A DNA stretch of 64,000 nucleotides, from assembly GCA_021846225.1 (NCBI GenBank), contig JAJZCG010000002.1, positions 1 through 64,000 of the forward strand. The letters are read 5' to 3'. Made by a program: the position numbers and the translations under genes. This DNA comes from Pseudomonadota bacterium. Its GTDB lineage: Bacteria > Pseudomonadota > Alphaproteobacteria > Acetobacterales > Acetobacteraceae. The notes under the pieces were generated by a model, which did no database searches, was not told where the DNA came from, and was given only the letters and a program-made list of their open reading frames with translations. Shown here in pieces: positions 1 to 64,000 of the stretch. Position 1 is the first letter of the stretch; the number at the start of each line of letters is the position of its first letter.

Positions 1-1
1 C

Positions 2-541
2 ATCGCCCGCCATTTCCCCAAGCGCAACCGCATCATCGCCGGGCTGGTGCTGGGCCTCGTGGTCATCGAGGCGGCGGCCCGCTCCGGCTCACTGCTCACC
101 GCGCGCATGGCGCTGGAGGCCGGGCGTGAGCTGTTCGGCGTCCCCGGCTCCCCGCTGGACCCACGCTCCCATGGCGCCAACGGCCTCATCCGCCAGGGCG
201 CCCACCTCACGGAATCCGCCGCCGATGTTCTGGCCAACCTGCCAGACCACCCCGCCCGCCAGGGCCTGGGCCGTGACCCGATGTTCCAGCACGGCGCACC
301 TTCCGGTTTCGCCGAGCCGCCGCCCGCCTGGATAGACCCCGCCGAGGACGCCCGCGAACTCGCCCGCGCGCGCCTGGAGATCCCGCCGCTGATCGGCGCC
401 GATCCGGTCGGAGTTGACGAGATCGCCCGGCGCTGCCAGTTGTCGGGTGCCGCCGTCACGGCGGTTCTACTTGAGCTTGAACTCGCGGGGAGGGTGGAAA
501 CCCTTGCCGGTAACCGTGTCGCGCGCTTCGCCGACCTATGA
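2..541 (+). CDS. dprA: DNA-processing protein DprA, C-terminal part (gene starts before the window)
   Basis: Frame open from the window edge: IARHFPKRNRIIAGL..LVVIEAAARSGSLLTARMALEAGRELFGVPGSPLDPRSHGANGLIRQGA is the DprA Rossmann-like motif region; C-terminal winged-helix-like tail; stop TGA at 539-541. Confidence 0.93.
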   Translation: MARHFPKRNRIIAGLVLGLVVIEAAARSGSLLTARMALEAGRELFGVPGSPLDPRSHGANGLIRQGAHLTESAADVLANLPDHPARQGLGRDPMFQHGAPSGFAEPPPAWIDPAEDARELARARLEIPPLIGADPVGVDEIARRCQLSGAAVTAVLLELELAGRVETLAGNRVARFADL

Positions 542-3247
542 TTGGAACGGTTCTTGACTGATATCGTCGTCGTCGAATCCCCCTCCAAAGCCAAGACAAT
601 CAACAAATATCTCGGCGATTCCTATAAAGTCCTGGCCTCGTTCGGCCATGTGCGCGACCTGCCGCCCAAAGACGGCTCGGTGCGCCCCGACGAGGATTTC
701 GCCATGTCCTGGGAGGCCGACGAGCGCGGCAACAAGCACATGGGCGAGATCGCCCGTGCGCTGAAGGGCGCCAAAACGCTGTACCTGGCAACCGACCCTG
801 ATCGTGAGGGCGAGGCCATCTCCTGGCATGTGCGCGCAATGCTGGAGGACAAGAACGCGCTCAAGGGCGTCAACGTGCTGCGCGTCACCTTCAACGAGAT
901 CACCAAATCCGCGGTGAAAACCGCGATGGCCCAGCCGCGCGAGCTGGATCAGCCGCTCATCGAGGCCTACATGGCCCGGCGCGCGCTGGATTATCTGGTC
1001 GGCTTCACCCTCTCGCCGGTGCTCTGGCGCAAGCTGCCGGGCAGCAAATCCGCCGGGCGGGTGCAATCGGTCTCATTGCGCCTCATCTGCGAGCGCGAGG
1101 CCGAGATCGAGGTCTTCAAATCCCGCGAATACTGGACCATCGAGGCCGGCATGCTCACCCCGGCCGGCGCGCCCTTCCCTGCCCGCCTCACGCATTACCA
1201 GGGCAAGAAGCTCGAACAATTCGACCTCAACGACGAAGCCAAGGCGCTGGCGGCCAGGGAGGCGGTTAAATCCGGCAGCTTCAGCGTCGCCCAGGTCGAC
1301 AAAAAACGCACCCGGCGCAACCCGCCGCCGCCCTTCATCACCTCCACCTTGCAGCAGGAGGCCAGCCGCAAGCTGGGCTTCTCCTCGCAGCAGACCATGC
1401 GCCTCGCGCAGCAGCTCTATGAGGGCATCGACATCGGCGGTGAAACCGTGGGTCTCATCACCTACATGCGAACTGACGGCGTGCAGCTCGCCAAGGAGGC
1501 CGTCACCGCCATCCGCGGCCAGATCAAATCCGATTTCGGCCCCGATTACGTCCCCGTGGCGCCGCGCGAATACATCTCCAAGGCGAAAAACGCGCAGGAG
1601 GCCCATGAGGCCATCCGCCCCACCGACATCGCCCTGAAGCCCGAGCGTGTCGGCCGCATGCTGAGCGCTGAGCAGGCCAAGCTTTACGAGCTGATCTACA
1701 AGCGCGCCATGGCCTGCCAGATGGCCGCCGCCGAGCTGGACCAGACCGCCGTGGACATGACCGACGGCAAGGGCCAGACCCTGCGCGCCACCGGCTCCGT
1801 GCTGGCCTTCGACGGCTTCCTGAAACTCTACCACGAAGACCAGGACGACGCCTCGGCCGAGGATGATGACTCCCGCCTGCTGCCGCCGATCGGCAAGGGC
1901 GACCCGCTGAAAACCAGCAAGGTGGACGCCACCCAGCACTTCACCCAGCCGCCGCCGCGCTATTCCGAGGCCTCGCTGGTGAAAAAGATGGAGGAGCTGG
2001 GCATCGGCCGCCCCTCCACCTACGCCTCCATCCTCACCGTTCTGCGCGACCGTAATTATGTCCGCCTGGAAGCGCGCCGCTTCATCCCCGAGGATCGCGG
2101 CCGCCTCGTCACCGCCTTCCTCACCAGCTTCTTCTCGCGTTACGTGGACACCGGCTTCACCGCCGCGCTGGAGGAACAGCTCGACGAAATCGCCGAGGGC
2201 AAGATGCGCTGGCGCGACGTGCTGCGCGCCTTCTGGGACGATTTTTCCGCCGCCGTGGCCCAGACCAAGGATCTGAAAATCTCCGACGTCATCGACGCGC
2301 TGGACGCTGACCTCGGCCCGCATTTCTTCCCCGTCCGCGAGGACGGCAGCGACCCGCGCTCCTGCCCCGCCTGCAACACCGGGCGCATCGGCCTGAAGCT
2401 CGGGCGCTTCGGCAGCTTCATCGGCTGCTCGAATTATCCCACCTGCCAGTACACCCGCAAACTCGCCATCGACGGTGGCGACAACCCGGATGAGAGCCTG
2501 AAGGATGGCATGCGCCTGCTCGGCAAACACCCCGGGACCGGCGAAGATATTACCTTAAAACGCGGCCCTTACGGGCTTTATGTGCAGCAGGGCGAACCCG
2601 ACCCGGCGGATAAGAAGGCCAAGCCCAAGCGCTCCTCGCTGACCAAGGGCATGGACCCCGAGGCGCTGACGCTGGATGATGCGCTGGGTCTGCTCTCGCT
2701 CCCGCGTCTGGTCGGCCTGCACCCCGAATCCGGCCAGAAAATCGAGGCTGGCGTCGGCCGCTTTGGCCCCTATGTGAAAATGGGCGCCATTTTCGCCTCG
2801 CTCGACCGTGACGACGACGTGCTCCACATCGGCCTCAACCGGGCCATGGACCTGATCGGCAAAAAACAGGATTCCATCCGCAGCCTGGGCGATCACCCGA
2901 AGGATGGCGCCCCCGTGGCCGCCCGCAAGGGCCGCTTCGGCCCTTATGCGCAATGGGGCAATGTGGTTGCCAACCTGCCGCGCGACGTGGAGTTGGCGGA
3001 TGTCACCCTGGACCAGGCGGTGGCGCTGTTGGCCGAAAAGGGCAAGGTCATCGTACCCAAGGGCAAAAAAGGCGCCGCGAAAAAACCCGCGGCCAAGGCA
3101 AAAGCCAAGGCCGAACCAGCGGTGAAGGCCGCAAAAGCCAAGGCCGAACCGGCGGTGAAGGCCGCAAAGCCCAAGCCCCCCGCGAAAGCGAAAACCCCGG
3201 CCAAACCGAAAGCCAAACCCGCCGCCAAGGCCAAGGCGCAAGCCTGA
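542..3247 (+). CDS. topA: DNA topoisomerase I with Lys/Ala/Pro-rich C-terminal tail
   Basis: VVVESPSKAKTINKYLG, DPDREGEAISWH, YMRTDG, zinc-finger-like CPACNTGRIGLKLGRFGSFIGCSNYPTC; tail KAKAEPAVKAAKAKAEPAVKAAKPKPPAKAK. The start codon could be slightly downstream of 542. Confidence 0.97.
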   Translation: MERFLTDIVVVESPSKAKTINKYLGDSYKVLASFGHVRDLPPKDGSVRPDEDFAMSWEADERGNKHMGEIARALKGAKTLYLATDPDREGEAISWHVRAMLEDKNALKGVNVLRVTFNEITKSAVKTAMAQPRELDQPLIEAYMARRALDYLVGFTLSPVLWRKLPGSKSAGRVQSVSLRLICEREAEIEVFKSREYWTIEAGMLTPAGAPFPARLTHYQGKKLEQFDLNDEAKALAAREAVKSGSFSVAQVDKKRTRRNPPPPFITSTLQQEASRKLGFSSQQTMRLAQQLYEGIDIGGETVGLITYMRTDGVQLAKEAVTAIRGQIKSDFGPDYVPVAPREYISKAKNAQEAHEAIRPTDIALKPERVGRMLSAEQAKLYELIYKRAMACQMAAAELDQTAVDMTDGKGQTLRATGSVLAFDGFLKLYHEDQDDASAEDDDSRLLPPIGKGDPLKTSKVDATQHFTQPPPRYSEASLVKKMEELGIGRPSTYASILTVLRDRNYVRLEARRFIPEDRGRLVTAFLTSFFSRYVDTGFTAALEEQLDEIAEGKMRWRDVLRAFWDDFSAAVAQTKDLKISDVIDALDADLGPHFFPVREDGSDPRSCPACNTGRIGLKLGRFGSFIGCSNYPTCQYTRKLAIDGGDNPDESLKDGMRLLGKHPGTGEDITLKRGPYGLYVQQGEPDPADKKAKPKRSSLTKGMDPEALTLDDALGLLSLPRLVGLHPESGQKIEAGVGRFGPYVKMGAIFASLDRDDDVLHIGLNRAMDLIGKKQDSIRSLGDHPKDGAPVAARKGRFGPYAQWGNVVANLPRDVELADVTLDQAVALLAEKGKVIVPKGKKGAAKKPAAKAKAKAEPAVKAAKAKAEPAVKAAKPKPPAKAKTPAKPKAKPAAKAKAQA

Positions 3248-3333
3248 GCCGCCCGGCGGGGAGCCGCGCTGAAATTGCCTGAGCCGGTAATTTATCCGTA
3301 GCCCAAAAGGGCAGAATATGCTTGTTGCAGCGC

Positions 3334-4020
3334 ATGACTGCTGCCCCCATTCACCTGCGCGATGAACGCTTTATGCTCGACCCCGCCGGCGCTGCCTTCT
3401 GGCCTGCGCGGCGTATTCTCATCGTGGCTGATCTGCATCTCGCCTCACCCGCGCCAGGCGCGCCGCGCCCGCCCGTGCCGCAGGGCGCCAAGGCCACGCT
3501 GGAGCGGCTCAACCGGCTTTTGCGCCTGTATCGCCCGGCGAAGGTGGTCATCCTCGGCGGCGATTTCCCCGGCCGCGGCGCCAGCAGCCTGCTGGCCAAG
3601 GACGAGCGCGCGCATATCGAGGTGATGGCCCGCGAGGCGAGCTTCATCTGGGTGTCCGATAAACCCGATGCGGCCGCTGGCCTGCCGGGCGTCTGCGTCC
3701 CGCTTTACCGCGAGGGCGCGTTCACCTTCCGCCACGCCGCCGGGCCGCAGCTTGGGCCGCGCGAGTTCGAGGTCTCGGGCTATTTCCAGCCAAAAGCCAG
3801 CATCGATGCCCGCGCCAAGCGCGTCAGCCGGCCGTGTTTCGTCACCGGGGTCAACCGGCTCATGCTGCCCGCCTTCGGCGCGCATGGCGGCGGGCTGGAT
3901 GTGCACGATCACGCCATTTCCCGCCTCTTCCCGCGCGGCCTGCGCGTGTTCCTGCTCGGGCAGGACCAGCTCTTCTCCTTCGCGCTGGAACAGCTTGGCC
4001 GCATGGCCGAGGTGGCATGA
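3334..4020 (+). CDS. PdeM-like metallophosphoesterase (ligase-associated DNA damage response family)
   Basis: Frame of ORF 3322-4020: RILIVADLHLASPAPGA...RLLRLYRPAKVVILGGDFPGRG; size and motifs fit the PdeM family. ATG (MTAAPIHL) is the likely start. Confidence 0.7.
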   Translation: MTAAPIHLRDERFMLDPAGAAFWPARRILIVADLHLASPAPGAPRPPVPQGAKATLERLNRLLRLYRPAKVVILGGDFPGRGASSLLAKDERAHIEVMAREASFIWVSDKPDAAAGLPGVCVPLYREGAFTFRHAAGPQLGPREFEVSGYFQPKASIDARAKRVSRPCFVTGVNRLMLPAFGAHGGGLDVHDHAISRLFPRGLRVFLLGQDQLFSFALEQLGRMAEVA

Positions 4021-5420
4021 AGCCCGCCCTCCTATGGCTGCGCAACGACCTGCGGCTGCATGACAACCCGGCCCTGGCCGCTGCCCTCGCCGGGGGCGGC
4101 CCGGTGCTGCCGGTTTATATCCTCGATGAACAGATGGGCGCCGCCAGCCGCTGGTGGCTGCACCATTCGCTCACCCGCCTGCAGGCTGATTTCGCCCAGC
4201 GCGGCGCCACGCTGGTGCTCCGCCGGGGCGATCCGGCCGTCATCATCCCCGAACTGGCCGCGCAAACCGGCGCCACCGCCGTGCATGCCGCCCGCAGTTT
4301 CGAGCCCGCCCTGCGCGATGCCGGCCGCGCCGTGGACGCCGCCTTGCGCGCGCATAACGTTGGCTTCCATCGCCACCTCTCCACCAGCCTGTTCGCCCCG
4401 GAGCGGATACAAACCAAAACCGGCGGGGCTTACGGCGTCTACACCCCCTTCGCCAATGCCTGCTTCAGCGCCGGGGTGCCGGAGGTGTGCTGCCCGACCC
4501 CGTCGCATATCCCAGGTGTGCCCGGCATCGCGGGCGATGCTCTGGCCGATTGGTCCCTGCTCCCCGAAAAGCCTGACTGGGCCGCGGGCCTGCGCGCCAG
4601 CTGGACCCCCGGCGAGGCCGGCGCCCATGCCCGGCTGGATGAGTTCCTGGCCAAGCCCGTGCGCGATTACGCCACGGCGCGCGACATTCCCGCCCTGCCC
4701 GGCACCTCGCGCCTCTCCCCGCATGTGCATTTCGGCGAAATCTCGCCGCGCTTCGTCTGGCACCGCGCCGCCGCCCTGGGTGAGGGGCCTGGCGTGAAAA
4801 CCTTCCTGAAGGAGCTGCTCTGGCGCGAATTCTCCATCAACCTGCTCTGGCAGCACCGCGATTTGCGCACCCGGCCCATCCGCGCCGAATTCGCGGACTT
4901 CCCCTGGGCTGCAAACGCCCCCGCCCTACGCGCATGGCAGCGCGGACAAACCGGCATCCCCATCGTCGACGCCGGCATGCGCGAGCTATGGCAGACCGGC
5001 TGGATGCACAACCGCGTGCGCATGATATGCGCCTCCTACCTGGTGAAGCACCTGCTGCTCCCCTGGCAGCTAGGCGAGGCCTGGTTCTGGGATACGCTCT
5101 GCGATGCCGATGAAGCCGCCAATGCCGCCTCCTGGCAGTGGGTGGCGGGCTGCGGCGCCGATGCCGCACCCTATTTCCGCATCTTCAACCCCGTGCTGCA
5201 GGGCCAGAAGTTCGACCCCACCGGCGCTTACGTTCGCCGCTATGTGCCCGAGCTGGCCCGCCTGCCGGATGGCGCCATCCACGACCCCTGGGAGGTTCCG
5301 CCGCAAATTCTCCTTGGCGCCGGTGTTAAACTGGGAGCAAGCTATCCATATCCCATAGTCTCACTGGCGGAAGGAAGGACGCGGGCATTGGCCGCTTATG
5401 CAGCATTAAGGGGAAAATGA
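4017..5420 (+). CDS. phrB: Deoxyribodipyrimidine photo-lyase (cryptochrome/photolyase family)
   Basis: MKPALLWLRNDLRLHDNPALAAA...TRPIRAEFADFPW...QTGIPIVDAGMRELWQTGWMHNRVRMICASYLVKHLLLPWQLGEAWFWDTLCDADEAANAASWQWVAG; starts in an ATGA overlap with the preceding gene. Confidence 0.96.
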   Translation: MKPALLWLRNDLRLHDNPALAAALAGGGPVLPVYILDEQMGAASRWWLHHSLTRLQADFAQRGATLVLRRGDPAVIIPELAAQTGATAVHAARSFEPALRDAGRAVDAALRAHNVGFHRHLSTSLFAPERIQTKTGGAYGVYTPFANACFSAGVPEVCCPTPSHIPGVPGIAGDALADWSLLPEKPDWAAGLRASWTPGEAGAHARLDEFLAKPVRDYATARDIPALPGTSRLSPHVHFGEISPRFVWHRAAALGEGPGVKTFLKELLWREFSINLLWQHRDLRTRPIRAEFADFPWAANAPALRAWQRGQTGIPIVDAGMRELWQTGWMHNRVRMICASYLVKHLLLPWQLGEAWFWDTLCDADEAANAASWQWVAGCGADAAPYFRIFNPVLQGQKFDPTGAYVRRYVPELARLPDGAIHDPWEVPPQILLGAGVKLGASYPYPIVSLAEGRTRALAAYAALRGK

Positions 5421-6088
5421 AGCCGCTGCCGCCGCGCCTGCGCGTGGTGGGCGATGTGCATGGCGACTCCAGGGCCTTCGCCATTGCCGCGGAGACGGAT
5501 CGCTTCATCGTGCAACTGGGAGACCTGGTTGACGACGGACCCGACACCCCCGGCGCTCTTGCCGTGATGTTCCGCCTGCTTGATGAAGGCCGCGGCCTGT
5601 TCCTGCTCGGCAATCATGATTTCAAGCTCGCCCGCGCCTTGCGTGGCGACAAGGTGCATGGCCCCGCCGTCGCCCGCACCCTGGCCGAGCTGCCCGCTTC
5701 CATGCGCGCGCGCGCACTGGAGGTCATTTCCCAGGCGCCAGCCTGGATCGTCACCCCATCCGCCATTTTCGTCCACGGCGGGTTCCACCCCGGCATGCTG
5801 GGCCAGCCCCCGCCGCTTTTCCCGCCGGGCCGCCCGGAGCCGCTGCTTGCCCGCGCCCTTTACGGCCAGACGACCGGGCGCGCCACAGCTGCGGGCAGGC
5901 CTGAGCGCCTGTTGCGTTGGGTGGATGATATTCCGCCGGGCATCACGCTCTATTGCGGCCACGACCAGCGCAGCGCTGACGGCCGCCCCTACATCCGCGC
6001 CGGGCGGGCTGGCGGGTGCGCTGTGTTTCTTGATACCGGCGCGGGCAAGGGCGGACATCTGTCCTGGATGGACATAGACCTGCCGTAA
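5417..6088 (+). CDS. Calcineurin-like metallophosphoesterase
   Basis: RVVGDVHGDSRAF..VQLGDLVDDGPDTPGAL..LLGNHDFKLARAL..VHGGFHPGM..YCGHD. Confidence 0.88.
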   Translation: MKPLPPRLRVVGDVHGDSRAFAIAAETDRFIVQLGDLVDDGPDTPGALAVMFRLLDEGRGLFLLGNHDFKLARALRGDKVHGPAVARTLAELPASMRARALEVISQAPAWIVTPSAIFVHGGFHPGMLGQPPPLFPPGRPEPLLARALYGQTTGRATAAGRPERLLRWVDDIPPGITLYCGHDQRSADGRPYIRAGRAGGCAVFLDTGAGKGGHLSWMDIDLP

Positions 6089-6095
6089 CGAAGCC

Positions 6096-6728
6096 CTACC
6101 GCAGGAACGGATTGCTGCGCTTCTCCGCGCCGATGGTCGAGTTCGGGCCATGGCCGCAGATGAAGGTGAAATCATCCGGCAGCACCAGCAGCTTGGCCGT
6201 AATCGCGGCCAGCAGGGTATCGGTATCGCCATAGGGGAAATCTGTGCGCCCGACGGAGTTGCGAAACAGCACATCGCCCACCATGCCGAAATTCGCTTCA
6301 TGGTTGATGAACACCATATGTCCCGGCGTATGCCCCGGGCAGTGCAGCACCTCGAATTCCTCACCGCCCATGTTCACCCGGTCGCCCTCGCGCAGCCATG
6401 TGTCGGGCGTGCAGTTCTGCGCGTGAAAGCCAAAGCTCTTCGCCTGAGCGGCGATGCCATCGAGCAGGAATTTATCCTCAACCCCCGGCCCGGTGATCTT
6501 CACCCCCAGCGCCGCCGCCAGCTCCGTGGCCCCCCCGGCATGGTCGAGATGCCCGTGCGTGAGGAAAATATCCGTGACCGTGATGCCCGCCTGCTTAATC
6601 GCCGCGAGCAGCTGCGCCACATCGCCGCCGGGGTCCACCACCGCGCCCCGCAAATTCTCTGCGTTCCAGATTAACGTGCAATTCTGCTGAAACGGCGTGA
6701 CCGGGATAACCGCAATCTGCAATGTCAT
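6096..6728 (-). CDS. MBL-fold metallo-hydrolase (glyoxalase II-like)
   Basis: FLTHGHLDHAGGATELA, CPGHTPGHMVF, GDVLFRNSVGRTDFPYGD, FICGHGPNSTIG. Confidence 0.93.
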   Translation of the reverse strand: MTLQIAVIPVTPFQQNCTLIWNAENLRGAVVDPGGDVAQLLAAIKQAGITVTDIFLTHGHLDHAGGATELAAALGVKITGPGVEDKFLLDGIAAQAKSFGFHAQNCTPDTWLREGDRVNMGGEEFEVLHCPGHTPGHMVFINHEANFGMVGDVLFRNSVGRTDFPYGDTDTLLAAITAKLLVLPDDFTFICGHGPNSTIGAEKRSNPFLR

Positions 6729-6745
6729 TGTCTCAAACTCTCCGC

Positions 6746-7585
6746 TTACGCCCGCGCCCGCACGATCCAGGTTGCGGCCGGCATCAGCACGCCCTGGGGG
6801 GTCAAATATCGCGCCAGCACGGCCTTCACCGCATCGCTGACCTTGCTAACCAGTTCCGGATGCTCGCGCAGCGCACCGCCCAGCGGGCCGACGCGCAGCG
6901 AAAGCTCCAGGCTCTGCTCCAGATCCCCGCCGCCGATCAGGCAGTCGAATGTCTCAATCGCGACATCCTTGAACCCGGCATCGCCCAGAATCCCGCGCAG
7001 CCGCTGCGAGTCGGCAAAGGCGAACGGGCCGGGCGCCGTGGGGTCCGCGGGCGGGCTTTCGGGCATGAAGGGAGCCGCCGCCTGCTGCGGCGCGCGCATC
7101 CACACATTCTCCGCAAACGGCCGCCAGCACACGAACGCCAGCCGCCCGCCCACGCGCAAGGCCTTGCGGATATTGGCGAAAGCCGCCACCGGATCGGCGA
7201 AGAACATCACCCCGAAGCGGCTGAACGCGGCATCGAACGTGCCATCGCCAAAGCTGGCCACCTGGGCATCCGCCTGCTCGAACACTGGCGCCACCGCCCC
7301 CGGCAACACCGGCCGCGCCTTTGCGATCTCGAGCATCGGCGCTGAAATATCAGCCCCCTTCACATAGCCAGCCGCCCCGGCGCGTTGCGCCAGCTCCATC
7401 GTGGTCTGGCCGCAGCCGCAGCCGATATCAAGAATCCGCTCGCCGGCGCGGGGCGCCAAAACCCGTATCGCCTCGCGCCCCAGCGGGTCTATCTGGCGGT
7501 CCAGCTGCGCCTGAAAGCGTGCCCAGGTCTGCCCGGCCAGCGCGTTCCAGTAGTCAACCTGCGCCGCGTTCGCGGTGTTTTCCAT
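6746..7585 (-). CDS. Class I SAM-dependent methyltransferase
   Basis: GERILDIGCGCGQTTMELAQRAG...VKGADISAPMLEIAKAR...FDAAFSRFGVMFFADPVAAFANIRKALRVGGRLAFVCWR. Confidence 0.9.
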   Translation of the reverse strand: MENTANAAQVDYWNALAGQTWARFQAQLDRQIDPLGREAIRVLAPRAGERILDIGCGCGQTTMELAQRAGAAGYVKGADISAPMLEIAKARPVLPGAVAPVFEQADAQVASFGDGTFDAAFSRFGVMFFADPVAAFANIRKALRVGGRLAFVCWRPFAENVWMRAPQQAAAPFMPESPPADPTAPGPFAFADSQRLRGILGDAGFKDVAIETFDCLIGGGDLEQSLELSLRVGPLGGALREHPELVSKVSDAVKAVLARYLTPQGVLMPAATWIVRARA

Positions 7586-8090
7586 GTGGCGCGCCTATTC
7601 CCATTCAATTGTCAGAAAGCCCCGTAAGGGACTGTTTTTATCCACAAAACTTCTCACGCCACGCCACATTTCCCATCAACCATACCACCAAAATTCGGCC
7701 ATTGATTTCATTAGGAAATTCTGACTGCCGGAAATTTTCTCCTATAGCCATCGATCGAAATTGAACAACAAAAGGCACCATTTACCCACCTGCCGCACTG
7801 TCGATCGATGGGAGAGCGACGGATAAAAAATACCGTCAAATGGTCAAACAAGTCAATTCCAGACAATTACGTGAACCTTGGGATGGCCTGAATCGGCGCC
7901 TCACCGGCACCACCGGCGCGCGGGAAACCAAGGCGCCAAGAGAAATCACCCACGGTTTTTTTGATTCTTTTCCGCAGCACGTCCAACATGGTAGTCATAA
8001 AAGAAAATGCGAAAGACTGAGTGAGCCGTTGATCGATCTGACAAGATGCCCGGTTCAGGATAGAGAAGAAACCCATTCCGAGAGGGATTG

Positions 8091-8369
8091 ATGCTGAAAG
8101 CTTTAGAGATTGCCCCCCTCCTGCTCATCGGAGGCGTCATCATCCTAAGTGTTCTGATGCTGCCGGTACTTGCGTTGTGGTGGCTTCCTCAAGGTAAGCT
8201 GCTGACCCCACCAAGTCATGTTTACACGGGGCGAGGAATTTTGTTTCGGCATCAGTCCCCGATTGCCTATTGGGTTGGTTTTGTTTGTGAACTGACCTTA
8301 TGCCCTTTAATCGCGGTTGGTCTGCTGGGAGGGCTTATTTCCGCGATTATGGGGATTGTACGGCCCTAA
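8091..8369 (+). CDS. Small hypothetical membrane protein
   Basis: Two strongly hydrophobic segments (IAPLLLIGGVIILSVLMLPVLALWW; FVCELTLCPLIAVGLLGGLISAIMGIV). No recognised family. Confidence 0.45.
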   Translation: MLKALEIAPLLLIGGVIILSVLMLPVLALWWLPQGKLLTPPSHVYTGRGILFRHQSPIAYWVGFVCELTLCPLIAVGLLGGLISAIMGIVRP

Positions 8370-8495
8370 AAAACGGAGATTCGGCAACAGAGATCAGAAA
8401 GGCGCGGCCAAAGGTTAGGCCCGGACAGGGGCTTGCAAAGGGAACTATATACTTAACTCCCCATGATGATCTATCCGGCTATTGTAGCACATACA

Positions 8496-8705
8496 TCACG
8501 AGTTTTTTTGTTCGTAGACGTAATAACCTCCGATCAAACCGCCAAGAACGGCGCCAAAAATCGACCATCCGATGTTAGCGATCGAGCCTATGGCAAAACC
8601 TAAACCGCCGCCGATCAGCCCCACTATCACCCCCTTGATGCCAACTTCTTGGAAGGCAGCGGCACAGATTCCGACTATGATGAGCAGTCCAATAATGTCG
8701 ACCAT
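8496..8705 (-). CDS. Small glycine-rich membrane protein
   Basis: MVDIIGLLIIVGICAAAFQEVGIKGVIVGLIGGGLGFAIGSIANIGWSIFGAVLGGLIGGYYVYEQ: hydrophobic with glycine-zipper-like segments. Confidence 0.5.
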   Translation of the reverse strand: MVDIIGLLIIVGICAAAFQEVGIKGVIVGLIGGGLGFAIGSIANIGWSIFGAVLGGLIGGYYVYEQKNS

Positions 8706-9238
8706 ATCACTTTGCCCTTATCCTCAGGTGGCGCGAAGCACTATTGTTCCGCTTTCATGCTGCATCGCGTAGCAAGTGCTTCATGCTTCTACAACCCTGT
8801 TCCCGAAGCCCTATGGTTCGACTCTGGTCGCACAACCCCCTCGCGCACCCCGAGCCGGGGATTCGAAGGGAAATCGGCTGACAGGGAGTCAAAGATATAG
8901 TTCCCCTTGCAAATGGGTATATGGATGGCCCGATGTGTCAGATGGGGAACTGGCACGAGTGGCCCCATAGAGCGGCGCGCAAAGCTTGTCCCAGCGCTTG
9001 ATGTCGTTGGCTTCGCTTCAGAAAGCGGGGCGATTTTCCGTTGCAATATTTCCGTCAGCAACGCGCCCGTCACTCAGGCGTTGTGTGAACGGCTATCATC
9101 GCAGCGGGTTGCCAATGTTCTGGTCAAATTCGGCATTCAGCTCGTCATGGCACGCGTTCATGCGTGGCCCGAAGTAACGAGCGGACAAATGGGCCGTTCG
9201 TTACTTCAGATCGAATCGTCAGATTTGTCAGTTTAGGC

Positions 9239-9277
9239 AAAAACCCCTCCCCATTGCCAAGCCGCAGCCCTGAGGGG
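9239..9277 (-). terminator. Candidate rho-independent terminator for the autotransporter gene
   Basis: On the minus strand CCCCTC ... GAGGGG followed by TTTTT (plus strand 9239-9249 and 9272-9277), about 30 bp past the stop codon. Confidence 0.45.
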
Positions 9278-9305
9278 AACCCAGACTAAGCGCCATGGGT
9301 ACCCC

Positions 9306-12300
9306 TTACCAGCGATAATTCGCCAGCACGTCAAAAGTATTGAAGTGCACGTTTCCGGCGAACTGGCCGTTGTAGGCGACTTTGAGGGTCAAAGGCTCGT
9401 GCCGGCCCGCGATGGTAAGTCCGGCGCCGGTGTTCAGCGCCGCGTCCGGGGCGGCCATGCCATTTTCTGAACCGGCCAGCAGGCCAACGGTTTCCGCCTG
9501 GGTGACATGCAGTGTTCCGGCATAGCCCGTGCCTCCCACCGACACCCAGGGGATGATCGTGGCAGCCGCAGTACGCAGGTCGTAGCCCATGCGCAGACCA
9601 CTGGAGAAGGCCGCCACGCTGGTGGAGAGGATGCCGTAACGGATGTTCAGATCAACGCCACCACCAACGGCTCCCTTTTCGGTAAAGCCCGCAAGCTGGT
9701 TATGCAGATAGCTGATCCGCCCGTAGGGCATCAGAAAAGCCTTGTTTAGCGGGATTAGGTACTGCGCCTGGATCCCGGCCGCCGTATACCAGCCATCGGT
9801 AGCCCCCGTGCCAATGACGTTGCTGGGATAGAGAAAGCGGGTGCTGCTCTGATGCAGATATCCTGCCCCCAGGGTTGCGGACAGGCGCAAGTGGCCCTGG
9901 GTATCGATGGCATAGCCGAAGGCGCCAAAGGACTGGCTGTCCACGGCCTGCTGAGCTGAGGATGCTCTCGCACCAATCCTCGTGAGCGCGCCACCGAGCA
10001 CCAGATGGCGGTTGACCGCGGCGCCATATCCGGCGATGCCGCCATAGTCGTCCACGCCCGCGCCATTGCCATGGCCAAAACCACCGAAGCCTTTACCCCA
10101 GGCGCCTTGGCGGCTGCCGGTGAAGCGCACCGTATTTCCATCTACCTGTTCAGCGCCATCCATCAGGCTGTTGATGGCGGTAAAGGTGCTGGCGTTGTTG
10201 AAAAAGGCGCTACTGACCACACCCTGCCCGCTTTTGAAGATGCGTGCATTGCTGCTGGGAGTTGCCGTCAGCTTTAGGTAGGCATCGTGGCTGCCATACG
10301 TTATTTCCGGGGTGATATAGCTCGCGAAATTCGGGTTATAACTGGTGCTGCTGAAAGTACCGGAAAGCCCCTGGGCGGCATGCACGATGTCATACTGCGC
10401 GCCAGCCGTGTAGGTTCCGGAAGCGCCGGATTTCTGCAGGATGTCTAAGCTGCCGGCCAGGGTCGCCGTGCCGGTTACCGCGAGCTGATCGTAGGTAACG
10501 CCTGGCGTCTGATCGCTGGGGGTGACCGTAATGTCCAGGGCGCCGTTCGCTGCCTGGGTATAGTTGCCGTTGACGGTGAGCGTGCCGATGCTGCCGCCGG
10601 GGTAGACAGTGCCCTGGTTGATGACATTGCCATTTATGGTGCCGTTGCCGCGCAGGACAGCCCCTCCGTCCACTGTCACCGGACCGCTGAGAGAGGCGTT
10701 CGCATGACTGGCGTCACCCACTTCCAGAAGGCCTCCGGCAACGATGGCCCCGCCAGTGCTTCCACCGGACCCATTGTCGATGATCGTACCATTGGTTTGA
10801 AGGACGCCGCTGCCGGAGATATTTCCTGTTAAGCTCAGCGCATTGGCGGTCGTGGGATTGAGACTGCTCTGGCTGGTCCCCATCAGTATGCCGCCGTTGC
10901 TGCCGATGGTCAGAGCATTCGCCAGAGCGATGGATGAGGCACTGGCATTGCTGGCGAGCGTGCCGCCGTTGATGGTGATGATGCCGGTGCCAGCATTGCC
11001 GCCCGCGCCGATGCTCAGAGTGCCGCCACCATTGATCGTCGTGCCGCCGCTGTAGGTGTTGGCGCCGGAGAGGGTCAGAGACCCGGTGCCGTTCATAACG
11101 AGGGCGCCGGTGGTTCCCGGCGCTTCACCGATAACGCCGGAGAAGGTATCCGTGCCACTGCCCGTCGTGGTGAGGGTGCCGCCATTGAGGTTGAGGGCGC
11201 CTGCGCCATTCAAATCCGTAATGGTCTGCGTCGCGTTGGCCATATTGGCCGTGGCGCCGCTGGCGATGGTCAACGCGCCGCCTCCCAGCGCACCGCCACT
11301 GGCGATGTCCAGGGTGCCGTTGCTGACGGCCGTGCCGCCGCTGTAGGTGTTGGTGCCGGTGAGGGTCGTGGTTCCGGCGCCAGTAAAGGTCATGCCGCCC
11401 GCACCAGATATCACGCCGGAGAGGGTATCGGTGTTGCCGCCGTTATTGATGGTGCCACCGCCAGCGAAGAGAGTGATGGCGCGGGTAGCGCTGATATTGG
11501 CCGTCGTGAGCAGGGTACCGCCCGCGAAAGCCAACCCGCCCGTGCTGGCGCCCAGGTTCGTGTCACTACTGATGGCGAGCGTGCCGCCATTGATCTGCCA
11601 AGGGGTAACCGCCGTCGTGGTACCGGTCAGTGTCCAAATCGTACTCGGTGAGCCGTTCACCACATAGTTGGTGAAGCCCTGGAACACGGCCCCTGATCCA
11701 ATCGTGCTGGTATTCAAAGTGGCGTTGGCATTACCTCCCAGTTCCAGGGTGTCACCGCCTCCAGCCGTACCGCTGGTGCTCACCACATTGCCCGTGAAAA
11801 CATAACCGTTTTCGAGGATCAGCGTGTTGCCGCCGCCCGACAGGTCCATAGCGTTCGCGTATACCGAGCTACCGTAATACCGGCCGCCTCCGATTGTGCC
11901 CGCGTTGGTAACCGTGGAGTTGCCCGTAGAAACCACACCCGCGCCGCCGTGGCCGCCGCTTTGGCCGCAGAGGCTGTTAGTACTTCCGATGCCACAGCTG
12001 AAGCCGTAGCCGCCGTTGATCGTCCCGCTATTCGTGAGGATGAAACCCGTGCCACTCACCCCGGATCCACCAGCGCCACCGGTGCCGCCGAAGCCGCCAA
12101 TGCCGCCGAAGCCGACGGGGCCGCCAGCGCCGCCGAAGCCGCCGAGGCCGCCGGTGATCGTCCCGCTATTCGTGAGAGTGAAACTCGTGCCGCTCACCCC
12201 GGATCCACCCGTACCGGCGTTGCCACCGGTGTTGCCGGGGCCGCCGGTGCCGCCCTTGCCACCGGCACCGCCGATGATCGTCGCGTTATTCGCGAGGGTG

Positions 12301-13343
12301 AAACCCGTGCCGCTCACCCCGGATCCACCAGTGCCGCCGAGGCCGCCGAAGCCGCCATAGCTGCCATAGCCGCCGTTGCCGCCGTTGCCGCCTTTGCCGC
12401 CGTTGCCGCCGGAGATTGTCCCGCTATTCGTGAGAGTAAAACCCGTGCCGCTCACCCCGGATCCACCAGTGCCGCCAATGCCACCCGAGCCGCCGGCGCC
12501 GCCGACGCTGTTGCCGCCGTAGCCGCCGTGGCCGCCGTAGCCGCCGGCGATTGTGCCGCTATTCGTGAGGGTAAAACCCGTGCCGCTCGCACCGGAGCCG
12601 CCGGCGCCGCCGGCGCCGCCGAAGCCGCCGAAGGTGCTGCCGCCGCCGGCGGTGCCGCCGAAGCCGCCGGCACCGCCGGAGATTGTCCCGTTATTCGTGA
12701 GGGCGAATCCCGTGCCGCTCACCCCGTCCCCCCCCGCGCCGCCAGTACCGCCGGCGCCTGTGAAGGTGCCGAAGCCCGCAGAGCTGCCAGCACCACCGGT
12801 GCCGGCAGCGCCACCGGCGCCACCGGCAATCGAAACACCACTCGCTACGCTGGTTTGATCAGACGGCGTCAGTCCTCCATAGGCCGGAGTACTTCCAGAA
12901 CCACCTCCGCCCCCCGCGCTCGTGCCTCCCGCGCCCGTGCCCCCCGCACCGCCCGTGCCCCCCGCACCATAGCCGCCGCCGCCAGGGCCACCCGCAACTC
13001 CGGCTAACCTGGAACTGCCTCCGCTCCCACCGGCATTCCCATACGCGCCTGTACCCGTGTAGGTGCTGGCTCCACCTATACCCGGCGTCGAGATGTTCGC
13101 GTTCCCTCCGGCATTACCGGCATTTCCTGTTTTATTCGTAAGCGCGATCGTCGCAGCCCAAGCAGGCATCGCCGCCTCCGGCCCCCCGCCCAAGGCCAGG
13201 GCCAGCGCCAACACCAACAGCCGCCGCCCCTGAATCTCCCAGCGCTCCGTAACACACCCCTTGTGCGGCGCTCTCTCTAATTCCAAAACCACATGCGGGG
13301 TCATCAGGCCGCTTTCCCGGATTGGTTTGTGAATACGCTTCAT
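9306..13343 (-). CDS. Large autotransporter (type Va-like): extended signal peptide, Gly-rich repeat passenger, PATR-like beta-helix, C-terminal autotransporter beta-domain
   Basis: Long N-terminal leader ending PAWAA; Gly/Ala/Ser repeats with SGVSGTGFTLTNSGTISGG units; GAGTTTLTGTNTYSGGTAVSNGTLDIASGG passenger-associated repeats; C-terminal ~270 aa with QGAWGKGFGGFG...YLIPLNKAFLMPYGRISYLHN...VLANYRW (terminal aromatic). Confidence 0.9.
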   Translation of the reverse strand: MKRIHKPIRESGLMTPHVVLELERAPHKGCVTERWEIQGRRLLVLALALALGGGPEAAMPAWAATIALTNKTGNAGNAGGNANISTPGIGGASTYTGTGAYGNAGGSGGSSRLAGVAGGPGGGGYGAGGTGGAGGTGAGGTSAGGGGGSGSTPAYGGLTPSDQTSVASGVSIAGGAGGAAGTGGAGSSAGFGTFTGAGGTGGAGGDGVSGTGFALTNNGTISGGAGGFGGTAGGGSTFGGFGGAGGAGGSGASGTGFTLTNSGTIAGGYGGHGGYGGNSVGGAGGSGGIGGTGGSGVSGTGFTLTNSGTISGGNGGKGGNGGNGGYGSYGGFGGLGGTGGSGVSGTGFTLANNATIIGGAGGKGGTGGPGNTGGNAGTGGSGVSGTSFTLTNSGTITGGLGGFGGAGGPVGFGGIGGFGGTGGAGGSGVSGTGFILTNSGTINGGYGFSCGIGSTNSLCGQSGGHGGAGVVSTGNSTVTNAGTIGGGRYYGSSVYANAMDLSGGGNTLILENGYVFTGNVVSTSGTAGGGDTLELGGNANATLNTSTIGSGAVFQGFTNYVVNGSPSTIWTLTGTTTAVTPWQINGGTLAISSDTNLGASTGGLAFAGGTLLTTANISATRAITLFAGGGTINNGGNTDTLSGVISGAGGMTFTGAGTTTLTGTNTYSGGTAVSNGTLDIASGGALGGGALTIASGATANMANATQTITDLNGAGALNLNGGTLTTTGSGTDTFSGVIGEAPGTTGALVMNGTGSLTLSGANTYSGGTTINGGGTLSIGAGGNAGTGIITINGGTLASNASASSIALANALTIGSNGGILMGTSQSSLNPTTANALSLTGNISGSGVLQTNGTIIDNGSGGSTGGAIVAGGLLEVGDASHANASLSGPVTVDGGAVLRGNGTINGNVINQGTVYPGGSIGTLTVNGNYTQAANGALDITVTPSDQTPGVTYDQLAVTGTATLAGSLDILQKSGASGTYTAGAQYDIVHAAQGLSGTFSSTSYNPNFASYITPEITYGSHDAYLKLTATPSSNARIFKSGQGVVSSAFFNNASTFTAINSLMDGAEQVDGNTVRFTGSRQGAWGKGFGGFGHGNGAGVDDYGGIAGYGAAVNRHLVLGGALTRIGARASSAQQAVDSQSFGAFGYAIDTQGHLRLSATLGAGYLHQSSTRFLYPSNVIGTGATDGWYTAAGIQAQYLIPLNKAFLMPYGRISYLHNQLAGFTEKGAVGGGVDLNIRYGILSTSVAAFSSGLRMGYDLRTAAATIIPWVSVGGTGYAGTLHVTQAETVGLLAGSENGMAAPDAALNTGAGLTIAGRHEPLTLKVAYNGQFAGNVHFNTFDVLANYRW
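12019..12730 (-). repeat. Irregularly spaced intragenic repeat encoding [SG]xSGTGFxLTNxxTIxGG (6 clear copies)
   Basis: Plus strand shows near-identical ~50-bp blocks 'at(t/c)gtcccgctattcgtgagrgtraaacccgtgccgctcaccccggatccacc' at about 12019, 12157, 12277, 12415, 12550 and 12680, separated by Gly-rich coding spacers. Confidence 0.9.
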
Positions 13344-13425
13344 GGTGCCTGCTTACCTTTGAGGTTATGGCGCACGCGGGAGGTGTGCGTTGTCGTTTGA
13401 TTTAAAATTCTTCCGATCCCCAGTT

Positions 13426-14259
13426 TCACAGCACAGGGATATCTTTGCGGATCCGGGAGGGGTCTTTCCAGAAGGCGTCCCCCCGAAATTTTTGAAACAG
13501 CTCCGGGGGCAAAATCGTAGTGCGCTCCACCGCTTCTACCCGGGGACGAATCTCGTGCAGTCCGGGGCTGCCAGCTTTGCGGTCGTAGGCTTCGGCTTCA
13601 AAAACCACATGCCCCAGATCGTGGGTATAGGGGGGCTCTTCCAGAAAGGCATACAAGGCCTGGAGCGTCCGTTCCGGGTGGCTGACCAGACTCTCATATT
13701 GCACCAGCATCAGCCGCCCCGCCGCCAGCTCCCCATAATACGCTTCTTTCAGCGCATCATAGGCGTACCCCACCAGCCCTTCTGGTCCGGCTAGTCCGTT
13801 GACTCGGGTATATACCGTACCCCCGCTCTGGTAGTGAAAGAGGGACGAGGGCTCAAAGGCGTTCCGGCGCACCAGACGCTCGATACTGTCGAAGATCCAG
13901 GGCAGATCCCGCACGCAGGCAATCACCTTGCTGTCTGGGAACAAGGCCGCGAGTACCGGCAGCTTGCCGCACCAGGACCGGTTGGTGTCAAACGCCACGG
14001 CTGCGGAGGTGCCTGCGTAATAGTGCTCCGCCACCCCGCGTAGAATGCGTTGCCGCTGGGCATTGTTGATGAATACGGAAAATTCGTTCTGCCCGCTCAT
14101 CTCGTGCAGCAGGGCTTGTACCAGACCCGCCACCGGGCTGCTCATTCCTGCAGAAAACCGGGGATTCTGACGCAAAATCGCCGCCAGCAGCGTACTCCCC
14201 GAACGGGGCAGGCCGGAAAGAAAATGATACCGGCGGGGATGGGCGGAAGTTTCAAGCAT
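13426..14259 (-). CDS. Sulfotransferase family protein
   Basis: From MLETSAHPRRYHFLSGLPRSGSTLLAAILRQNP (5'-PSB/PAPS-binding loop LPRSGSTLL) ... ACVRDLPWIFDSIERLVRRN ... LVQYESLVSHPERTLQALYAFLEEPPYTHD. The provided ORF is longer (to 14523); ATG at 14259 is the plausible start. Confidence 0.85.
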   Translation of the reverse strand: MLETSAHPRRYHFLSGLPRSGSTLLAAILRQNPRFSAGMSSPVAGLVQALLHEMSGQNEFSVFINNAQRQRILRGVAEHYYAGTSAAVAFDTNRSWCGKLPVLAALFPDSKVIACVRDLPWIFDSIERLVRRNAFEPSSLFHYQSGGTVYTRVNGLAGPEGLVGYAYDALKEAYYGELAAGRLMLVQYESLVSHPERTLQALYAFLEEPPYTHDLGHVVFEAEAYDRKAGSPGLHEIRPRVEAVERTTILPPELFQKFRGDAFWKDPSRIRKDIPVL

Positions 14260-14318
14260 CCCGTTGTTATAGCCAAGTTTTTCTGCCTTGCAAAAAATAA
14301 CTGAGCACAAAAATGTGA

Positions 14319-14523
14319 CCTTCAGAATTAAACGGCGCTGCTTTTCCGGCGCTCTTTGGCACTCATTCCCGGCCACGCGCGTGCTTCGCGCGGCCTCTAT
14401 CACATCGCCGATGATGACCGGCAGCGCGTTGATCTTGAAGATGCGCCCGGCCTGCCCGGCCAGCCGGTGAAGAAGCGGGAAATTACCGTCAGAGATGCCG
14501 TCAAATCGGAGTGCTGCCTCCAA
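14319..14523 (-). pseudogene. Degenerate 3' remnant of a transposition-associated AAA ATPase (TniB/IstB-like)
   Basis: Minus-strand translation GISDGNFPLLHRLAGQAGRIFKINALPVIIGDVIEAARSTRVAG resembles the C-terminus of TniB-type ATPases (GGNFRLLxRLLxQIxRxxxINxLxxxTxxVVEAARxxLV, from memory); no complete ATPase is present. Confidence 0.45.
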
Positions 14524-14618
14524 AATGACGGCGCCGGATCCTGCCAGATGTTTTTATTTACTTCAGCTGGTAAGCCAGCTTTTTCGATTGTCCGCGGATG
14601 CCGCCGAAAAGCCCCAAA

Positions 14619-16169
14619 TCATTCCCACTCGATCGTGCCGGGCGGCTTGCTGGTGATATCATAGGTCACGCGGTTGATCCCGCGCACCTCGTTCACAATC
14701 CGGTTCGAAACCCGCGAGAGAAACGCCATGTCGAACGGATAGATATCCGCCGTCATCCCATCCGTGCTGGTCACCGCGCGCAGCGCGCACACCTGGTCAT
14801 AGGTCCGCCCGTCGCCCATCACCCCGACTGACTTCACCGGCAGCAGCACGGCAAACGCCTGCCAGATCGCATCATAAAGCCCGGCGGCGCGGATCTCCTC
14901 CAGATAGATCGCATCCGCCTTCTGCAAAATCTCCACGCTCGGGCGGCTCACCGCGCCCAAAATGCGTATCGCCAGCCCCGGCCCGGGGAAGGGATGCCGC
15001 CCCACGATATTTTCCGGCAAGCCCAGCTCGCGGCCCAACTCGCGCACCTCGTCCTTGAACAATTCGCGCAGCGGCTCCACCAGCTTGAGCTTCATGAACT
15101 CCGGCAGCCCGCCGACGTTATGATGCGATTTGATGGTGACCGAAGGCCCGCCCAGCGCGCTCACGGACTCGATCACGTCCGGATACAGCGTGCCCTGCGC
15201 CAGAAAATCCGCTCCACCGAGCTTGGTTGCTTCCTCATCGAACACCTCGATGAACAACCGGCCGATGATCTTGCGCTTCTGCTCGGGGTCGGTCACCCCG
15301 GCGAGCTGGCCAAGGAACAGCGCCGAGGCATCGCGGTGGATCAGCCTGATGTTGAACTGCTCGCCGAACACCCGCACCACTTCCTCGGCCTCGCCGCCGC
15401 GCAGCAGCCCGTGGTCCACGAAAATACAGGTAAGCTGATCGCCGATCGCCTCATGGATCAACGCCGCCGCGACTGAGCTGTCCACCCCGCCGGAGAGTCC
15501 GCAGATCACCTTGCCGGTGCCCACCTGCGCGCGGATTTTCGCGATTTCCGCCTGCCGGAACCCGGCCATCGTCCAGTCACCCGCCAGCCCGCAGACCTTA
15601 TGCGTGAAATTGCGCAGCAGCTGCGCGCCATGCGGGGTATGCACCACCTCGGGGTGGAACATCAGCCCGTAGAACCGCCGCGCATCATCCGCGATCATCG
15701 CGAACGGCGCTCCCTCGGAGACCGCGACGGTGCGAAACCCCGGCGGCGGCGCGGAAATATGGTCGCCATGGCTCATCCACACCTGCTCGCGCGCGCCCTT
15801 CACCCAGGCGCCGTCAAAAAGGGTGCAATCCTCCACCACATCCACATAGGCGCGGCCGAACTCGCGGATCTCGGCGCCCTTCACATCGCCGCCCAGCTGC
15901 GCGCACATCACCATCTGCCCGTAGCAGATGCCCAGCACCGGCACCCCGGCGGAGAACACATACGCCGGCGCGCGGGGCGAGCCCTCGTCGGCCACGCTGG
16001 CCGGGCCGCCGGAGAGGATAATGCCGCTGGCGCCAAACGCGGCGATTCGCGCCGGATCGGCGTTGAAGGGGAGTATCTCGCAATAAACTCCGCTTTCGCG
16101 CACCCTGCGGGCGATCAGCTGCGTAACCTGGCTACCAAAATCGAGGATCAGAATTTTTTGTGTGTGCAT
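14619..16169 (-). CDS. guaA: GMP synthase (glutamine-hydrolysing)
   Basis: [69 protein letters not shown]-terminal [15 protein letters not shown]. Confidence 0.98.
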
Positions 16170-16252
16170 GCTGTGCTGCTAGAGCAATCTCGGCCGAATT
16201 GGAATCACTCGGGGCCATTTAAACCGATAAAATCGCGCGCCCAAAACGCGTA

Positions 16253-16782
16253 TCAGGCGTCCACGTCCAACAGCGTTTCAATCGGGTCCCACGCATAGGC
16301 GACCTGCGGCACCGCCGCACCGGCGACATGCGTGGCGCCGTTGGCCAGCCGCCGTCCGCCCAGCCGCTCGTAGAAAAAAATCGCCGGGTTGCCGTGCAGC
16401 ACCCAGATGAACACCGAACGGCAGCCCAGCGCCGCCAGATATTTCGCCGCGGCGCGCAGCAATTGGCCGCCCAGCCCCCGGTTCTGCCAGTCATCGGCGA
16501 CATAAAGTGTCTCCACCTCGCCCTCACCCAGCGCCTCGCCCTGGCAGGGCCGCGCGGTGGAAAACCCCACCACCAGCGGCGTCCCCTGCTCCGCGCTCCG
16601 CACCGCCACAAACACGCCATGCCCCATGCGGATGCTGCGTTCATAATGCAGGCTCAGCCGTTCGGCCGAGAGCCCGGCCAGGAATGCCTCCGGCAACAGT
16701 GTCGCATAGGTATTGCGCCAAGTCGCCACATGCACCGCCGCGATCCCGGGCGCATCGGCTGCGCGCGCGCGGCGGATCGCAA

Positions 16783-16786
<4 letters not shown>
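16253..16786 (-). CDS. GNAT family N-acetyltransferase
   Basis: MIAIRRARAADAPGIAAVHVATWRNTYATLLP...VETLYVADDWQNRGLGGQLLRAAAKYLAALGCRSVFIWVLHGNPAIFFYERLGGR. Confidence 0.92.
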
Positions 16787-20349
<3,563 letters not shown>

Positions 20350-20353
<4 letters not shown>

Positions 20354-21414
20354 GCCAGGCCGTAGCCGCGCCGTTCCGGTCGCACATTGCGCATCAGCCG
20401 CATTAACATACCCTCGCGTAATCCTCTGTCAGCCACCACGAGATCGGGTATCTGCCACAGTTCGTGGATGGCGGCAAAAATCGCGCAACCCGGCAACACG
20501 AAATCAACCCGGTCCGCGCCGATGCACGGATGGCGGCTCAACCCCTCCCGCCCGAGCGCCTTGGCCTCGGCCAGCGCGGCCTCCACGGCGCCACGGTTCA
20601 TGAAGAAGCCGTCCACCAGCCCGCGCCGGTAGCGCTCCAGCTTCAACGACACCCCGGCCAGCGTGGTCACGGTGCCTGATGTTCCCACCATAAGCACCCC
20701 GCCCTGGCGGATTTCCTGGCCGATCCGGTGCACCGCCTCGAAGGGCCGCAGCATCGCGGCCACACTTTCCACCACCGCGGCGAACCCTTCCTCAGTGTAG
20801 CAGGCATGTGTGCAACGCTCCGAGAGGGTGACAACCCCCACCGGCAACGAGAGATAGCCGATCAACTCCGGTGCGGCGCCGTTGCAGTTCACCCGCACCC
20901 ACGCAACCTCCGTGGAGCCGCCCCCGATATCGAACAGCAACGCCCGCCGCTCCGCCTTGGCGATGAGCGAGGCGCAGCTCTCCATCGCCAGCTCGGCTTC
21001 CTCGCGGGTGTTGATGATCTCAAGCGGCAGCCCCGTGCGTGCGCGCGCCAGGGCGATGAACTCCGCGCCGTTTTCAGCCTGGCGGCAGGCTTCGGTGGCA
21101 ATCGCGCGCAGCCGCAGCGGGCCCGCTCCCGAATCCACGGCCCAGCGTCTCGCCCGCTCGGCGCAAATGCTCAAACTGGCAATCGCGCGCTCCATTGCCT
21201 CGGCGGAGAGCCGGCCGGTCTCATACAGCCCCTCGCCAAGCCGCACGACTCGCGAGAAACTATCGAGCACCTGGAACCCTTGGCCTGCCGGCGTGCCCAG
21301 CAGCATGCGGCAATTGTTCGTCCCCAGGTCGATTCCCGCAAATACCGGCCGCCGCCCGCCCCGTTTGGGAAGGGCGCCTGCCGGGGCGTTCAATGCTGAG
21401 GACGTGCTGGCCAT
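20350..21414 (-). CDS. Ppx/GppA family phosphatase (exopolyphosphatase-like)
   Basis: FAGIDLGTNNCRMLLG, AIATEACRQAENGAEFI, ALLFDIGGGSTEVAWV, MVGTSGTVTTLAG. Start inferred at ATG 21414; the longer ORF runs antisense through the tRNA. Confidence 0.93.
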
Positions 21415-21563
21415 ATCGCTTGTATAGTCGCGCCTTATTGGGGTGATGGGCAAGCGGGAAAGCAGACCCGCGCGCCACCACCCGATTAAATTTATGACAA
21501 TCCCCCCGCCCCAGATGTTGCAGCCCGCGCCCACCGGTGCTAATCGGGCCTCGCTGTGACCGT

Positions 21564-21637
21564 TGGGGGATAGTTTAGCGGTAGAACTCCTGGCTCTGAC
21601 CCGGGCAGCCTTGGTTCGAATCCAGGTCCCCCAGCCA
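21564..21637 (+). tRNA. tRNA-Gln (anticodon CUG), CCA encoded
   Basis: Cloverleaf folded by hand: acceptor TGGGGGA/TCCCCCA, anticodon stem CCTGG-CTCTGAC-CCGGG (anticodon CTG), T arm CTTGG-TTCGAAT-CCAGG, 3' GCCA. Confidence 0.92.
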
Positions 21638-21654
21638 CCGCATCCACTAAAATC

Positions 21655-21777
21655 CAAAGCTTGATCATCCGCATCCCTGAAATCGCCTGGCGCCATGGCT
21701 ATGTCTACGCCTGGGGGGTGATGATCCTCTCGGCCGTGCTATCGCTGGCATGGTTCCGCAAGAAAGGCTGGCTATGA
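21655..21777 (+). pseudogene. Orphan 3' end of a CorA-type Mg2+ transporter gene
   Basis: In-frame IRIPEIAWRHGYVYAWGVMILSAVLSLAWFRKKGWL* matches the terminal TM helix and tail of CorA (E. coli ...[34 protein letters not shown]). No upstream CorA sequence: the frame runs directly into the tRNA gene. Confidence 0.6.
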
Positions 21778-22205
21778 CTGCTTTCTACCAACCCGAAGAC
21801 CTCAGCGCGGCGGACGCCATCGCCGCCATCGGGGAGGATCTGGCGTTGTTCGACGATTGGATGGACCGCTACCAGTTCATCATCGAGCTGGGCCGCAAGC
21901 TGCCCCCCTACCCGGCCGAATGGCAGGACGAGGCGCACCGCGTGAAGGGCTGCCAGAGCCAGGTCTGGCTGGCGGCGGCGGATAACGGGGAGAAATTATA
22001 CTTCACCGGCGCGTCCGATGCCGCCATCGTCTCCGGCCTGGTGGCGCTGGTGCTGCGCGTCTACTCCGGCCGGCCGCGCGCTGAAATCCTCGCCACCCCG
22101 GCGCAATTCCTGCACGATCTCGGGTTGATCGGCGCGCTCTCCACCAACCGCGGCAACGGCGTCGCCGCGATGGTGGAACGCATCCAGGCGCTCGCCAGGG
22201 GCTGA
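21774..22205 (+). CDS. sufE: SufE family Fe-S cluster assembly protein
   Basis: LALFDDWMDRYQFIIELGRKLPPYPAEWQDEAHRVKGCQSQVWLAA...FTGASDAAIVSGLVALVLRVYSGR; catalytic Cys in VKGCQSQVW. Confidence 0.93.
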   Translation: MTAFYQPEDLSAADAIAAIGEDLALFDDWMDRYQFIIELGRKLPPYPAEWQDEAHRVKGCQSQVWLAAADNGEKLYFTGASDAAIVSGLVALVLRVYSGRPRAEILATPAQFLHDLGLIGALSTNRGNGVAAMVERIQALARG

Positions 22206-22292
22206 ACCCGTTACCGCCAGTGCCCGCGAACCCACACCCAGCGCCCAGGGCCCAATGGCCCTCCACCCAATGGTGCCAGCCCCGGAAGGCGG

Positions 22293-22658
22293 CTATGTCA
22301 GGATCGCGGCGGCGGCCTTGGCGGCGCGGTTGGCATCAATGAAGAGCAGGCCAAGCTTGATCGCCTTGCTGGCGATGGCGCACAGCACGGCATCGTTGCC
22401 GGCATGAACAATGAGCACATACCCCTGCGCGCCGCTGATCATCACTTGTTCCAGATTCCCGCAGGATAGTTCAGCGGTGGTCTGTTCGCCCAATGAGAGC
22501 ATGGCGCCAACCATGGTGCTGATCCGCTCTTCATCCATACCCGGCGAAAGCGCCGAGGAAATGATCAGGCCATCGGTGGAAATCAAGGCGGAAGCTTCAA
22601 TATCAACAGAATCCCCATTCAGATCCGTCAGAATGGCTTTTATCTGGTCTTCACGCAT
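22293..22658 (-). CDS. Roadblock/LC7 domain protein (stand-alone)
   Basis: ALISTDGLIISSALSPGMDEERISTMVGAMLSLGEQTTAELSCGNLEQVMISGAQGYVLIVHAGNDAVLCAIASKAIKLGLLFIDANRAAKAA is a typical bacterial Roadblock/LC7 pattern. Confidence 0.85.
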   Translation of the reverse strand: MREDQIKAILTDLNGDSVDIEASALISTDGLIISSALSPGMDEERISTMVGAMLSLGEQTTAELSCGNLEQVMISGAQGYVLIVHAGNDAVLCAIASKAIKLGLLFIDANRAAKAAAAILT

Positions 22659-23030
22659 GAATGCCTCCAAAAATTGAGCACGCCGCAGAGATTAAAAGCT
22701 TTTGGTTTTGGCGCAATACGAGCAGACAACGATATTTTTTAATGAGACGCCACAATGCTTCACCAGGGCGGGCGCGCCGCAAATGCATTTCATAAATGAA
22801 ACCATGCAACACAAATATTTGAACAGCCTGGCACGCCGCCGCCCGCGCGCGCCGGGCTGGGGGATGGAAAATCTGAGTTGCCGTGTATCGTGCAGCGGAA
22901 TACGCAACGTACCGTTGTGGAAACGGCTGATAAAATTGCCGGTGTGGCGCATAAAATCTCCGCTGGCGGGGTGTCTGCCGGGGAAGTTTGCGTTATTGCT
23001 GTGGTGGCAGCAAACCTGCTGGAGGTGCTC

Positions 23031-24113
23031 ATGCGTGAAGATCAAATAATCGCCATCCTCTCGGCCCTGAACAGCCGCACCGCCGGCATCCAGGCATCCG
23101 CGCTCATCTCCACGGACGGTTTCATCATCGCCTCGGCCCTCGCCGCGGGCATGGATGAAGACCGCGTCAGCGCCCTCATTGCCGCCACCCTCTCGCTGGG
23201 CGAGCGGACGGCGCTGGAACTCACCCGCGGGAGCCTGGAACAAGTGATGGTCAGCGGCAGGCAAGGCCCTGTGCTCATTATCCGTGCCGGGCGCGATGCG
23301 GTGCTGTGCGCCATCGCCGCTAAATCCACGAAGCTTGGCCTGTTGTTTCAGGATGCCAGCGCGGCCGCACAGGATATCCTGGCTCATGCCGGCGCATTCA
23401 CGGAAATTCTGGAGGCCCGGCGCGCCGTGAAAACCGTTGCGCAACCGGCAGCCGAGACCGTTGGGGCGCCAGAACCCATTGCCGAACCCATTGCCGAACC
23501 CATTGCCGAACCGGAATTCGCGGAAGAACCGCCCCTGATCCTGGATGAAACATATCTGCTCCACCCTGCTCGCGCGGATGAGCCCGCGCCAACGGATCAG
23601 ACCCTGCACGTCTTTTGCCAGGATGTCGGCTTCACGGCGCAAGACCAGGAGATCATCAAATCCCTGCGGAGCCTGATGCACCCGCTCCTGCCCTCCCTCA
23701 CCGAGCGTTTCTACAAAGTCCTGCTGGCTGACCCGCAAATGGCCCCCTACATCCAGAACCGGGTCGATATGCTCAGGAAAACCCATCAGGCCTGGCTGGA
23801 GAGCCTGTTCGAGGGTGATTACGGACCGGCTTTCGTGCGCCGCCAGCAGGAAATCGGCGAGGCTCATACACGCGCCAACATTCCCCCCATTTATTTCGCG
23901 GCGAGCATGGTCTTCCTGCGGGCTGCAATCCCCGCCCTGCTCACCAACAACATTTCCAACCCGGCTGACCAGGCGCTGGCCGGCAGCTCTCTGCTCCGGC
24001 TGCTCGACCTGTGCCAGTACCTCATAGACCCCAAATACTATCAGGTGCTGATCCGCCTCGGCCAGATCACCAAACAACCCGCCCCGCCATCGGGCTCAGC
24101 GCTCAGGGTCTAG
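23031..24113 (+). CDS. Roadblock/LC7 - protoglobin (globin-sensor) fusion protein
   Basis: N-term MREDQIIAILSALNSRTAGIQASALISTDGFIIASALAAGMDEDRVSALIAATLSLGERTALELTRGSLEQVMVSG... is paralogous to the 22293-22658 product; linker EPIAEPIAEPIAEP; C-term RFYKVLLADPQMAPYIQNRVDMLRKTHQAWLESLFEGDYGPAFVRRQQEIGEAHTRANIPPIYFAASMVFLRAAIPALL fits the protoglobin/globin-coupled-sensor pattern, with the proximal-His motif IGxxHxxxxIPPxxY. Confidence 0.85.
   Translation: MREDQIIAILSALNSRTAGIQASALISTDGFIIASALAAGMDEDRVSALIAATLSLGERTALELTRGSLEQVMVSGRQGPVLIIRAGRDAVLCAIAAKSTKLGLLFQDASAAAQDILAHAGAFTEILEARRAVKTVAQPAAETVGAPEPIAEPIAEPIAEPEFAEEPPLILDETYLLHPARADEPAPTDQTLHVFCQDVGFTAQDQEIIKSLRSLMHPLLPSLTERFYKVLLADPQMAPYIQNRVDMLRKTHQAWLESLFEGDYGPAFVRRQQEIGEAHTRANIPPIYFAASMVFLRAAIPALLTNNISNPADQALAGSSLLRLLDLCQYLIDPKYYQVLIRLGQITKQPAPPSGSALRV
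23475..23510 (+). repeat. 12-bp x3 in-frame tandem repeat (cccattgccgaa) in the inter-domain linker
   Basis: Read directly: cccattgccgaa cccattgccgaa cccattgccgaa, encoding PIAE repeats. Confidence 0.95.
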
Positions 24114-24159
24114 CGCGCGATCGTTTGAGGTTCGCTCAACCAATCAGGCTCTAAGCCCG

Positions 24160-24202
24160 ATGAGATGAGATGCAATCGCGGCGCGGTTCCATCTCATCTC
24201 AT
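24160..24202. terminator. Strong inverted repeat between convergent genes (possible bidirectional transcription end)
   Basis: ATGAGATGAGATG (24160-24172) / CATCTCATCTCAT (24190-24202): perfect 13-bp stem with a 17-nt loop, 10 bp from the parC stop; no T-tract, so termination is inferred. Confidence 0.55.
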
Positions 24203-24211
24203 GCGGCGCCT

Positions 24212-26440
24212 TCAGAGCGTCTCACCACCAAATTTTCCTGATTTCGGGAAGCCGTTGGGCGGCATCCGGCCCACCTGCGCGCGCACGCCCAGCCATTCGG
24301 TCAGCTTCGGCTCCGTGCGTATCTTCTCGCCCAGCCGCCAGCTCAGCCCCTCGGCGAGGGTGAACACCTTCACATCGCTCAAACTGCCGTCCTTGTATTT
24401 TTGCAGCGCCACGCCTGCCCCCTTGGGCATCTCCGGCACCTCAATCAGCGGAAACACCAGCAGCTTGCGGTTGCTGCCGATCACCGCCACATGGTCACCC
24501 TTGGCCGGTACGCAGGCCGCCCATTCCTCGCCCGGCCGCAACGCCAGAATCGTCTTGCCCGCCCGCCGTTCGGAGCCAAGCTCCGCCCCCGGCACCACAA
24601 ACCCCCGCCCGGCCGATGAGGCCACCAGATATTTCCCGTTCACATCCGGCAGGAACAGCCGCAACACCCCGTCCTCATTGGCCAGGTCGATCAGCAGGCG
24701 GATCGCCTGCCCATCCCCCCGCCCGCGCGGCAGATCGGAGGCTTTGAGCGTATAAACCCGCCCGTTGGTGGCCAGCAGCGCAACCCGGTCCGTCGACTCG
24801 CAGCGCAGCAGGCACTCGAGCCTGTCGCCTTCCTTGAACTTCAGCTCCGCATCATCGGCCAGATGCCCCTTCTGCGCGCGGATCCAGCCCTTTTGCGAGA
24901 GGATCACCGTAATCGCCTCGCGCTCCACCAGCGCCTCGGCCACAATCTCCACCACCGGCGCCGCGGCGCTTATCGTGGTGCGCCGCCCACCCAGGGCGCC
25001 CGCGCCAAAGGTTTCCCGCACCTCGTTAATCTCAGTCACGATCTTGTCCCAGCGCTTGCCCGCATCGCCCAGCAGCGCCTGCAAGCCCTTCTGCTCCGCG
25101 CTCAGCTTTTTGTGCTCGCCCCGGATCTCCTGCTCCTCCAGCCGGCGCAGCGCGCGCAGCCGCATGTTCAAAATCGCTTCGGCCTGCGTCTCGCTCAGGC
25201 TGAACGCCTTCATCAGAACCGGCCGGGGCTGGTCCTCGGTGCGGATGATGCGGATCACCTCATCCAGGTTGAGATAAACCACGAGATACCCGTCCAGAAT
25301 CTCCAGCCGCCTTGCAATGGCCTCCAGCCGGTGCCCGGAGCGGCGCACCAGCACCTCGTGCCGGTGGTCCAGCCAGCAGCGCAGCAGCGCCTTCAGCCCC
25401 ATCACGCGCGGCGTGCGCCCGCCATCCAGCACATTCATGTTGAGCGCGAAGCGGGTCTCCAGCGCGGTGGCGCGAAAGAGCGATGCCATCAGCATCTCCG
25501 CATCCACCGTGCGCGCCTTGGGCTCCAGCACCAGGCGGATATGCTCCGCGCTCTCATCGCGAATATCCCCCAGCAGCGGCAGCTTCTTCTCCTGCAACAG
25601 CAGCGCCACCTGCTCGATCAACCGCGATTTTTGTACCTGATACGGAATTTCGGTGACCACGATCACCCATGTGCCGTTCTTCTGCGCCTCCTTGGTCCAG
25701 CGCGCGCGGGTGCGCAACGAGCCGCGCCCGCTCTCATAGGCGGCCAGCAGCGTCGCCTCGTCCTCCACCAGCTCTCCGCCCGTGGGAAAATCCGGCCCGC
25801 GCAGATGCTTCAGCAATTCCTGCGTGCTCGCCTCGGGGTTTCGCACCAGATGCACCGCCGCCGCGCACACCTCCCCGGCGTTATGCGGCGGGATCGAGGT
25901 CGCCATCCCCACCGCGATCCCCGCCGCGCCATTGGCCAGCAGGTTGGGGAACGCGCCCGGCAGCACCACCGGCTCGCTCTCCTCGCCGTCATAAGTCGGG
26001 CGGAAATCCACCGCGTTCTCATCGATCCCGCGCAGCAAAAACTCCGCGACCCCGGTCAGCCGCGATTCCGTGTAGCGCATCGCCGCCGCGTTATCGCCGT
26101 CGATATTGCCAAAATTCCCCTGCCCCTCGATCAGCGGAAACCGCGAGGAGAACTCCTGCGCCAGGCGCACCAGCGCCTCATAGATCGAGCTGTCCCCATG
26201 CGGGTGAAACTTGCCCATCACATCGCCCACCACGCGGGCGCATTTCTTAAATCCCGAGCGCGGGTCCAGCTTCAGCTGGTGCATCGCATAGATCAGCCGC
26301 CGGTGCACCGGCTTCAGCCCGTCGCGCGCATCGGGCAGCGAGCGCGACATGATGGTGGACAGCGCATAGGCCAGATACCGCTCCGAGAGCGCATTGCTCA
26401 GCGGCGCGTCTTCGATATGGCCCGAAACCTCATCCAGCAT
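24212..26440 (-). CDS. parC: DNA topoisomerase IV subunit A
   Basis: [38 protein letters not shown] (Tyr region [12 protein letters not shown]), [18 protein letters not shown]-terminal pinwheel. Confidence 0.95.
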
Positions 26441-26444
26441 AATT

Positions 26445-27173
26445 CTACTCTCCCTCGGCCAGCCGATCAGCGATCAGCTCATAGAGACGCTGGCGCGCCG
26501 TTGGAAGAGGGCGATGGCGCGCCCCGAACACATCGCGCGCAAAGAAATGCCCCGTGATGCGCAGCCCCGCCAGGCAATCCGCCAGGCTCGCCTCCCCCTC
26601 GCCAAGCATGAATTGCGGCAGGGGAAACAGCCGGTCCACCCATTCCCCCGCCTGGCTCAGGCTCACCGCCCGCCCGGTGCGCGGCGAGACATAGGCCAGC
26701 CGGTCATTCCCGCCCGCCTGGGTGGAAAAATCCAGCCCGAACCCCAACTCGCGCAGCAGCAAAACTTCCCAGCGCACCAGCTCGGGCAGCGGCACGCCCG
26801 CAATATCAATCCCCGCCAGCACCCGCGCCAGCCCGGCGAACACCGCCGGGCACGCCTCGCGCTCCGCCAGCGCGCCGGCCGCCAGCGCGCAGGCCGCATT
26901 CAGCACCGCCAGGGACTCACGCTCCCCCATCGCCAGCGCAGCGGCGGGGTGCACCATCTCGCCCGTCAGCGTCCCCAGTTGCTCGGCCGTGCGCGCCACC
27001 CAGCGCGCCGAGAGCATATTGCCTGGCTGCCACATCCCCGCCTTGCCGCGCGCCGCCCCGCCCTTGGCCAGCCCCCGCCACAGCCCGCGCACGCTCACCA
27101 CGCTCACCAGCGCGTCGCCCTCGCCATAAGCGGCGCTCTCCAGCACAATCGCGGGTTCCTGCCATTCCAGCAT
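26445..27173 (-). CDS. recO: DNA repair protein RecO
   Basis: [61 protein letters not shown]... typical RecO N-terminal OB fold. Confidence 0.92.
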
Positions 27174-28307
27174 TCAGGCCAGCGCCGCCCGCGCCACGGC
27201 GGCGTAATAGCGCGCCGCCACGGGCAGGATCTCGTCGTTGTAGTCATAGGCCTCGTTATGCAGCCCGGCCGAGGCGCCGTTGCCGATCCACGCATAAGCC
27301 CCCGGCATCACCTCCAAAAACCGGCCAAAATCCTCGCCCGCCATGCTGGGCTTCATATCCCCGCGCAGGCTCAGCCCCGCATCGGCCGCGGCCTGCGCCG
27401 CCAGCGCCGCCTCCGCCGCATGGTTGATGGTGGCCGGCACTTCGCCGGTGATCTCCACCCGCGCGGTCAAATCATGCGCCCGCGCGGTATACTGCGCCAC
27501 CTCGCGCACGCGCGCCTGCAAAAAATGCATCATCTTCGGCGTCAACGCGCGGATCGTCCCGCCCAGCGATGCCTCAGGCGCAATCAGATTATTCGCCTCC
27601 CCGGCCTTGAGCGTGCAGGTGGAGATCACCGCCGCCTCCTGCGGGTCCACATTGCGCGCCACGATGGCGTTCAGCGCGATGATCAGATGCGCCACCCCCT
27701 GCACCGGGTCCGCGCAGTCATGCGGCATCGCCGCATGGCCCGCCACCCCGCTCAGCGTGATGCTGAAACTCGCAGCCGCGGCCATCACCGGCCCGCCATG
27801 CACCATCACCACCCCCGCCTCCAGCCCCGGCCAGTTATGGTAGCCAAATATCCGCTCGCACGGGAATCTCTCCAGCAGCCCATCGTCGAGCATCGCCTGC
27901 GCGCCGCCCAGCCCCTCCTCGGCGGGTTGAAAGATACACTGCACCGTGCCCGACCACGATGGATCCTCCAAAAGCAGCGCCGCCGCGCCAAGCAGCGAGA
28001 CGGTATGCCCATCATGCCCGCAGGCGTGCATCACGCCCGGATTGCGTGAGCCATAAACCCGCCCCGGCGCCTCCAGGACCGGCAGCGCATCCATATCCGC
28101 CCGCAACCCGGCTGAGCGGTTGGACACCCCGCGCGTGAGCGTCGCCACCACGCCATGCCCGCCGATCCCCGCGGCAAACGGAATGCCCATCTCCGCCAAT
28201 TTTTCGCAAACAAACGCGGCGGTCGCGCGCTCCTGGCATGAGAGCTCCGGATACGCATGCAAATGCTGCCGCCACGCGGCAAGACGCTGGAACAAATCGG
28301 ATTTCAT
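27174..28307 (-). CDS. M20 family metallopeptidase / amidohydrolase (HipO-like)
   Basis: WRQHLHAYPELSCQERATAAFVCEKLAEMGI, GLRADMDALPV, HACGHDGHTVSLLGAA, FQPAEEGLGGAQAML, MAGEDFGRFLE. Confidence 0.94.
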   Translation of the reverse strand: MKSDLFQRLAAWRQHLHAYPELSCQERATAAFVCEKLAEMGIPFAAGIGGHGVVATLTRGVSNRSAGLRADMDALPVLEAPGRVYGSRNPGVMHACGHDGHTVSLLGAAALLLEDPSWSGTVQCIFQPAEEGLGGAQAMLDDGLLERFPCERIFGYHNWPGLEAGVVMVHGGPVMAAAASFSITLSGVAGHAAMPHDCADPVQGVAHLIIALNAIVARNVDPQEAAVISTCTLKAGEANNLIAPEASLGGTIRALTPKMMHFLQARVREVAQYTARAHDLTARVEITGEVPATINHAAEAALAAQAAADAGLSLRGDMKPSMAGEDFGRFLEVMPGAYAWIGNGASAGLHNEAYDYNDEILPVAARYYAAVARAALA

Positions 28308-28384
28308 GGCGGAGACCCTCCTGGCAGCGTCTTTATTCTTCTCCCCCGCGCCCCGGCGTCAAGCCAAAACAGCGGCATCTTTTC

Positions 28385-28597
28385 GAGGGCGATTCACGCT
28401 TTCGGTTCGCTCAGCCTGAGCGAGCCTCAAACGATCGCACTCTATTTCCGAGGGCGATTCACGCTTTCGGTTCGCTCAGCCTGAGCGAGCCTCAAACGAT
28501 CGCACTCTATTTCCGAGGGCGATTCACGCTTTCGGTTCGCTCAGCCCGAGCGAGCCTCAAACGATCGCACTCTATTTCCGAGGGCGATTCACGCCCT
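28385..28597. repeat. 65-bp tandem direct repeat (3 full copies + partial fourth) with internal hairpin
   Basis: gagggcgattcacgctttcggttcgctcagcctgagcgagcctcaaacgatcgcactctatttcc starting at 28385, 28450, 28515, partial at 28580; hairpin GGTTCGCTCA-gcc-TGAGCGAGCC. Confidence 0.97.
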
Positions 28598-29164
28598 CTA
28601 AAGCTGGATGGCCTGCGTGTACAACTGCGGAAACACCAGAACCGGCGCCGCGGAAACGGCCGCGACCACCAGGCTGCTGAACAGTAGGAGCCCCAGCGCC
28701 TGCAAGCCGTTCAGCCCCAGCCCGGCGCGCATGATGAACCAGTGGTACCAGAGCAGATACCCCCCGGCCAAGGCGAGCACCCCGATCTCTGCGGGCAGCA
28801 TGGCAAGGCCGAACTCCATGAGCACCGCCGCCGCGAACGCCGCCACGAATAGCACCGGCAGCAGCATCCAGAACGCCCAGTTCAGCACCGTGGCGGTGCG
28901 CAGCCACAGCGCCTCGCGGCCGCTCCACCGGGCAAATTCAAAAACGATCACCGGCAGCACCAGCACCGCGCAAATCCGCGAGAACAACCCCAGCAGCGCG
29001 AACGCCCACTGCCCGCTCAGCGCGGAAATGCCAGCGCCGACCAGTGGAAACGCGATCAACGGCGCCAGCGAGGCGGTGAAGGCGTCCATGGAGCCGCTGA
29101 ACTCGTTGATCCCGGCTTTCTTCCCACGCGCGAGCATGAACAGACCGCGCAAAATCATCGGCAA
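28598..29164 (-). CDS. Hypothetical polytopic membrane protein
   Basis: Multiple hydrophobic segments, e.g. WAFALLGLFSRICAVLVLPVIVFEF, NWAFWMLLPVLFVAAFAAAVLMEF, LLLFSSLVVAAVSAAPVLVFP; overlaps the dapE start region. Confidence 0.75.
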   Translation of the reverse strand: MPMILRGLFMLARGKKAGINEFSGSMDAFTASLAPLIAFPLVGAGISALSGQWAFALLGLFSRICAVLVLPVIVFEFARWSGREALWLRTATVLNWAFWMLLPVLFVAAFAAAVLMEFGLAMLPAEIGVLALAGGYLLWYHWFIMRAGLGLNGLQALGLLLFSSLVVAAVSAAPVLVFPQLYTQAIQL

Positions 29165-30249
29165 AAATCCTCGATCAGGGTTTGATACACATCCGCCAGC
29201 CGGCTCAACGCCGCCACTTCCACAGCCTCATCCGTGCGGTGCATGCTCACCCCCACCAGGCCGAATTCCGCCACCGGGCAATACCGCGCGATGAAGCGCG
29301 CATCCGATGTCCCGCCGCCGGTGTTGCGCTCAGGCGTCACGCCCGTCACTTTCTCAATCGCGCGGGTCAGCGCCTCGGTATGCGGCCCTGCCTGCGTCAG
29401 GAACGCCTCGCCCGAAACCTGCACCTGCAATTGCGCCGCCGGGGCGAACGCAGCCAAAATCCCGCGCAGCCAGGCGGTCAGCCCGGCGCTGGCGTGCAGG
29501 TTGTTAAAGCGTATGTTCAGCCGCGCGCTCGCCGTGGCGGGGATCACATTGCTCGCCGCATTGCCCACATCCACCGAGGTCACCTGCAGGCTGGAAGGCT
29601 CGAACCACTCGTTTCCCGTATCCAGCGGCGCCGCCGTCATCGCGCCCAGCGCCGCAATCAGCCGGTGGACCGGATTATCCGCCAGATGCGGATACGCCAC
29701 ATGCCCCTGCCGCCCGGTCACGGTGATGCGCGCGTTCATGCTGCCCCGGCGGCCGATCTTCACCACATCGCCCAGCACGGCCCGGCTCGTCGGCTCGCCC
29801 ACCACGCAAAAATCCGGGATTTTGCCGTTCGCCGCCATCCATTCCAGCACGCGCACGGTGCCATCGGTGGCAACGCCCTCCTCATCGCCGGTAATCAGCA
29901 GCGAGACATGCCCCGGCGCCCGCGCCGCCGCCGCGACGAAGGCGGCAATCGCCCCCTTCATGTCCACCGCCCCCCGGCCGTACAGCATCCCGTCCTCGAC
30001 CACCCCGCCGAACGGATCATGCCGCCAGCCCTCGCCCGGCGGCACCACATCGGTATGCCCGGCGAAGCACAGATGCGCCCCCGCGCCGGGCCGCTCGGCG
30101 AACAGATTTTCGATTTCGCCGTAGCGCAGCCGCGTCACCGCAAAGCCCAGCGCCTCCAGCCGCGCTGCCAGCAGCCCCTGCGTACCGCCATCCGCCGGGG
30201 TGACGGATTGGCAGCGCAACAGGCTCTGCGCGAAGGCGAGAACGTCCAT
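29155..30249 (-). CDS. dapE: Succinyl-diaminopimelate desuccinylase
   Basis: LLRCQSVTPADGGTQGLLAARLEALGF, LCFAGHTDVVPPGEGWRHDPFGGVVEDGMLYGRGAVDMKG, ITGDEEGVATDGT, GGTSDARFI; adjacent to dapD. Confidence 0.95.
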   Translation of the reverse strand: MDVLAFAQSLLRCQSVTPADGGTQGLLAARLEALGFAVTRLRYGEIENLFAERPGAGAHLCFAGHTDVVPPGEGWRHDPFGGVVEDGMLYGRGAVDMKGAIAAFVAAAARAPGHVSLLITGDEEGVATDGTVRVLEWMAANGKIPDFCVVGEPTSRAVLGDVVKIGRRGSMNARITVTGRQGHVAYPHLADNPVHRLIAALGAMTAAPLDTGNEWFEPSSLQVTSVDVGNAASNVIPATASARLNIRFNNLHASAGLTAWLRGILAAFAPAAQLQVQVSGEAFLTQAGPHTEALTRAIEKVTGVTPERNTGGGTSDARFIARYCPVAEFGLVGVSMHRTDEAVEVAALSRLADVYQTLIEDFCR

Positions 30250-30258
30250 GCCCCGTGC

Positions 30259-31107
30259 TTACGCGCGCAGCAGATCGTTGATGGAGGTCTTGCTGCGCGT
30301 CTGCGCGTCCACCCGCTTCACGATCACCGCACAGGCCAGCCCCGGCCCCGGCGCGCCATCGGCCATCGCCCGGCCTGGCAGCGTGCCCGGCACCACCACC
30401 GAATACGGCGGCACATAGCCCGAGAACACCTCGCCCGATTCGCGATCGACGATCTTGGTGGAGGCGCCCAGGAACACGCCCATCGAAATCACCGCCCCGC
30501 GCCCCACGACCACGCCTTCCGCCACTTCCGAGCGCGCGCCGATGAAACAATCATCCTCGATCACCACCGGCCCCGCCTGCAACGGCTCCAGCACGCCGCC
30601 AATGCCCACGCCGCCGCTGATATGGCAGTTTTTGCCGACCTGCGCGCAGGACCCCACGGTTGACCAGGTATCGATCATCGTCCCCTCGTCCACCCGCGCG
30701 CCCACATTCACGAAACACGGCATCAGCACCACGCCGGGCGCGATATAGGCCGAGCGGCGCACCACGGCGCCCGGCACCGCGCGCACGCCCGACTCAGCAA
30801 ACGCCCGCGCATCCCAGCCGGCGAATTTCATCGCCACCTTGTCGAACACATCCGCGCCGCCAACCCCGCCCATCAGCTTGTTGGCGTTCAGCCGGAAGGA
30901 GAGCAGCACCGCCTGCTTGAGCCATTGATGCACCACCCAGCCGTCCGCCCCCGGCTCGGCCACGCGCACCGCGCCCGCATCCAGCAGGTCCAGCACCGCC
31001 TCCACCGCCTCGCGCCCGGCGCCGGTGGTCGCGGGGGAGAGTTCGCCCCGGCGCTCCCAGGTGCTGGCGATGATCTGTTGCAGTTGCTCGTGCGATGCGG
31101 CGCTCAT
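30259..31107 (-). CDS. dapD: 2,3,4,5-tetrahydropyridine-2,6-dicarboxylate N-succinyltransferase
   Basis: [95 protein letters not shown]. Confidence 0.97.
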
Positions 31108-31226
31108 GTCGTATCCTTGGCTGAAGTCTGAACCTGCGGCGGACCATCGTGGCGCGCCGCCGCGATGTCAACGCGCCGCCGGTTTATTAACCTTCCCTTC
31201 AACCGCGCCCGGCTATTCATGCGCGC

Positions 31227-32183
31227 ATGACACCTCCGCAAAATTCCGGCGCAACCCCCCTCGTGCTGGCCTCTGGGCCTGGCACCGGCTGGCTCGCCAT
31301 CGCCGGCATGCTGACCGACCTGGCCTTCGAGACCGACGCGCTCGGCCGCTTCACCGCCTTTGCCCCCGGCAAGGCTCTGGGCCAGCCCGCGGCGCAACTG
31401 CTGGGCACGGAAATGGCCAGCCTGCTCACCGGCCCGCCCGGCGAGGAAAGCCTCAGCGCCGCGCAATTCCGCTCCATCATCGCCACCATCTGCATGGAAT
31501 GCGTCGCATGGCATGGCCGGGTGCAACTCACCCGGCCGGATGGTTGCACCAGCAACTGCCGCCTCTCACTCGCGCCGCGCATCGCAGGCGGCAGCGTTAG
31601 CGGCACCTATGGCCTCCTGTTTGATCTGGAGGCGCCCGAGCTGAGCTTGCCCGATAGCCACGCGGGCCGCACCGGCGACCCGGCGCTGCGCCTCAGCACC
31701 ATGCTGGACGCTGAAACCGGCCTCTGGTCGCACCGCACCTTCGCTGAGGAAATGTCGCGCCGGTTTGACCGTCTCGATGTCGAGGGGCAGCCCGGCACAT
31801 TGCTCTATCTCGGTTTCTTGGGCGCCCCGGCGCCGCTGCACGGCGCCATCGCCATGCGCATGGCCGAGGAACTGCGCGACATCATCCGTCCCACGGATCT
31901 TCTCGGCCGGATTGATGCCACCACCATCGCCCTGTGGTGCGACAACATGGACCACCTGACCGGCGGCGAGCGCGCGGCCAAATTCTGCACGCAATTGCCG
32001 CCGCTGCTGCCCGGCAACACGCCGGTCACCGTCGGCGTCGCGCCGCGCTGGGCGGGCAGCGGCGAGGATACCGCCACGGTCACCGCGCACGCCATCGCGG
32101 CGCTGCGGCTGGCGGATATCGTCGCGCAGCGCGCCACCGGCGCTCCCGCCAGCGGCGCCTGGAAGGTCTGGCAGCGTGATTGA
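31227..32183 (+). CDS. PAS-like domain + degenerate GGDEF-like domain protein
   Basis: N-term FETDALGRFTAFAPGKALGQPAAQLLG (PAS-like); C-term LDAETGLWSHRTFAEEMSRRFDRLDVEG...MAEELRDIIRPTDLLGRIDATTIALWCDNMD has GGDEF-fold spacing, but the catalytic GG[DE]EF is replaced by GRIDAT. Confidence 0.6.
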   Translation: MTPPQNSGATPLVLASGPGTGWLAIAGMLTDLAFETDALGRFTAFAPGKALGQPAAQLLGTEMASLLTGPPGEESLSAAQFRSIIATICMECVAWHGRVQLTRPDGCTSNCRLSLAPRIAGGSVSGTYGLLFDLEAPELSLPDSHAGRTGDPALRLSTMLDAETGLWSHRTFAEEMSRRFDRLDVEGQPGTLLYLGFLGAPAPLHGAIAMRMAEELRDIIRPTDLLGRIDATTIALWCDNMDHLTGGERAAKFCTQLPPLLPGNTPVTVGVAPRWAGSGEDTATVTAHAIAALRLADIVAQRATGAPASGAWKVWQRD

Positions 32184-32222
32184 AGCCTTGTTTCCGCGCC
32201 CCGTATCGCCTAATTCCAGGCC

Positions 32223-32825
32223 ATGACCGAGCATCAAGAACCAACCCCCGCCAGTGAGCCCGTAACCCAAGCAGCCGAGGCTTCCGCCGCGCAAGCGCCC
32301 GCCGCCCAGGACCCTGCAACCCGCATCGCCGAGCTTGAAGCCGCGTTGCAGGAAATGAAGGACAAATGGCTGCGCTCCGAGGCTGAGATGGCCAATCTGC
32401 GCGCCCGCACCAAGCGCGAGGTCGAGGATGCCCGCCTCTACGCGGTGCAGAAATTCGCCAAGGACGTTGTGGAAGCCGCCGAAAACCTGAAACGCGGCAT
32501 TGACAGCCTGCCCAAGCGCCAGGAAGGCGAGGCCGAAATCGTCACCAAAATGCGGGAAGGGTTCGAGGGCATCGAGCGCTCCTTCCTCGCCCTGCTGGAG
32601 CGCAACGGCATCACCCGGCACGACCCCACCGGCTCCACCTTCGATGCCAACATGCATCAGGCGATGGCCGAGCAGGAAACCACCGAGCACCCGCCAGGCA
32701 CCATTTTGCAGGCATGGACCCAGACCTGGCAGCTCCATGGCCGGCTCCTGCGCCCCGGCATGGTCGTGGTCGGCAAGCTCCCCGCACCATCCGGCCCCGC
32801 CGTGAAGATCGACGAAACAGCCTGA
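32223..32825 (+). CDS. grpE: Nucleotide exchange factor GrpE
   Basis: ALQEMKDKWLRSEAEMANLRARTKREVEDARLYAVQKFAKDVVEAAENLKRGID...TFDANMHQAMAEQETTEHPPGTILQAWTQTWQLHGRLLRPGMVVVGK. Confidence 0.96.
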   Translation: MTEHQEPTPASEPVTQAAEASAAQAPAAQDPATRIAELEAALQEMKDKWLRSEAEMANLRARTKREVEDARLYAVQKFAKDVVEAAENLKRGIDSLPKRQEGEAEIVTKMREGFEGIERSFLALLERNGITRHDPTGSTFDANMHQAMAEQETTEHPPGTILQAWTQTWQLHGRLLRPGMVVVGKLPAPSGPAVKIDETA

Positions 32826-32894
32826 ACCGGGTTTTGCGTGCGACAACTCCGGATTGACCTGCATTGCGGGCCAATCTGGAGTCTGCATCCGGCT

Positions 32895-35603
32895 CTAATC
32901 TCCGCCCTGGCCGCCTAATCCAAAAATCCCGCGCAAAAATCCTGGCGTCAGCGCCGAGAGCGGGTTCAGCTCCACCTGCGGCGCATTCATCGTCCCGGCG
33001 ATCTTCACCCGCGCCGCGATCAATCCGCCGCCTTTCTCCGCCGTGAACAACCCGCCCACCACCGGAATTTTCCCGAGCAGCGCATTGATCTCATAAGCAG
33101 GGATGACCGTGGTATCGACATCCAGGCTTCCGTCATCGAGGCCGATCTTCCCTGACGCCGTGAACCCCAGCGAGGCCGAAAAGGCTCTTGCGCCCTGCAA
33201 GGTCAGCGTCTGCCCGGCGATGCTGAAAGGCACCACCGCCCTGGCGAAGGAAAGCCCCGGCCCGGAAGCCGCCGCCGGCGCGCCGTAAACTGTCAGCGCC
33301 TGCATAATCTTGGTGAACGCCGGCGCCTTCAATAGGCGGAAATCCGTCATCACGGCCTTGCCCGCCAGCGGCGTGCCGCCGCCATAATCGGCATCCAGCG
33401 TCAGCGCGCCGCCCTGCAAGCCCTTATACACATCCATCGCGCGCAGCAGCAGCCCGGCGTCGGGCGCGCCCACCGTGGCATGCCAGCGCCGCGCGCTCAT
33501 AGGCGCAATGTTGAAAACCGCCCCGCCCGCGCTGCCCTGGCCTTGCTGCAATGTGCCGCCCTGCCCGCTGCCGCTGAAGCTGAAGCCATCGAGCACCGGC
33601 GCCGGGGTAGGCGCCAGGGCCAGATGCTCGAAATTCATCTGCGCGCGCCATAACGGGCCGCTGGCGGCTGCGTTTGCACTCAATGCATTGGTGGCGCTGG
33701 TGGCGCTGCCTTGCTGCGCCGCCTTGCCGCCTTGCATGCGCAAATCCAGCATCGGGCCGGAGAAACTGGCACCCCAGGCGGCATCGGCGGCGGTGGGCGG
33801 GCGCAACACGCCGGTTGCCACTGTCCGGCCGATGTTCGCCGTGGAAAAATCCATCTGCCCGTTTTGCTCCTGGCCTTGGATGTTCAGCCCCGGCGCGGTG
33901 GCGTCGATGCTGCTCAGGCCTGCGAACTGGCCATTACGCAGAGTGCCGCTCAGCTCCAGCCGCCCCGCCGCCCCGGCGGGCTTGCTCCAGCCCAGATGCG
34001 GCACGCGCAACGCCGCAGGGGTCATATCCGCCTGCAGGTGCATAGCCTGCGCCCCGGTGGCCGCGCCGGTGATGCGCAGGCTGTAAGGCACCGCGCCTCC
34101 GGCCACGCCCGCGCTGGCGTCCAGCCCCAGGCGGCGCAGCAGCACAGGCCCGGCCAGGCCGCTCAGGGTCATGTCCTCGCTGCCGCCCTTACCGCCAAAC
34201 CCAACCTGCACATCGAGCTTTGCCGGCTGCCCGGCAAATTGCAGCGCCGCCTTCGCGCTCAGCCCCTGCGCCGTGGCCACCAGCCGCCCGCTGCCCTGAG
34301 AAAACGCCAGCCCCGGCACGCCGGAGCCAAACGCCGTCTGGCTCAGATCGGCGGTAACCAGCAACCCGGTATCCTCCAGCCGCAGGTCTTTAATGAAGGG
34401 TATCCGCGCCGTAACCTGCACGTCCGCATTCCCCGTCGCCAGCACCAACGGCGGCGGCGCCTGCCGCAGCAGGTTGAGCGGCGGCGCGTTGAGCACGGCA
34501 ATGGCGTCCGCCACACTCCCCGTAAGGCTCACACTCACCTGCCCCGTCGTCGGCGCGGGCACGCTCATATTTGAGAGCGCCATCTGCCCATGGGTGACCA
34601 CCATCCCCCCCAGCCGCGCTGAATCAGCGGTAACCTCCGCGTTGTTCAAATCCTGGAACACCATGCGCCCGTTCAGGGCGGTGAGTGGCGTCACCCCGTC
34701 GAGCCAGCGCAGCGTCAAATCCTGGGCTTGGAAACTGCCGGTCACGCCGGTCAGCCGCAGCCGCCCCAGATCGGGCGGCGCCGCCAGGGTGAACACGAAA
34801 CTGGCATTGCGCGCGGCGCCGGCGGTGATGTTGCGGATCACCCATTTGCGCGTCAGCGGAATCAACGCCGGCGGCCAGTAGGTTGCGATATCGCCTGCCT
34901 GCACCGCATCGGTGCTGGCGGAGAGGTTGATATTCCACAGGCTGCCCAGCTTTGCCGCGCCGCTGAAGCTGATGTGCGGTTTGCTGGCGCCGCTGCGGCT
35001 CAGGTCCAGATAGCCGCCGGAGAGTTCAGCCGCCCCCGGCGTGATTTTCAGGTTAAAGCCGCCCGAATCAATGGGCAGGCTGTTCACACCGGCGCCCAGA
35101 TGCCCCGGCCCCAGCGTCACGCCAACCTGCGCGCGGGCAATGTTCAGCATCGCGCCGGGCCAGATCGCCGCCTGCAGCGAGACCGGCACGCTCGACCCCG
35201 TGAACCGCGCCTGCGCCGCTTCCACCAGCAGCGGCGCCTTCGCCTGCGTCAGCGCCGAGGGGATCAGCTCCAGCCGCGCGGCCGGGATGCTCACCAGCAA
35301 ATCCCCCAGCCCGTTGCGCACGGCGATATTGCCCAGCCGCAGATAAAACGGCACCCCGCCGCCCTGCCGGTAGCCCGCCCACGTCAGTTCCGCCTGGGCC
35401 ATCTCCACGCTGATGCCATGGCCCGAGACCGCCGTGGCCAGGCGGGAGGCCAGTTCCGGCAGCAGAATCGGCCCTTGCGAGAGCCGGAACCCGGCCAGCA
35501 GCACACTCACCAGCACCAGCGTCGCCGCAAGCATGGCGATACGGCCGAGCTGATGCACCGCCTTCCCCACAATCCGCCCTGCTTGACCTGCGCGCCGTTT
35601 CAT
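32895..35603 (-). CDS. AsmA/DUF3971-like (YhdP-type) inner-membrane-anchored protein
   Basis: N-terminal TM; TKALLVEAAQARF/ALIPLTRKWVIRNITAGAARNASFVFTL region; C-term TSLGFTASGKIGLDDGSLDVDTTVIPAYEINALLGKIPVVGGLFTAEKGGGLIAARVKIAGTMNAPQVELNPLSALTPGFLRGIFG typical of AsmA_2/DUF3971. Confidence 0.85.
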   Translation of the reverse strand: MKRRAGQAGRIVGKAVHQLGRIAMLAATLVLVSVLLAGFRLSQGPILLPELASRLATAVSGHGISVEMAQAELTWAGYRQGGGVPFYLRLGNIAVRNGLGDLLVSIPAARLELIPSALTQAKAPLLVEAAQARFTGSSVPVSLQAAIWPGAMLNIARAQVGVTLGPGHLGAGVNSLPIDSGGFNLKITPGAAELSGGYLDLSRSGASKPHISFSGAAKLGSLWNINLSASTDAVQAGDIATYWPPALIPLTRKWVIRNITAGAARNASFVFTLAAPPDLGRLRLTGVTGSFQAQDLTLRWLDGVTPLTALNGRMVFQDLNNAEVTADSARLGGMVVTHGQMALSNMSVPAPTTGQVSVSLTGSVADAIAVLNAPPLNLLRQAPPPLVLATGNADVQVTARIPFIKDLRLEDTGLLVTADLSQTAFGSGVPGLAFSQGSGRLVATAQGLSAKAALQFAGQPAKLDVQVGFGGKGGSEDMTLSGLAGPVLLRRLGLDASAGVAGGAVPYSLRITGAATGAQAMHLQADMTPAALRVPHLGWSKPAGAAGRLELSGTLRNGQFAGLSSIDATAPGLNIQGQEQNGQMDFSTANIGRTVATGVLRPPTAADAAWGASFSGPMLDLRMQGGKAAQQGSATSATNALSANAAASGPLWRAQMNFEHLALAPTPAPVLDGFSFSGSGQGGTLQQGQGSAGGAVFNIAPMSARRWHATVGAPDAGLLLRAMDVYKGLQGGALTLDADYGGGTPLAGKAVMTDFRLLKAPAFTKIMQALTVYGAPAAASGPGLSFARAVVPFSIAGQTLTLQGARAFSASLGFTASGKIGLDDGSLDVDTTVIPAYEINALLGKIPVVGGLFTAEKGGGLIAARVKIAGTMNAPQVELNPLSALTPGFLRGIFGLGGQGGD

Positions 35604-35620
35604 CTTGTGCTGCTTGCCAG

Positions 35621-38476
35621 ATGCACGCCCTACCCCACAACCCGCAATTTCCCAGCCCCGCTGATCCCGCCGCCGCCGCCCGGCTGCACGAGGATTTCGC
35701 TGCCCTCGGCCCTGCCCAGCGCCGCTTCGCGCTGAGCCCCGCCGGGCGCGAGGTGCTCAACTGCCTGGGCGGCAACGCCCCCTATCTGGCGGATATGGCC
35801 TGCCGCGAGTCGGACTGCCTGATCCGCACGCTCAAATCCGGGCCGGATGCCGCCCTGGCCCGCGCGCTGGAAAACCTGCGCGCCCTGCCGCTCGCCGCCA
35901 GCCGCCGCCAGCTCGCGGCCCAGCTGCGCGAGGCCAAGCGCCAAGCCGCCCTCGCCATCGCCATCGCTGACATCGGCGGCCTCTGGCACCTCCCCAAAAT
36001 CACCGCCGCACTCTCCGAATTCGCCGAAGCCGCCTGCCGCGCCGCCATCCGCCACCTGTTGCTGGCCCTGCACGAGGCCGGGCAGATCGCCTTGCCGCAC
36101 CCGCAAGACCCCGAGCGCGACTCCGGCTTCACCATGCTGGCGCTCGGCAAGCTCGGCGCGCGCGAGCTCAATTACTCCTCTGACATTGACCTGGTGCTCT
36201 TCTTCGACCCGCAATCGCCGGTCTACGATGAAGACGCCCCCCCCATCATGGCCCGCCTCGCGCGCGACTTCACCAGCCTGCTCGCCACCCGCGACGCCGA
36301 TGGCTACGTCTTCCGGGTCGATCTGCGTCTGCGCCCGGACCCCTCGGCCACCCCGCCGGTCATGGCCCTGCCCGCGGCACTTGCCTATTACGAGAGCCAG
36401 GGCCGCACATGGGAGCGCGCCGCCTTCTCCAAGGCTCGCCCCATCGCGGGCGACATCGCAATGGGCGAGGCATTCCTCGCCGCCATCCGCCCCTTCATCT
36501 GGCGCAAGAATCTGGACTTCGCGGCCATCGCCGACATCCACGACATGAAGCGCCAGATCGACGCCGGGCATAACAGGCCCGGCATCCTGGGGCGCGATGT
36601 CAAACGCGGCCAGGGCGGCATCCGCGAAATCGAGTTCATCGTGCAGACCCTCAGCCTGGTCTGGGGCGGGCAGGACAAGCAACTGCGCATCCTGGCCACG
36701 CTCGATGCCCTCCCCGCCCTGGCGAAGGCCGGCCACCTGCCCGCCGCCGTGGCGCGCACCCTGGCCGCTGACTACCGCGTGCTGCGCCGTGTGGAACACC
36801 GGCTGCAAATGGTCGCAGACCGCCAGACCCACACCCTGCCCGCAACCGAAGACGCGCTGAGCGCCTTCATCACCTTCCTCGGCGCACCTGACTTCCGCAC
36901 CAGCTTTCCCCGCCTGCTGGCCCGCGTACACCGCCACTTCCTGGCCTTTTTCGATGCCGGCGAGGACGCCTCGCCCCACAGCCGCCTAGACCCGGGAGCC
37001 GAAGGCCCGCCGCCCGCCAGCTTCACCGCGCGGATACACGGCCTTGGTTTCAACGACGATCAACACATCGCCGAGCGCCTGCGCGCCTGGGCTGGCGGCC
37101 AGGTCCCGGCCCTGCGCTCGGAGCGTGCGCGCGAACTGCTGGACAATATCCTGCCCCCGCTGCTCGCCGTGCTGGGCGAACAGCCCGAGCCGGACAAGGT
37201 CTTCGCGCATTTTGACACTTTACTCTCCCGCCAGCGCGCCGGTGTGCAACTTCTCTCGCTCTTCCAGCGTAACCCGGCGGTGCTGCGGCGCATGGCCGCG
37301 GTGCTGGGCGCCGCCCCGGCCCTGGCCGAGCATCTGGCCGAGGACCCGCACGCCCTGGAGGCGCTGCTCTCCCCCACCGCCCGCTTCGCCGCCCCCAAAC
37401 CGGTGCTGCGCCACCTGCTGCGCGACGCGGACGATCTGGAGGACGCGGTGGCCCTTACCCGCCACTTCGTCCGGCGCGAGGAGTTTCACCTCTCGGTGGC
37501 CACGCTGGAGGGCCGTCTGGACGCCGACTCCTCCGGCCGCCTGCGTAGCAACCTCGCCGCCGCCGCCCTTGGCGCCCTGCTGCCGCGCGTGCTGGCTCAG
37601 CATCAGGCCCGCTATGGCAAGGTGCCGCGCGGCGCCTTCGCCGTGGCCGCCATGGGCAAGGCCGGCAGCGGCGAGATGCTCGCAGGCTCCGACCTCGACC
37701 TGATGCTGATCTACGATCACGCCCCGATGGAAACCGCCCCCACCCCCTATTTCGTGCGCCTGGCCAACGCGCTCACCACCGCGCTCACCGCCCGCGGGCC
37801 GGAGGGGCCGCTCTACCATGTGGACATGCGCCTGCGCCCTTCGGGCAACCACGGCCCGGTTGCCGTCTCGCTCACCTCCTTCCGCCGCTATCAGGCGAAC
37901 GACGCCTGGACCTGGGAGCGCCTGGCCCTCACCCGCGCGCGCGTGCTCGCCGCCACGCCGGGCTTTGCCGCCAAGGTCACGGCCGAGATCGTCACCGCCC
38001 TCTCGCGCCCCGATTCCCCGGCCAAAATCCGCGCCGATACCCTCGCCATGCGCGATCGCATCGCCGCCGAGCTACCGCCTCGCGGCCCGTTTGACATCAA
38101 AACAATCCCCGGCGGCATGCTGGAGCTGAACTTCATCGCCGCCGCGCTGCAACTCATCCACGGCCCGCACGCGCCCGCTTTGTTCCAGCCCAACACCGCC
38201 GCGGCCCTGCGCGCCCTGGCCGCGGCCGGGCACCTGCCGCAGGCGCACGCGCAAGAGCTCCTCGCCGCTGACCATCTCTGGCGCAGCGTGCAGGGCATCA
38301 ACCGCATCACCGGCCTGCCGGATCGCGCCCACACCGTCCCCCCCGCGATGCAAATTCCGCTGCTGCGGGCCACCCGCGCGCCCAGTTGGGAGGCCATGCT
38401 GGAGACCATGGCGCAGGCCGCTCAAAATGTGACAAATTGTTTCGAAATCTACATAAACCAGGGAGTTTTCACATGA
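35621..38476 (+). CDS. glnE: Glutamine-synthetase adenylyltransferase/deadenylase
   Basis: FTMLALGKLGARELNYSSDIDLVLFFD and AVAAMGKAGSGEMLAGSDLDLMLIYD (two nucleotidyltransferase modules), VDLRLRPDPS, GGIREIEFIVQ. Confidence 0.97.
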   Translation: MHALPHNPQFPSPADPAAAARLHEDFAALGPAQRRFALSPAGREVLNCLGGNAPYLADMACRESDCLIRTLKSGPDAALARALENLRALPLAASRRQLAAQLREAKRQAALAIAIADIGGLWHLPKITAALSEFAEAACRAAIRHLLLALHEAGQIALPHPQDPERDSGFTMLALGKLGARELNYSSDIDLVLFFDPQSPVYDEDAPPIMARLARDFTSLLATRDADGYVFRVDLRLRPDPSATPPVMALPAALAYYESQGRTWERAAFSKARPIAGDIAMGEAFLAAIRPFIWRKNLDFAAIADIHDMKRQIDAGHNRPGILGRDVKRGQGGIREIEFIVQTLSLVWGGQDKQLRILATLDALPALAKAGHLPAAVARTLAADYRVLRRVEHRLQMVADRQTHTLPATEDALSAFITFLGAPDFRTSFPRLLARVHRHFLAFFDAGEDASPHSRLDPGAEGPPPASFTARIHGLGFNDDQHIAERLRAWAGGQVPALRSERARELLDNILPPLLAVLGEQPEPDKVFAHFDTLLSRQRAGVQLLSLFQRNPAVLRRMAAVLGAAPALAEHLAEDPHALEALLSPTARFAAPKPVLRHLLRDADDLEDAVALTRHFVRREEFHLSVATLEGRLDADSSGRLRSNLAAAALGALLPRVLAQHQARYGKVPRGAFAVAAMGKAGSGEMLAGSDLDLMLIYDHAPMETAPTPYFVRLANALTTALTARGPEGPLYHVDMRLRPSGNHGPVAVSLTSFRRYQANDAWTWERLALTRARVLAATPGFAAKVTAEIVTALSRPDSPAKIRADTLAMRDRIAAELPPRGPFDIKTIPGGMLELNFIAAALQLIHGPHAPALFQPNTAAALRALAAAGHLPQAHAQELLAADHLWRSVQGINRITGLPDRAHTVPPAMQIPLLRATRAPSWEAMLETMAQAAQNVTNCFEIYINQGVFT

Positions 38477-38940
38477 GCCTCAACATCGGCGATGCCGCGC
38501 CCGACTTCACCCTCCCCGCCTCGGGCGGGCGCAGCGTCAGCCTGGCCGGCCTCAAGGGCAAGCCCTTCGTGCTGTATTTCTACCCGCGCGCGGATACCCC
38601 AGGCTGCACCAAGGAGGCTTGCGCCTTCCAGGAAGCACTGCCCCAGCTTGGCAAAACCGGCGTGACCATCATCGGCGTCTCCAAGGACAGCATGAAGGCG
38701 CTTGAAAAATTCGCTGAAAAATACAGCCTCACTTTCCCGCTGGCTGCCGACCCCGAAGCCGCCGTCATCGCCGCCTATGGCGCATGGCAGGAGAAATCCA
38801 TGTATGGCAAAAAATACATGGGGATCGAGCGTTCGACCGTTCTGGTCGATGCCAACGGCAAAATCGCGCACATCTGGCCGAAGGTGAAAGTGCCAGGACA
38901 TGCCGATGAAGTTTTGAAGGCGGTGCAGGCGCTCACGTAA
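38473..38940 (+). CDS. bcp: Peroxiredoxin, BCP/PrxQ family
   Basis: MSLNIGDAAPDFTLPASGGRSVSLAGLKGKPFVLYFYPRADTPGCTKEACAFQE; ATGA overlap with glnE. Confidence 0.95.
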   Translation: MSLNIGDAAPDFTLPASGGRSVSLAGLKGKPFVLYFYPRADTPGCTKEACAFQEALPQLGKTGVTIIGVSKDSMKALEKFAEKYSLTFPLAADPEAAVIAAYGAWQEKSMYGKKYMGIERSTVLVDANGKIAHIWPKVKVPGHADEVLKAVQALT

Positions 38941-39845
38941 TGCGCTGGTATTTCGCCATCGATGAAGCGGGCGGCCTGGGTGAAACCGGCGCCCTCGCGC
39001 GCCTGATGGTCTTGAGCGCACGCGCCATCGGCGGGCTGGAGCCTATTCTGCTTTATCATGGTTCTCCCACAATTTTTACGGAATGGATGCAGCGCCACGG
39101 CGTGCGCATCGTCCCCGTCAGGCCGCGCTTTCTGGACATGTTCACCCAGGCGCAGGCCGCCGGTACCTTTCTGCCCTATTCCATAGGCCATTGGCTGCGC
39201 CTGGAAATTCCCGATATCGAGCGCGAGCACGACTTTGTTCTCTACACCGATTGCGACATCATCTTCCTGCGCCGGTTTGATCTCTCGATGCTACGCCCCA
39301 AGGTTTTCGCCGCGGCGCCGGAAATGCTGCCCGAAAACTGGAATTATTTCAACTCCGGCGTCATGCTGTTGAATATTCCCGCCATGCGCGCAACCTATCC
39401 GGCGTTGGAAGAGCAGATAAAACACCGCATCTTCGCGGGTGATATGCTCCGCTATGACGATCAGCTCGCCCTGAACGAAGCCTATCACGGATTATGGGAT
39501 CATCTTGATCCGCTCTTCAATTACAAGCCCTATTGGCCGTTCACCAGCCGCGCGGCAATTCTGCATTTGCATGGCCCCAAGCCAGGAAATCTGGAGGCGA
39601 TGACCAGCGGGCAGTGGCATGGCCAAGACCCTACTTCGGTGTTTTTCGGTAAAATGTTGAACGCCAACTCGCGGCATTATCTTGATTGGTGCAGCTGGCT
39701 CGGCGATTTTTTACAAAACGTCGATTTTTCCGAGGCCATTCGCTTCGCCCGGCTGGCCTCCGCCCTCACCCGCTACCGGCGCGAGGCGCCCGCGAACACG
39801 GACAGCGGTTTCATGAACCTCAAAATGTTCGCGGAGGCTCCCTGA
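38940..39845 (+). CDS. Glycosyltransferase family 8-like protein
   Basis: HDFVLYTDCDIIFLRRFD (DxD), NYFNSGVMLLNIPAMRATYP, DDQLALNEAYHGLWDHLDPLFNYKP, ILHLHGPKP. Confidence 0.75.
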   Translation: MRWYFAIDEAGGLGETGALARLMVLSARAIGGLEPILLYHGSPTIFTEWMQRHGVRIVPVRPRFLDMFTQAQAAGTFLPYSIGHWLRLEIPDIEREHDFVLYTDCDIIFLRRFDLSMLRPKVFAAAPEMLPENWNYFNSGVMLLNIPAMRATYPALEEQIKHRIFAGDMLRYDDQLALNEAYHGLWDHLDPLFNYKPYWPFTSRAAILHLHGPKPGNLEAMTSGQWHGQDPTSVFFGKMLNANSRHYLDWCSWLGDFLQNVDFSEAIRFARLASALTRYRREAPANTDSGFMNLKMFAEAP

Positions 39846-39955
39846 ATGCGCCACCGGCTCAGGCGTTAACATTAACAACATACTCCCCGTATTTTTATCT
39901 TTTCTTAATCATTGCGTACCTAACATCGGCCTATCCAACGGAAAGGTTTAGTGCC

Positions 39956-41053
39956 GTGAATGAAATTTTAGCCTTACGCCGTCCCGGAGCCGCTAATGCG
40001 CCATTCAGCGCCCCCGTTCTGGACGATGATGAATCCATGCGCTTGCAAGCGCTGTCTGCCTATGAAATCCTGGATAGCGAGCGGGAGAAATCCTATGACG
40101 ATATCGCGCGCCTCGCGGCCTTCATCTGCGGTACGCCGGTAGCACTCATCTCTTTTTTTGACCGTGACCGCCAATGGATCAAGGCGCGCTTCAGCAGCAG
40201 CAGCTTCGCGCAAACAAGCTCGAACCTGCCGCGCAGCCAGGCCTTCTGCGATCTAACCATCGCCCAGCCGGAGCCGGTCATCACCGCGGCGGACATACTG
40301 CAAGACCCGCGTTTTGCCGGCGCCGCCAACCTCATCGCTCCGGCGAAACTGCGGTTTTACGCCGCCGTGCCGCTGGTTGCGCCCACTGGCGCGGTGCTTG
40401 GCTCCCTGAGCGTGCTGGACCGGCGCAGCCGCACCCTCTCGCCGGAACAAACAAGCGCGTTGCAAACCCTGGCACGCCAGGTCATGGAACTGCTGGACAT
40501 GCGCCGTACCGTCATCGGCCTCTCCGCAGCCAATGCCCAGCTCGGCCAGCAGAGCATCACTGATGCCCTCACCGGAATCCCCAACCGCCGCGCCTACGAC
40601 CAGAAACTGAATGAGGAGGTCTCCCGCGCGCGCCGCACCGGCTCGCCACTCTCCCTGCTGATGGTCGATATCGATATGTTCAAGCAATATAACGATACTT
40701 TCGGCCATATGGCAGGCGATTCCGCTTTGCAGTCAGTCTCGCGGGTGCTGCTGACGAGCCTGCGCCCGTATGATTTCCTGGCCCGTTACGGCGGTGAGGA
40801 ATTCGCCATCATCCTGCCCGCAACGGATTTATCGGATGCCATTCTGGTCGCCGAACGTGTGCGCGCGCTGGTCTCGAATTCCGAGTTCCCGCACCGCAAA
40901 TTCACCGTCAGCATCGGCGTGGCGCGGCTGGACCTTGAAGCTGGATTGAAAGCCATGGTGCAAACCGCTGACAACGGCCTCTACCGCGCCAAGGCCAGCG
41001 GGCGCAACAAGGTTGTGGTCGGCAATCTTGAAAAAATTATGGCGGCGGAATGA
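39956..41053 (+). CDS. GAF-GGDEF diguanylate cyclase
   Basis: RLQALSAYEILDSEREKSYDDIARLAAFICGTPVALISFFDRDRQWIKA (GAF) ... DALTGIPNRRAYDQKL...MVDIDMFKQYNDTFGHMAGD...ARYGGEEFAIILP; GTG start inferred. Confidence 0.93.
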   Translation: MNEILALRRPGAANAPFSAPVLDDDESMRLQALSAYEILDSEREKSYDDIARLAAFICGTPVALISFFDRDRQWIKARFSSSSFAQTSSNLPRSQAFCDLTIAQPEPVITAADILQDPRFAGAANLIAPAKLRFYAAVPLVAPTGAVLGSLSVLDRRSRTLSPEQTSALQTLARQVMELLDMRRTVIGLSAANAQLGQQSITDALTGIPNRRAYDQKLNEEVSRARRTGSPLSLLMVDIDMFKQYNDTFGHMAGDSALQSVSRVLLTSLRPYDFLARYGGEEFAIILPATDLSDAILVAERVRALVSNSEFPHRKFTVSIGVARLDLEAGLKAMVQTADNGLYRAKASGRNKVVVGNLEKIMAAE

Positions 41054-41881
41054 TTATTTCTGCGTTTCGGGACAATAGAACGTACTGCGCCCCGCCTGCA
41101 CAATCTGCCTGATTCCCATGCAGTCCGGCGGGCCGGGGCAGCGTTCGCAAGGCGCCCCGGCGCGGCCGTAAACTTTCCAGGCATGCTGGAAATATCCCAG
41201 TTCGCCGTTTGGCTGCACGTAATCGCGCAAGCTCGATCCCCCGGCGGCTATGGCATCGCGCAGAGTCTCCTTCACCGCCGTTGCCAGCCGCTCCGCCGCC
41301 GGTTTGCTCAAGCTCCCCGCCAGCCGGCGCGGCGAAATCCTGGCGCGGAACAACGCCTCGCTGGCATAGATATTCCCGATACCTGCGACGATGCCCTGGT
41401 CCAGCAGCGCAGCTTTGATCGTGGTGGCCTTCCCCTTGAGCGCCGCCGCCAGCACCGGGCCTGAGAATTCGTTGCCCAGCGGCTCCGGCCCCATGGCGGA
41501 GAGGAGCTTGTGGGTATCCTCGGCGCTGGTGGCGATCAGGTCCAGGGCGCCAAAACGGCGCGGGTCGACAAAGCCGAGTCGCGTTGCGTCGTCCATCTCC
41601 AGGGTCAGATGCTCATGCTTGGCGGGCGGCGCGTCGAAGAGCATCCGGCCGGACATACCAAGGTGGATCAGCACCGAAACCCTCCGGTCCAGCCGCATCA
41701 GCAGGAACTTGCCCCGGCGGCGAAACCCCAGCACGCGCGCGCCGGTCAGGGTTTTGGGCAGCTCGGGGGGGATCGGCCAGCGCAGGTCGGGCCGGTGCAG
41801 GCTGGCGCGCGTTATCACATGGCCAGTCAACCTGGCGTCCAGCCCGCGCATCACGGTTTCTACTTCGGGGAGTTCCGGCAT
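41054..41881 (-). CDS. mutM: Formamidopyrimidine-DNA glycosylase
   Basis: MPELPEVETVMRGL...IHLGMSGRM...GIGNIYASEALFRARI...C-terminal zinc finger YGRAGAPCERCPGPPDCMGIRQIVQAGRSTFYCPETQK. Confidence 0.97.
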   Translation of the reverse strand: MPELPEVETVMRGLDARLTGHVITRASLHRPDLRWPIPPELPKTLTGARVLGFRRRGKFLLMRLDRRVSVLIHLGMSGRMLFDAPPAKHEHLTLEMDDATRLGFVDPRRFGALDLIATSAEDTHKLLSAMGPEPLGNEFSGPVLAAALKGKATTIKAALLDQGIVAGIGNIYASEALFRARISPRRLAGSLSKPAAERLATAVKETLRDAIAAGGSSLRDYVQPNGELGYFQHAWKVYGRAGAPCERCPGPPDCMGIRQIVQAGRSTFYCPETQK

Positions 41882-41906
41882 TTGCAAACATGGCTATACT
41901 AGGACC

Positions 41907-42656
41907 ATGACAAGCAACACCCCCGAGACTGCAGATTTTGGCTTCACCACCGTGGAGCGCGCGAAAAAGCGCGAACTGGTGCGCGAGGTTTTCGATTCCG
42001 TGGCCGGAAAATACGACATCATGAACGATCTGATGTCGCTTGGCGTACACCGGCTGTGGAAGCGCGAGTTCATCCAGGCGCTTGACCCGCGCCCCAACCG
42101 CACGCTGCTGGATCTGGCCGGGGGCACCGGCGATATCACCTTCGGCTGGCTGAAAAAGGGCGGCGGACCGGCGATTTTGTCAGACATCAACGCCGCCATG
42201 CTCGCCGTGGGGCGCGACCGCGCCACCGCCAACGGGCTGCTGGGGGAAATCAGCTTCATGGTGACTGATGCCGAGGCGATTTCCCTGCCCGATTCCTCGG
42301 TGGACCGGGTTTCCATGGCCTTTGGCCTGCGCAACTGCACCAATAAGGACAAGGTGATCGCCGAGGCGCGGCGGGTGCTCAAACCCGGCGGCAAGTTCCT
42401 GGTGCTGGAGTTCTCCAAGCTGCAGATCGCGGGGCTGGAGAAGCTCTATGATGCGTGGTCGTTCCAGGCGCTGCCGAAAATCGGCCAGATCGTCGCCAAG
42501 GATGCGCATAGCTACCAGTATCTGGCCGAGAGCATCCGCATGTTCCCTGACCAGGAGACGCTGAAGGCGATGATGGAGGCCGCCGGGCTGGAGCGCGTGA
42601 GCTATCGCAACCTCTCGGGCGGGATTGCCGCGATTCACCAAGGCTGGCGGCTGTGA
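41907..42656 (+). CDS. ubiE: Ubiquinone/menaquinone biosynthesis C-methyltransferase
   Basis: FGFTTVERAKKRELVREVFDSVAGKYDIMNDLMSLGVHRLWKREF...LLDLAGGTGDITF...[16 protein letters not shown]. Confidence 0.97.
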   Translation: MTSNTPETADFGFTTVERAKKRELVREVFDSVAGKYDIMNDLMSLGVHRLWKREFIQALDPRPNRTLLDLAGGTGDITFGWLKKGGGPAILSDINAAMLAVGRDRATANGLLGEISFMVTDAEAISLPDSSVDRVSMAFGLRNCTNKDKVIAEARRVLKPGGKFLVLEFSKLQIAGLEKLYDAWSFQALPKIGQIVAKDAHSYQYLAESIRMFPDQETLKAMMEAAGLERVSYRNLSGGIAAIHQGWRL

Positions 42657-43837
42657 AGCGCATCCTGCTGATCGTCAGCGGCGGGATCGCGGCGTACAAG
42701 GCGCTGGAGCTGGTGCGGCTGCTGAGCAAGGCGGGTTACGGGGTGCGCTGCGTGCTGACGCAGGCGGGGGAAAAATTTGTTACCCCGATGGCGTTGCAGG
42801 CGCTCTCGGGGGAGAAGGTCCACACGGATTTGTTCTCTCTCACCGATGAGAGCGAGATGGGGCATATTGAGCTGTCCCGTTCGGCGGATCTGGTGGTGGT
42901 GGCCCCGGCGAGCGCGGATATTCTGGCGAAAATGGCGGCCGGGCTGGCGGGGGATCTGGCCAGCACGCTGCTGCTGGCGACTGACAAGCGGGTGCTGGTG
43001 GCGCCTGCGATGAATGTGCGCATGTGGGAGCATCCGGCGACGCGGGCGAATATGGCGCTGCTGGCGGCGCGCGGGGTGCTGGTGGTGGCGCCCGATGTGG
43101 GGCCGATGGCCTGCGGTGAGTTTGGGCCGGGGCGGTTGGCGGAGCCGCCGGTGATTCTGGCGGCAATTGAGGCGGCGCTTGGGGTTGCGGGGCCGCTGAG
43201 CGGCCGGCATGCGGTTGTGACCTCCGGGCCGACGCATGAGCCGATTGACCCGGTGCGCTACATCGCCAACCGCAGCTCGGGCAAGCAGGGCCATGCCATC
43301 GCGGCGGCGCTGGCGGCGCTGGGCGCGCGGGTGACGCTGGTGAGCGGGCCGGTTGGCATCGCGGACCCGGCGGGGGTGCAAACGCTGCATGTGGAGACCG
43401 CCGCGCAGATGCTGGCGGCGGTGGAGGCGGCGCTGCCGGCGGATATCGCGGTGTGCGCGGCGGCGGTGGGCGATTGGCGCGCGGCCGCCACGGCGGAGCA
43501 GAAGCTGAAGAAGGACGGCGGCGCGCCCCCGGCGCTGCAACTGGCTGAAAACCCTGATATTCTGGCGCGGCTCTCAGCGCCCGGGCCGCTGCGGCCAAGG
43601 CTGGTGGTGGGGTTTGCCGCCGAGACGGAGAAGTTGGCCGAATATGCGGCGGCCAAGCGGGCGCGCAAGGGGTGTGACTGGATTGTGGCCAACAATGTTG
43701 GCGGCACCGGGATTATGGGCGGCGAGGAAAACGAGGTGTTGCTGCTCAGCGGCGAGGGCGCGCAGGCCTGGCCGAAGCTGAGCAAGCGGGAAGTGGCCGG
43801 GCTTCTGGCTGAAAAGATAGGGAAATTTTTTGCATGA
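42653..43837 (+). CDS. coaBC: Phosphopantothenoylcysteine decarboxylase/phosphopantothenate-cysteine ligase
   Basis: [78 protein letters not shown]. Confidence 0.97.
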
Positions 43838-44286
43838 CTGCCGGGTATGAGGTGAAAATCCGCCGTTTGGCGCATGGTGTTGGGCTGGCGCTGCCGGAAT
43901 ATGCGACCAAGGGCGCGGCGGGGATGGATTTGCTGGCGGCGGTGAGTGAGGCGGTGCAGATTGCGCCGGGCGGGCGGGCGCTGATCCCCACGGGGTTTGC
44001 CATCGCGCTGCCGCCGGGGTTTGAGCTGCAGGTGCGGCCACGCTCGGGGCTGGCGCTGAAGCATGGTGTTGTGATTCCAAATTCTCCAGGCACCATCGAC
44101 GAGGATTACCGGGGAGAGGTTTGTGTGATCGTGCTGAATGCGGGGGCGGAGGATTTTACCGTGACGCGCGGGATGCGGATTGCGCAGGCGGTATTGGCGC
44201 CGGTTTATCGCGCGGTTTGGCACGAGGTGGAGGATTTGGACGAGACGGCGCGCGGGGCTGGCGGGTTTGGCAGCACCGGGCATTAG
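43834..44286 (+). CDS. dut: dUTP diphosphatase
   Basis: [77 protein letters not shown]. Confidence 0.97.
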
Positions 44287-44326
44287 CCTGATCGCTTTAA
44301 GTACCATCAGGCTAATGCTGTTTTTC
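44280..44326 (+). terminator. Rho-independent terminator after the ubiE-coaBC-dut operon
   Basis: CATTAGCCTGAT (44281-44292) / ATCAGGCTAATG (44306-44317) perfect stem, then TTTTT; the dut stop codon lies within the stem. Confidence 0.85.
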
Positions 44327-44438
44327 TGAGGATGCTTCACGTGGAGCGTTTGTGAGGAAATTCTCCTAACAAACTGTTTGTAAAAGATTATTTTTTACTT
44401 GCACCCCAATTTGTGCGGGTTTGGTGCGGAAAAGGAAT

Positions 44439-44462
44439 GAAACGCCCGGGAGCGGGTGTTTC
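44439..44462 (-). terminator. Candidate terminator hairpin downstream of the Sel1 gene
   Basis: GAAACGCCCG / CGGGTGTTTC inverted repeat (one G-T pair) 20 bp past the Sel1 stop. Confidence 0.4.
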
Positions 44463-44482
44463 CGGCCGGTGTGGGTTGCGGT

Positions 44483-45454
44483 TTATTTGTTGGCATAAGC
44501 GTTGATCGCCGCTGTGACGCCGAGGCTTTGCATCATGCGGGTCAGGTTTTGGCCGGATTCAATATCCGCTTCCGACATTTGCTGGCTGATACGATCACGG
44601 TTTGCCTGGGCTTTCGTCTCGCCCGCCGCCGCCGCCAAATTGTAAAGGGCGTAAGCAACGGCATAATCCTGCGGCACGCCCTGGCCGAGTTGGTACATGG
44701 CGCCCAGGCTGGTTTGTCCGTCGGCATTGCCTTGGTCCGCAGCCTTGCGCCACCAGGAGAGGGCCTGCGCATAATCCTGCGGCACGCCCTGGCCGTACTC
44801 GTACATGTTGCCCAGACCATTTTGTCCTCCGGCATTGCCCTGGTCGGCGGCCTTGCGGAACCAGGAGGCGGCCTGGGCATAATCCTGCTGTACGCCCTGG
44901 CCTTGCACGTACATGATGCCGAGGTTGGTTTGCGCGAAGGCATTGCCCTGGTCCGCGGCCTTTTGGTACCAGGAGGCGGCCTGGGCATAATCCTGCGGTA
45001 CGCCCTGGCCGGTGGCGTACTGGAAGCCCAGGTTGAATTGCGCCGTGGCATTGCCCTGGTCGGCGGCCTTGCGCCACCAAGAGAGCGCCTGCGCATAATC
45101 CTGCGGCACGCCCTGGCCATTGGCGTACAGGAAGCCGAGGTTGGTTTGCGCGTCGGCGTTGCCCTGGTCAGCGGCCTTGCGCCACCAGGAGACGGCCTGG
45201 GCATAATCCCGCGGTACGCCTTGGCCTTGGGCGTACAGGAAGCCCAGTTCGTATTGCGCGTTAGCATCACCATTGTTGGCGGCGGCTTGCAGCGATTGGA
45301 GCGCCGCGGGATTATTGCCGGAGGCGGCTTGTGCGTAGAGCTGCTTGGCTTGTTGGTTGGTCATGGCCCTGGCGGGCGGGATGGCGAGGGCGAGGGCGAG
45401 GCAGAGCGCGATGGCGGTGAGGCTCAGCGCCGTGCGGAGACGTGATTGGTTCAT
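44483..45454 (-). CDS. Secreted Sel1-like repeat (TPR) protein
   Basis: Signal peptide ...LALAIPPARA; tandem 36-aa units GQGVPQDYAQALSWWRKAADQGNADAQTNLGFLYANGQGVPQDYAQ...; corresponding ~108-bp DNA repeat (cataatcctgcggcacgccctggcc about every 108 bp). Confidence 0.93.
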   Translation of the reverse strand: MNQSRLRTALSLTAIALCLALALAIPPARAMTNQQAKQLYAQAASGNNPAALQSLQAAANNGDANAQYELGFLYAQGQGVPRDYAQAVSWWRKAADQGNADAQTNLGFLYANGQGVPQDYAQALSWWRKAADQGNATAQFNLGFQYATGQGVPQDYAQAASWYQKAADQGNAFAQTNLGIMYVQGQGVQQDYAQAASWFRKAADQGNAGGQNGLGNMYEYGQGVPQDYAQALSWWRKAADQGNADGQTSLGAMYQLGQGVPQDYAVAYALYNLAAAAGETKAQANRDRISQQMSEADIESGQNLTRMMQSLGVTAAINAYANK

Positions 45455-45482
45455 CGGATGCCCGCCATTTCAGTCTCACTTT

Positions 45483-45568
45483 GTGAAGGGCGGATTTGCC
45501 CTGGATTATCAGCATGATACCGGGGTGAAGGGCGGATTTGCCCTGGATTATCAGCATGATACCGGGGT
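45483..45568. repeat. Two tandem copies of a 42-bp repeat upstream of the Sel1 gene
   Basis: gtgaagggcggatttgccctggattatcagcatgataccggg at 45483 and again at 45525. Confidence 0.97.
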
Positions 45569-45718
45569 TTTGCGGGCGCGGGAAACTGGTTTTACGAGAT
45601 TGCTTGCGAATTGTTGCGGACAGGCATTTAATGGTGGTGTGACGTAAGCCTGGACCAGGGGTTAACCCCGGCGGTTGCGGTGGCGGGTGTTGGTTTGGCA
45701 CAGCACGGAGACTTGAAA

Positions 45719-45907
45719 ATGATGAAGAATGTTGGCGGGATTGACCGGATTTTGCGCGTTGTGGTGGGGCTGGCGCTGATTGTGGCGGCGGCGGTGCATT
45801 ATGTGGGGGGCTGGGGCTATGTTGGCGTTGTGCCGCTGGCGACCGGGATTATCGGCTGGTGCCCGGCCTACCGGCTGCTGGGGATGAACACCTGCCGCTC
45901 GGCCTGA
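45719..45907 (+). CDS. DUF2892 family small membrane protein
   Basis: MMKNVGGIDRILRVVVGLALIVAAAVHYVGGWGYVGVVPLATGIIGWCPAYRLLGMNTC matches the DUF2892 (YgaP-type) pattern NVGxxDRxxRxxxGLxL...GxCPxYxxxGxxTC. Confidence 0.93.
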   Translation: MMKNVGGIDRILRVVVGLALIVAAAVHYVGGWGYVGVVPLATGIIGWCPAYRLLGMNTCRSA

Positions 45908-46027
45908 GTTGGGGTGAGGCCAAGCCTGAGGAGTTCATGAAAGCGCAACGGCTTCTCCGGGTGACAAAAGAGCGCGACGTGGCTAAGGGGGAACAGCGGA
46001 ACAACCCTTAAAGCGCCAGGCGGCACG

Positions 46028-47755
46028 ATGACCAATTATACCCCCCCTGCCCTGGCCGGACGCCGGTTGCCCAACCGCTGGGACGGGGTGGCGCTGCTGC
46101 TGGTGATGGGGCTGCTGATCGGCCTGGTGGATGTGGGGCGCGGGACGATCGCGACGCCGATTACGGCCATCCAGAATACGCCGATCCATCTCGACCCCAG
46201 CTATCTGCCGTATTATGCGCTGCGCTCCACGGCGCGGATGTTCGCGGCGCTGTTCTTCTCGTTTTTTTTCACCTTCACCTACGCCACACTGGCGGCGAAG
46301 AGCCGGCGCGCGGGGATGGTGCTGGTGCCGATCCTGGATATTTTGCAGTCCGTGCCGATTTTGGGGTTTCTGACCTTTACGGTGACGTTCTTCATGGCGC
46401 TGTTCCCCGGCCAGGTGATGGGCGCGGAGCTGGCGGCGGTGTTCGTGATCTTCACCAGCCAGGCGTGGAACATGGCGTTCAGCTTTTATCAGGCGCTGAC
46501 CACGCTGCCCACCGATTTGCAGGAGGTGGCGCGCAGCTTCCGGCTCTCGCCGTGGCAGAAATTCTGGCGGCTGGATGTGCCCTTCGCGATGCCGGGGCTG
46601 ATCTGGAACACCATGCTCTCAATGTCGGGCGGGTGGTTTTTTGTGGTTGCCTCCGAGGCGGTGACGGTGGGCAATACCACCTTCGCGCTGCCGGGCATTG
46701 GCTCCTATGTGGCCACCGCGCTGGCGCAGAAGGATATTAAGGCCATCGGCTACGCTATTTTGGCGATGCTCGTGGTGATTTTGCTCTATGACCAGCTGAT
46801 CTTCCGCCCGCTGGTGGCGTGGTCTGGCAAGTTCCGCTTTGAGACGACGGCCAGCGTTTCCGCGCCGGAGCCATGGATGCTGAAGCTGCTGCGCCGCACG
46901 GCGCTGTTCCGCACCATAGGCGATGGGGTGGGCGATGCGCTGGAGGCGGTGTTCCGGCTGCGGCTGGGGGCCGGGGTGCGGGTGCAGATCGACGAGAACC
47001 GGGAGCCGTCGCGCATTGTCGATGGGGTGTGGTTCGGGGTGATCGCGCTGGTGGCGGCTTATGCCGGGTGGAAGATCGTCGGGTTTATCGCAGGCTCGCT
47101 GCACTGGCGTGATCTGGGGACCGCGGTGCTGATGGGCGCCTATACGCTGACGCGGGTGATTGTGCTGATGAGCATCGCGGCGCTGGTGTGGGTGCCGATT
47201 GGCGTGTGGATTGGGCTGCGGCCGGGGGCCACGCGCATCGCGCAGCCGATTGCGCAGTTCCTCGCAGCCTTCCCGGCTAATCTGCTGTTTCCGCCGGTGG
47301 TGATCGCGATTGTGTATTTTCATGTGAACGCGAGCATCTGGCTCTCGCCGCTGATGCTGATCGGCACGCAATGGTATGTGTTGTTCAATGTCATCGCGGG
47401 GGCGGCGGCGTTTCCGGGCGACATGAAGGAGGCGGTGGCGAATTTCCGGGTGCGCGGCTGGCTGTGGTGGCGCAAGGTGATGATCCCCGGTATTTTGCCG
47501 TATTTCATCACCGGGGCGCTCACCGCCTCGGGCGGGGCTTGGAATGCCTCGATCGTGGCCGAGGTGGCGAGCTGGGGCAACAAGAAACTGGTGGCGCAGG
47601 GGCTTGGCGCGTATATCGCGCAGGCGACGAACAACGGCGATACGGCGCGCGTGGTGCTGGGGGTTGTTGTGATGTCGGTATTTGTTATCGTATTTAACCG
47701 CATTCTCTGGCGGCCGCTGTATGCCTACGCGACACGCCGCACCACCCTGGGGTAA
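46028..47755 (+). CDS. ABC transporter permease with two fused permease domains (nitrate/sulfonate/bicarbonate type)
   Basis: Duplicated permease signature regions: LPTDLQEVARSFRLSPWQKFWRLDVPFAMPGLIWNTMLSMSGGWFFVVASE and MKEAVANFRVRGWLWWRKVMIPGILPYFITGALTASGGAWNASIVAE. Confidence 0.92.
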   Translation: MTNYTPPALAGRRLPNRWDGVALLLVMGLLIGLVDVGRGTIATPITAIQNTPIHLDPSYLPYYALRSTARMFAALFFSFFFTFTYATLAAKSRRAGMVLVPILDILQSVPILGFLTFTVTFFMALFPGQVMGAELAAVFVIFTSQAWNMAFSFYQALTTLPTDLQEVARSFRLSPWQKFWRLDVPFAMPGLIWNTMLSMSGGWFFVVASEAVTVGNTTFALPGIGSYVATALAQKDIKAIGYAILAMLVVILLYDQLIFRPLVAWSGKFRFETTASVSAPEPWMLKLLRRTALFRTIGDGVGDALEAVFRLRLGAGVRVQIDENREPSRIVDGVWFGVIALVAAYAGWKIVGFIAGSLHWRDLGTAVLMGAYTLTRVIVLMSIAALVWVPIGVWIGLRPGATRIAQPIAQFLAAFPANLLFPPVVIAIVYFHVNASIWLSPLMLIGTQWYVLFNVIAGAAAFPGDMKEAVANFRVRGWLWWRKVMIPGILPYFITGALTASGGAWNASIVAEVASWGNKKLVAQGLGAYIAQATNNGDTARVVLGVVVMSVFVIVFNRILWRPLYAYATRRTTLG

Positions 47756-47762
47756 CGCATCA

Positions 47763-49081
47763 TGGACCAGAATTATGAAGGCCCGCTGCTGACTGTGCGC
47801 AACTGCAGGCAGTCCTACCACAAGGAGGCCAGCGCGGACCTGGTGGTGCTGGACGATGTGGAGCTGACGCTGGAGGAAGGCGAGATCGTGGGGCTGCTCG
47901 GGCGCTCGGGCTCGGGGAAATCCACGTTGCTGCGCATTGTCTCGGGGTTGCTGAAGCCGACGGCGGGCGAGGTGAAGTGGCGCGGCAAGGAACTGCGCGG
48001 GCCGGCCGAGGGCGTGGCCATGGTGTTCCAGAGCTTCGCGCTGTTTCCGTGGCTGACGGTGCAGGAAAACGTGGAGCTGGGGCTGGAGGCGCTGGGCGTG
48101 CGCAAGGATGAGCGCGAGGAGCGCACGGAGGCGGCGATCGACCTGATCGGGCTGGGCGGCTACGATACGGCCTACCCGAAGGAGCTTTCAGGCGGGATGC
48201 GCCAGCGGGTGGGGCTGGCGCGCGCGCTGGTGGTGCACCCGGACCTGCTGCTGATGGATGAGCCGTTCTCGGCGCTGGATGTGCTGACGGCGGAGACGCT
48301 GCGCACCGATTTGATCGACCTTTGGGTGGACAAGAAGCTGCCGGTGAAATCCATCCTGATCGTGACGCATAACATCGAGGAGGCGGTTTTGTTGTGCGAC
48401 CGGATTTTGGTGTTCTCCTCCAATCCGGGGCGGGTGGCGCATGAGCTGCGGGTGCCCTTTGCGCATCCGCGCAACCGGTTTGACCCGGCGTTCCGCCAGC
48501 TGGTGGATGATATATACGGGATCATGACGCGCCGGGCGCCCAAGGAGGTTTTGGCGGTGCCGGCGGCGGTGCCGACAGGGTTTGCCACGCCGCTGCATCC
48601 GGTGGGCACGAATTTGATGTCGGGCCTGATAGAGACGCTGCATAACCCGCCCTATGACGGGCGCGCGGATTTGCCCGCCCTGGCGGCGGCGCTGCAATAT
48701 GAGGCCGATGAGCTGCTGCCGCTGGGCGAGACGCTGGGGATGCTGGGGTTTGCCGTGCTGGAGGAAGGCGATTTGATCCTGAGCGAGATGGGACGCAAGT
48801 TTGCCGAGGCGGAGACCGAGGACCGCAAGGTGATCTTCGCGGCGCAACTGCGCGCGCATGTGCCGCTTATCTCGGCGATTACCACGGTGATTAACCAGCG
48901 CTCCAACCACCGGGCCTCGGCGGTGCGCTTCCGCGACGAGCTGGAGGACCATATGTCCCCCGAATACGCCGAGGAGACGCTGCGCACGGTGATCGCCTGG
49001 GGGCGGTATGCGGAATTGTTCGAGTATGACGAGGAGGCGCAGCAATTCGGGCTGGAGGAAGAGGATGATGAGGTGGGGTGA
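47763..49081 (+). CDS. ABC transporter ATP-binding protein with AAA-associated C-terminal domain
   Basis: GLLGRSGSGKSTLLRIVSGLL, LSGGMRQRVGLARALVVHPDLLLMDEPFSALD; C-term extension LRDELEDHMSPEYAEETLRTVIAWGRYAELFEYDEEAQ (AAA-associated domain). Confidence 0.94.
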
Positions 49082-49128
49082 GCCTGGGAAAACCAGACTC
49101 ACCTTGCCGCGTGCGCCGCTAAGCCGCG

Positions 49129-50682
49129 CTAAGAGTTGCCTGCTGGGGCATAGCCCTCCCAGCCGCCGCCCAGCGCCTGGTAGAGGCTTACCAGGTCTGT
49201 GCCCAGGGTTTCGCGCGCGAGGGCCTGGCCTTGTTGGGCGGTCAGATACGCCTGTTGCGCGGTGAGCACGGTTAGGTAGTCCACCAGGCCTTGTTTGTAC
49301 TGGTCTTCGGCGAGGCTGAGGGCGAGATGGCTTTGCTCGGCGTCAGTGGTGAGGGCGTTGAGCGTTGTGTGCTCCTGGGTGTAGGCGCTTAAGGCGTTGT
49401 CCACCTGGTAAAACGCGGTGAGTACGGTTTTGGCGTAGCCGATGGCGGCTTCTTTTTCCTGCGCCTTGCGGAGTTTGAGCTGGCCGTGGAGTTGCCCGCC
49501 CTCAAACAGCGGGATGGTGAGCGTGGGGCCGACGGCGTAGGTGAGCGCGCTTAATCCGTTCAGGTTTTTGAGCTGCAGGGCCTGCAGCGAGACGGAGCCG
49601 GTGAGCGAGAAATCCGGGAAGAACGCCGCCGTGGCGACGCCGACCTCGGCGGTGGCGGTGTGGAGCTTGTCCTCGGCCTCGCGCACATCGGGCCGGCGGC
49701 GCAGAAGGCTGGCCGGGAGGCCTGCGGGCACGCTGGGCGGGGTGAGCGGCACGGGGGCGGCGGCCAGCAGCGCTGGCGGGAAGCTGTTGGGGGTTTGCCC
49801 CAGGAGCAGGCCGAGCTGGTTGATCAGCGCGTCACGCTGGGCGGTGAGCGTGGGGATTTGCGCGGAGATCTGGGCTGCCGTGGCGCGGGCATTGGCGACA
49901 TCGAGCGCGGTGGTGAGGCCGGCCTGCTGGCGCTCGACCGTGAGGTTGACCAGCTGGTTGGCCGAATCCAGGTTTTTTTGCGTGATGGCCAGCACCGCCT
50001 GGGTGCCGCGCAGCTGGATGTAGTTGCTGGCGACCTGGGTTTCGACATTGAGCAGTGCGGCGCGGCGGGCCTCCAGCGAGCCGGCGGCAGCGGCGACGGC
50101 GGCCTCGGCGGTGCGGCGGTTCTTGCCCCAGAGGTCAAGGTCATACGTTGCCTGGAGGCCGTACTGATAAACGTCGAACGGGGGGACGGCGGCAACGGGA
50201 ATGCCAGCGCCGCCGCCGCCGCCCAGCGCCTGGACGACGCCCTTGTCGCTCAACCCCTCGCGGGAATAGGAGGCGTTGGCGCCGATATTGGGGTAGAGCA
50301 CGGCGCCTTCGATCTGGGCCTGGGCCTGGGCTTCAATCAGGCGCTGGGTGGCGATTTGCAGGTCCAGGTTCTGGGCCACGGCCTGGGTTTCCAGGCTGCT
50401 CAGCTCAGGGTCGTTAAAGCTGTTCCACCATTGGGGATTTACCGAGCCAGCCGTGACATAAGCGGTGGCCGGGCCGCTGGAGATATAGGCCGTGGGGACC
50501 GCGGGATGCGGGGCTTTGAAATTAGGGCCGACCATGCAGCTTGAAAGGCTCAGCAGCGAGACCGCCGCGAGTAGTTTCGGGTGAAGCCGGGAGGTGGAAA
50601 ACACGTACGCAAACTCCTTATGCGCCCAGACGGCGCCTTTAGGCTTAAGTGATAGCACAATCCGCCAAAGCACAAGAGCCAC
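49129..50682 (-). CDS. Outer-membrane efflux lipoprotein, NodT/OprM family
   Basis: SSCMVGPNFKAPHPAVPTAY (lipobox), WWNSFNDPELSSLETQAVAQNLDLQIATQRLIEAQAQ, RRRPDVREAEDKLHTATAEVGVATAAFFPDFSLTGSVS. Confidence 0.95.
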   Translation of the reverse strand: MALVLWRIVLSLKPKGAVWAHKEFAYVFSTSRLHPKLLAAVSLLSLSSCMVGPNFKAPHPAVPTAYISSGPATAYVTAGSVNPQWWNSFNDPELSSLETQAVAQNLDLQIATQRLIEAQAQAQIEGAVLYPNIGANASYSREGLSDKGVVQALGGGGGAGIPVAAVPPFDVYQYGLQATYDLDLWGKNRRTAEAAVAAAAGSLEARRAALLNVETQVASNYIQLRGTQAVLAITQKNLDSANQLVNLTVERQQAGLTTALDVANARATAAQISAQIPTLTAQRDALINQLGLLLGQTPNSFPPALLAAAPVPLTPPSVPAGLPASLLRRRPDVREAEDKLHTATAEVGVATAAFFPDFSLTGSVSLQALQLKNLNGLSALTYAVGPTLTIPLFEGGQLHGQLKLRKAQEKEAAIGYAKTVLTAFYQVDNALSAYTQEHTTLNALTTDAEQSHLALSLAEDQYKQGLVDYLTVLTAQQAYLTAQQGQALARETLGTDLVSLYQALGGGWEGYAPAGNS

Positions 50683-50819
50683 GGCCTGGCAGGCCCTGGC
50701 ACGCCGGGAAGCGCTGGAGCGTTATGTTGTCGCACTATCTTTGCGCGGTGAGTTAGCCGTGTTGCGTGCGGTCTGCCATACGGCGGCGGCAACGCCTGGG
50801 GGCTTGAAGCGGCGGCTGG

Positions 50820-51314
50820 CTAAACCATTTCCGCCGCGGGGATTTGTTCCAGCATTGTATTATCAGGCATGAGCGCGGGGATGGAGAGCGTGCTGATGAT
50901 GCGGCTATCGAGCATGATCAGCCCTTCAATGAATTCGCGCGGGTTGTTGCTGCCGGTTTGAGGGATATCCTGGCGCATGTCATCCGTGACCGTTATGATA
51001 TCGCACACCGCGTCCACCAGCAGGCCGGCGGTGTTCGTGCCGTCTTCCACCACAACCACCACCGAGGCGGCATTGGGCTCCTGCGGCGGCAGGCCGAGGC
51101 GCTCGGCAAGGTCGATCACCACCAGCACGGTGCCGCGCAGGTTGATCATGCCCTTGATGTAGGAGGGGGCGTGCGGCAGGTGGGTGGAGGCGATCCAGCC
51201 GCGGATTTCACGGATGGAGCGGATGTCCATGGCGAATTCCTGGGCACCGAGGCGGATTGAAAGAAGCTCGCTGCGGCGCTCAGGCTGGGCGGGGGTGCGA
51301 TAGATCTGACTCAT
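50820..51314 (-). CDS. cheW: Chemotaxis adaptor CheW
   Basis: [59 protein letters not shown]...[13 protein letters not shown]. Confidence 0.94.
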
Positions 51315-53230
51315 GGCTGGAACTCCTCCATATCGTGATCCGCCAACTGGGGAATTTTGCCCTTGCGGGCCAGCGGCACGAAGCGGCCGGCCGGCGCGGC
51401 AGATTTGCGGGTTGGCGGTGGTTCGGCGTGCCGGGTTTCAATGTGCCCGGTCTGGAACTGGGCGACCAGGCGGGCGAGTTCCTCGGCCTCGGCGGCGAGG
51501 CTGTGGCTGGCGGCGGTGGTCTGCTCAACCATGGCGGCGTTCTGCTGGGTGACCTTATCCATCTGGTTGACGGCGGCGTTCACCTCCGCAAGGCCGGTTG
51601 CCTGCTCCTGCGCGGAGGCGGCGATTTCGCTCACCAGCCTGTTCAGCTGCTCCACCTGCGCCACGATGCGCCCCAGCGCCTGGCCGGTTTCGCCGACCAG
51701 CCGCACGCCGGTGGCGACCTGCTGGCCGGAGGCTGAGATGAGGGTTTTGATCTCCTTGGCGGCGTCGGCCGAGCGTTGCGCCAGGGCGCGCACCTCGGTT
51801 GCCACCACGGCGAAACCGCGCCCCGCGTCCCCTGCCCGCGCCGCCTCCACCCCGGCGTTGAGCGCCAGCAGATTGGTCTGAAAGGCGATCTCGTCGATCA
51901 CCCCTATGATGTTGCCGATCTGGCGGGAGGATGTCTCAATCCCCGACATCGCGGTGACCGTGTCGCTCACCACCGCGCCGGAGCGCTCGGCATCGGCACG
52001 GGCGTTGCCCGCGACCTCGCGCGCCGCATTCGCGCCCTCGGAGGTTTTGCGAACCGTGGCGGTGATCTCATCAAGCGCGGCGGCGGTCTCCTCCAGGCTG
52101 GCGGCCTGCTGCTCGGTACGGTGGGAGAGATCATCCGAGGCCTGGCGGATCTCGCCCGCACCGGCGCGCACGCCATGCGTGTTGCGCGAAATGGAGCCAA
52201 GGGTCTGTAGCAGTTTCTCCATCGCGTTGTTGAAATCATGCTTCAAGGTTTCGTAGGCAGGGGCAACATGTTGCTGGAATCGCGCGGTGAGGTCGCCAGC
52301 GGCGAGGCCCGAGAGTGCCACGGCCAATCCCTCCACCACCAATTTCTGGTCCTGCCCGGCGGCGGCGAAGGCGGCTTCCATCTCTTGCAGCCTGCGGTCC
52401 AGCTGATTTTGGAACTCCTTGGCAGCGGCCTCAAGTTTCAGGCGCTCCTGGGCATTCTCCTTGAATACCTGCACGGCATCGGCCATGGCGCCGATCTCGT
52501 CGGAACGGCCGATGCCGGGGATGGTTACCGTCAGCTCCTGGTGCGCCAGCTGGTTCATGGCGGCGGTCATCTGGCCGATCGGCAGGGACACGCTTTTGTT
52601 GACCAAAGCGCCGATCAACAGCGTGCCAAGCGCCATGAGGCCCAGAACAACGGCGATGAGGAAGGAGCTGGATTTTGCGGCGTGATCCGCGGCGGCGGAA
52701 AGCTGGGCTGCCTGGGTATCGTTATAGGCGAAGTCATCGTTTATGCTGGCCGTGAAATCGTTCATCGCTGATTTTATGCCGCTGTTGAAAACATTTGTGA
52801 CGCCGGCAGAGTTACCCGCCGTGTACAACGCGGATACTTGCTGCACGGAATTCTCGAGCCGTATGAACGCCGCGTTGAAGGCGTTGCCATCGGCGGTTTC
52901 GCGGCCAGGGTCCATGGTTGCATGATATTCAGCCCACTGGTTCTGGTAATCCCGTTCCACCTGGGTGGTCTGATTAAACAAAATGGCGGCCATGCCGGTA
53001 TCACTCTGGTTCGCGGCGATGGCGGCGATGGCCACCAGTTGGTGCGCATCCTTGGACATGACGCCAAGCGGTTGAATCTGCGCGGTGTTTGCCGCCAGGG
53101 CCCGTGCCTCAGCGTTCAGCAGCGTGACCCTGGAGATGGAGAAAATGCCAAGAGCAACGGTGAAAAACAGAATTGCAGCGAATGCCGCCACAACCTTGTT
53201 GCGGATTGAAAGATTGTTGAAGGCGTTCAT
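51311..53230 (-). CDS. Methyl-accepting chemotaxis protein (4HB-type sensor, HAMP, signalling domain)
   Basis: N-term TM + 4HB-like region, HAMP, then [49 protein letters not shown]. Confidence 0.96.
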
Positions 53231-53302
53231 TCACTGCGGCTCCGTGCTGCGGATGTGGCTTGATGGGATTAACGCATACAAATTGCGGGTTGCTTAATCG
53301 GG

Positions 53303-53680
53303 TTAGAACATCTCCAACTCGCCGGATTGGCGCGAGAGCTCATCAGGCACTGGCGCGCCTTGCAGGCGGTAGGCAAGGTCTGACAAGGTGATGTGATGCA
53401 GCGCGGTCTGCGAATTCACCCGCCAATCCTCGGGCAGAAGCCGGCCGATGGTGAGAACGTATTTGGATAAGGCTGAGAGGCGCTGGGAAAGCAGGTCCAG
53501 CGTTTGGACATTGCGGTGGCAATCAGGATCGTTGGCGACGCGCAGCAGCGCGGGGCTGAGCGAGGCCTGGAACTGGTCCGTGAAGCGCCCGAGTTCATGA
53601 AACTCCTCGCCCAGGGCTTCCAAGATTTCCGCCAGTGGCGCGTGATGGCGTTCATCCTCGCAGGTTCGGCTTTCAACCAT
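53303..53680 (-). CDS. Small unknown protein at the end of the che operon
   Basis: MVESRTCEDERHHAPLAEILEALGEEFHELGRFTDQFQASLSPALLRVANDPDCHRNVQTLDLLSQRLSALSKYVLTIGRLLPEDWRVNSQTALHHITLSDLAYRLQGAPVPDELSRQSGELEMF; ATG at 53680 preceded by GGAGAAAC; overlong ORF trimmed. Confidence 0.75.
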   Translation of the reverse strand: MVESRTCEDERHHAPLAEILEALGEEFHELGRFTDQFQASLSPALLRVANDPDCHRNVQTLDLLSQRLSALSKYVLTIGRLLPEDWRVNSQTALHHITLSDLAYRLQGAPVPDELSRQSGELEMF

Positions 53681-53693
53681 GCTGTTTCTCCTG

Positions 53694-54275
53694 CTAAAAA
53701 AGTTCCACAGTTCCCTGGCCCGGAGGCGTGGGCGGCACCGGGCGGGTGCTTTCGGCCCGCATGATGGATGCGGTTTCCTTCGCCAGCAGCACCTGCCGGG
53801 CACGGCCAGTGACAGGCCAGAACTGGATGCGCCGCCCTTGCTCGCCGCGCAGGCTGCCGCCAGCAATGGCGATGCCCTCGGCCTTGAGAAAACGTTCGGC
53901 GAAGGTTGCGTTCAGCTCGCCGATATCGGTGAGGCCCTTGATCATGCGCGCGCCGCCGAAAAGCTTTGCTTGCAGCCGGTGGCGCTGGGCGCCGCGCCGG
54001 AGCAGGCCGTTGACCAGCAGCTCCATGGCATGCACGCCAAAGCGCATGGCGTCGCCCTCCAACATGCGTTGTTGGGACCCCGCATCAGTCCCCGGCAGCA
54101 AAAAATGGTTCATGCCGCCCAGGCCGATGGTTTTGTCCCAGATACAGGCGGAGATGCAGGAGCCGAGGATGGTGGTGAGCACTGTGTTGGGATTATCATC
54201 CACATATTGTTCGCCCTGTACGATATGAATCTTTTTCTCAGCGGCCGGTGCGGAGGGATGCAGGAGCGTAATCAT
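53694..54275 (-). CDS. cheD: Chemoreceptor glutamine deamidase CheD
   Basis: [42 protein letters not shown]...[13 protein letters not shown]...[39 protein letters not shown] overlaps the cheB stop (ATGA). Confidence 0.95.
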
Positions 54276-55303
54276 GATATTTTTTTCCTGCATGTGGCGT
54301 TGGTGCTTAAAAGCAAGCGTTCGGCGATGCGCTCCAGTGGGAGTTGCAGCGTGACCCCGCCGATCTCGAAGGCGGCTTTGGGCATACCGTAGACGACGGA
54401 GCTGGCTTCGTCCTGGCCGATGGTTTCGCAACCAGCCTGGCGCAAGGCGAGCAGGCCTTCTGCGCCGTCGCGCCCCAACCCGGTGAGGATGACGCCGATC
54501 GCACGGTCATGAAAACAGCGCTGGACGGAATGGAACATCACATCCACCGAGGGGCGATGACCATTGACGCGCTCGGCCTCGCTAAGATGGATGCGCGGTG
54601 TCGCGATGCCGGAAATTTCCAGATGCGCGCTGCCGGGGGCGAGGTAGATCTGCCCGGATTTCAGCAACGCGCCTTCCGCGGCCTCGCTCACCTCCGGGGC
54701 GCAGAGCTTGTTCAGCCGCGCGGCAAAGCTTTTGGTGAAGGTGGCCGGCATGTGCTGGCTGATGACCGTGGGCGGGCAGTTGGCCGGGAATTTGCCCAGG
54801 ATTGTCAGCAGCGCCTCGACGCCGCCAGTGGAAGAGCCGATGGCGATGATCCGGCCGTCTGGCGTATAAGCGGCGGTTGAGGGGCGCGCGGGCCTTGCCG
54901 CGAGCCTGGGCTGCCGGCGCGACAACGCCGCCGCCCTCACCTTCTCGGCCAGTTGCTCAAAACTGTTCTGGTTGAAGGAGGAGGGTTTCGCCACACAGTC
55001 GAACGCGCCGATTTCCAGCGCGTGCAGGTTCACATCGGCGCCCGCCTGGGTGAGGGTGGAGACCATGATGACTGGTGTGGGCCGCAGGCGCATGATTTTT
55101 TCCAGAAAGTCCAGGCCGTTCATGTTCGGCATTTCAATGTCGAGCGTAATGACATCAGGCGCGAGCGCCTTGATGGCTTGGCGCGCCTCATGCGGGTCCG
55201 CGGCCTGGCCGACGACCTCGATGAATGGGTCAGCGCGCAAGGTGGCGGTGATGAGGCCGCGCATGGTCGCGGAATCATCGACGACCAGAACGCGAACGCT
55301 CAT
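54272..55303 (-). CDS. cheB: Chemotaxis-specific methylesterase CheB
   Basis: [78 protein letters not shown]. Confidence 0.97.
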
Positions 55304-56202
55304 GGCTGGTCCCTCCTGGCGGCGCGGGGGCGGTAGATGGTGATGCCGTCGCTTTGCAGTCCGGCTTCGGCGGGGCCGCTCACGCGCTCGGAATGGCCGA
55401 TATACAAGGCGCCGCCGGGAGCCAGCAGCGGCGCGATGCGCGTCCAGATTTTTTCCTGCGTATCGTTTTCGAAATAAATTACCACGTTGCGGCAGAAAAT
55501 AACGTCGAACGTGCCGCGCATCGGCCAGTTGCCGATGAGGTTGAGCCTGCGGAACTTCACCAGCGCGCGGGCTTCATCGGCGATTTGCTGACGGCCCTCC
55601 CTGGGGGAGGAAAACCAGCGGCTTCGCAGCGGATCGGGCACGGCATCCAGCAGTGAACTCTCGTAAATCCCGGCGGCGCCAAGAGCCAGCATGTTGGCGT
55701 CAATGTCGGTTGCGAGGATGCGGATGTCATACTTCACGGCATCGGGCAGCATGGATAGCAGGGTGAGCGCGATGGAGTACGGCTCCTGCCCGCTGGAGCA
55801 GGCGGCCGACCACAGGCGCGCGGCGCGGCCCTGCTTGACGCGTGTTATCAACTCCGGGAGAATTTTTGTTTTCAGATGTTCGAAATGATGCGGCTCGCGA
55901 TAGAAGCGGGTGACATTGGTGGTTAACGCCGCGATCATGTTCTGGCGCTCGCCCGCGCCGGAGGGACTCTCAACAAGGCGGCAATATTCGGAAAAACTGC
56001 CCAGACCCAGGAGCCGCAAGCGTTTGGCGAGGCGCGAATAGACCAGATTGGCCTTGTTGCCAGAAAGGGAGATCCCGGCCTCGGACATCAGCATGCCGGC
56101 AATGGCGGTGAAGTCGCGCTGGGTCATCAGGAATTCACCGGTTTCGGTGATGCCTGCTGAGGGTTTCATGCCGTTGCCTGGCGCGTTCATGTTCAGGCTC
56201 AC
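55300..56202 (-). CDS. cheR: Chemotaxis methyltransferase CheR
   Basis: [85 protein letters not shown]. Confidence 0.96.
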
Positions 56203-56663
56203 GCGGCTTCCATCTCGCCCTGAGGCAGAACGTGATCGAGCGAGATCAGGCTGATCATGCGGCCATCGACGGGGAGCAGGCCCTTGACGAAGGTTTTCAC
56301 CAGATCGGAGGAGACATCGGGCGTGGGCTGGATGTTGGAATCTTTGGCGGTGAGAATGTCTGACACCGCATCAACCAGCAGGCCGATCTGCTGATGCGCG
56401 ATCTGCACCACGATGATGACGTTGCGCGCGCTGGGCTCGTTGCTCGGCAGACCCAGGCGCACGGCCAGTTCCACGATCGGCAGCACGGCGCCGCGCAGGT
56501 TGATGACGCCGCGCACATAGCGCGGGCTGCGGGGCAGCGCGGTGGCCACGGTCCAGCCGCGGATTTCGCGCACCGCCATGACGTTGATGCAAAATTCCTG
56601 ACGCCCGACGCGAAAGGCGATCAACTCACGAACGCTGGCATCACTATTGGTAGATTGACCCAT
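56199..56663 (-). CDS. cheW: Chemotaxis adaptor CheW
   Basis: [61 protein letters not shown]...[11 protein letters not shown]. Confidence 0.95.
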
Positions 56664-56666
56664 GGT

Positions 56667-58781
56667 CTAATGCGCCTCCAGCACGGATGGTTCAGGACGG
56701 CTAAGCTCACTGCGCGTGGTTTTCACCACCGCATCGACATCGAGGATTAGCGCCACGCGGCCATCACCCATGACGGTGGCGGCGGCGATGCCGGGAACGG
56801 CGCGGTAATTGGCCTCCAGGCTTTTGATGACAACCTGGCGCTGACCGTGGATGGCATCGGCCAGCAGCACGGCGCGCACGCCGCCCTCGCCTTCCACCAG
56901 CAGGGCCACCGACTGGTCCGGCTCGACGAATTCATCGCTATAGCCAAGGGAGGCGGCGACATCGACCATCGGCACATAACCGCCGCGCAGGCGGATGACG
57001 TTGATCTCGCCATCGAGCGGGAATACGTCCGCCGCCTTGGGCTTGAGCGTTTCAACGATGGCGCCGAGCGGGATGATGAGCGTGTGGCCGCGCGCGGAGA
57101 TGACCATGCCGTCCAGCACCGCCAGGGTGAGCGGCAGGCTAAGGGTGAAGGTGGAGCCATGGCCGGGGCGCGAGGAGATGGAGATGCGCCCGCCGAGCGC
57201 CGCCACGGATTGGCGCACCACATCCATGCCGACTCCACGGCCCGAAATGTCGGAAACCGTGCTGGCTGTGGAGAAGCCCGGCAGGAAGATCAGATTGTCG
57301 ATCTCATCATCGGTGAGCGCGGCGTCCGGCGAGATCAGCCCGTTCTCAATGGCTTTTTCCTTGACGCGGGCGCGGTTGATGCCGGCGCCATCGTCGGAGA
57401 CTTCCAGCACAATGCGCCCCGAGCGGTGCAACGCGGTGAGGCGCACCAGACCTTCGGCCGGTTTGCCGGCGGCGAGGCGCTTTTCGGGGGATTCCAGCCC
57501 ATGGTCGATGGCGTTGCGGATCATGTGGGTCAACGGATCGGCGATGCGCTCGATGACGGTTTTGTCCACCTCGGTGCCTTCGCCCTCGGTGACAAGGCGC
57601 GCCTGCTTGCCGGTTTGCGCCGCAACCTCGCGCACCAGGCGCGGCATGCGCTGGAACACAGAGCGCACCGGCTGGGCGCGGATGGCCATCACGCTGTCCT
57701 GAATCTCGCGCGTTAAATGCTCAAGCTCCTCCAACGCCATGGCGACGCCAGAGGCGCGCGCGATGCCCGCCTCCAGCACGCGCTGACTCAGCATCGCCTC
57801 GTTGATGACGAGTTCGCCCACGAGATCTATCATGCGGTCCACCCGGTCGAGATCCACACGGATGGTGGCGCTGACTGCCGCGGCGCTCTCCGCCTTGGCG
57901 GCCATGACCTCCACGGGGCTTTGCTTTGCCACGGGTGCGGGCGGGGGTTCGTGATGCTCCGGCTCGGGCGGGGCGAGCGGTTCTTCCTCATCAAACACCG
58001 GCGGGGGGAAGAATTCAAAAGAGAAGCCGTTATCGCCGGTGATGACGTCTCCCGGTTTGAGCGATGGCTCGGCCGGGGTGGCGGCGGTGATCTCAAGATG
58101 GCAGTCATCCTCGACGAATTCGAAGACGTTGCGGATTGCCTGCTCGGCGCAGTCAGCTTCCAGCGTGATGTTCCAGGTGAGATAGGCGCCTTCAGGGTCC
58201 ATCTCGGAGAGTTCGGGCAGGTTGGTTGTATCCACCGTGACCTCGATGGGGCCGAGCCGGCGCAACTCGCGCAGCAGCAAGGCGGTTTCGTTGGCTTTGG
58301 CGTAGAGCGGGGGGGTTGGGGTGAAGCTGATCTGCCAGGCGGGCACGGGCGCGGCGGCCGCGGGCTGTGACTTTGGCGGGGGCGGCGGCTCGTGGCCAAG
58401 ATTGCTGATCTGGGTGAATTCCACGACCAGAGCGGCGGTGCGGGTTTCATCCACCGCGCCGTTATCACGCGCGGCGCGCACCAGATCGGCCAGAACATCG
58501 GCCGCGCGCAGCAGCAGGTTCATGACGCCGGGGCCGGTGGCGAGCGTGCCCGAACGCACCTGATCCAGCGCGGTCTCGAACACATGGGCGAAGCGAACCA
58601 GCGCATCCAAGGCAAAGATGCCCGCCCCACCCTTGATGGAATGCACCGCGCGGAAAACCGCGTTCACGGTTTCCGCCTCGGCGGCGCCGCTTTCCATCAG
58701 GATCAGCCCGGCTTCAAGCTCGGCGAGCTGTTCCTCACACTCCTGGAAAAATGTTTCGCGGATGGCTGCCATCGGGTCCAA
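56667..58781 (-). CDS. cheA: Chemotaxis histidine kinase CheA
   Basis: Hpt VFRAVHSIKGGAGIFAL; IDLVGELVINEAMLSQRV; PLTHMIRNAIDHGLESPEKR; VSDDGAGINRARVKEKA; ISGRGVGMDVVRQSVAALGG; C-terminal CheW-like domain. Confidence 0.97.
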   Translation of the reverse strand: MDPMAAIRETFFQECEEQLAELEAGLILMESGAAEAETVNAVFRAVHSIKGGAGIFALDALVRFAHVFETALDQVRSGTLATGPGVMNLLLRAADVLADLVRAARDNGAVDETRTAALVVEFTQISNLGHEPPPPPKSQPAAAAPVPAWQISFTPTPPLYAKANETALLLRELRRLGPIEVTVDTTNLPELSEMDPEGAYLTWNITLEADCAEQAIRNVFEFVEDDCHLEITAATPAEPSLKPGDVITGDNGFSFEFFPPPVFDEEEPLAPPEPEHHEPPPAPVAKQSPVEVMAAKAESAAAVSATIRVDLDRVDRMIDLVGELVINEAMLSQRVLEAGIARASGVAMALEELEHLTREIQDSVMAIRAQPVRSVFQRMPRLVREVAAQTGKQARLVTEGEGTEVDKTVIERIADPLTHMIRNAIDHGLESPEKRLAAGKPAEGLVRLTALHRSGRIVLEVSDDGAGINRARVKEKAIENGLISPDAALTDDEIDNLIFLPGFSTASTVSDISGRGVGMDVVRQSVAALGGRISISSRPGHGSTFTLSLPLTLAVLDGMVISARGHTLIIPLGAIVETLKPKAADVFPLDGEINVIRLRGGYVPMVDVAASLGYSDEFVEPDQSVALLVEGEGGVRAVLLADAIHGQRQVVIKSLEANYRAVPGIAAATVMGDGRVALILDVDAVVKTTRSELSRPEPSVLEAH

Positions 58782-58798
58782 TGGATTAACTCCTGCGT

Positions 58799-59164
58799 TC
58801 AGGCCGCGACGCGGCGAATGGCTTCAACCAGCTTGATGGGATCGAAGGGTTTGACGATCCACCCGGTGGCGCCAGCCGCGCGGGCGCGGTTTTTTTTCTC
58901 GGCGTCAACCTCGGTGGTGAGGACCAAAACAGGCGTCGAACGGCGGGTCTCATCGCGCCGGACTGCCTCGATGAAGCCAAACCCATCCATGCGCGGCATG
59001 TTGATGTCGGTGACAATGACATCCGGCCGTTCCGTCTCCAAAACTTCCAGCCCGTGCAGGCCATCCTCGGCTTGCAATACGCGAAAGCCCGCCGCAAGCA
59101 GCGAATGCCGCAACATGTCCCGCATCGCGCGGGAGTCATCGACTGTGAGAACGGTCGTGCTCAT
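58799..59164 (-). CDS. cheY: Response regulator CheY
   Basis: TVLTVDDSRAMRDMLRHSLLAAGFRVLQAEDGLHGLEVLETERPDVIVTDINMPRMDGFGFIEAVR...IVKPFDPIKLVEAIRR; start overlaps the STAS stop (TAATG). Confidence 0.96.
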   Translation of the reverse strand: MSTTVLTVDDSRAMRDMLRHSLLAAGFRVLQAEDGLHGLEVLETERPDVIVTDINMPRMDGFGFIEAVRRDETRRSTPVLVLTTEVDAEKKNRARAAGATGWIVKPFDPIKLVEAIRRVAA

Positions 59165-59463
59165 TAAGGCAGTTCCTTGCAATATGTTAGTGTTTTTGGA
59201 GCGACGCCAAACAGGTTGAGAGTGGTGAGAAAATCCTCGGAGCAATCAGCCAGGCTGAGATCCTGCTCATCCGCCGCCCAGGCCGCGCGCGCGGCAAGCA
59301 AAACCTGCAGGCATTGCGCGCCGAGACGCTGCACGTCACCCGCGTTGAGGCTAAGGGGACGCCCGCGCAGGGTGAGCAAATTCTCCAGCAGGGCGGCGGC
59401 GGCTGTAAGGTCCAGAATTGGCGGGAGGGCCAGGGTATCCGCGCCGGGGTGAATGTGTTCCAT
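59164..59463 (-). CDS. STAS-domain protein at the start of the che operon
   Basis: LALPPILDLTAAAALLENLLTLRGRPLSLNAGDVQRLGAQCLQVLLAARAAWAADEQDLSLADCSEDFLTTLNLFGV: typical STAS layout. Confidence 0.85.
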   Translation of the reverse strand: MEHIHPGADTLALPPILDLTAAAALLENLLTLRGRPLSLNAGDVQRLGAQCLQVLLAARAAWAADEQDLSLADCSEDFLTTLNLFGVAPKTLTYCKELP

Positions 59464-59492
59464 GATGCTTCCTGATTTTGATGGCCCGGGGA

Positions 59493-61463
59493 TTAGAACT
59501 CGTCCCAGTCTTCGGCGGCGGGGGCGGAAGGTTCGGTATTATGAGATACCGAAATGAATTTTCCGGATGGAGCGTGGACGGGGATGCGCGATTTCCGGCG
59601 CGCGGTCTCCTGGGCTGCGGGTTGGGGCTGCGTCTGGGGCGGAGGCGGAAGCTCGGCATGGCTGGTCTCGAACTGGGCAACCAGGCGGGCAAGCTCCTCG
59701 GCCTCGGCGACGAGGCTGTGGCTGGCGGCGGTGGTTTGCTCGACCATGGCGGCGTTCTGCTGGGTGACCTTATCCATTTGGTTGACGGCGGCGTTCACCT
59801 CCGCGAGGCCGGTTGCCTGCTCCTGCGCCGAGGCGGCGATTTCATTCACCAGGCTGTTGAGCCGCTCCACCTGTTCCACGATGCGCCCAAGCGCCTTGCC
59901 GGTTTCGCCCACCAGGCGCACGCCGGTGGCCACTTGCTGCCCCGAGGCGGAGATGAGGGCTTTGATCTCTTTCGCGGCATCGGCCGAGCGTTGCGCCAGG
60001 GCGCGAACCTCGGTGGCCACCACGGCAAAGCCGCGCCCGGCATCCCCTGCCCGCGCCGCCTCCACACCGGCGTTGAGCGCCAGTAAATTCGTCTGAAAGG
60101 CGATTTCGTCAATCACGCCGATGATGTTGCCGATCTGGCGGGAAGATGTCTCGATCCCCGACATCGCGCCAACCGTGTCGCTCACCACGGCGCCGGAGCG
60201 CTCGGCATCACCGCGCGCGGCATTGACAACATCGCGCGCCGCATTCGCACCCTCAGAGGTTTTACGAACCGTGGCGGTGATTTCATCCAGCGCCGCGGCG
60301 GTTTCCTCCAGGCTGGCCGCCTGCTGTTCCGTGCGGTGGGAGAGATCATCCGAGGCCTGGCGGATTTCCCCGGCGCCGGCGCGCACACCATGAGTGTTCT
60401 GGGCGATCGAGCCCATGGTCGCCTCCAGCGTTTCCATGGCGCGGTTGAAATCGCCGCGCAGTTTTTCGTATTCAGCGGCGAAATTCGCGGTCAGACGGAA
60501 TTGCAGATTGCCCAGGGCGAGGCGTTCCAGCCCGGCCGCCAGCGAATCGACAACAAATTTCTGCTGTTCGAGAAAGCCGGTTCTGGCCTGTTCATCGGCA
60601 GCGCGCTGCTGCTCGGCCTTGTGCGCGGCTTCCCGGGCTTTTTCCTCAAGGAGGAGCTTCTGCAAAGCGGATTCCTTGAAGATTTGCACGGTGTGCGCCA
60701 TGTTCCCGACTTCATCCTTGCGGTCACGCCCGGTTACATCCACTTGCAGGTCGCCGCCGGCCAGGCGCTCCATATTGCCTTGCAGTTGCTTCAGAGGGTT
60801 GATGAGCCAGCTGTTGATGGCGAAGAAGGCGGCGATGACCGCCAAGACCAAACCACCGATGATGATGAGGAATGTGAGCATGACGGTTGTGCTGGAACTC
60901 TGGTCCAGCGCGGCTGCGGCATTGCTGGCCTGGATCTGGAGCTTTGAGCGCTCCGCGGTCATGGCGGCGGCGGCGGGCTGAAAGCCGGGCATGCAGGAAG
61001 TGATGAACTCCTGCTGTGTGGTCACCTCTTCATAGGTCGTCGTGGCGGCGATGGCGTCAGTAATGGTTTTGGCGCATGTCGTATTGATCAGGTCGTCGCC
61101 TTGCTTCTGCAGGATTTGCAGCGCTGGCGCCTCGTCCGGGAGCAAACGCGCGGCGCTCTCCAGATGTGTGTCAAAAGCGGAATGGTCCAAGACAAGCCGG
61201 GACCCGGCGTTGGTGGTGTTGGTGATGAGCAGAACGCCGATGTCCGCCTGCATCGCGCTCATATCCCGATTTGATTGCGTGAGCAGATTCGCCGCCGCGC
61301 CGGATTTTTCAATGACCTGCCGGTAGCCCGTGGCGATGCCCTGCAGCTGCCCGGTTGTATAAAACGCGCCGCCGACACCAAAAACGCCGAAAATTCCCAG
61401 GATAACGAGGAATTTTGCAATAATTGGCAGATTCTTCACGCGACGGCTCCTTGCTCGTTTCAC
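59493..61463 (-). CDS. Methyl-accepting chemotaxis protein with C-terminal CheR-tether-like pentapeptide
   Basis: TM-sensor-TM-HAMP and [49 protein letters not shown]; ends EDWDEF. Confidence 0.96.
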
Positions 61464-61578
61464 GCAGCCCGCAATAGCGCCTTCGCCGCAAGCTGCCCCA
61501 TGTCCTGGAGCCGACTATGCCCTGTGAGGTTTAATGTTTCGTATCCAAGTTGACGATTTGGCGGTGGGCAGACGCGCG

Positions 61579-61610
61579 CCGGGCCTGCCACGTTGCCGCG
61601 GCAAGCCCGG
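61579..61610 (-). terminator. Inverted repeat downstream of the cpaE-like gene (possible terminator)
   Basis: CCGGGCCTGCC / GGCAAGCCCGG with one mismatch; no clear T-tract. Confidence 0.35.
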
Positions 61611-61656
61611 GGATTGAGCGTTAAAAACAGGTGCGGCCCCTTGCGGGGCGCCGGGT

Positions 61657-62871
61657 TCAGTTACTGAACATGCGCTTCCACACGGAGGGAGGGTGTTCAC
61701 CCTGTTTCTCGGGGCCGCCGCCGGTGATGGCGGTGGCGATTTCCAGCACGGCCTTGCTGTAGGCCGCGGGCAGGAATTCCTGCGCCCGGCCCAGGTTCTG
61801 GCTCTTGGTCAACCCGGTGGTGTAGGGCAGCGTATGGTCAATGGCGCGGCCCAGGGCCGACTCCATGGCGCTGGCGGTTAGGGTTTCCTGGGTTCTCGGG
61901 CAGAGGTTATTACTTACCAGGATGCTGCGCTGGCCGTCGCTGGCGGTTTCGCGCCCGCGCATGATCCGCGCGGCATTACGCACGGCGAGGATCGTGGGGT
62001 CGGCCAGCATGACGAGGAAGCCGCATTGCTCCAGCACGGCGTTGACCACCGCGCCGCTGCGCGAAGCGGTATCGAGAACCACGAAATGGAAATGCTCGAC
62101 CAATACGGCGAGCAGCTCCTTCAAACTATCCGGGGTGATGGGGTCGGCGGCCATGAGGTCGTTATCGGCGGTGAGCGTGAACAGCCGCGGCCCGCGCAAG
62201 GTGAGGATTTTTTCCAGCCCCAGATGGTCCAGCCCGGCGATGTTCTGCAGCGCCGCCACGAGGCCATGGCTGGGCGGCAGGTTGAACACCAGGTTCACCG
62301 CGCCGTTGTAGACGTCCAGATCAACCACCACCGTCCGGCGTGAGAATCCATGGGCCAGATGCCAGGCCAGGCTGCAGGCCAGGGTGGTGGCGCCGGCGCC
62401 GCCGCGTGCGCCGAGCACGGCGATGGTTTTGCCGGCACGCGGGGCGCGGACGGGCTCGCCGGCATGCGCGCCCAGGTTAAGGCCGCGGCGCAGCATGGCC
62501 GCGGTGAAGGGCTTGAGCAGATAATCAGCGACGCCGAGCTGCATGAGATCACGGAACAGGCCGACATCGTTACGGTCGCCAGCGACAATGATGCGCGTGC
62601 CGGGCTCGGCGAGGTTGGCGACGCGGGTCATGTCGTTCAGCGGCGCGGGGGAATCGGATATATCAACCAGTATCTGGTGCGGCCAGGATGGAAGGGTTTT
62701 GACAAAGTCGAGCGCGTCGCCGATGCCGCCTTGCCGGACCACGGCGTTCTTCAATTCAAGGTCGAACACCAGGGACTGCACAAGGTCGCGGTTGTCCGGG
62801 TCACTGAGAAAGGCCACAAGCTCCAGCGCGCGGGCGGGCTCATTATGTTCGGCTGTTTCGTTCATATTCAT
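61657..62871 (-). CDS. CpaE-like protein (receiver-like N-terminus + MinD/ParA-type ATPase)
   Basis: N-term receiver-like ...GVADYLLKPFTAAMLRRGL; KTIAVLGARGGAGATTLACSLAWHLAHGFSRRTVVVDLDVYNGAVNLVF (deviant Walker A); FVVLDTASRSGAVVNAVLEQCGFLVMLADPTILAVRNAARIM. Confidence 0.85.
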   Translation of the reverse strand: MNMNETAEHNEPARALELVAFLSDPDNRDLVQSLVFDLELKNAVVRQGGIGDALDFVKTLPSWPHQILVDISDSPAPLNDMTRVANLAEPGTRIIVAGDRNDVGLFRDLMQLGVADYLLKPFTAAMLRRGLNLGAHAGEPVRAPRAGKTIAVLGARGGAGATTLACSLAWHLAHGFSRRTVVVDLDVYNGAVNLVFNLPPSHGLVAALQNIAGLDHLGLEKILTLRGPRLFTLTADNDLMAADPITPDSLKELLAVLVEHFHFVVLDTASRSGAVVNAVLEQCGFLVMLADPTILAVRNAARIMRGRETASDGQRSILVSNNLCPRTQETLTASAMESALGRAIDHTLPYTTGLTKSQNLGRAQEFLPAAYSKAVLEIATAITGGGPEKQGEHPPSVWKRMFSN

Positions 62872-63064
62872 TCCCCTGCACCAGGAAACAGGTGCGAAGC
62901 ATTAACGGCATGGAAGAAAGCCGCATTGACCGGGATCAAGCGGGAACAGGGACCGGGCGGCGGGGGCGATACCCCCTGAGTTTAGCCAAAAGTCTTTAAA
63001 AATCAGGCACAACGCCAGCCACTATAATAAAGATGCGGGGCGTTGAGAAGCCTGTGCGCCGGAC

Positions 63065-63093
63065 AAAAAAAAGGCGGTGCAAACTGCACCGCC
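63065..63093 (-). terminator. Rho-independent terminator of the cold-shock gene
   Basis: Minus strand GGCGGTGCA-gtt-TGCACCGCC followed by TTTTTTTT. Confidence 0.9.
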
Positions 63094-63115
63094 CCATTCC
63101 TCCGGCAAGCGGCGA

Positions 63116-63322
63116 TTAGCCGGCCTGCAGATTTTCCGCCGAGAGCTTGCCCTGCTGGCCAGCCTGAATCTCGTAGCGAATCTTCTGGCCCTCGTTGAGG
63201 GTGCCAAGGCTGGAACGCTCAACAGCTGAAATGTGCACGAACACATCCTTGGAGCCGTCGTCGGGCTGGATGAAACCATAACCCTTGGTTGCGTTAAACC
63301 ACTTCACTGTACCTGATGCCAT
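63116..63322 (-). CDS. Cold-shock domain protein
   Basis: [68 protein letters not shown]. Confidence 0.97.
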
Positions 63323-63488
63323 GTCGCATCTCCTAACAAACAGCGACCCGCAACATGCAGGCCAAAATACTCTTCAGATTGTTGGGGAAGCGTCGGACCG
63401 CAAAAGCAGAGAAAACACGCAACAACAAGAAACGAAAAGCGCCGTGGCCACCTTATACGCCAGTTTTGCCCGGACCACAAACAATGAA

Positions 63489-64000
63489 TTAAGGCGCGAA
63501 GGGGAGACGGGCCTGGATTGCCCCCGCCCCGGGCAGGGCAGATGCCTGAAATCCGCCGCCCAGGTCCTGGAACAGGGCAACACTGGCCAGCAGGCGGTTT
63601 TGCTGCACGGCAAGCGCAGCCTGCTGGTCGCCCAGCAGGATGACCTGGGCGCTCACCACCGTGGTGTAATTCACGGTGCCGGCCTGATACTGGTTGAGGG
63701 CGATGCGCAGGGCGCTTTGCGCATCGGCCACGGCGCGGGCCTCCACCTGCGCCTGCGCCGCGAGAATCCGCAAACCTGAGAGATCGTTCTCCACTCCCTG
63801 CAGGGCGCTCAGCACGGTTTGCCGGTAGGTCTGCACGCTCTGGTCATAGGCGAATTCCGCCGCGCGCACGCTGGCGCTGCGGGTGCCGCCCGCGAACAGG
63901 GTGGATGAGACGCTAGCGCCCAGCGACCACAGGCTGTTGCTGACAGAGAACAGCCCGCCGATGGGGTCCGCCGCGTAGCCGCCCAGCGCGGAGAGGCTTA
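63489..64000 (-). CDS. Outer-membrane efflux protein (TolC/NodT family), C-terminal part; continues past the window
   Basis: RAAEFAYDQSVQTYRQTVLSALQGVENDLSGLRILAAQAQVEARAVADAQSALRIALNQYQAGTVNYTTVVSAQVILLGDQQAALAVQQNRLLASVALFQDLGGGF; frame open to the right edge. Confidence 0.93.
   Translation of the reverse strand, partial: SLSALGGYAADPIGGLFSVSNSLWSLGASVSSTLFAGGTRSASVRAAEFAYDQSVQTYRQTVLSALQGVENDLSGLRILAAQAQVEARAVADAQSALRIALNQYQAGTVNYTTVVSAQVILLGDQQAALAVQQNRLLASVALFQDLGGGFQASALPGAGAIQARLPFAP

Follow-up and report, generated by a model that had tools for sequence, protein, structure and literature searches.

A single reading frame that joins a Roadblock/LC7 domain to a protoglobin raises the question of what such a protein might do in the cell. 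This frame (P0001) lies in a stretch of 64,000 nucleotides from a bacterium of the Acetobacteraceae (positions 1 to 64,000 of contig JAJZCG010000002.1), which we call the window throughout. An earlier note, written from the DNA letters, had proposed that P0001 would feed an O2 or redox signal into a Roadblock dimer. The data described below lead us to favor, with a probability of roughly 0.55, the reading that P0001 would be a soluble haem-based sensor of O2 or redox state (possibly of NO), which acts on a Roadblock homo- or heterodimer.

The fusion gene and its two domains

The following elements of the locus are relevant for this reading:

23031..24113, plus strand: Roadblock-protoglobin fusion gene P0001, 360 aa (open reading frame, Pfam, dN/dS)
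23021..23026, plus strand: Shine-Dalgarno sequence GGAGGT of P0001 (the sequence itself; kept in four relatives)
23073..23318, plus strand: Roadblock/LC7 domain, aa 15-96 (PF03259, E 1.3e-13; fold resembles archaeal Roadblock 9jue and MglB)
23472..23512, plus strand: 12-bp tandem repeat coding for the PIAE linker (TRF, 3.4 copies, 100%; predicted disordered stretch)
23616..24026, plus strand: protoglobin domain, aa 196-332 (PF11563, E 1.7e-24; Foldseek match 2w31, TM 0.87 of target)
22293..22658, minus strand: standalone Roadblock gene P0002, divergent from P0001, 121 aa (PF03259, E 3.5e-12; synteny in relatives)
22659..23030, no strand: divergent intergenic region between P0002 and P0001 (conserved AT-rich block beside the P0002 start in an alignment of five species)

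When P0001 was compared with Pfam, Robl_LC7 scored 50.9 bits (curated cut-off 23) and, beyond this family and Protoglobin, no family exceeded its cut-off. NCBIfam and defense-system models yielded no match for either P0001 or P0002. An AlphaFold2 model built with 17 sequences of the genus indicated a confident Roadblock fold and a confident all-helical globin, which are joined by a disordered linker (aa 136-188, pLDDT below 50). Since this model reached a pTM of 0.46 and a mean pLDDT of 69, the placement of the two domains relative to each other is not predicted. In Foldseek, the N-terminal half matched the Roadblock proteins 9jue, 7f8m and MglB (1j3w/3t1s) and the C-terminal half the sensor globins 2w31, 5ohe and 1or4 (HemAT). 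With its PF03259 match and its alpha/beta fold (DSSP of the model, Foldseek), the N-terminal part belongs to the Roadblock/LC7 superfamily, and the PF11563 match, the globin fold and a proximal histidine at F8 place the C-terminal part among the protoglobins or sensor (S) globins. These data bear out the structural description given in the earlier note, which had named both domains, a PIAE-repeat linker, a candidate proximal histidine (our His279) and the motifs FYKVLLADPQMAPYI and GDYGPAFVRRQQEIGEAHTRANIPPIYFAA, both of which are present in P0001.

According to the reading frames of the window, P0001 starts with the ATG at 23031 and ends at 24113. Comparison with four relatives gave dN/dS values of 0.21-0.33, and by this measure the gene is kept under purifying selection. 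Conservation, synteny and dN/dS together rule out that P0001 is a sequencing oddity or a chance reading frame. Its neighbors sufE and parC, between which it is located, point to no pathway. Directly 3' of P0001 (24117-24130), we observed an exact copy of GCGATCGTTTGAGG, which is part of a 65-bp unit present in 3.3 copies (98% identical) at 28380-28594 of the window; four matches were counted vs. 0.6 expected.

The divergent Roadblock protein P0002 shares 64% identity with the N-terminus of P0001. The region between the two genes is a candidate for a shared control region, as judged from its conserved AT-rich block. It involves no sigma-70 consensus, and promoter and terminator consensus scores were no higher there than in shuffled sequences. 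An FNR-type box between the two genes was considered and rejected: the window carries 18 loose matches vs. 11 expected, and the one nearest to the divergent region (22573) lies within coding sequence.

Two other parts of the window deserve mention in their own right. A glycine-rich reading frame of 1345 aa on the minus strand (9306-13343) contains long tandem repeats and, by eye, an autotransporter-like C-terminus; a Pfam search at E 1e-5 assigned it to no family. A tRNA-Gln (CTG) gene on the plus strand (21564-21637) is located within the N-terminal extension of an opposite-strand frame (20350-21696) that resembles an exopolyphosphatase by eye, and the real start of this frame is therefore probably downstream.

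Gene contexts and the question of a GTPase partner

Named relatives place the window's organism in Acidocella, a genus of acid-loving bacteria. In a genus-wide search, the Roadblock domain was detected in 18 of 38 Acidocella genomes, and when the fetched loci were read with profiles, no fewer than 16 of the 38 proved to carry the fusion to protoglobin (one of these 16 fusions is truncated by the end of its locus). Within the same order, just one other genus carries a Roadblock domain, as single-domain protein, and among 395 genomes sampled from the class the domain was found in none except the window's own. This rarity suggests, without proving it, that Acidocella gained the domain from outside the class. 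A plasmid search returned no fusion; Roadblock-only matches came from Deinococcus and Neisseria.

The Acidocella loci fall into three contexts. Between sufE and parC, context I (the window and L062-L066) has a P0002-type Roadblock gene and the fusion in divergent orientation. Three of these loci (L062, L064, L065) carry a standalone Roadblock gene followed by a standalone protoglobin gene, the latter of which is missing in the window. In context II (L067, L068, L072), standalone genes for a protoglobin and a Roadblock protein run toward the fusion, so that separate copies of the two parts are neighbors at six Acidocella loci. In context III (L069-L071, L073, L074), a single fusion or a tandem pair lies close to trpB/trpA and to a gene for a ClC-type channel, and in L073 and L074 the fusions sit behind an S24-type repressor gene. 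In the protoglobin tree, all fused globins fall into a single clade with support 98/93, whose neighbors are the standalone protoglobins of Acidocella; this is the pattern expected from one fusion followed by duplication. Within the sampled tree, the fused globins thus share a single origin as far as globin phylogeny tells; support in the Roadblock tree is too weak for counting fusion events.

The same two parts occur as separate genes in other lineages. In Candidatus Thiodiazotropha (L075), the gene order is Ras-like GTPase, an unknown 233-aa gene, protoglobin and Roadblock. In a family of the same phylum (f38), a standalone protoglobin was matched in five genomes and adjoins a Roadblock gene in four of them. 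One of these genomes carries an alternating run (Robl-Pgb-Robl-Pgb-Robl) downstream of a gene for an ODP-family di-iron protein (PF19583, E 6.8e-74), and at two loci of this family (L118, L119) a small-GTPase (MglA-like) gene lies downstream of the Roadblock and protoglobin genes. A fourth lineage (G735) has a protoglobin gene (178 aa) behind a Roadblock gene (231 aa). Related Roadblock genes lie by a GTPase gene in L127 and by a PAS gene in L124. Adjacency in several lineages combined with fusion in one is a usual sign that two proteins act together, and we read the present pattern in this way, leaving the mode of joint action aside. Since the separate genes are in several cases located beside a Ras-like GTPase, the ancestral output of the Roadblock-protoglobin pair was probably a small GTPase.

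Two further arrangements were observed in these genomes. In L118, the ODP-family gene (10574-11323) accompanies a small-GTPase gene and Roadblock genes that alternate with protoglobin genes, so this cluster may combine two kinds of O2 sensor. Genome G754 carries three tandem protoglobin genes (L123, 7924-10045) and, elsewhere, the Roadblock gene next to the PAS gene (L124).

For the window's organism, a small-GTPase partner as proposed earlier was not recovered. In its genome (97.8% complete), PF00025 and PF08477 matched only IF2- and Der-like proteins, and searches with PF03029 and with the MglA-like GTPase of Thiodiazotropha did not reveal an MglA-like GTPase either. With the latter two queries, an MglA-like gene was detected in only three of the 38 Acidocella genomes (G068, G140, G212), where it forms an operon with Roadblock-like genes separate from the fusion; a weak fourth match in G214 (E 8e-4, 650-aa frame) was left out of this count. 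Consequently, 13 of the 16 fusion-bearing genomes, several of them 98-100% complete, are without a detected MglA-like GTPase. In three Acidocella genomes (L083, L084, L085), an operon of Roadblock-like and MglA-like GTPase genes was seen beside a histidine-kinase-like gene.

These data bear on the strongest competing explanation, according to which O2 or redox state controls P0001 as the GAP or co-factor of a small GTPase, one too divergent for our searches or encoded in the 2% that the assembly lacks. The clusters in Thiodiazotropha and f38 and the operons in three fusion-bearing genomes speak for such a role, as does the finding that MglB acts as GAP of MglA (PMC4316618, PMC6876712). However, four independent searches of the window's genome and the 13 fusion-bearing genomes without GTPase argue against it, and we consider this explanation unlikely, if the best of the alternatives. 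As far as genome searches can tell, the partner of P0001 in this organism is not a recognizable MglA.

Haem pocket and proposed mechanism

Three codons of P0001 encode residues of the predicted haem pocket:

23712..23714, plus strand: Tyr228 (motif ERFY, taken as B10), invariant in 17 fusions (alignment A3), aligned with Tyr40 of 2w31
23784..23786, plus strand: His252 (E11), possible sixth ligand of the haem, at the aligned position of His66 in GsGCS 2w31
23865..23867, plus strand: His279 (F8), predicted proximal ligand of the haem, at the aligned position of His93 in GsGCS 2w31

In GsGCS, His66 (E11 according to PMC4476040) and His93 (F8) are the haem ligands, and the bis-histidyl structure is named in the reference list of the same paper. 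The E11 histidine, which the earlier note had overlooked, is common to nearly all Roadblock-linked globins, fused or separate; L070 and L042, with Tyr at this position, are the exceptions. The ordinary sensor globins that these searches also returned mostly carry Gln: E11 was Gln, Leu, Ala or Asp in 12 ordinary globin sensors of family f38 and Gln in nine of ten further ones of the phylum. A globin-MCP protein encoded in the window's own genome has an ordinary N-terminal globin, again with Gln at E11. Hexacoordination of the P0001 haem via His252 is a prediction from homology, and this expectation may fail.

The preferred sensor mechanism would operate as follows. His279 is the predicted point of haem attachment in the C-terminal protoglobin, and, on the model of GsGCS, His252 could serve as sixth ligand in the resting state. 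When a ligand binds or oxidation occurs, His252 would be pushed aside and helices E and F would shift. The flexible linker would tie the globin to the Roadblock domain, which may dimerize with itself or with P0002, and the haem state would thereby alter the Roadblock dimer and its partner binding. The gas or redox input envisaged in the earlier note gains support from the genus-wide fusions and from the neighboring separate genes elsewhere, whereas its GTPase end was not found in this genome.

The F8 histidine is not invariant. It is replaced by Lys in the context II fusions, by Tyr in G068 and by Phe in G216; the loci whose fused globins lack it are L067, L068, L072, L037, L074 and L043. Since several paralogous fusions have lost this ligand, haem is not needed in every member. 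At every context II locus whose fusion lost the F8 histidine, the separate protoglobin retains it, which fits joint working of the two proteins.

An enzymatic or storage function, in which the globin handles O2 or NO (e.g., as NO dioxygenase or O2 scavenger) or stores haem while the Roadblock domain merely oligomerizes or locates it, appears to us distinctly improbable. NO detoxification is frequent among globins (PMC3820574), standalone protoglobins are present at the same loci, and the linker is long and predicted to be disordered. On the other hand, P0001 lacks a reductase domain, fusions without the F8 histidine persist as reading frames, which fits a signaling or structural role better than catalysis, and in other lineages the coupling to genes for GTPases, ODP and PAS proteins is of a regulatory kind. 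Least probable of all is that the globin responds to a signal unrelated to haem ligands and can dispense with haem. The losses at F8 just described and the example of RsbR of Bacillus subtilis, a haem-less globin sensor (PMC4476040), speak for this reading, and the retention of Tyr (B10) and both histidines (E11, F8) in P0001 and most fusions speaks against it.

Beyond P0001, we noted that ODP and PAS genes occupy places near Roadblock genes comparable to those of protoglobin genes. We tentatively suggest, at somewhat less than even odds, that E11-His protoglobins form a separate input class to bacterial Roadblock signaling (in several lineages Roadblock/Ras-like GTPase signaling) and are interchangeable with ODP and PAS sensors; Acidocella would have acquired, fused and duplicated this module and, in most species, uncoupled it from the GTPase.

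Relation to known systems

To our knowledge, little is known about the inputs of bacterial Roadblock/Ras-like GTPase systems. A conserved haem-globin input, present as fusion and as genes near GTPases, offers a concrete and testable one, and the E11-His signature provides a quick handle for spectroscopy. The Acidocella case is informative because the Roadblock domain persists and duplicates where an MglA-like GTPase is not detected, and it raises the question of what role Roadblock dimers play without such a GTPase.

In the literature searched, which mostly excluded subscription journals, nothing joins protoglobin and Roadblock, no C-terminal globin-coupled sensor is described, and globin-coupled sensor and Roadblock appear together only in the paper on HGbRL (PMC4476040). 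Given this coverage, we go no further than to say that the fusion is a real, conserved and apparently undescribed variant of globin sensors. The earlier impression of an uncharacterized architecture thus holds for the protoglobin/Roadblock pairing but not for globin-Roadblock coupling as such, for which HGbRL is a precedent.

With MglB/CvnB-type proteins, P0001 shares the Roadblock fold and, in other lineages, the neighborhood of protoglobin, Roadblock and Ras-like GTPase genes. It differs from them by the attached globin and by the lack of a detected cognate GTPase in its genome, where only IF2- and Der-like proteins were found, so that no MglA-MglB type pair was recognized.

In classical globin-coupled sensors, the globin comes first and the transmitter domain behind. 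P0001 resembles such sensors (HemAT, DosC, AfGcHK, GsGCS) in having a protoglobin with Tyr B10 and His F8, and GsGCS (2w31), with which it also has His E11 in common, is the best structural match of its globin. Unlike these proteins, it carries the globin at the C-terminal end (aa 196-332 of 360), and the partner is a Roadblock domain and not an MCP, GGDEF, kinase or STAS transmitter.

The closest characterized precedent is HGbRL of Methylacidiphilum infernorum, a 274-aa protein with N-terminal globin and C-terminal Roadblock domain, which has been reported only in Methylacidiphilum and for which the structure of the globin domain has been solved (PMC4476040). Both proteins combine a globin with one Roadblock/LC7 domain, both are putative sensors, and helix-E hexacoordination of the haem, as in HGbRL, is predicted for P0001. 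However, the N-terminal globin of HGbRL is of the HGbI/flavohaemoglobin type (Tyr B10, Gln E7, Lys E10), and P0001 therefore falls outside this family: it carries at its C-terminus a protoglobin (PF11563) that has histidine at E11.
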